Shown here: piece by piece, positions 1 through 34,965 of the stretch
How the letters are laid out: the number at the start of each line of letters is the position of its first letter
Numbering within the stretch: the first letter of the stretch is position 1
Assembly (NCBI GenBank): GCA_023300575.1
Contig: JALZUT010000109.1
Coordinates: 1-34,965, forward strand
Reading direction: 5' to 3'
From: Olleya sp.
GTDB taxonomy: Bacteria > Bacteroidota > Bacteroidia > Flavobacteriales > Flavobacteriaceae
DNA length: 34,965 nucleotides
Translations under genes and position numbers: made by a program
Notes under the pieces: model-generated
The model's input: the letters and a program-made list of their open reading frames with translations, nothing else
Database searches by the model: none
What the model was told of the DNA's origin: nothing

Positions 1-1395
1 ATGTTGTAAACAGATACATTATTAATGGCTTTTTGAGCTTTTAATGTTAAGTTATCGTTTACTGGGTTTGGATAGTAAGAGAATAAGCTATCTGCATTAA
101 ACTGATCTACACTTGCTGTAGGTTCAGATACCATTAATGTGAAAGAACCTGGTGCAAAAGACTTTGCTGCAACACCATCACCATTAACTCTTACATAGTA
201 AGTTGTACCAACTGTATTTACAGTAAGCATTTCTGATCCATCACAATTATCATTTGCTGGTGATGGTGGTGGTGTACCTATACAAATATCAAAAGAAGAT
301 GTTTGAACTGCAGTACCTGTCCAGGTATAAACTTGAACGAAATATGTACTACCAACAGCTAAACCTCCTGTTTTACTGCCATTAGGATCTGAACAAATAG
401 AGCAACACCTAAAGCACCACATCTTGAATCTGCATCGTAAACTACGTGATACATATCTGTTGTGCTTCTTGTTATATTAATTAGTGAAACTGTGTGAGAA
501 ACACTTGATGTAACAAAGCTGTACCAAACATCATCATCTTCTGTTCCACCACAGTTATCAACTCCAGAATCTGTAGCTCCATTAATTGTACCAGAAGTAA
601 CTTCTGAACATAATAAATCTTCATTTACTGTTAAAGAAACAGCACCTAAACATTCATCATTTTATGGAGGTAAACCTAAAGTTATAAAGGTAACTGAACC
701 AGTAAAAGTACTTAAATCTCCACCACAATTTGTTTGAACAAACATGTCGTAAGTTACATTAGGTATTAAACCCACAACTGTTACAGCTGTAGTCGCTTCA
801 ATGCCACTTGCAGTAAGCACTTGGAGTTCCTTGTGTTATACCTGTTGGTTGCACTTCCCAGTTATAATCTGTTGGTGTTCCAAAAGCTGGAGCTGTCCAA
901 GATAGATCTGCAGTCGTGGATGTTACGTTTCCTGCTGCTAATGCATCAGGATCACCACAAATAGGTGCAGGTGTAAAAGTTAAAGTCCAATCAAACGGTC
1001 CAGCATTCCATCTGTCAACCATTCAATATAATAGGTTGTTCCGCCTGTAACTATAACACCGTTAAGTTCGGAAGCTAAGTCGTTTCCTGATCCGTCTGGT
1101 GCAAAAGGACATGAATTGTCGTTATTGACAATAGTTGGTCCGACACAATCGCCTAGAATATATAAATTCGTATCTGAGCCTCGTAAACAAGCAGAAACAT
1201 CAATTGTTCCATCTCCAGGTGGAGTATAAAAATACCATGCTGCACTATTAGATCCAACACCATCACCTACACTTGATAAATTAACAACAGTAATGTTGTT
1301 GTGTTTGTAGCTCCTGAAACCACAGGTAATGCTGATGCACAATCCTCTTGAGAAAAACCAAGATTAGTTACTAAAAGAGCAAAAAAAATAAACTA
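1..1395 (-). pseudogene. Decayed T9SS-secreted protein with fibronectin type III-like segment and C-terminal sorting domain (runs off left edge)
   Basis: Reverse-strand fragments in different frames: N-terminal FFALLVTNLGFSQEDCASALPVVSGATN, then SSVGDGVGSNSAAWYFYTPPGDGTIDVSACLRGSDTNLY, TSTTADLSWTAPAFGTPTDYNWEVQ (FnIII-like), PP*NDECLGAVSLTVNEDLLC, and C-terminal ADSLFSYYPNPVNDNLTLKAQKAINNVSVYN (type A T9SS sorting signature). Several frameshifts and an in-frame stop. Confidence 0.75.
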
Positions 1396-1563
1396 ATTTA
1401 CATATGAAATTATTAATTAGTTGTTTAATAATAGAACGTATTTAGTTATAATAGTTAAAAAATACATAAAAAGGTTTAAGTGCTAATTTATTTAACAAAA
1501 AAAAGAGTACTAATTGATTGTGAAAAATTTACATACCGATTAATAATATTAATTATTTTCACA

Positions 1564-1596
1564 AAAAAAGCCTTGCTAAATCCACAAGGCTTTTTA
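1564..1596 (-). terminator. Rho-independent terminator downstream of fabI
   Basis: AAAAAGCCTTG-CTAAATCCA-CAAGGCTTTTT hairpin with T-run in the minus orientation, just past the fabI stop. Confidence 0.85.
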
Positions 1597-1614
1597 TAAA
1601 ATATTATGTATACT

Positions 1615-2442
1615 TTATTTTTTACTTTCTGCTTCTACAAATGCATCCATTACAGCGTCACTAACACCCATGTTACTAAACCCTCCGTCATTATAAAGGT
1701 TTTGTAATGTTACACGTTTTGTTAAGTCACTAAATAAACTTACTGTGTAATTTGCACAATCTAAAGCTGTTGCATTACCTAAAGGTGACATTTTTTCCGC
1801 ATAAGCGATAAAACCATCAAATCCTTTAACACCAGAACCAGCAGTTGTAGGCGTTGGAGATTGAGAGATTGTATTGACACGTACCTTTTTATCTCTACCA
1901 AAGAAATAACCAAAACTACGTGCTACACTTTCTAGATAAGCTTTATTGTCTGCCATATCATTATAGTCTGGAAACACACGTTGTGCTGCCATGTAAGTTA
2001 AAGCGACAATACTTCCCCATTCACTCATAGCGTCTTGCTTATATAAGGTTTGCATTACTTTATGAAACGACATTGCAGACACATCTGTCCCTTTTTGTGT
2101 CCATGCATAATTTTGATCTGTATAGGGTTTTCCTTTTCTTACATTTATTGACATACCAATAGAGTGCAAAACAAAATCAAGCTTACCGCCTAAAATCTCA
2201 GTTGCCTGAGTTACTAAATTTTCTAAATCTTCTATAGATGTCGCATCTGCAGGAATAATTTGAGAGCCTGTTTTTTCTGCTAATTCATTAATCTGTCCCA
2301 TACGCATAGCAACTGGTGCGTTTGTAAGTACAAATGTACCACCTTCTTCATGCACGCGCTCTGCAGTTTTCCAAGCTATAGAGTTTTTGTCTAATGCTCC
2401 AAATATGATTCCTCTTTTTCCTTTTAGTAAGTTATATGACAT
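1615..2442 (-). CDS. fabI: Enoyl-[acyl-carrier-protein] reductase (SDR family)
   Basis: 275 aa; LKGKRGIIFGALDKNSIAWKTAERVHEEG N-terminus, LDFVLHSIGMS, and a Y-x6-K type catalytic region; typical FabI architecture. Confidence 0.93.
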   Translation of the reverse strand: MSYNLLKGKRGIIFGALDKNSIAWKTAERVHEEGGTFVLTNAPVAMRMGQINELAEKTGSQIIPADATSIEDLENLVTQATEILGGKLDFVLHSIGMSINVRKGKPYTDQNYAWTQKGTDVSAMSFHKVMQTLYKQDAMSEWGSIVALTYMAAQRVFPDYNDMADNKAYLESVARSFGYFFGRDKKVRVNTISQSPTPTTAGSGVKGFDGFIAYAEKMSPLGNATALDCANYTVSLFSDLTKRVTLQNLYNDGGFSNMGVSDAVMDAFVEAESKK

Positions 2443-2471
2443 GGTTTTTGGTTTGAAAATTTTATGTTAAA

Positions 2472-2479
2472 CAAAAATA
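2472..2479 (-). promoter_or_regulatory. Candidate Bacteroidota -7 element TATTTTTG upstream of fabI
   Basis: Match to TAnnTTTG about 30 nt upstream of the fabI ATG; no clear -33 element seen. Confidence 0.5.
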
Positions 2480-2564
2480 TAAAACTCTACTTGTTTTATT
2501 TTATGATTTGTCTTTTAAATTAAAATTATTTTAAAATCTCAAAAACTGAAGTGCGTCTCTATTA

Positions 2565-3545
2565 CTAATTTACAATATGTGGTTCATTATTTATAGTGAA
2601 TACTTTCATGCCTCGACAATTTTTACTTGTATAGAAGCCACTTTCTGTATTTGCAATAGTTTTTAGTTTATTAGATATATCTATTAATGAGACTATACCT
2701 AAATGAGTATCATAACATCCTGTTTCTACTTCTACTGGTAAGAATTTACTTATTGGAATTAGATCTTTAACAGCAGCATTATTTAAATCTATTGTCAAAA
2801 TCGCATTAGTTGTAGCTAATTGATTTTTACTATATAATATATTGATTTTAAACAAAAAAGTAGTACCATTAATTAATAAGCTAGATTAAAAATAAGTAAC
2901 GTATTTTTGTATTGCATATGTTAAATTATATGTTTTTGTTTCATTAACAAATGTATTATCTATACTAATAAACACTGCAATTGACATCCTATGCCAAACT
3001 TCTATAAGGTCTAATTTTTATCTCCATTAACATCAGCAAAAACTGTATCTTTAACCATTCTTATTTTTTCTAAATCATTTGCAGTAGTTGCTGTAATATT
3101 TTTAAAAATACCATTCTCGTTTAAAAGTAATGTACTAGTTCCTACTTGAGGATACTGTCATGATACTTGGAAATTCTCCAATAAATAAATCTAGATAGTT
3201 ATCATTATCAAAATCGCTTGTGACAAAACAAGAGATGCTAGTATTAAATTTCCTTGATTTATAAATAGTTTATTAGATGCCATATTAGCAGTAAAAAAAA
3301 CATATTAAAGTCCATCATTAATAAAGTCGGCAATTGTTACACCTTCTCCATTATAAAAAAACTCACAAGAAAAATAATTTAAATCGTTGGACTCTTTATT
3401 GTAATTAATAAAATCAATTCCAGTTTCTTACATATTTAATTTGAGTAAATAATGTCTGACTTTTTTCTTTAGGTTTGGATTGTTCTGTTTTGATAAGAAT
3501 ATTATTCTCTTTTTATCATTATAAGAAACTAGTAATATAATAAAC
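2565..3545 (-). pseudogene. Decayed and internally deleted FG-GAP/VCBS repeat protein
   Basis: Reverse-strand fragments in shifting frames: ETGIDFINYNKESNDLNYFSCE, FYNGEGVTIADFINDG, FTANMASNKLFINQGN, DFDNDNYLDLFIGEFPS, VFADVNGDKN*, then ORF 2565..2855 as C-terminal remnant (GCYDTHLGIVSLIDISNKLKTIANTESGFYTSKNCRGMKVFTINNEPHIVN). Confidence 0.75.
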
Positions 3546-3604
3546 AAAAAGCTTCTGAATATAAATTTTATTAAATAAGATACTTTAATTAGTGTTTAAA
3601 ACAA

Positions 3605-5257
3605 TTAACTCAGTAATTGCTTAGCATGTGCAATTGCAGATTCTGACAATTGTGTACCACCAAGCATTTGGGCTAACTCTACAATACGGTCGTCATGATT
3701 TAACTGGACTAGATTTGTAGTTGTTACCTCTTTTACATCTTCTTTGTATACTTTATAATGTGTATTCCCTTTTGCTGCAATTTGCGGTAAATGGGTAATA
3801 CTAAAGACTTGCATTTTAGTGCTCATCTGCGACATGATGTCTGCCATTTTATTAGATATCTCGCCAGAAACACCTGTGTCAATCTCATCAAACATAATAG
3901 TTGGCAGTTTGATATATTTAGACAAAATATATTTTATAGCCAGCATAATTCTAGACATTTCTCCTCCTGAAGCTGCTTTTTTTAACGGATTAAATTGTCC
4001 GCCTTTATTAGCAGAAAACAAGAAACTAAGTTCATCTTTACCATTAAATAAAAAGCTTTCGGAAGCTTGCAACCCAATATTAAACTGTGCATTTGGCATG
4101 CCCAAATTAGATAGAATATACTCCAATTGTTTTTTTAAATCTGGGATAGCGGTATTACGTTTATCTGTTATAGTCGTTGCTTCTTTATTTAAAAGTGTAG
4201 TAATTACTTCTATCTCTTTTTGTTTAGCGATAATGTTTTGGTCCACATTTTCTGTTGCTTCAACTTTATCTGTTAACTGAGTTTGTATTGTTATTAATTC
4301 TGAAACGGATTGCACTACATGTTTTTTCATCAAATCATTAAGTAATGTAAGCTTTGCTCCTACTTCTTCTAATCTATTTGGATTTGCATCCAGACTATCT
4401 TGATGGCGTTCTAAATCGACTATAACATCGTCTAACTCAATTAAGTTTCCTGTTACACGATCCAACAAATCTTGATACAATGCAGAGATTGAAACTAACT
4501 TCTCTATTGCCGATTTAACTTCTCTTAAAGACTTTAAAACACCCATTTGTTCTTCTGTAAGTAGATTATTAGCTTCTTCTAGCTTAAGCTGAATAACTTC
4601 TACATTACTTAACATATCATATTCTTCTTCTAAAGTTTGTAGCTCATTTTCTTTTAAATTTACTGCAACTAATTCATTTAATAAAAATAAATTATAGTCG
4701 TGCTCTTTTATGGCTTCTGCTTGAAATTGCTGAAGTACTTTTAATTGATTTTGAAGGGTTTTATATGCTTTAAGATGAAGTGCGTAAGTCTCTAAATTAG
4801 TTTCAGTTTTTGCTAAAGCATCAATGACCTGAAACTGGAATGCATCATCTACTAATTGCAACGTTTCATGTTGCGAATGGATGTCTATTAAATGTGATCC
4901 TAACAATTGAAGACTTGATAAATTAACAGGAGAGTCGTTTACAAATGCTCTAGATTTGCCAGATGGTAAAATTTCGCGTCTAATAATAGTATGTATCTCG
5001 TAATCTAAATCTTCAGCTTTAAATAAAGGTTTCAACTTGTATTTAGTAATATCAAATGTAGCTTCTATTATGCATTTACCATCTGTATTACGAAGACTTG
5101 ATAAATCTGCTCGCTTTCCTAAGATTAACGATAAACCTCCTAAAAGTATTGATTTACCAGCACCAGTTTCACCTGTAATAATGGAAAACCCATCGTTAAA
5201 ATTAACTTGAAGGTGATCTATTAAGGCGTAATTTTTTATGGTTAGTCCAGTAAGCAT
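3605..5257 (-). CDS. recN: DNA repair protein RecN (SMC-like ATPase)
   Basis: 550 aa; MLTGLTIKNYALIDHLQVNF, Walker A GETGAGKS, coiled-coil centre, SGGEMSRIMLAIK signature and IMFDEIDTGVSG Walker B. Confidence 0.95.
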   Translation of the reverse strand: MLTGLTIKNYALIDHLQVNFNDGFSIITGETGAGKSILLGGLSLILGKRADLSSLRNTDGKCIIEATFDITKYKLKPLFKAEDLDYEIHTIIRREILPSGKSRAFVNDSPVNLSSLQLLGSHLIDIHSQHETLQLVDDAFQFQVIDALAKTETNLETYALHLKAYKTLQNQLKVLQQFQAEAIKEHDYNLFLLNELVAVNLKENELQTLEEEYDMLSNVEVIQLKLEEANNLLTEEQMGVLKSLREVKSAIEKLVSISALYQDLLDRVTGNLIELDDVIVDLERHQDSLDANPNRLEEVGAKLTLLNDLMKKHVVQSVSELITIQTQLTDKVEATENVDQNIIAKQKEIEVITTLLNKEATTITDKRNTAIPDLKKQLEYILSNLGMPNAQFNIGLQASESFLFNGKDELSFLFSANKGGQFNPLKKAASGGEMSRIMLAIKYILSKYIKLPTIMFDEIDTGVSGEISNKMADIMSQMSTKMQVFSITHLPQIAAKGNTHYKVYKEDVKEVTTTNLVQLNHDDRIVELAQMLGGTQLSESAIAHAKQLLS

Positions 5258-5334
5258 TCTTAAAGTGAAAAATTAAAAAAGTGAAAAGTGAAAGGCTTAA
5301 TCTTTTGCTTTTCAAGAATGAAAAATAAGCGTAA

Positions 5335-6222
5335 TTAAAATTTAATATTTCTCCATTTTGCGGAGTGTAATGGTGCAACTTTATTAAGTGTGTCAATTAA
5401 CTCTACAATATCAACACTTGGTCCATCAGAAAAAATTTGTTCTATCTCTTCTGCTTTAGCATCAAAAAAAACACGAGCTAAATAAGAGTTTGGACGTTTT
5501 CTATTAAGCGTCTTAAAATAACCTAAAGCTAAGGCAATCTCGTTTTTAGCGTCTTTTAAATTTTGGCTCATTCTGTCTAAGCCTCTTCTGTGGTAGTTGT
5601 ACATTACGGTTCTAAACTCTTTAAACGTTGGCGATAACACATTGTCTATCAAAGCAAAACGACTTTGTAAACCATCTTCTAACTTCCAACCTGCAAAATT
5701 TTCTTGTTGGGAAAAATTAGTGATTTGCTGTGCTTGTTCAAAATATTTACTACCTCCTTCTTTTTCAAAAGATTCGGCATCCATACCCAAAATCATGTAA
5801 ACATGAAATGCTAATACAGATACTAAATTAGATTGGTATTGTGTTGGATTGTATACAAGGTTTTGAAACTCTATATATTCAAACGTAAAATCGTTGTCTT
5901 TAATATTGTAAGTTGGTGTTGTGTAACTAGATCCAAATACTGGTCTAGAAGATTGTATTTGAATGGTTGCTCTGTAATTATTACCAGAATATTCGTTAAT
6001 ATTAATCACCAAATTACAAGCTATACGCTCTTGAGGCTTAACCTTACGGTCTGTCCATTGTGTATTAGCAATAAACTCTTTTAACTGTTTTTCTAATGAT
6101 TTAAACTGTTGTAAATTCTCGTCACCAGTAAGTTGTGCATTAACAACAACATTAGCATCTAACTCTTGTGCAATTGCAGAGATACTGAAACAGAATAAAA
6201 AGAAAAATAAAATATTACGCAT
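5335..6222 (-). CDS. porD: DUF4835 family protein, PorD-like T9SS-associated protein
   Basis: 295 aa with signal peptide; ELDANVVVNAQLTGDENLQQFKSLEKQLKEFIANTQWTDRKVKPQERIACNLVI matches my knowledge of DUF4835/PorD; lies between coaBC and recN. Confidence 0.8.
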   Translation of the reverse strand: MRNILFFFLFCFSISAIAQELDANVVVNAQLTGDENLQQFKSLEKQLKEFIANTQWTDRKVKPQERIACNLVININEYSGNNYRATIQIQSSRPVFGSSYTTPTYNIKDNDFTFEYIEFQNLVYNPTQYQSNLVSVLAFHVYMILGMDAESFEKEGGSKYFEQAQQITNFSQQENFAGWKLEDGLQSRFALIDNVLSPTFKEFRTVMYNYHRRGLDRMSQNLKDAKNEIALALGYFKTLNRKRPNSYLARVFFDAKAEEIEQIFSDGPSVDIVELIDTLNKVAPLHSAKWRNIKF

Positions 6223-7426
6223 CTATAGTGTTTATTATAGTATTTAATAGGTCTTTAGCCACTTCTGTTTTAGATTTAAGTTCATAAACAATCGCGTTTT
6301 CATCCTTATCAATAAGGGTGACTTTGTTGGTATCTAAAGCAAAGCCTGCACCTTTATCATTTAACGAATTTAATACAATTAAATCTAAATTCTTCTTTTT
6401 CAGTTTCAATTTAGCGTGTTCTAATTCGTTATTGGTCTCTAAAGCAAAGCCTACTAAGAACTGATTTGTTTTGATTTGACCTAAAGACGCTAAAATGTCT
6501 TTAGTTTTTTCAAGCTCTAAAGTTAACGTTGTATCCTTCTTTTTTATTTTCTGAGTTGCAACATTTTTTGCTCTATAATCTGCAACAGCTGCAGATAAAA
6601 TAGCAATATCAGCTTTTTCAAAATAAAGATGAGCAGCCTCATACATCTCTTGTGCGCTAACCACAGGTATTACAGTAATTAAGCTATGACTAACTTTTTG
6701 ATGTGTTGGTCCAGTAATTAAAATAACTTTTGCTCCTAAATTAGCTGAAGCTTTGGCAATCTCAAAACCCATTTTACCAGAGGAATGGTTACCAATAAAA
6801 CGTACAGGATCTATAGCTTCATGGGTTGGTCCAGCAGTAATTAATACGGTTTTATTTTTAAGAGGTAAACCGTCAATAATATCTTGCTCAATAAAGCTTA
6901 TAATATCTTCGGGTTCTGCCATACGACCTTCCCCTACTAACCCACTAGCAAGCTCGCCAGATGTTGCTGGTATCATAACATTACCAAAACTTTTAAGTGA
7001 CTTAAAAGAGCCTAATGTAGAAGGGTGTTTATACATGTCCAAGTCCATTGCTGGTGCAAAATAGACTTTACATTTAGCAGATAAATAAGTCGCTAATAGT
7101 AAATTGTCACAAATGCCATTTGCCATTTTTGACATGGTATTTGCTGTTGCTGGTGCAACTACCATATAATCTGCCCAAAGTCCAAGATCTACATGGTTAT
7201 TCCATACTGCGTTATCATCTTCTTTGTCTATAAAAGTAGAATGTACTGGGTTTTTGGAAAGTGTTGATAATGTTAAAGGTGTAACAAAATCTTTAGAAGC
7301 AGGTGTCATCACAACTTGTACGTTGGCACCCGCTTTTATAAATGCTCTAACTAAATGTGCTGTCTTGTAAGCAGCAATACCTGCGCTAACGCCCAATAGT
7401 ATGTTTTTACTACTTAAGATAGACAT
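6215..7426 (-). CDS. coaBC: Bifunctional phosphopantothenoylcysteine decarboxylase / phosphopantothenate-cysteine ligase
   Basis: 403 aa; GVSAGIAAYKTAHLVRAF flavoprotein start, VVAPATANTMSKMANGICDNLL, ITAGPTHEAIDPVRFIGNHSSGKMG (CoaB). Confidence 0.95.
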   Translation of the reverse strand: MSILSSKNILLGVSAGIAAYKTAHLVRAFIKAGANVQVVMTPASKDFVTPLTLSTLSKNPVHSTFIDKEDDNAVWNNHVDLGLWADYMVVAPATANTMSKMANGICDNLLLATYLSAKCKVYFAPAMDLDMYKHPSTLGSFKSLKSFGNVMIPATSGELASGLVGEGRMAEPEDIISFIEQDIIDGLPLKNKTVLITAGPTHEAIDPVRFIGNHSSGKMGFEIAKASANLGAKVILITGPTHQKVSHSLITVIPVVSAQEMYEAAHLYFEKADIAILSAAVADYRAKNVATQKIKKKDTTLTLELEKTKDILASLGQIKTNQFLVGFALETNNELEHAKLKLKKKNLDLIVLNSLNDKGAGFALDTNKVTLIDKDENAIVYELKSKTEVAKDLLNTIINTIDA

Positions 7427-7429
7427 ACT

Positions 7430-7762
7430 TTAGTTGTCTTGATTATCGTCCTCTGTATTTCTATGGTAGATTTTATCATCTAACCATTCTTGTACAGCTA
7501 AAGCGTGTGGCTTAGGTAGTTTTTCGTAAAATTTTGAGACTTCTATTTGCTCTTTGTTTTCAAAAACTTCTTCTAAGCTATCGTTATAAGTAGCAAACTC
7601 TTCTAATTTCTCTATTAATTCTTTTTTGATTTCAGAATTAATTTGCTCTGCTCTTCTTGATATAACAGAAATTGCTTCGTAGATGTTATCTGTAGGTGCA
7701 TCTATTATGTTACGATTGTAAGTAGTTGTTGTTAACGGAGCGTCGATTTTTTTTAAATCCAT
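7430..7762 (-). CDS. rpoZ: DNA-directed RNA polymerase omega-like subunit (Bacteroidota type)
   Basis: 110 aa; NIYEAISVISRRAEQINSEIKKELIEKLEEF resembles the omega fold; sits between bamD and coaBC. Confidence 0.8.
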   Translation of the reverse strand: MDLKKIDAPLTTTTYNRNIIDAPTDNIYEAISVISRRAEQINSEIKKELIEKLEEFATYNDSLEEVFENKEQIEVSKFYEKLPKPHALAVQEWLDDKIYHRNTEDDNQDN

Positions 7763-7768
7763 AATATG

Positions 7769-8569
7769 TTAGCTTTTTGTACTAAATTGTTCTAATTGTT
7801 GTTGTAAGTCTTTGCCCATTCTAGTGGCATCTTCTATAAACTCTGAGTCTGAATGTAATCTTTTAAATGCATTAGAATATGTTAATGCTGCATTAAGACG
7901 TTCTTCTTTTTTGTACTCTACACTTTTTGTTGCTAATTGATAAGCAGAATCTAATCTGTAAAATAAAGCTTTTTCGCGCAATGTAGAACCAGGAAAATCT
8001 GCAATAAAATTATCAAAACCACTTATTGAAGCCTTAAAGTCTGAGATGTGGTTGTATTGCTTAGCTATACTAAATGCTTTAAATTCTAACTTATATTCTA
8101 AGTCTCTTACCAATTTATTTATTTCTGGCATGTAAGTAGAGTTTGGATACAAATTAGCAAATAATTGTAGTTTTTCTAGCGCATCATTTGTCTCGTGTTG
8201 CTCTTTTGAGTAAACTGGAGATAAATCTGCATAACTAATTGCACTTTTGTAATATGCATCTTCTAGCTTTTCACTTTTTGGATAGGCATTTGCAAAACGT
8301 TCAAATTGGTAACCAGATAAGTAAAACTGTTCCATTTGGTAAAACGTGTCTGCATACAAATACATTAATTTTTCTGCTTGAGGCTTACCTCTGTATGCAG
8401 GTACAATTTGCTTAAACAAACGGTTAGCTTTACTCCAATTACCCTCGTTGTATAATTGTTCTCCCATCTTAAATTTTACCGCAATATCCTCGGATTTCAA
8501 GGCTTTTTGGTATTCGTTACAAGATGTAAAAAATAAAAATGTAATTAAAATGTAAAATAAATTCTTCAT
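7769..8569 (-). CDS. bamD: Outer membrane protein assembly factor BamD (lipoprotein, TPR)
   Basis: 266 aa; lipobox FFTSC, KMGEQLYNEGNWSKANRLFKQIVPAYRG...GYQFERFANAYPKSEKLEDAYY TPR pattern. Confidence 0.88.
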   Translation of the reverse strand: MKNLFYILITFLFFTSCNEYQKALKSEDIAVKFKMGEQLYNEGNWSKANRLFKQIVPAYRGKPQAEKLMYLYADTFYQMEQFYLSGYQFERFANAYPKSEKLEDAYYKSAISYADLSPVYSKEQHETNDALEKLQLFANLYPNSTYMPEINKLVRDLEYKLEFKAFSIAKQYNHISDFKASISGFDNFIADFPGSTLREKALFYRLDSAYQLATKSVEYKKEERLNAALTYSNAFKRLHSDSEFIEDATRMGKDLQQQLEQFSTKS

Positions 8570-8587
8570 AAATTTTTAAACGAAGCG

Positions 8588-8595
8588 CAAAAATA
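8588..8595 (-). promoter_or_regulatory. Candidate -7 element TATTTTTG upstream of bamD
   Basis: TAnnTTTG match about 19 nt upstream of the bamD ATG, suggesting the bamD-rpoZ-coaBC-porD-recN transcription unit starts here. Confidence 0.5.
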
Positions 8596-8678
8596 CGCTA
8601 TTTAAATGGATTTTTAAAATAAAATTTCTTTGCTAAATTAATTGAAGATATCAAGTTAGACATAGGTTTAAGTATAAT

Positions 8679-9566
8679 TTAACTTTTGTCAAACTGCTTC
8701 ATAAAGGCTTCCATTTTTTCTTGCAATTCATTAGTTGCAGGCATCAATGGTAATCTAACTGTTTTATCACATAATCCTAAATAACTTAAAAGCCCTTTTA
8801 TTCCTGCGGGATTATTTTCTTCAAAGATAAGACTTGTAATTTCCATCATGCTGTAATGCAAGGCATAAGCTTCTTTTGCTTTTCCTTCAAAACCAAGATT
8901 AATCATGGTAGAAAACGCTTTTGGAAACGCTTGACCTAAAACAGAAATCACACCTGCTCCTCCTGCTAATACAACGCCTAAAACTAAATCGTCATCACCA
9001 GATATAACACTAAAGTCTGCTGGTTTATCCTTTAACAACTGGTAGTACTGATGCAAATTATTACCAGCTTCTTTTACGGCTATTATATTTTCAAAATCTC
9101 TAGCTAAACGCAAAGTCGTTTCTGGCGACATATTTGAAGATGTACGTCCTGGCACATTATATAAGATTATTGATACTGGACAGACTTCTGCTATAGCTTT
9201 AAAGTGCTGATAAACACCTTCTTGTGTTGGCTTACTATAATATGGAGACACAGATAATATTCCTGTAATACCAGATAAATCTGTATCTTTAATTTCATCT
9301 ATAACTGTTGTTGTGTTATTACCTCCAATACCCAAAACTAGAGGTAAACGACCATTATTAACAGCACTTATAGTTTTAATAATTTCCTTTTTTTCCTGCT
9401 TGGTTACGGTTACACTTTCTCCTGTGGTACCACTAATTACGATGTAATCTATACCATTTTTTATGTTATATTCTACAATATTGGCTAAAGCATCATGATC
9501 TACACTTAAATCTTCTTTAAACGGAGTTACTATTGCTATTCCAGTTCCTGAAAAAGGGTTATTCAT
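8679..9566 (-). CDS. dapA: 4-hydroxy-tetrahydrodipicolinate synthase
   Basis: 295 aa; GTGIAIVTPFKEDLSVD, VISGTTGESVTVTKQE, YNVPGRTSSNM, AVKEAGNN (Schiff-base Lys). Confidence 0.95.
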   Translation of the reverse strand: MNNPFSGTGIAIVTPFKEDLSVDHDALANIVEYNIKNGIDYIVISGTTGESVTVTKQEKKEIIKTISAVNNGRLPLVLGIGGNNTTTVIDEIKDTDLSGITGILSVSPYYSKPTQEGVYQHFKAIAEVCPVSIILYNVPGRTSSNMSPETTLRLARDFENIIAVKEAGNNLHQYYQLLKDKPADFSVISGDDDLVLGVVLAGGAGVISVLGQAFPKAFSTMINLGFEGKAKEAYALHYSMMEITSLIFEENNPAGIKGLLSYLGLCDKTVRLPLMPATNELQEKMEAFMKQFDKS

Positions 9567-10086
9567 GGTTTAATTTATTTAATATGTTTAGATATTTAAC
9601 TAATTCGGTTTTAAAAATAGTTTGGTCTTTTAGTTTTGTTTGAATGATTAAATCATTTAAATTTTCATCTGCTTTAAAAATACCGACTTTAAATTTTGCT
9701 TTAGATATTGCAGTTACAAGTTGAAGTGCTAGGTTTTCGGTTTCATAAAAATTAATAAGTAAATCAAAATCTTTAGCTACAAAATCTTTAATTACTTGTG
9801 ATTTAAGAGTCCCTTTCCAACCAATTTCTTTTTCAGAAAAAGTATTAGTAAATATAGACACCTCTTCTTTTTTTAAGCTAACTAGAGATAAAATTTCCAA
9901 CTCATTAGCATTGATTTTTAATGTTTTAGCTAAATTACTTAACCATTCTAAATCATTAAACTCTTTATCAAATACTAAGATTCCAACTTTTTTAATTGTG
10001 CTATTACTAGTAACAACAACGCGTTGCTTAACACAATTGTTAATATACTTTTTATTAGATTTTTCTTTAAAACCTTTTAAAATCAT
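9559..10086 (-). CDS. Conserved Flavobacteriaceae hypothetical protein (DUF6913-like)
   Basis: 175 aa; MILKGFKEKSNKKYINN...VGILVFDKEFNDLEWL...FDLLINFYETENLALQLVTAISKAKFKVGI; overlaps dapA start by 8 nt. Confidence 0.7.
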   Translation of the reverse strand: MILKGFKEKSNKKYINNCVKQRVVVTSNSTIKKVGILVFDKEFNDLEWLSNLAKTLKINANELEILSLVSLKKEEVSIFTNTFSEKEIGWKGTLKSQVIKDFVAKDFDLLINFYETENLALQLVTAISKAKFKVGIFKADENLNDLIIQTKLKDQTIFKTELVKYLNILNKLNHE

Positions 10087-10106
10087 CTATCTTTAATCCT
10101 TTGTTG

Positions 10107-10114
10107 CAAATGTA
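10107..10114 (-). promoter_or_regulatory. Candidate -7 element TACATTTG upstream of the DUF6913-like gene and dapA
   Basis: TAnnTTTG match about 21 nt upstream of the start codon. Confidence 0.5.
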
Positions 10115-10158
10115 GTAATTGTAACCCTAAATTAGTTCTAAATTCTTCAACATTAAAT

Positions 10159-10917
10159 ATGAAATTTAAACCTCTATTTTTACTCCTTTTAATTGGTCTT
10201 ATGACGAGTTGTAAGCAAGAACCTTACTCTTTAACAAAAATTGAAGGAAAGCAAATAACCATTAATGACTCTTTAGCAATCGACGAGGACATTGATGCGT
10301 TTATTAAACCTTTCCGCGAAAGCGTTAATAAAGATATGGAAACAGTCTTGTCTTACTCGCCAAAAACGTATAGTAAAAGAGATGGCGAATTTAATACCGC
10401 TATCGGAAATCTTATGGCAGATGCAGTTTATAAGCAAAGTAATCTTATTTTCAATAAACGTACTGGTAAAAATATTGATATGGTTTTGCTAAATTATGGA
10501 GGTATTAGATCTATAATTTCTAAAGGAAATATTACAACTAGAACTGCTTTTCAGATTATGCCATTTGAAAACAGCATTGTTGTTGTTGCTTTAAAAGGAC
10601 AACAAATAGATAGTTTAACTTATTATTTAAGTAAAGCCAAACGCGCACATCCTATTAGCGGTTTAGAACTAAATTTAGATAACCATTTTACTATTACTAA
10701 AGCATTAATTAAAGACAAAAAAATAAAAAAAGACAAAGTCTATTACGTTGCTACAAATGACTATTTGTATAGTGGTGGTGACAGAATGAATTTTTTTAAA
10801 ACCAATGATAGTCTATATGTTTTGGATTATAAAATTAGAAATGCGATGCTAGACTACTTTAAAAAAGTGGATACTATAAACCCAAAGATTGATAATAGAT
10901 TTATCAAAACCAAGTAA
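10159..10917 (+). CDS. 5'-nucleotidase C-terminal domain protein (lipoprotein)
   Basis: 252 aa; lipobox LMTSC, NLMADAVYKQSN, DMVLLNYGGIRSIISKGNITTRTAFQIMPFENSIVVVALKGQQI, YYVATNDYLYSGGDRM: 5'-nucleotidase C-terminal domain motifs. Confidence 0.88.
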   Translation: MKFKPLFLLLLIGLMTSCKQEPYSLTKIEGKQITINDSLAIDEDIDAFIKPFRESVNKDMETVLSYSPKTYSKRDGEFNTAIGNLMADAVYKQSNLIFNKRTGKNIDMVLLNYGGIRSIISKGNITTRTAFQIMPFENSIVVVALKGQQIDSLTYYLSKAKRAHPISGLELNLDNHFTITKALIKDKKIKKDKVYYVATNDYLYSGGDRMNFFKTNDSLYVLDYKIRNAMLDYFKKVDTINPKIDNRFIKTK

Positions 10918-10920
10918 TAT

Positions 10921-11838
10921 ATGAAACGTAGAAACTTTATACAACAAGCAACAGCAGCTTCAGCTTTAATTACAGTTGGCGGTTATGGATTACAATCTTT
11001 TACTACTACTTCAAAGACAACAAAAATAACAATTTTACATACTAATGATGTGCACAGTCACATTGATGCATTTGGACCTGAAGACGGAAGAAATGCTAAT
11101 AAAGGTGGTGTTGCTAGACGTGCAACCTTAATTGAAAACATCAGAACACAAAGCCCTAATACTTTACTATTAGATGCTGGAGATATTTTTCAGGGTACAC
11201 CATACTTTAATTATTATGGTGGCGAGTTAGAGTTTAAACTTATGAGCAAACTTAAATACGATCTAGCAACTATTGGTAATCATGACTTTGACAATGGTAT
11301 AGATGGGTTGTATGCACAATTACCACATGCTAGTTTTAATTTTGTATCTGCTAACTATGACTTTTCTAATACTGTTATGGACACACATGTTAAGCCTTAT
11401 CAAATATTTAAAAAAGAAGGAATTAAAATTGGCGTATTTGGCTTAGGTATTAGACTAAATGGTTTAGTAGATAAAAACATGTACAAAGAGACCCAGTATT
11501 TAGATCCTATTGAAGCTGCTCAAGAAATGACACGTATTTTAAAAACTGACGAACAATGCGACTTAATAATATGCCTATCGCATTTGGGTTACCATTATAG
11601 TAATTCTCCTAAAAAAATTAGCGATTTAAATTTAGCAAAAGCCACAAAAGATATTGACTTGATTATTGGTGGACACACGCATACTTTTTTACCAAAACCA
11701 ACAGTTGCACAAAACCTTGAAGGCAAAAATGTATTGGTTAATCAAGTAGGATGTTACGGAATAAACTTAGGAAAAATAGATTTTTACTTTGAGCCAGATA
11801 GTACTAAAAAAGCAGAAGGCAAATCTATTATTGTTTAA
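10921..11838 (+). CDS. Metallophosphatase, 5'-nucleotidase N-terminal domain, with Tat-like signal
   Basis: 305 aa; MKRRNFIQQATAASALITVGGYG twin-arginine signal; ILHTNDVHSHIDAF, LLDAGDIFQGTPYFNYY, TIGNHDFDNG, CLSHLGYH, IIGGHTHTFL metallophosphoesterase motifs. Confidence 0.92.
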   Translation: MKRRNFIQQATAASALITVGGYGLQSFTTTSKTTKITILHTNDVHSHIDAFGPEDGRNANKGGVARRATLIENIRTQSPNTLLLDAGDIFQGTPYFNYYGGELEFKLMSKLKYDLATIGNHDFDNGIDGLYAQLPHASFNFVSANYDFSNTVMDTHVKPYQIFKKEGIKIGVFGLGIRLNGLVDKNMYKETQYLDPIEAAQEMTRILKTDEQCDLIICLSHLGYHYSNSPKKISDLNLAKATKDIDLIIGGHTHTFLPKPTVAQNLEGKNVLVNQVGCYGINLGKIDFYFEPDSTKKAEGKSIIV

Positions 11839-12553
11839 GTGAATTTATTTCATTTAACTGAAACTGCCTTATTTTAATATAATTATAAAGGAAGTAAAAA
11901 CCAACACCCATTAAAAGAGTATAAGCTATTTGTAATAATTGCTCTGATGAAATAAACAAATATGCAACTTGAATCATTTCTGAAAAAACAATACAAACAC
12001 TAGCTAAAAATAACAACAAGCCTTTTTGAGTTTCATGATACAAATAATGCAGTAAAGAAAAGGAAAGTAATAGTAAAATTTGAATGTTATAAATGACTTC
12101 AAAAGCAAAATCAAAAGTATTGATAACTATATCTTTATCCTGCAAAATCATCTGATTTAGAGCAAAAACCAAATACATGTTAAAAACTAATAATACTACC
12201 AGCTGTAATTTGAATTTTTTTATTAATGCTTTTAGGTTAAAATCTTTAACAAGAAAAATCAATAACAAAATATATCCTGCTGCTACAAAGCCATTAGATA
12301 CATGATAAGCATTTGGAATAAAATCTAGTTTAAAAAATTCTGCTAAAGAAAAACCTATTAAAAAGAAGCCAAAAAAATGACTTATATTTTGCTTTTGAGA
12401 ATAATATAAATATGCTAACATTGGAAATATCAGCGCCCAAGAATATTCAAACAATTCTTGAAAACTAAAAAGCCTACCTAAAATAGTTAGTATTACTAGT
12501 AAGCATAGTATTGCGCTTACAATATTAAAATTGTTAAGTTTCATTTTACACAC
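11828..12553 (-). CDS. Multi-pass integral membrane protein of unknown function
   Basis: 241 aa with about 7-8 hydrophobic segments; start may be the internal M of MKLNNFNIV. Confidence 0.75.
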   Translation of the reverse strand: MCKMKLNNFNIVSAILCLLVILTILGRLFSFQELFEYSWALIFPMLAYLYYSQKQNISHFFGFFLIGFSLAEFFKLDFIPNAYHVSNGFVAAGYILLLIFLVKDFNLKALIKKFKLQLVVLLVFNMYLVFALNQMILQDKDIVINTFDFAFEVIYNIQILLLLSFSLLHYLYHETQKGLLLFLASVCIVFSEMIQVAYLFISSEQLLQIAYTLLMGVGFYFLYNYIKIRQFQLNEINSLKQ

Positions 12554-12672
12554 ATTTGGGACTGCAAGTATATATATAAAAAAACAAATAAACGATTATA
12601 TATGCTTTTAATCGACTAGATAGAATATTTTAAATCACGTATTCTCGAGTTAAAAACAACAGAAATTAATTT

Positions 12673-14670
<1,998 letters not shown>

Positions 14671-15438
14671 TTAAGGCATACTTATAATTCTTGTTGTTTT
14701 CCCGTCTTTATTAATGAATAAAACCAAATAATAACCATTAGCTCCATCACTATTCCAAGAAGTGAAAATCAATTGATTAAAATCGGTTAAATATAATTTT
14801 GCAGATTTGAAATTTGGTTCAAATAAATAATCAAAATCAACTTTTTCAACATTAACTTTTCTATTTTTTAAATAAAAATCTATTGATTTAATATTTGCTT
14901 TAGGAAAATCACCACCTATACCATAAGGTATCCTATTATTTATTAAATCTATATAACCACTACTATCAATAGATATTTTATAATTAGAAGCATTAAATTT
15001 TTCTTTTATTAATTCAAATTTTATACTATCATTTCTAAATATTAAAGAATTTTCTATTATTTTTTTTGATAATACAGGATAATTAAATTCAATATCAAGA
15101 ACATTGTTTTTTACAAAAAAATAGTCAACTAAAGTATCTTTAGATTTATATTTAATTTTATATTCATCGAAATATTCAAAAAATAAATTTAATAATGAAT
15201 CACTTTCTTGCTCAGATAACTCTTCAGAAAGATCTATTTCATGAGAACCATTAATAGTCCAAGGGTTAATTGAATCTTCTTTTATAACTTTAATACTATT
15301 TGTGTTTTCTGAATCTACTTCTTTGACTTTACTTTTTCCTACATTTTTTTCAATGTCAACTTTTGACGTTTTTATTTCTGCTTTTTCCTTTTTACAAGCA
15401 AAACAGACTAACAATAATATATAACCGCAATATTTCAT
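14671..15438 (-). CDS. Hypothetical lipoprotein
   Basis: 255 aa; MKYCGYILLLVCFACKKEKAE lipobox; no family recognised. Confidence 0.65.
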   Translation of the reverse strand: MKYCGYILLLVCFACKKEKAEIKTSKVDIEKNVGKSKVKEVDSENTNSIKVIKEDSINPWTINGSHEIDLSEELSEQESDSLLNLFFEYFDEYKIKYKSKDTLVDYFFVKNNVLDIEFNYPVLSKKIIENSLIFRNDSIKFELIKEKFNASNYKISIDSSGYIDLINNRIPYGIGGDFPKANIKSIDFYLKNRKVNVEKVDFDYLFEPNFKSAKLYLTDFNQLIFTSWNSDGANGYYLVLFINKDGKTTRIISMP

Positions 15439-15473
15439 AGTAGACTACTTCCTGTGCAGGAGTGAAAATTTAA

Positions 15474-16367
15474 TTAATTTTTCATCCCTTTCACCATTCG
15501 ATCTCTTCCAAACATGTCCTGCTTCAATTCAATTCCCACAAATCCTTTTTCTTCTAAAAGCTGAATCATTTCTTGTCCAAGATATTCATTAATTTCAAAA
15601 TACAACTCACCTTTAGGCTTCAAATTAGTAACAGCAAACTCAGTTATTGCTTTATAAAAAACAAGTGCATTATCATCTTCTACAAATAACGCTAAATGTG
15701 GTTCGTTTTTTAAAACATTAGTTTGCATTTTGGCTTTTTCAAGGTTTCTAACGTATGGTGGATTGGATACTATGGTATCAAATTTAAAATTTTTATTATT
15801 AGATAAATGCTTTGACAAACTCAGCATGACACTTTTACTATTTAATATATCTGCTTCAACAAACGCGACATCTACATTATTTAATTCTGCATTTTGTTTT
15901 GCTATTTTAAGCGCGTCTTTAGATACGTCTAAAGCGTAAACTTTAGCATTTATAACTTCTTTAGCTAAACTAATTGCAATACAACCTGATCCTGTTCCAA
16001 TATCTAAAATAGCTATCTGAGATTCTTCGACAAGCTCAGTATGACATTTTTTTACCCAATCAACAAGCTCTTCTGTTTCAGGACGTGGTATTAAAGTATG
16101 TTTATTAACCTTAAAAGGCAATCCGAAAAACTCGGTTTTGCCTAAGATATACTGTATTGGTTTTTGTTGTTTTAAATCCTCTAATACATTAAAAATAGGA
16201 GATTGCTCTTCTTTTGTGATAGACAAATCGGTATCTAACGCGATTTGCAAACGCGAGATATCAAAAAAATGGGCGGTACATAAAAAGAAAAAACTAGACA
16301 CCTCTTCTTTACCATAGATAGCATCTAATTGCTTGTGAAAAATATTTTTTAAGTCTTTTAAAAGCAT
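15474..16367 (-). CDS. prmC: Peptide chain release factor N(5)-glutamine methyltransferase
   Basis: LIPRPETEELVDW, ILDIGTGSGCIAISLAKE, IVSNPPYV motifs. The ORF track starts at 16403, but MLLKDLKNIFHKQL (16367) is the likely start because the longer version overlaps the GNAT gene. Confidence 0.93.
   Translation of the reverse strand: MLLKDLKNIFHKQLDAIYGKEEVSSFFFLCTAHFFDISRLQIALDTDLSITKEEQSPIFNVLEDLKQQKPIQYILGKTEFFGLPFKVNKHTLIPRPETEELVDWVKKCHTELVEESQIAILDIGTGSGCIAISLAKEVINAKVYALDVSKDALKIAKQNAELNNVDVAFVEADILNSKSVMLSLSKHLSNNKNFKFDTIVSNPPYVRNLEKAKMQTNVLKNEPHLALFVEDDNALVFYKAITEFAVTNLKPKGELYFEINEYLGQEMIQLLEEKGFVGIELKQDMFGRDRMVKGMKN
15807..15831 (-). repeat. Dispersed repeat copy inside prmC, read as SVMLSLSKH
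   Basis: Minus strand TGTCATGCTGAGTTTGTCAAAGCAT; nearly identical to 16023..16046 in the same orientation. Confidence 0.8.
16023..16046 (-). repeat. Dispersed repeat copy inside prmC, read as CHTELVEES
   Basis: Minus strand TGTCATACTGAGCTTGTCGAAGAA; same DNA as 15807..15831 with a few substitutions but a different reading frame. Confidence 0.8.
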
Positions 16368-16374
16368 TTTAGTT

Positions 16375-16866
16375 TTATAAATCTTTAACCATCCAAATAC
16401 CACAATTAAAATGCCCCGTATTACCTAAAGGTCCTTTTAAATGGGTAAATCCGTAACTTTCATAAATATGGATTGCTTCCTTTAATTTAGGAATTGTTTC
16501 TAAATATGCACGATTAAAGCCTAAAGACTTGCCTTTTTTAAGACATTTTTTAAATAGTTTTTTACCAAAACCTTTACCGCGTAAGCGATTAGAAAAATAC
16601 ATTTTTTGTATTTCAAACACCTCGTTTTCCAAACCACTTAATGGTTTTAAACCGCCTCCCCCTTCTACAACACCATCAATAGTAACGACATAATACACTT
16701 CTTTTTTTTCAGAATAAGACTCATACATCTTTGGTGTTTCAACATCTGCATAAGCAGTACCAACTAAAGGCAAGTCATATTCTATAAAAACCGCCCTTAT
16801 AACAGCTTCCATTTGCGCATTATCTTGTGGCTGGATTTCTCTTATTTCAATTATAGTATTACTCAC
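16375..16866 (-). CDS. GNAT family N-acetyltransferase
   Basis: 163 aa; VEGGGGLKPL..., QKMYFSNRLRGKGFGKKLFKKCLKKGKSLGFNRAYLET, YESYGFTHL. Confidence 0.88.
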   Translation of the reverse strand: MSNTIIEIREIQPQDNAQMEAVIRAVFIEYDLPLVGTAYADVETPKMYESYSEKKEVYYVVTIDGVVEGGGGLKPLSGLENEVFEIQKMYFSNRLRGKGFGKKLFKKCLKKGKSLGFNRAYLETIPKLKEAIHIYESYGFTHLKGPLGNTGHFNCGIWMVKDL

Positions 16867-16920
16867 TTTTTAATAGTATTTTTACAGCGTTGAAGATACA
16901 TTAAATCTAAAAATTTAAAG

Positions 16921-17376
16921 ATGAAAAATACACTAATCTTATTAACAATAGTATTCACTTTTTTTAGCTGCAAAGTCACCGAAAAACCAGAATTTTTAAA
17001 AGTAGAAAACATTAAAGTAACAGAATCTACTTCTAAATTTGTAATCATTACTGCTGATGCTTTTTTCTTGAACCCTAATGCTATTGGTGGACAATTACAA
17101 ACAGACGGAATTAAAGTAATTGTTAATGGTAATGAGTTAACTACTGTTACTGCCAAAAATTTTAAAGTACCAGCAAAAAAAGAATTTTTAATGCCTTTAA
17201 AAGCAAGTATACCAACTGATAGTTTATTTAGTAATAAAAATCTAAGCGGACTACTAGGTAGTTTATTTAACAAAAAGATGAAAGTCCAATACGTTGGAGA
17301 TATCAAATATAAAATCCTTGGATTTTCTCATAAATACCATATTGACAGAACAGAAGACGTTAAAATAAAACTATAG
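16921..17376 (+). CDS. LEA type 2 / LEA14-like lipoprotein
   Basis: 151 aa; lipobox FFSC; FLKVENIKV...ADAFFLNPNAIGGQLQTDGIKVIVNGNEL...FKVPAKKEFLMPLKASIP resembles the WHy/LEA14 fold. Confidence 0.65.
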   Translation: MKNTLILLTIVFTFFSCKVTEKPEFLKVENIKVTESTSKFVIITADAFFLNPNAIGGQLQTDGIKVIVNGNELTTVTAKNFKVPAKKEFLMPLKASIPTDSLFSNKNLSGLLGSLFNKKMKVQYVGDIKYKILGFSHKYHIDRTEDVKIKL

Positions 17377-17377
17377 C

Positions 17378-18361
17378 TTGTCTCACGAATATTACATAAA
17401 ACGCTGTTTACAAATCGCTAAAAATGGATTAGGCACGACACGACCAAATCCTATGGTTGGTAGTGTTATTGTGTATGATAACATAATTATTGGCGAGGGT
17501 TTTACAAGTCCTTATGGTAGTAGTCATGCAGAGGTTAATGCTATAAATGCAGTTGTTGATAAATCACTTTTAAAAAACGCAACTATTTACGTCACTTTAG
17601 AGCCTTGTAGTCACTTTGGTAAAACACCTCCTTGTAGCGATTTAATTTTAAAACATCAAATACCAAACGTCGTTATTGGCTGTGTTGACGACAATCCAGA
17701 AGTAGCAGGGAAAGGCATTAAAAAACTTAAAGAAGCTGGTTGCAATGTTACAGTTGGTGTTTTAGAAACAGACTGTAAAGCACACCACAAACGTTTTTTT
17801 ACATTTCATAATAAAAAACGGTCTTATATTATATTAAAATGGGCAAAAACTAGTGATGGTTTTATTGCGCCAAAAAGTAAAGACAACCAAAAACCGGTTT
17901 GGATAACCAACCAATATTCTAGACAGTTAGTTCATAAATGGCGTGCAGAAGAACAAGCCATTTTGGTTGGCACAAACACAGTGTTACAAGACAACCCTAG
18001 TTTAACAGTTAGAGATTGGACTGGAGATAACCCGATTAGAGTGGTTTTAGATAAAGATAAAAAACTAGATGCTAGTTTTACCGTTTTTAATAATGAAGCA
18101 AAAACAATCTCTTTAAAAAAACACACAGCTAAAGACCTATGTAACCTTTTACATGAAGCAAACATCAATTCTATAATTATTGAAGGTGGCGCAAAAACAT
18201 TGCAGCTTTTTATAGATGAAGGACTTTGGGATGAGGCACGCATATTTACTGGATCTGTCACTTTTAATAAAGGTGTTATAGCACCAACTTTTACAGGTTG
18301 TTTAATTTTAGAAAAAAAAATAAAAGAGGATACTTTAACCATTTTTACTAACAATAATTAA
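17378..18361 (+). CDS. ribD: Bifunctional diaminohydroxyphosphoribosylaminopyrimidine deaminase / 5-amino-6-(5-phosphoribosylamino)uracil reductase
   Basis: 327 aa; TRPNPMVGSVIV, SHAEVNAI, TLEPCSHFGKTPPCSDLI, KWAKTSDGFIAP. Apparent TTG start. Confidence 0.95.
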   Translation: MSHEYYIKRCLQIAKNGLGTTRPNPMVGSVIVYDNIIIGEGFTSPYGSSHAEVNAINAVVDKSLLKNATIYVTLEPCSHFGKTPPCSDLILKHQIPNVVIGCVDDNPEVAGKGIKKLKEAGCNVTVGVLETDCKAHHKRFFTFHNKKRSYIILKWAKTSDGFIAPKSKDNQKPVWITNQYSRQLVHKWRAEEQAILVGTNTVLQDNPSLTVRDWTGDNPIRVVLDKDKKLDASFTVFNNEAKTISLKKHTAKDLCNLLHEANINSIIIEGGAKTLQLFIDEGLWDEARIFTGSVTFNKGVIAPTFTGCLILEKKIKEDTLTIFTNNN

Positions 18362-18370
18362 AAAGTATTG

Positions 18371-18442
18371 TCATTACTGCGAAAGCAGAAATACAGAATA
18401 GTCCTATTATTAAAGTAGATTACTACTTTACTAGTAATGACA
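18371..18442. repeat. Nested palindromic intergenic element
   Basis: Outer inverted repeat GTCATTACT...AGTAATGAC; inner CTGC-GAAA-GCAG (18378..18389) and AAAGTAG-ATTA-CTACTTT (18413..18430). Confidence 0.8.
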
Positions 18443-18456
18443 AAAAATTACAAACT

Positions 18457-19068
18457 ATGATAAAAACTCTAATCTTTGATTTTGGAGATGTATTTATAAA
18501 TTTAGACAAAGAAGGCGCAATACAAAATGCGCTTGAACTATTTAAGATAGAATCACTTCCTGAAGAACTTGTTGCATATAATACGTTGTATGAACAAGGT
18601 TTGATTAGCACAGAAGAATTTATTGATTTTTATAGGATGAATTTTCCTGAAATATCAGAGTTAGACTTAGTATACACCTGGAATTCTATAATTAAACACT
18701 TCCCTAAAAAAAGGTTAGAATTTATACAGCAATTAGCAAAAGACAAAAAATACCAACTTATTTTATTGAGCAATACTAATGAGCTTCATATCAATCACAT
18801 TAAAGAGTGTGTTAATTTTTATGAGGATTTTAAAGCCTGTTTTGACAAGTTCTATTTGTCGCATGAGATAATGTTACGTAAACCAAATGCAGATATTTTT
18901 CAGTTTGTTTTAAATGAAAACAAGTTAGAAGCAAAACAATGTCTGTTTATTGATGACACTACAGAAAACACAGAAGCTGCATCAAAACTAGGTATGCATG
19001 TTTGGAATAATAAACCTTTAACAGAAGATGTTATTGATTTATTTACTATTAAAAAAGACTTGTTTTAA
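18457..19068 (+). CDS. HAD family hydrolase (HAD-IA)
   Basis: 203 aa; LIFDFGDVFINLD, LLSNTNELH, RKPNADIF, CLFIDDTTENTEAASKLGMHVW. Confidence 0.9.
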   Translation: MIKTLIFDFGDVFINLDKEGAIQNALELFKIESLPEELVAYNTLYEQGLISTEEFIDFYRMNFPEISELDLVYTWNSIIKHFPKKRLEFIQQLAKDKKYQLILLSNTNELHINHIKECVNFYEDFKACFDKFYLSHEIMLRKPNADIFQFVLNENKLEAKQCLFIDDTTENTEAASKLGMHVWNNKPLTEDVIDLFTIKKDLF

Positions 19069-19937
19069 TGTATTTAGCACTTAGCATTTGCGCGTCATCA
19101 TTAATTTTTATGATTTTCAAAATAATAGGAAAGCATAAAATTAATACGCTTCAAGCTATAATTGTCAATTATTTTACTGCCTTTACTTGTGGTATTTTAA
19201 GTTATGACACTACTGTTGTTGCTGGAGATGTTATAAATTCTAAATGGTTTTATGGCGCCATTTTTTTAGGCATATTATTTATTTCATTTTTTAATATCAT
19301 GGCTTTAACTGCTCAACGCAATGGACTATCTGTAGCGTCTGTAGCAAGTAAAATGAGTGTTGTTATTCCTGTTATTTTTGGATTATATATCTATAACGAA
19401 AGTCTAGGTTGGCAAAAAGGATTAGGTATTGTTCTAGCGTTGGTTGCCGTCTATTTAGCTTCAGTTAAAGCAAAATCTGAAACCTTTTCTATCAAAAACT
19501 TATGGCTTCCTATATTATTATTTTTAGGTTCTGGTGTTATTGACACGACTATCAAATATTTAGAAACCACGTATGTACCAGATAATGGTATTCCTTTATT
19601 TTCTGCAACTATTTTTTTAATAGCTGGCTTAATCGGAGTCTGCATAATTTCCGTTAAAGCTATACAAGGCACATTTCATTTTAATATAAAAAGTATTCCT
19701 GCTGGCATCATTTTAGGGATAGTAAACTACTACTCTATTTACACGTTATTAAAAGCATTAAGACCATTAAGTTTAGATGATTTTGAGAGTTCGACCATTT
19801 TTACAGTCAACAATGTTGGAATAGTAATGCTGTCTACTTTAATTGGGTTATTACTTTTCAAGGAACGTTTACTTGTAAAAAACTGGATAGGTATTGGCAT
19901 TGCTGTAATCTCTATATTATTAGTTATTTTATCTTAA
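19068..19937 (+). CDS. EamA/DMT-superfamily transporter
   Basis: 289 aa, about 10 hydrophobic segments; SVASVASKMSVVIPVIFGLYIYNESLGWQKGLGIVLALVAVYLAS. Confidence 0.85.
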   Translation: MYLALSICASSLIFMIFKIIGKHKINTLQAIIVNYFTAFTCGILSYDTTVVAGDVINSKWFYGAIFLGILFISFFNIMALTAQRNGLSVASVASKMSVVIPVIFGLYIYNESLGWQKGLGIVLALVAVYLASVKAKSETFSIKNLWLPILLFLGSGVIDTTIKYLETTYVPDNGIPLFSATIFLIAGLIGVCIISVKAIQGTFHFNIKSIPAGIILGIVNYYSIYTLLKALRPLSLDDFESSTIFTVNNVGIVMLSTLIGLLLFKERLLVKNWIGIGIAVISILLVILS

Positions 19938-19940
19938 ACT

Positions 19941-20552
19941 ATGGAAAGCGACGGTTATAAAACCATTACAAAACCCTCTGAAGACGTTTTATTTAAAGAT
20001 AAAAACTCTAAGTTTTTTGGCTATGCGTATCCTGTAACTAGCGAAGATGAAGTAAAAACGTATTTAAAACTTTTAAAAAAACAACACCATCAAGCCAGAC
20101 ATTGGTGTTATGCCTATCAAATTGGTACAGAAACTATTAAATATAGAGCTAACGATGATGGCGAGCCAAGTAATAGTGCTGGAATGCCAATTTACGGACA
20201 AATACAATCTTTTGAAGTTACCAACATATTAATAGTTGTGGTGCGCTATTTTGGAGGTGTAAAATTAGGCGTAGGTGGTTTAATAAACGCATATCGTACA
20301 GGAGCACAATTAGCATTACAAGCGTCTATAATTGAAGAGCGCACCATTAATATTGACTATATTATTACTTGTGAATATGATTTAATGAATAAAGTCATGC
20401 GTGTTATAAAAGAAAAAAACTTAAACATTACCAATCAAAAATTAGAACTAGATTGTCAAATCACAATTTCGGTAAGAAAAAAAGAGGCAGATAATATTTA
20501 CTCTATTTTTGAATCTATATACAAAGTTAAGATTAAGAAGATTGAAGACTAA
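19941..20552 (+). CDS. YigZ/IMPACT family protein
   Basis: 203 aa; KNSKFFGYAYPV, HHQARHWCYAYQIG, NDDGEPSNSAGMPIYGQI, VVRYFGGVKLGVGGLINAYRTGA. Confidence 0.93.
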   Translation: MESDGYKTITKPSEDVLFKDKNSKFFGYAYPVTSEDEVKTYLKLLKKQHHQARHWCYAYQIGTETIKYRANDDGEPSNSAGMPIYGQIQSFEVTNILIVVVRYFGGVKLGVGGLINAYRTGAQLALQASIIEERTINIDYIITCEYDLMNKVMRVIKEKNLNITNQKLELDCQITISVRKKEADNIYSIFESIYKVKIKKIED

Positions 20553-20953
20553 TTATCTAATGCATCTAAAAAATATTTTGGTGGTCTAGTTGGTCTTTTT
20601 GTATTAAAATCTACAAATGCTAAGACTACATTTGCGGTACACAGAATTTGTGACAAATCATTCAATATTTCATATTCAAACTCGACCAAAGCAGTAGGCC
20701 TTTTTTTGAGTTGCGTTTTTACTTTAATAACATCATCATAAAGAGCTGATTTTTTGAAATTTATAGCCAAAGAAACTACTGGAAGACCAACACCATCTTC
20801 CTCCATTTTTTTATAGGAAATGCCTAATTTACGTAACCACTCGATTCTAGCCATCTCTAGATATAATGCATAATTACCGTGATGAACCACTCCCATCTGA
20901 TCTGTTTCTGCATATCTTACCCTAATATCAATTTCATCTTTTATTATAGCCAT
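20549..20953 (-). CDS. Acyl-CoA thioesterase (4HBT hot-dog family)
   Basis: VRYAETDQMGVVHHGNYALYLEMARIEWLRKLGISY. Likely start MAIIKDEIDIRVRY at 20953 rather than the ORF start at 20995. Confidence 0.9.
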   Translation of the reverse strand: MAIIKDEIDIRVRYAETDQMGVVHHGNYALYLEMARIEWLRKLGISYKKMEEDGVGLPVVSLAINFKKSALYDDVIKVKTQLKKRPTALVEFEYEILNDLSQILCTANVVLAFVDFNTKRPTRPPKYFLDALDN

Positions 20954-21135
20954 TTTATGATTTATTTTTTGTAGTTCAGAAAAAACTAGCAACATGCGAA
21001 AAAAAAACTAAATATTCAATAGTAAATCATTTTTTTTTTACGTTTTTTGTTCACATATTTGTCAAGCTAACAACAAAGTCTCTTTTTCTAATTACTGAGA
21101 CAAAACAACTAACTTAAATACCTTTAATAATCAAC

Positions 21136-22563
21136 ATGAGTATAACTGCGCAAACGGTATGGAACAATTGTCTTCTTTTTATAAAGGATAACATTCAGCC
21201 ACAAGCTTATAAAACATGGTTTGAACCTATAATAGCAGTTAAACTTACTGATAATGCATTAAGTATACAGGTACCAAGTAAATTTTTCTACGAGTGGCTT
21301 GAAGAGCATTATGTCAAACTATTAAAAGTATCATTGACTAAAGAGTTAGGCGAAACTGCAAAACTGGTTTACATTATTAAAATGGAGAACACGTATGGCA
21401 ACAAGCAACCATTTACAGAAAAAATCCCAAGTTCTAATAGAGGGTCATTAAAATCTCAAGATATAGATGTACCTCTTAATAATAAAAACCCAGAGCTTAG
21501 AAATCCGTTTGTAATCCCCGGAATTAGAAACGTAAAAATTGAATCTCAACTTAATCCAAACTATAATTTTGACAACTTTTTAGAAGGTGATTCTAACCGT
21601 CTAGCACGTAGTGCAGGTTTAGCTGTATCAGCAAAACCAGGTGGTACTTCTTTTAATCCACTATTAATATTTGGTGGTGTTGGATTAGGTAAAACACACT
21701 TAGCACATGCTATTGGTGTCGATATAAAAGATAAGTATCCAGAAAAAACAGTTTTATATATTTCTGCTGAAAAATTTACGCAACAATATATAGATTCGGT
21801 TAAAAAGAATAATAGAAACGACTTTATCCACTTCTATCAATTAATTGATGTTTTGGTTATTGACGACGTACAATTCTTATCTGGTAAATCTGGAACTCAA
21901 GATGTGTTTTTCCATATTTTTAATCACTTACATCAAAACGGTAAGCAAGTTATTTTAACAAGTGACAAAGCTCCTGTAGACATGCAAGATATTGAACAGC
22001 GTTTATTATCACGTTTTAAATGGGGCCTTTCGGCAGAATTACAAACACCAGATTTTGAAACGCGTGTTTCTATTTTAAAGAATAAATTATATCGTGATGG
22101 TGTAGAAATGCCTGATGATATTATTGAATACGTTGCAAAAAATATTAAATCTAATATTAGAGAATTAGAAGGCGCAATCATTTCTTTAATTGCACAATCT
22201 TCTTTCAATAAGAAGGAAATAAATATAGAATTAGCGAAGCAAGTCGTAGAAAAATTTGTAAAAAATACAAAACGCGAAGTATCTATAGATTACATTCAAA
22301 AAATTGTATCGGATTATTTCCAAATGGATGTGGATACGCTTCAATCTAAAACTAGAAAGCGTCATATTGTACAAGCTAGACAATTGGCTATGTTTTTTGC
22401 AAAAAAACTAACAAAAGCGTCTTTAGCAAGTATTGGTTCTCAAATTGGTAAACGTGATCACGCAACAGTTTTACATGCGTGTAAAACTGTAGACAACTTA
22501 TCCTCTACAGATAAACAGTTTAAAAAATACGTTGAAGATTTAACCAAGAAACTTTCGGTTTAG
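21136..22563 (+). CDS. dnaA: Chromosomal replication initiator protein DnaA
   Basis: 475 aa; NFLEGDSNRLARSAGLAV, GGVGLGKTHLAHAIG, VLVIDDVQFLSGK, C-terminal KRHIVQARQLAMFFAKKLTKASLASIGSQIGKRDHATVLHACKTV. Confidence 0.97.
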   Translation: MSITAQTVWNNCLLFIKDNIQPQAYKTWFEPIIAVKLTDNALSIQVPSKFFYEWLEEHYVKLLKVSLTKELGETAKLVYIIKMENTYGNKQPFTEKIPSSNRGSLKSQDIDVPLNNKNPELRNPFVIPGIRNVKIESQLNPNYNFDNFLEGDSNRLARSAGLAVSAKPGGTSFNPLLIFGGVGLGKTHLAHAIGVDIKDKYPEKTVLYISAEKFTQQYIDSVKKNNRNDFIHFYQLIDVLVIDDVQFLSGKSGTQDVFFHIFNHLHQNGKQVILTSDKAPVDMQDIEQRLLSRFKWGLSAELQTPDFETRVSILKNKLYRDGVEMPDDIIEYVAKNIKSNIRELEGAIISLIAQSSFNKKEINIELAKQVVEKFVKNTKREVSIDYIQKIVSDYFQMDVDTLQSKTRKRHIVQARQLAMFFAKKLTKASLASIGSQIGKRDHATVLHACKTVDNLSSTDKQFKKYVEDLTKKLSV

Positions 22564-22596
22564 ATTAATACATTTCCGATGTCTCGGAAAAAAGAT

Positions 22597-23053
22597 ATGA
22601 CTAAAATTTTAATGGTTTGTTTAGGACAATATTTGTCGTCCTCCTTTAGCAGAAGGCATTTTAAAATCAAAAATAGATCCTAATAAATTTACTGTAGACT
22701 CTGCAGGAATTAGAAGCTATCTTACTGATAATAAAACAGATACATGCTAAATTATTATTACTAAACAAAACGTAATTGACATAAAAAAGCAACAACCTAG
22801 ACAATTTATTAAAGACGATTTTAAAGATTTTGATTAGATCTATGTTATGGCCAATTATAATAATAGTATTGCTATAGCTGTTACCTAATCCGAAAAAACA
22901 AAAATAAAACTGATATTAAACACCTCTTTTCCTGGTAAAAACGTAGAAGTTTCAAACCCTTGTTATGTCGGAGATAATGGCTTTGAAACCGTATATAAAT
23001 TATTAGAGGATGGGTATTCTATTATTGCAAAAGAACTAAATGAAGCTTATTAA
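22597..23053 (+). pseudogene. Decayed low-molecular-weight protein tyrosine phosphatase
   Basis: MTKILMVCLG, frameshift, RPPLAEGILKSKIDPNKFTVDSAGIRSYLTDNKTDTC*, DIKKQQPRQFIKDDFKDFD*IYVMA, NPCYVGDNGFETVYKLLEDGYSIIAKELNEAY*: LMW-PTP order with at least one frameshift and in-frame stops. Confidence 0.85.
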
Positions 23054-23101
23054 TCGTATTTAGAATTTAACCTTTTCATTAACTTTACTAAAAGACACAT
23101 T

Positions 23102-24475
23102 ATGAAACCTTTTTACGGTCTAATATTTTTTACTCAATTTACTTTTTTTGGATATTCTCAAACTACAGAACTTACAGTATTTGTTAGTAATTTAAACGAT
23201 TAAATCGAGCTTGTTCATGCAGGAGACGATAGACTTTTGTAGTAGAACAGAATGGTGTTATTAAAATTTTAAATGCAAATGGCACTGTTAATAATACACC
23301 TTTTCTAAACATTAACACTATTCTTGATTCTGGTGGATAAAGAGGTCATTTAGGTTTAGCTTTTGCACCAGATTACACAACAAGTGAACGCTTTTATGTT
23401 AATTACACAAATAATGTTGGTGATACAGTAGTGGCTAGATATACTGTTAACAATAACCCCAATATAGCCAATACAAACGGAACTATTTTACTAACCATTA
23501 GCCAACCTTTTAACAACTATATTGCCAGAAAATTAGCTTTTGGAGCAGATGACTATTTGTATATAGCTTCTGGTAATGGTGATGATCCAGGAAATAGAGC
23601 CCAAAACACCAACACTTTATTGGGTAAAATACTAAGCATAGATGTTAGTGGTGCTACTTATAGTAATCCTAGTGATAATCCTTACATTTCTTGGGGTGAT
23701 TAGCCGAGATATTTGCAATAGGCTTAAGAAACCAATGGAAACTATCTTTTGATAGTAGTAATGGGGATTTATAGATCGCAGATGTTGGTCAGAGTGGTTT
23801 TGAAGAAAGAAATAAATCTGTAAGCCTAGGAACAACAGGTGATAATTATAGATGGAGATGTTATGAAGGCTTACACGATTTTAATAATGAACAGTCTTGT
23901 ACTCAAATGTCAGCGACAAAAACACCTGTTAGTGAATATGTTTACGGAAACAGTCCAAACGAATTTAGACTTGCTATAACTGGTAGTTATGTTTATAGAG
24001 GTACAACTTACACTAATTTTGTTGGTAAATATTTTTTTGCTGATTTTTACTCAAATGAAATAGGCATACTAAAAGATAATTCAGGTACCTGGACAATGTC
24101 TTGGCAAGTACCAAATATTACTTTCTCATGGACTAGTTTTAGAGAAGTTAATAATGGATAGCTTTATATTGTAGGCGTAAATGCTGTGTATAAAATATCT
24201 ATCCTAATTTAAGTATAGAGACTTTTAACGGTAAATCATTTAAAATGCATCCTAACCCTGTAATAAAATTGGTTAATTTTGATTTTAATACTAAAATCAA
24301 AATATCAAGACTATAGATTTGTATGACGTACAAGGAAAAAAAAAATAAAACGAGTACTCCTAATCTAACTAGCACATTTAGTATAGATGTAACATAGTTA
24401 CCAAAAGGGTTTTATCTAGTTAAATTAACAGATAAAATAGAGAATAGTATTGTAAAAAAATTAATTATTAATTAA
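23102..24475 (+). pseudogene. Decayed T9SS-secreted PQQ-dependent sugar dehydrogenase (glucose/sorbosone dehydrogenase-like)
   Basis: MKPFYGLIFFTQFTFFGYSQTTELTVFVSNLND*IELVHAGDDRLF, SGG*RGHLGLAFAPDYTTSERFYVNYT, LAFGADDYLYIASGNGDDPGNRAQNTNTLLGKILSIDV, WGD*PEIFAIGLRNQWKLSFDSSNGDL*IADVGQSGFEE, FVGKYFFADFYSNEIGIL; C-terminal FKMHPNPV...DVT*LPKGFYLVKLTDKIENSIVKKLIIN sorting domain. Multiple stops and frameshifts. Confidence 0.88.
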
Positions 24476-25191
24476 TGAGTAAAAATTCAGGAAAGCTTTA
24501 TCTAATTCCATGTACTTTAGGAGATTCAAACCCTTTTAATGTTTTACCAATACAAGTGAAACAGATAATAGACCGATTAGATACGTTTGTTGTAGAAAAC
24601 TCTAAATCTGCAAGAAAATTTATTAAAAGTATTACGCCAGAAAAACAACAATCAAGTTTAACACTCTTTGAATTAAATAAGTTTACAGAACCTACAGCAT
24701 TACCAGATTTTTTAAAGCCTTGCATAGATGGACAAGACTTAGGTTTATTATCTGATGCTGGATGTCCTGGTATTGCAGATCCTGGTGCAGATGTAGTAAG
24801 TTTAGCACATAAACATAACATACAAGTTGTACCTTTAGTTGGACCATCTTCTATCCTATTAGCCATGATGGCTTCTGGATTTAATGGTCAAAGCTTTGCT
24901 TTTAATGGGTATTTACCAATTGATAAAAGTGAAAGAAAAACAGAACTAAAACGCTTAGAACGTTTAAGTTTTGAACACAATCAAACGCAATCTTTTATAG
25001 AAACACCTTATAGAAATAATAAACTACTAGAAGATTTATGTGCTATACTAAATGATAACACAGAGATTTGTGTGGCTTGCGACATTACTTTATCAACAGA
25101 ATTTATAAAAACGAGAACTGTAAATCAATGGAAAAAAAACAGTGTCAACCTTCATAAAAGACCAACACTATTTGTAATTCATAAATATTAG
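24475..25191 (+). CDS. SAM-dependent tetrapyrrole methylase-fold methyltransferase (RsmI-like)
   Basis: 238 aa; GKLYLIPCTLGD, GLLSDAGCPGIADPGADVVSLAH, VPLVGPSSILLAMMASGFNGQSFAFNGYLP. Confidence 0.88.
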   Translation: MSKNSGKLYLIPCTLGDSNPFNVLPIQVKQIIDRLDTFVVENSKSARKFIKSITPEKQQSSLTLFELNKFTEPTALPDFLKPCIDGQDLGLLSDAGCPGIADPGADVVSLAHKHNIQVVPLVGPSSILLAMMASGFNGQSFAFNGYLPIDKSERKTELKRLERLSFEHNQTQSFIETPYRNNKLLEDLCAILNDNTEICVACDITLSTEFIKTRTVNQWKKNSVNLHKRPTLFVIHKY

Positions 25192-25205
25192 AGTCTTATA
25201 CTCTA
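25189..25205. terminator. Candidate compact bidirectional hairpin spanning two convergent stop codons
   Basis: TAGAGT-CTTAT-ACTCTA; both stops fall inside the hairpin. Short 6-bp stem. Confidence 0.35.
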
Positions 25206-25816
25206 TCGTGAGGTACTCTAACCTTTTTTAAAGGTTTAATTAAAGACGTATCATAACCAGAAAACTTATTCATATAATACTTAATAGTTGCACCATTAGC
25301 GTCAGCAAAATTGTTTTCGCCATAACTTCTTAAATATTTTTTTACGCTTCCTGGACCTGCTAAATGAGCTGCAGCTAAAATACCAGACTCCGTGACTTTA
25401 TTTCCGTTAATATATTTACCATCAAAACGTTTTATATCCCGACGCAACACCCATTTATTACGTTGTGCATTAGCAACAAATGCTTTTTCTTGAAGCTCTG
25501 GTGTATTTAAAAATAATTTAGTATTGTAGATACCAATAACGTTTAATGTACTGCGTCCAAATTGGTATTTACCTAAATAACCAAATTTGTTAACTCTAAA
25601 ATAATCGTTTTGTGATTCTTTGAAGCCTAAAGCCTCTTTAAATCCTATAAAGGATTTTCCTAAATGAAGAGAAAAAACTTCTAATGGTTCAACACAGTTT
25701 TTAACTAAAACTTGTTCTTCTAAGTTTTGAGAATCTTGTTGAATAGTGATTACAACTGCAACTAAAATTGATATTGTAAGTACTAGCGATAATAACTTTT
25801 CAATATTTTTTTTCAT
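25196..25816 (-). CDS. Membrane-anchored lysozyme-like / peptidoglycan-active protein
   Basis: 206 aa; N-terminal TM; GFKESQNDYFRVNKFGYLGKYQFGRSTLNVIGI...AAAHLAGPGSVKKYLRSYGENNFADANGATIKYYMNKFSGYD resembles a lysozyme-like fold. Confidence 0.6.
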   Translation of the reverse strand: MKKNIEKLLSLVLTISILVAVVITIQQDSQNLEEQVLVKNCVEPLEVFSLHLGKSFIGFKEALGFKESQNDYFRVNKFGYLGKYQFGRSTLNVIGIYNTKLFLNTPELQEKAFVANAQRNKWVLRRDIKRFDGKYINGNKVTESGILAAAHLAGPGSVKKYLRSYGENNFADANGATIKYYMNKFSGYDTSLIKPLKKVRVPHDRV

Positions 25817-25871
25817 TTGTTTAGATTTTATAGCCTTAAAATCTTTATATCTAGGCTAAAATTTAGACGTG

Positions 25872-25879
25872 CAAATATA
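25872..25879 (-). promoter_or_regulatory. Candidate -7 element TATATTTG upstream of the lysozyme-like gene
   Basis: TAnnTTTG match about 56 nt upstream of the start codon. Confidence 0.4.
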
Positions 25880-25921
25880 CAACAAATCCTTGTAAATTGA
25901 ATGTCAATACATTAACTTACA

Positions 25922-26830
25922 TTAAAAATATATTAAGTGCCCAACCAGCTTACCGTTTCCGTTAATTTCTAGTGTAGGAAAAGGCACCTTAATTACGTTT
26001 ATTATATTGAAAAATTGTTTTAAAAAAGCAGATTTAGTCTTGATCTTAGTTAAATCTGCATCTAAACTTAAATAAAACTGTTTACTCCTTTTTTGATTTG
26101 AAAAGTTAACAGCTTGAAGCGCGTTACTTCCATATAGCAAACCATCTACTCCATATCCAAAAGCTACATTTAACCATTCTGGTAGTTTACTGTCTTTATA
26201 AAAAGAATTTAAATTAGCACTTAACCAGTAGGTTTGTCCATTATAATCTTTTAAAATTTCTTCTAGAAAACCATCACCTAATTTATTTGGATTTTGAGAT
26301 GCAAATCTAGATTGGTTAAAAGAATATTTTAAAACCACACGTTGCGATTCCCAAAGCAACTCTTGTCCAATATATAAACCTGCTCCTGCTGCATTGGCTG
26401 TAAAATCTCCCCAAGAAAAGCCCCATTCTTCAGAAAAGCCATCTAAAACTTCAACAGCTGTTAAAAACGTAAATCCTAAAGTTGCACCATAAATGAGTTG
26501 ATTTTTCTTACTTACACCACTCCAATTTAAAGCTTGCGCTCCAAATCGACCCAATTGATAAGCGGTAAAAGCATGACCAAGCTTATCCATTTGAAACCAC
26601 TCTGCATTATCATTAGTCGTTTTAAATTTAGAACGTTCAAAATCGGCATACCACAATGTATTTAAACTTATTAAAGATAAACTAGTTAAGCTACTTTCGG
26701 TAATAACAACAACATTTCTACGCTTAATATTTAGTGTATGACTTGGTGTAAAATAGGAGGCGCTTTCGATTTGTGCAATAGCAGTAATCGAAAACAAAAT
26801 TAAAAATAAAGAAGAAAGTACTTTTAACAA
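25922..26830 (-). CDS. DUF2279 family (YfiM-like) membrane/periplasmic protein
   Basis: 302 aa; LWYADFERSKFKTTNDNAEWFQMDKLGHAFTAYQLGRFGAQALNWSG...GFTFLTAVEVLDGFSEEWGFSWGDFTANAAGAGLYIGQ. Confidence 0.82.
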   Translation of the reverse strand: MLKVLSSLFLILFSITAIAQIESASYFTPSHTLNIKRRNVVVITESSLTSLSLISLNTLWYADFERSKFKTTNDNAEWFQMDKLGHAFTAYQLGRFGAQALNWSGVSKKNQLIYGATLGFTFLTAVEVLDGFSEEWGFSWGDFTANAAGAGLYIGQELLWESQRVVLKYSFNQSRFASQNPNKLGDGFLEEILKDYNGQTYWLSANLNSFYKDSKLPEWLNVAFGYGVDGLLYGSNALQAVNFSNQKRSKQFYLSLDADLTKIKTKSAFLKQFFNIINVIKVPFPTLEINGNGKLVGHLIYF

Positions 26831-26832
26831 GT

Positions 26833-27876
26833 TTATCTATTTACACCTTGACTGTTAATCCAACGCACATATTCATTTTTATTAGCATTGTGTTGACTTA
26901 ACGTTTTGGCAAATTTATGATATCCAAAATTTTTAACATTAGCAACAAAATAGTAATAACTATGCTTTTCAGCAGTTAAAACCGCATCTATTGCAGAGAC
27001 GTCAGGCATTGTGATTGGTCCTGGAGGTATACCTGGATTCTTGTATGTATTATAAAGCGAGTTAATTTCTAAGTCTTTATATAAAACACGTTTAATAATT
27101 TGATCAAAATCGTTTTCTTTTAGTTTTTTAGCATAAATAACTGTTGGATCTGCTTGTAAAGGCATTCTTTTTCTTATTCTGTTTAAATATACGCCTGCAA
27201 CACGAGGTCGTTCATCTACTTTTGCAGTTTCTTTTTGCACAATAGACGCTAAAGTTATGACTTCATTTACGGATAAATTTAAAGCCTTCCGTTTTGCTTG
27301 TCTGTCGTTATTCCAAAACCTGAAATATTCTTTAAGCATACGCGCTCTAAAATCTTCTGCAGACGTATTCCAGAAAAACTCATAGCTATTTGGTACGTAC
27401 ATGCCTAAAACAGTAGCTTCTGTAAACTTGTTTTTATCTAAAAACACGTTATCAGTCATCGCTTTTAATAATGTTAAGCTATCTGGTTCTATTTGTTGTG
27501 CAATACGACCTGCTAAATTTTGGATACGTTCTTGGTTATTAAAACTAAGTTTTATTGGTGTATTTTTACTTCTAATTGAATTAATAATATTATTATTACT
27601 CATGTCTTTTTCAATAGCAAAACGACCTGGTCTAATATTAGTAATGTATTTTTTTCTTGCTGCTAACGCGTCAAAACTTTTAATATCTTTAAGTAACGGA
27701 ATTAATTGTTCTCGCACCTCTTCATACTTTGCACCTGTAGTAATGTAGATATACGCTTTATCATTATTAAAAGCAGTATTTTCTTTAAACATTGCACCAT
27801 AAACAAAATTAGCAAAGTAAGCCGCAACTACAAGCCCTATTAAGGCTATAGTCATTAATATTTTTTTAATGTACAT
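26833..27876 (-). CDS. mltG: Endolytic transglycosylase MltG
   Basis: 347 aa; N-terminal TM; LASIVQKETAKVDERPRVAGVYLNRIRKRMPLQADPTVIYA, SLYNTYKNPGIPPGPITMPDVSAIDAVL. Confidence 0.95.
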   Translation of the reverse strand: MYIKKILMTIALIGLVVAAYFANFVYGAMFKENTAFNNDKAYIYITTGAKYEEVREQLIPLLKDIKSFDALAARKKYITNIRPGRFAIEKDMSNNNIINSIRSKNTPIKLSFNNQERIQNLAGRIAQQIEPDSLTLLKAMTDNVFLDKNKFTEATVLGMYVPNSYEFFWNTSAEDFRARMLKEYFRFWNNDRQAKRKALNLSVNEVITLASIVQKETAKVDERPRVAGVYLNRIRKRMPLQADPTVIYAKKLKENDFDQIIKRVLYKDLEINSLYNTYKNPGIPPGPITMPDVSAIDAVLTAEKHSYYYFVANVKNFGYHKFAKTLSQHNANKNEYVRWINSQGVNR

Positions 27877-28402
27877 TGTTATTTATAAGTTGAAATAAAT
27901 ATTCGTTTTTGTAATGTCCTTTTAGAAAATTCCAGTCTTTTTTAAGACCTATTTCTTTAAATCCTTGATTTTTAAATAATGAAATACTAGCTGTATTGTC
28001 TTCAGAAATATTACAATATAATTGATGCAAATCTAAATGTGTAAAACAGTAATTTGTTAACAATTGTAATGCTTCTTTAGCATATCCTTTTTGGCGATTT
28101 TCAATCTCCTTAACTAATACACCAATACCTGCACGACGGTTTTTAAAATCGAAATCAAAAACATCTATCATTCCTAACGTTTTATCTTCCTTAGTATTAC
28201 AAATCATTAATCGTAGTTGTTTGACTTCAAAAACATCTTTGTGTGCGTTATCTAAATATTGTTTGATTAAATATTTAGAATATGGTGTAATGGTATTACT
28301 AATTTCCCAAATAGATTCGTCATTTTCAATCTGGTGGATAAATGCTAAATCATCTGCTTCTAAAGCGCGTAAATAAATTTGTTTCCCTTTTAGTGTTAGC
28401 AT
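27866..28402 (-). CDS. GNAT N-acetyltransferase (RimJ/RimL-like)
   Basis: 178 aa; IYLRALEADDLAFIHQIEND, RQKGYAKEALQLLTNYCFTHLDLHQLYCNISEDNTASISLFKNQGFKEIG. Confidence 0.9.
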   Translation of the reverse strand: MLTLKGKQIYLRALEADDLAFIHQIENDESIWEISNTITPYSKYLIKQYLDNAHKDVFEVKQLRLMICNTKEDKTLGMIDVFDFDFKNRRAGIGVLVKEIENRQKGYAKEALQLLTNYCFTHLDLHQLYCNISEDNTASISLFKNQGFKEIGLKKDWNFLKGHYKNEYLFQLINNNVH

Positions 28403-29175
28403 TCTATTTCGCCTTTAAATACTTGAGTTGTTGGACCAATTAACATAACATTATTATAGGTATTGTTTTCTATATTAAAAGACACTTGAAGTACACCTCC
28501 TTCTACATTTAATATTACTTTATTGTCTTTTATTAAACCTGTTTTATGCAACGCTAATGCTACAGCTGTTACACCTGTCCCACATGATAAGGTTTCGTCC
28601 TCTACACCTCTTTCATAAGTTCTAACTGCAAACGTATTTTTAGTTATCTGTTCAACAAAATTAACATTGCTTCCTGCTTCATTATAAGGTTGTCCGTAAC
28701 GAATTTTTTCACCTTCTACTTTTACATTAAAATCTGACAAGTTTTCTACAAACTGAACATGATGTGGTGATCCTGTATCTAAAAATTGATGATTTGCATA
28801 GGTTTCTATAGTGTTTACATCTTTCATTTGTAGATGTACAGTCCTATTATCGATAGTTGCGTGATGTAAACCGTCTATCGCTTCAAAAGTAGTGTTGTGT
28901 TGTATAAGTTTCAAAAATTTCGCGAAAGCGACAATACATCGTCCTCCATTACCACACATAGAACTTTCGTTACCATCAGCATTAAAATAAACCATTTTAA
29001 AATCTGCTTCTGCATGGTTTTCTAGCAATATTAGGCCATCTGCACCAATACCAAATTTACGATTACATAAAAAAGCAATCAATTTGGTATTATTTTTGTT
29101 AAAGGTATCCTGTCTGTTATCAATGATAACAAAGTCATTTCCGGTACCTTGATATTTGTAAAAAGTCATTGTCAT
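28396..29175 (-). CDS. dapF: Diaminopimelate epimerase
   Basis: MTMTFYKYQGTGNDFVIIDNR, MCGNGGRCIVAFAK, ETLSCGTGVTAVALAL. Start trimmed from 29199 because a -7 element overlaps the upstream ATG. Confidence 0.94.
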   Translation of the reverse strand: MTMTFYKYQGTGNDFVIIDNRQDTFNKNNTKLIAFLCNRKFGIGADGLILLENHAEADFKMVYFNADGNESSMCGNGGRCIVAFAKFLKLIQHNTTFEAIDGLHHATIDNRTVHLQMKDVNTIETYANHQFLDTGSPHHVQFVENLSDFNVKVEGEKIRYGQPYNEAGSNVNFVEQITKNTFAVRTYERGVEDETLSCGTGVTAVALALHKTGLIKDNKVILNVEGGVLQVSFNIENNTYNNVMLIGPTTQVFKGEIEC

Positions 29176-29196
29176 TTTGGGATGAAAATTGAAAAA

Positions 29197-29204
29197 CAAA
29201 TATA
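29197..29204 (-). promoter_or_regulatory. Candidate -7 element TATATTTG upstream of dapF
   Basis: TAnnTTTG match overlapping the ORF-track start codon. Confidence 0.5.
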
Positions 29205-29301
29205 AGTTTTTCAGTTGTTAAATCGTCGTTAAAGTTGAAATTGCCATCCAATATTTAATTAATTTTAATCGTTATATGAATAAATCTAAACTTAAATTAT
29301 T

Positions 29302-30723
29302 ATGAAGAAGATGTTAACCTTGGTTTTAGTTTCGGTATTGGGAGGTGCATTTACCCTTGGAACTTACATAACCTTTCTTGAAAAAGAAGCACAACAAATT
29401 ACAATAGAAACAACTCAGAAAAATCCTGTTTTTATACCTACAAATTACAAAACAACTAATACTGCTTTAGCTGCTGCAGAAAATATTGACTTTACTACTG
29501 CTGCAGATAAAACATTAAATACTGTGGTACATGTTAAAAATACAACTATAAATAACACATCTGTTACCATACAAGACTTGTTTTATGGTCGTGCACCACA
29601 AAGTAAACAATTAGGTACTGGTAGTGGTGTTATAATTTCTCCTGATGGCCATATTATTACCAATAACCATGTTATTGAAAACTCTGATGAACTTACTGTT
29701 ACGCTTAACGATAATCGTACTTTAAAAGCAATAATTGTTGGTACAGATCCAAAAACAGATATTGCGTTACTTAAAGTTGAAGCTGAAGGTGATTTACCTT
29801 ACACCACTTTTGGAGATAGTGATACTGCTAAAATTGGCGAGTGGGTTTTAGCAGTCGGTAATCCATTTAATTTAACATCAACGGTTACCGCTGGTATCAT
29901 TAGTGCTAAATCTAGAGATCTAAGTGGTAGTAGTTTACAATCTTTTATACAGACAGATGCAGCTGTAAACCCAGGAAATTCTGGTGGCGCATTAGTCAAT
30001 ACTGCTGGAGAATTAATTGGTATCAATACCGCAATCACTTCTCAAACAGGATCTTATATTGGGTATTCTTTTGCTGTACCAAGTAATATTGCTAAAAAAG
30101 TAATCCAAGATATTATGGAGTTTGGTAATGTACAGAATGGTATTCTGGGTGTAATTGGCAACTCCCTAAATAGCAATTATGCTGAAAAACTGGGTGTTGC
30201 AGAAACCGAAGGGTTTTACGTTGATGATGTAGAAGAAGATAGTGGTGCAGCACTTGCTGGAATAAAAAGTGGTGATATTATTAAGAAAGTTGATGACATC
30301 AAAATTAAAAAATTTAGTGATTTAAGAGGGTTTTTAGATTCTAAACGTCCTAATGATATAGTCAATGTTAGCGTATTAAGAAATGGAGTTGAAAAAGAAA
30401 TTCAAGTAACTTTAATAAAAAATGCCACCTTTTCTTTTTCTCTTATAGGTGAATTAAAAAATGCAAAACCAAAAGAATTAAGAAAATTTGATATTAAAAA
30501 TGGTTTAAAAATCCAGACAATGACAGAAGATGATTATTACTCAAAATACTGGAGAGCAAATGGTATTGTAGCTGGTAATATTTTAAAAACAATTAATGAC
30601 ATTGAAATTAATTCTATTGAAGAATTAAAAGATATTGTGAAAAATTTAGATAGAAAAGAATCTATTAGATTAATTGTTGTTAATTCTAGTGGACAAACAG
30701 AACGTCATTCGTTTGGTAGATAG
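29302..30723 (+). CDS. HtrA/DegQ-like trypsin-type periplasmic serine protease with PDZ domains
   Basis: 473 aa; GSGVIISPDGHIITNNHVIE (His), TDPKTDIALLKVE (Asp), QTDAAVNPGNSGGALVN (Ser), PDZ EEDSGAALAGIKSGDIIKKVDDIKI. Confidence 0.95.
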   Translation: MKKMLTLVLVSVLGGAFTLGTYITFLEKEAQQITIETTQKNPVFIPTNYKTTNTALAAAENIDFTTAADKTLNTVVHVKNTTINNTSVTIQDLFYGRAPQSKQLGTGSGVIISPDGHIITNNHVIENSDELTVTLNDNRTLKAIIVGTDPKTDIALLKVEAEGDLPYTTFGDSDTAKIGEWVLAVGNPFNLTSTVTAGIISAKSRDLSGSSLQSFIQTDAAVNPGNSGGALVNTAGELIGINTAITSQTGSYIGYSFAVPSNIAKKVIQDIMEFGNVQNGILGVIGNSLNSNYAEKLGVAETEGFYVDDVEEDSGAALAGIKSGDIIKKVDDIKIKKFSDLRGFLDSKRPNDIVNVSVLRNGVEKEIQVTLIKNATFSFSLIGELKNAKPKELRKFDIKNGLKIQTMTEDDYYSKYWRANGIVAGNILKTINDIEINSIEELKDIVKNLDRKESIRLIVVNSSGQTERHSFGR

Positions 30724-30741
30724 TATAAAACTGAAATCAGT

Positions 30742-30785
30742 AATAAAAGCACTTAATTTTAAAAATTAAGTGCTTTTATTTTTTT
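30742..30785 (+). terminator. Terminator after the htrA-like gene
   Basis: AATAAAAGCACTTAATTTT-A-AAAATTAAGTGCTTTTATT, perfect 19-nt arms followed by T-run. Confidence 0.9.
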
Positions 30786-30819
30786 ATCAATTTTCCTTTA
30801 CGAAAACGTTTGAAATCTA

Positions 30820-30827
30820 TACTTTTG
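30820..30827 (+). promoter_or_regulatory. Candidate -7 element TACTTTTG upstream of gap
   Basis: TAnnTTTG match about 38 nt upstream of the gap ATG. Confidence 0.5.
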
Positions 30828-30865
30828 CGGATATTTTGCAACTCTAATTAACAACACTAAACAAA

Positions 30866-32314
30866 ATGTCTATTAACGAAACTTACGAAAACGAATTAGC
30901 ATTTCAAGCCGACCGACGCAGAGCAACTGTAGAATTCATTAAAATTGTTAGTGATTTATGGTATGATAAGTCAATTGAATTGGTGATTTTTAGAAATCCA
31001 TTAATTGATAGAAATGTATCAGAAATTTTAAATCTACACGAATATGCTGGCGAATTTGTACAAAAACCAATATCAATTTTTGATTCAGTAGAAATCGCAC
31101 AAGCTATTAAGACTTTAGACGTACCTCCTGCTAAACTTGATATTGGTAAACTAACTTACGAGTATCATCTAGAAGAAAAAAAGTACAGCAATGCTATGGC
31201 TTTTGTAGCTAATAAGCTAAAAGACGCTAGTAGTACAGAAGACATTACACCTAAAGATGTTGTACTTTATGGTTTTGGTCGTATTGGACGTTTAGTTGCT
31301 AGAGAGTTAATGACTCGTACCGGTAAAGGTAGTCAGTTACGTTTACGCGCTATTGTAACGCGTGGTAAATTAGATGCAACTGTTTTAGAAAAGCGTGCTG
31401 CTTTACTGCGTAACGATTCTGTACATGGTGAATTTTCTGGAACTGTAACTGCAGACTTAAAAAAAGAAGCTTTAATCATAAACGGAACAACCGTTAAAAT
31501 AATTAGCGCTAATCAACCAGAAGATATAGATTACACTAAATACGGAATTAATAATGCGTTAATAATAGACAACACAGGTGTCTTTAGAGATAAAGTAGCT
31601 TTAGAACGTTTAAAAGCATCTAAAGGTGCAAGTAAAGTATTATTAACTGCTCCTGGAAAAGGGATTCCTAATATTGTTTATGGTGTTAATCATTTAGAAA
31701 ACAATCCAGATAAATTAGATATTTTCTCTGCTGCTTCTTGTACTACAAATGCTATTACACCTGTTTTAAAAGCAATGGAAGACACATATGGCGTAACATC
31801 TGGACATTTAGAAACCATTCACGCCTATACAAACGATCAAAACTTAGTTGATAATTTTCATAGTAAATACAGACGTGGTCGTGCAGCTGCTTTAAATATG
31901 GTAATTACCGAAACTGGAGCTGGTAAAGCTGTATCTAAAGCCTTACCAAGTTTTGAAGGTAAACTAACCTCTAACGCAATACGCGTACCTGTACCAAACG
32001 GTTCTTTAGCTATATTAAACTTAGAATTAAGTTCTAAAGCAAGTATAGACAGTATTAATGCAACACTTAAAAAGTATGCATTAGAAGGCGACTTAGTAGA
32101 ACAAATTAAATACGAAATGAGTGATGAATTAGTATCTACAGATATTATTGGTAGTTCTGCACCTTCAATCTACGACAGTAAAGCAACTATAGTACGTAAA
32201 GATGGTAAAAATGCTATTCTTTATATATGGTATGATAATGAGTATGGTTATAGCCATCAAGTCATTAGATTAGCTAAATACATTGCTAAAGTAAGACGTT
32301 ATACTTACTATTAA
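30866..32314 (+). CDS. gap: Glyceraldehyde-3-phosphate dehydrogenase (long, N-terminally extended form)
   Basis: 482 aa; VVLYGFGRIGRLVARELM begins around residue 130; SAASCTTNAITPVLKAMED active-site Cys; IWYDNEYGYSHQVIRLAKYI. Confidence 0.95.
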   Translation: MSINETYENELAFQADRRRATVEFIKIVSDLWYDKSIELVIFRNPLIDRNVSEILNLHEYAGEFVQKPISIFDSVEIAQAIKTLDVPPAKLDIGKLTYEYHLEEKKYSNAMAFVANKLKDASSTEDITPKDVVLYGFGRIGRLVARELMTRTGKGSQLRLRAIVTRGKLDATVLEKRAALLRNDSVHGEFSGTVTADLKKEALIINGTTVKIISANQPEDIDYTKYGINNALIIDNTGVFRDKVALERLKASKGASKVLLTAPGKGIPNIVYGVNHLENNPDKLDIFSAASCTTNAITPVLKAMEDTYGVTSGHLETIHAYTNDQNLVDNFHSKYRRGRAAALNMVITETGAGKAVSKALPSFEGKLTSNAIRVPVPNGSLAILNLELSSKASIDSINATLKKYALEGDLVEQIKYEMSDELVSTDIIGSSAPSIYDSKATIVRKDGKNAILYIWYDNEYGYSHQVIRLAKYIAKVRRYTYY

Positions 32315-32333
32315 TAAAAATATAATTAAGGTT

Positions 32334-32367
32334 AAAAAAGGGCGTTTTAAAAAAACGTCCTTTTTTG
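32334..32367 (+). terminator. Terminator after gap
   Basis: AAAAAAGGGCGTTTTAAAAAAACGTCCTTTTTT hairpin with T-run. Confidence 0.85.
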
Positions 32368-32416
32368 TACGCAACCTTTAGAGCGTTTTTGCATCTATAA
32401 ATAAATACTTTTCTTT

Positions 32417-32932
32417 ATGAAAAAACGAATCAACTACCTGTCTATTTTTATCCTGCTCTTTGCAAGTTCTTGTTGGTACACAGCTAATGATGATGATATT
32501 TCAGAACCATTTGTTCCAACAAACCAATACGAAGCAGTAACAATGCTAAGAACAGAATTTGAAAACTCTACAACTCTTGAAGAGGCCAAACCAATTGAAG
32601 AAACAGGTAAGATTTATGTAAAAGGTAATTTATTGTTTATAAATCAACCTAATAAAGGATTTCATGTTTTTGATAACAGTGATCCTTCAAACCCTATTAA
32701 TTTATCTTTTATTAAAGTACTAGGATCTTCAGATTTAAGTATTAAAAATAACATGTTGTATATTAATAATGCTACCGATTTAATTGCTCTAAAACCAGAC
32801 TTTTCAAATGCTTCAATAGAAATTACAAAGCGTGTCATTAATACTTTTCCAGAGCTTAAGGCACCAGATGGTTTTAGCTATCACAATACACTAAGTAACG
32901 AAGTCATTATAGACTGGATTCTAATACAATAA
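32417..32932 (+). CDS. Short LVIVD-like repeat lipoprotein
   Basis: 171 aa; lipobox FASSC; GKIYVKGNLLFINQPNKGFHVFDNSDPSNPINLSFIKVLGSSDLSIKNNMLYINNATDLIALK. Confidence 0.7.
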   Translation: MKKRINYLSIFILLFASSCWYTANDDDISEPFVPTNQYEAVTMLRTEFENSTTLEEAKPIEETGKIYVKGNLLFINQPNKGFHVFDNSDPSNPINLSFIKVLGSSDLSIKNNMLYINNATDLIALKPDFSNASIEITKRVINTFPELKAPDGFSYHNTLSNEVIIDWILIQ

Positions 32933-32936
32933 TATC

Positions 32937-33683
32937 ATGAAAAAATATAGTTTTTTAATACTACCAATTGTATTAATACTAATTGGATGTTCTTCAGACT
33001 CTAGTTCTTCAGAGTCAAGTAGTTTTGATAATAGCACTGGTCAAGGTGGCTCTTTAGCTAGGTTTGCCATTTTTAACGATTACCTGTACACAGTAGATAA
33101 TCAGGATTTAAATGTATTTAATATTAGTAATAACGAACAGCCTGTTCAAGTCAATGAAGTACCAATAGGTTTTAATATTGAAACCCTTTTTAACTACAAA
33201 GAGTTTTTATTTATTGGTTCACAAAACGGAATGTTTATTTATAGTGTAGATAATCCGGAAACACCACAATTCTTATCAGAAGCTCAACACTTTACTGCTT
33301 GCGACCCTGTAGTTTCTAATTTAACTCATGCTTTTGTAACCTTACATTCTGATATAGGCTGTGGTAATATTTTAAATCAATTACAGATATATGATGTAGC
33401 AGATTTAGAAAATCCTATACTAATCTCTACCAGAAATTTAACTAGACCAATAGGCTTAGGCTTGTATGGTGATTATCTAATTGTTTGTGATGATGAAGTA
33501 AAGATATTTAATATTGCAGATCCAGAAAACAGTGTATTAGTCCATAATATAAATAGAGGTGCTTTTGATGTCATTATACAAGATAACTTATTGATTTTGG
33601 TAGGAGAAAATGGTTTATATCAATACAGTTTAGACCCTACTAATATAGAAAACACACAAGAATTAAGCACGATTAACATCTAA
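32937..33683 (+). CDS. LVIVD-like beta-propeller lipoprotein
   Basis: 248 aa; lipobox LILIGC then Ser-rich linker; repeated blade-like units NDYLYTVDNQDLNVFNISNNEQPVQV, KEFLFIGSQNGMFIYSVDNPETPQFL, GDYLIVCDDEVKIFNIADPENSVLV. Confidence 0.78.
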   Translation: MKKYSFLILPIVLILIGCSSDSSSSESSSFDNSTGQGGSLARFAIFNDYLYTVDNQDLNVFNISNNEQPVQVNEVPIGFNIETLFNYKEFLFIGSQNGMFIYSVDNPETPQFLSEAQHFTACDPVVSNLTHAFVTLHSDIGCGNILNQLQIYDVADLENPILISTRNLTRPIGLGLYGDYLIVCDDEVKIFNIADPENSVLVHNINRGAFDVIIQDNLLILVGENGLYQYSLDPTNIENTQELSTINI

Positions 33684-33705
33684 AACATTAAATTTACTCG
33701 TATAT

Positions 33706-33736
33706 AAAAAGCCTCACATTTGTGAGGCATTTTATT
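33706..33736 (+). terminator. Terminator after the lipoprotein pair
   Basis: GCCTCACA-TT-TGTGAGGC followed by ATTTTATT. Confidence 0.85.
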
Positions 33737-33804
33737 ATAATTAAACCTAATACTAATCCTTTTTTTATATTTTCGTGTTGCAAAATATTACAAACCCAAC
33801 TTAA

Positions 33805-34446
33805 ATGTCAAAATCAAACTATTTAATAACTGCTATTTTATTTGTTTTTATAGCGTTTTCGACTTCAGCACAGACACAAACACAGACACAAGCTGTTAAT
33901 GAAGATGACAAACTATCATTAGATTCTGGTACGTTACAAAGTCAATTTGAATACCTAACAAAAAAATCTACTAACTGGAGAGATGAGAGAGGACGATCTT
34001 ATGAAGTAATAAGAAACGAATGGGTTACAAAAATAAAATCTAATACTTTAGACTCCTTAAAAGCAATAAAAAAAGACTTACTAAACACACAAAATAAAGT
34101 AGTTGCTCAAAACACCGAAATAGAACAACTTAAAAGTAGTTTATCTAATACAAAAACAAATTTAGACACTACAAACCAAGAAAAAGACAGCATGTCTTTG
34201 TTTGGTATGCAAATGAGTAAAGTGGGTTACAATGCCTTAATGTGGTCTATTATTGCTGGCTTATTAGCCTTTTTATTATTCTTTATTTTTAAATTTAAAA
34301 ATAGCAATTCAATAACAAGAGCAGCTAAATTAAAACTTGAAGAAACAGAAGAAGAATTTGAAGATCACAGACGTACAGCTTTAGAACGTGAGCAAAAAGT
34401 AAGACGTCAATTACAAGACGAAATCAACAAAAATAGAAATAGCTAG
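33805..34446 (+). CDS. Conserved coiled-coil membrane protein with signal peptide
   Basis: 213 aa; signal peptide ending SAQ; coiled-coil segment; single TM SIIAGLLAFLLFFIFKF; charged C-terminal helix. Confidence 0.75.
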   Translation: MSKSNYLITAILFVFIAFSTSAQTQTQTQAVNEDDKLSLDSGTLQSQFEYLTKKSTNWRDERGRSYEVIRNEWVTKIKSNTLDSLKAIKKDLLNTQNKVVAQNTEIEQLKSSLSNTKTNLDTTNQEKDSMSLFGMQMSKVGYNALMWSIIAGLLAFLLFFIFKFKNSNSITRAAKLKLEETEEEFEDHRRTALEREQKVRRQLQDEINKNRNS

Positions 34447-34464
34447 CTTCGACAAGCTCAGCTA
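34447..34464 (+). repeat. Partial copy of the prmC dispersed repeat
   Basis: CTTCGACAAGCTCAGCTA starts directly after the TAG stop; shares the core TTCGACAAGCTCAG with 16023..16046. Confidence 0.6.
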
Positions 34465-34477
34465 CTTTCTTTAATAA

Positions 34478-34512
34478 ACAAATCTGTAAATTTAACTTTA
34501 CAGATTTGTTTT
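34478..34512 (+). terminator. Terminator after the coiled-coil membrane protein
   Basis: ACAAATCTGTAAA-TTTAAC-TTTACAGATTTGT, perfect 13-bp stem followed by TTTTA. Confidence 0.85.
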
Positions 34513-34529
34513 ATGACAATAATTATAGC

Positions 34530-34948
34530 CAACTTATTTCATAATAATTCTAGGATTTGTTATGCTTTTTAACGGACTTGACTACGATTACTTTGAAGGC
34601 AACAAATTTAATTTCATTATTCAACGAGACCTACTTTGGAAGCGATTCTTGGACATTTATTAAAATTACAGAAGCTTGTATAGAAAGTAAAATAATAGCA
34701 ATAATACTTAGAGGTTTATTTACAGCATTATCAAAAGAAAAAATTGAAGACTAATTTACTTCTAAATTAGGAACAGACTCTTTTGTTTGGGCTATAATAG
34801 TAAATTATGTCATTCTTTTAACAGCTATTATATTTATTATGATTTGACATTTCTTACTGTACTAGTATTCAACATGTTTACATCTCTAGTATTCTTTATT
34901 ATTCGTTTTAACTTTTTAAAATTTAAATCCAGTAGCGATGAAGAATAA
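34530..34948 (+). pseudogene. Decayed multi-pass membrane protein
   Basis: Fragments in shifting frames: ILGFVMLFNGLDYDYFEGNKFNF; NLISLFNETYFGSDSWTFIKITEACIESKIIAIILRGLFTALSKEKIED*FTSKLGTDSFVWAIIVNYVILLTAIIFIM; FNMFTSLVFFIIRFNFLKFKSSSDEE*. Confidence 0.65.
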
Positions 34949-34965
34949 TATAAAAGTACAACGTG
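34938..34965 (+). CDS. Start of a probable HTH (XRE-type) regulator, truncated by window end
   Basis: ATG AAG AAT AAT ATA AAA GTA CAA CGT (MKNNIKVQR) overlaps the end of the membrane protein remnant; resembles the N-terminus of small XRE regulators. Confidence 0.4.

Follow-up and report, generated by a model that had tools for sequence, protein, structure and literature searches.

Why would a single conserved gene carry one short stretch of DNA twice, in the same orientation and in two different reading frames? The question arises from a first-pass annotation of a stretch of 34,965 nucleotides from Olleya sp. (contig JALZUT010000109.1; hereafter the window), which pointed to two near-identical motifs on the minus strand of prmC and proposed that a small repetitive element had entered the gene at both places. 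Here, we follow these two copies from the gene in which they lie to the repeat family from which they stem, and to other genes and genera in which similar repeats occupy the same loops.

Two copies of one repeat in prmC

The gene itself is identified in Table 1, and its start is more probably the ATG at 16367 than the GTG at 16403 at which the mechanically called open reading frame begins, as judged from the window sequence and an alignment to congeners. The motif TGTCAnnCTGAGCTTGTCGAAGnnT is present twice in prmC. A pattern search of the window returned exactly these two copies, while the same pattern had no match in shuffled window sequence, and the copies are identical at 20 of 24 positions, confirming that the two motifs are nearly the same and point the same way. 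Both peptides had been correctly translated, the one encoded by copy 2 coming from the less hydrophilic of the two frames. The use of two different frames is equally real, but only two frames are open on the forward strand of the repeat (CHAELVEAS and VMLSLSKH), with a TGA in the third, so that two different frames are what would be expected of copies that survive within a coding sequence.

Table 1 Features of the window, with positions counted from its first letter.
Feature	Position	Strand	Sequence or evidence	Peptide	Location
prmC (hemK), release factor glutamine methyltransferase	15474..16367	-	TIGR03534, E=7e-74, exceeds its cut-off		
REP copy 1	16020..16046	-	TGTCATACTGAGCTTGTCGAAGAATCT	CHTELVEES	loop 1 of PrmC
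REP copy 2	15807..15831	-	TGTCATGCTGAGTTTGTCAAAGCAT	SVMLSLSKH	loop 2 of PrmC
Degenerate hairpin, possibly a decayed REP	18370..18394	+	GTCATTACTGCGAAAGCAGAAATAC		directly 3' of ribD

In a predicted PrmC structure (mean pLDDT 82, 16 sequences), a helix precedes loop 1 and the motif I strand follows it, and loop 2 consists of an extra helix and loop ahead of the strand leading to NPPY. According to this model, both copies are in peripheral loops, between core elements of PrmC, copy 1 before the motif I strand and copy 2 before the strand to NPPY, which is where the annotation had placed them. The proposal of two insertions holds for copy 2, which in the alignment adds a net seven residues relative to congeners; it does not hold in terms of length for copy 1, which brings no net change, the loop 1 linker being equally long in most congeners. 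Among ten congeners, loop 2 is filled by the family to which the window copies belong (family A) in the window genome only.

Two short stretches that differ at 4 of 24 positions might resemble one another by chance or through convergence of loop peptides, a reading to which we attach almost no credence. Chance similarity is ruled out by the absence of matches in shuffles together with copies found throughout the genome, where the same DNA also occurs between genes, often in inverted pairs. Convergence of the proteins cannot produce a match in DNA, because the two copies use different frames.

A dispersed hairpin with an unpaired TGTC tag

A genome-wide search bears out the suspicion that the repeat is dispersed. 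With a looser family A pattern (at most two mismatches), 12 copies were found in the window genome (G000; 2.31 Mb, 76% complete), 19 and 9 in two congeners (G007 and G008, respectively) and 0–7 in each of the remaining genomes of the genus, while the reversed pattern, used as a control on the same genomes, found none. A further in-frame family A copy of the window genome lies in menE (L004, contig C79, near 1501–1521), where it is read CHAEIVEAF.

The family A unit is an imperfect hairpin of ~25 bp. Both window copies start with TGTC, which stands outside the stem and of which GTC is invariant across 21 family A copies; their tails read ..AATCT and ..CATTT. The stem is laid out as 5-bp arms, a tandem G.A and then a G-C pair, with A-T as the first pair in 18 of the 21 copies and a variable second pair, and the arms are a perfect 5 bp in copy 2 and contain one mismatch in copy 1. 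Over the 21 copies, 26 cells had changed on both sides of the stem, a number that was reached neither in 500 shuffles nor with any shifted pairing. The copies used here were matches to a pattern in which the two most variable stem pairs had been left free, and these pairs are therefore unbiased by the search. The folding energies do not set families A and B apart from ordinary DNA, so it is this covariation on which the hairpin rests.

Two related families, which occur in the same bacterial family, enter the comparisons below: family B (GTCAnnTCGAGYGnAGTCGAGAnnTC), found in 136 of 261 genomes with up to 120 copies, and family A3 (GTCATGCTGAACTTGTTTCAGCATC), found in 109 of the 261 and possessing a perfect 8-bp stem and a 5-nt loop. 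Between genes, the repeats often stand as inverted pairs. An Rfam search of the window matched no known RNA family. Additionally, the hairpin beside ribD (Table 1) has three mismatches to the pattern of the CGTCATTCCTGCG type and, from its letters, may be a decayed REP of another family (GTCATTCCTGCGNANGCRGGAATCC type).

By its tag, its hairpin plan and its lack of a transposase, family A fits the CGTC/TGTC-tagged REP superfamily described by Di Nocera et al. (2013, PMC3733652), whose members are palindromes of 20–40 bp with an unpaired CGTC, TGTC or CCTC at one end, a stem of 8–9 bp with complementary A-T at the first and second position, and a short unpaired tail that is CCA in most, but not all, of them. 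The published elements occur mostly as head-to-head pairs without a dedicated transposase, their range takes in Bacteroidetes, among them G. forsetii, a member of the Flavobacteriaceae, and some copies lie inside ORFs (PMC3733652). Our repeats share the unpaired TGTC tag, the short hairpin, the occurrence as singletons and head-to-head pairs, the lack of an associated transposase, the presence in Bacteroidetes and the location of some copies within ORFs; however, family A is without the CCA tail, and the stems of families A and B contain a tandem G.A mismatch. Different REPs at about the same recB site in two Xanthomonas are the one published case of site sharing (PMC3733652), whereas the slot reuse described below is widespread and in a fixed register.

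Since the superfamily includes RPE-4 (CGTC-4), RPE-6 (CGTC-1) and a Flavobacteriaceae species, in-frame insertion has precedents, and the annotation's comparison with Rickettsia palindromic elements was apt. Like RPE-4 and RPE-6, the repeats studied here are palindromes lying in frame in unrelated genes (prmC, metG, mvaD, metH, menE, serA and others), although Rickettsia belongs to another phylum and its elements have other sequences, the likeness being drawn through the published description of the superfamily.

REPs and REPINs with a GTAG tag, which are mobilised by RAYT (Y1 tyrosine transposases), are also small hairpins that occur as singletons or inverted pairs and are thought to be non-autonomous, but the tag here is TGTC and not GTAG. 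RAYT/Y1_Tnp was considered as the mobiliser and rejected: a search for Y1_Tnp found it neither in the 76% complete window genome nor in G008, an Olleya genome in a single contig, and the number of REPs does not track its presence: Y1_Tnp occurs in 9 of 18 genomes that have at least 20 B copies, and the two are not associated over the 261 genomes (Fisher p = 0.33). Delihas (2007, PMC2759123) presents the enterobacterial RU elements with reading frames as MITE-like repeats within annotated genes, in which an amino-acid sequence is maintained; at 103–168 bp, they are small but far from the ~25 bp of the unit here. MITEs have the inverted termini of an IS and are flanked by a duplication of the target site. 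Our unit is a single hairpin of ~25 bp.

Repeats of several families at the prmC loops

In an alignment of PrmC orthologues, which the annotation had put forward as a check, the residues encoded by the window copies are not family-wide, and in several genera these places are taken by different peptides, likewise encoded by REPs. Loop 1 contains family B in phase 0 (VTSSAVEKS), with a perfect copy in G015 and decayed ones in G007 and G008, both of them Olleya, and a CHSERSEES-type repeat in G191, G070 and others. Loop 2 contains A3, read RHAELVSAS or GHAELVSAS, in G242 and G078, and a decayed A3 in G163.

A survey of 155 prmC genes gave eight copies (two mismatches or fewer) within the coding sequence, all of them sense and all at loops 1 and 2, compared with 15 copies in 1.08 Mb of flanking DNA; a ninth match listed in this survey (L161) is upstream of the gene start and hence outside the eight. 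Relative to the flanks, this is a modest enrichment (p = 0.026 once the two copies of the window are left out, and with genomes treated as unrelated). Recurrent occupation of both loops by REPs of several families across genera is thus what the prmC sequences suggest, without being decisive by themselves, because the surveyed genomes are related. One surveyed locus, L181, encodes a Flavobacteriaceae-like PrmC on a contig whose title names a Bifidobacterium breve MAG, a record that is probably mislabelled or contaminated.

In-frame copies in other conserved genes

The idea of a small palindrome whose insertion in frame is tolerated is supported by copies in several other conserved genes. Among sampled REP loci, from which both this gene list and the rates given here are drawn, in-frame copies were found in genes matching the curated families mvaD, metG, metH, menE, menF, mnmC2, serA, pdhC and trpF, as well as in a leuS-like pair whose identity comes from sequence context only. 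The mvaD copy adds exactly eight residues relative to most orthologs. The same gene and site recurred in different genera four times for metG, twice for leuS and twice for mvaD. Copies of B/B2 in long ORFs were sense and in phase 0 in 20 of 23 cases, in a non-random sample that had partly been picked for near-perfect copies.

Two loci from two genera, L217 and L309, encode the same large protein, in which a B copy occupies one shared site (VASSAVEMS and VTSRKVEMS). Also, four antisense in-frame A3 copies were seen, all in one frame, at L316, L317 and L238; each of these loci has a copy read EMLKQVQHD, and a second copy in L316 is read EILKQVQHD.

A slot in metG

As metG had recurred among the sampled loci, it was picked for a survey of its own, with genomes that were not picked for REPs and were mostly the best matches to the query, together with a set in which the alignment was split at the loop. 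REPs were found in 21 of 100 genomes within a slot of ~20 codons (L336–L435, 7.1 kb in total), compared with 19 REPs in 301 kb outside the slot, only one of which was within the ~200 kb of other metG coding sequence (nominal p = 3e-24). All 21 slot copies are sense, and their register is close to constant: the start offset is +3 in 13 of 13 B/B2 copies and +1 in 7 of 7 A3/A5 copies, with a single A copy at +34 as the one exception. Some slots contain longer insertions with several repeat-like pieces.

Such constancy could be produced by site-specific docking, in which a machinery recognises the slot, or a REP that already resides there, and either inserts REPs or exchanges them, keeping a fixed register, with selection playing a secondary part. 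The offset of 2 nt between A-type and B-type copies is identical at the metG slot and at prmC loop 1, and neighbouring branches have different families in the same slot, both of which would be in keeping with docking. However, codon phase allows few offsets for each family, which makes the shared offset weak evidence; the A copy at +34 departs from the register, slot copies are perhaps partly inherited, and the search yielded no enzyme and no target motif. We regard this reading as unlikely.

Inheritance was assessed on a metG tree, a FastTree of a broad radiation with limited resolution. The distribution of B versus empty slots requires 11 changes (12.0 with shuffled labels) and that of stem type 9 changes (9.3 with shuffled labels), counts so near to the shuffled ones that neither B presence nor stem type follows the tree. 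Four changes suffice for A versus B (6.8 with shuffled labels), and this lower number indicates that family type is partly inherited in the slot. The stem pairs covary among the copies at this site.

A single ancient insertion into each loop, passed on vertically while selection on mRNA structure or gene conversion from other copies kept or changed the hairpin in place, would account for the covarying stems and for the phylogenetic signal in A versus B, as well as for the existence of decayed copies and for loops that are often equally long with and without a recognisable REP. Yet the REP families that share the slot differ in core and in phase, B presence and stem type are off the tree, and family A fills prmC loop 2 in the window genome alone among the congeners compared, leaving this explanation quite improbable in our view. 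Repeated filling of the metG slot fits the sequences best.

How the loops may be filled

The surveys indicate, at the level of sequence, that a few coding loops, two in prmC and one in metG, with leuS and mvaD as further instances, are recurrent landing places for mobile DNA, occupied by several REP families that each favour one strand and one codon phase. We consider it fairly probable that TGTC-tagged REPs are moved in trans by a putative enzyme and that selection keeps the in-frame copies in tolerant loops. Such an enzyme would copy the REPs by acting on their hairpin, perhaps while the DNA is single-stranded, and insertion would be frequent on the time scale of a genus. Purifying selection would retain only stop-free copies in tolerant loops, with a hydrophilic peptide of ~9 residues, and filled loops would later decay, lose the element or be refilled. 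Selection on the loop and on the encoded peptide would then be the main source of the phase bias, the strand bias and the recurrence. Against this view, loop tolerance alone would not call for a register as constant as that of the metG slot, and copy 2 of the window is in the less hydrophilic frame. That a few conserved Flavobacteriaceae genes hold dedicated docking slots for mobile coding hairpins, with insertion or exchange in a fixed register, appears rather doubtful to us; if true, the slots would be docking places for such hairpins, more than tolerant loops.

In-frame REPs, mostly as scattered cases, are already known, as are superfamily copies in ORFs and the one case of site sharing in recB. 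What is new is how widely and how regularly slots are reused by several families in different genera, in that no paper describing this was found in the literature searched: a full-text search with the core sequences of A, A3 and B returned none that deals with these repeats, and a search joining REP elements, intragenic copies and HemK found none either. The slots amount to a natural experiment on the entry of mobile hairpins into proteins and, since it is known beforehand where to look, the question of what moves CGTC-type REPs can now be tested. They also carry a warning for annotation, as loop peptides such as CHAELVSAS, CHSERSEES and VTSSAVEKS in these proteins are repeat-derived and are not conserved functional motifs.

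Other contents of the metG slot

The metG slots of L368, L380, L410, L414, L416, L417, L427, L429 and L432 contain a variant encoding VSSSDSTxEN (GTCAGTTCGAGTGATTCGAC..TATCGAGAAC), whose stem ends resemble those of B and whose middle is long. A search of 61 genomes with the pattern of this variant found nothing, so it was rejected as another dispersed repeat and left out of the REP count. In another slot, that of L420 (G036), the B repeat seems to be interrupted when compared with L405 from the same genus (NVRSSPSTALRTGSVEIS versus NVRSSAVETS), and the interrupting stretch contains another REP-like core, as though a repeat had been inserted into an existing one.
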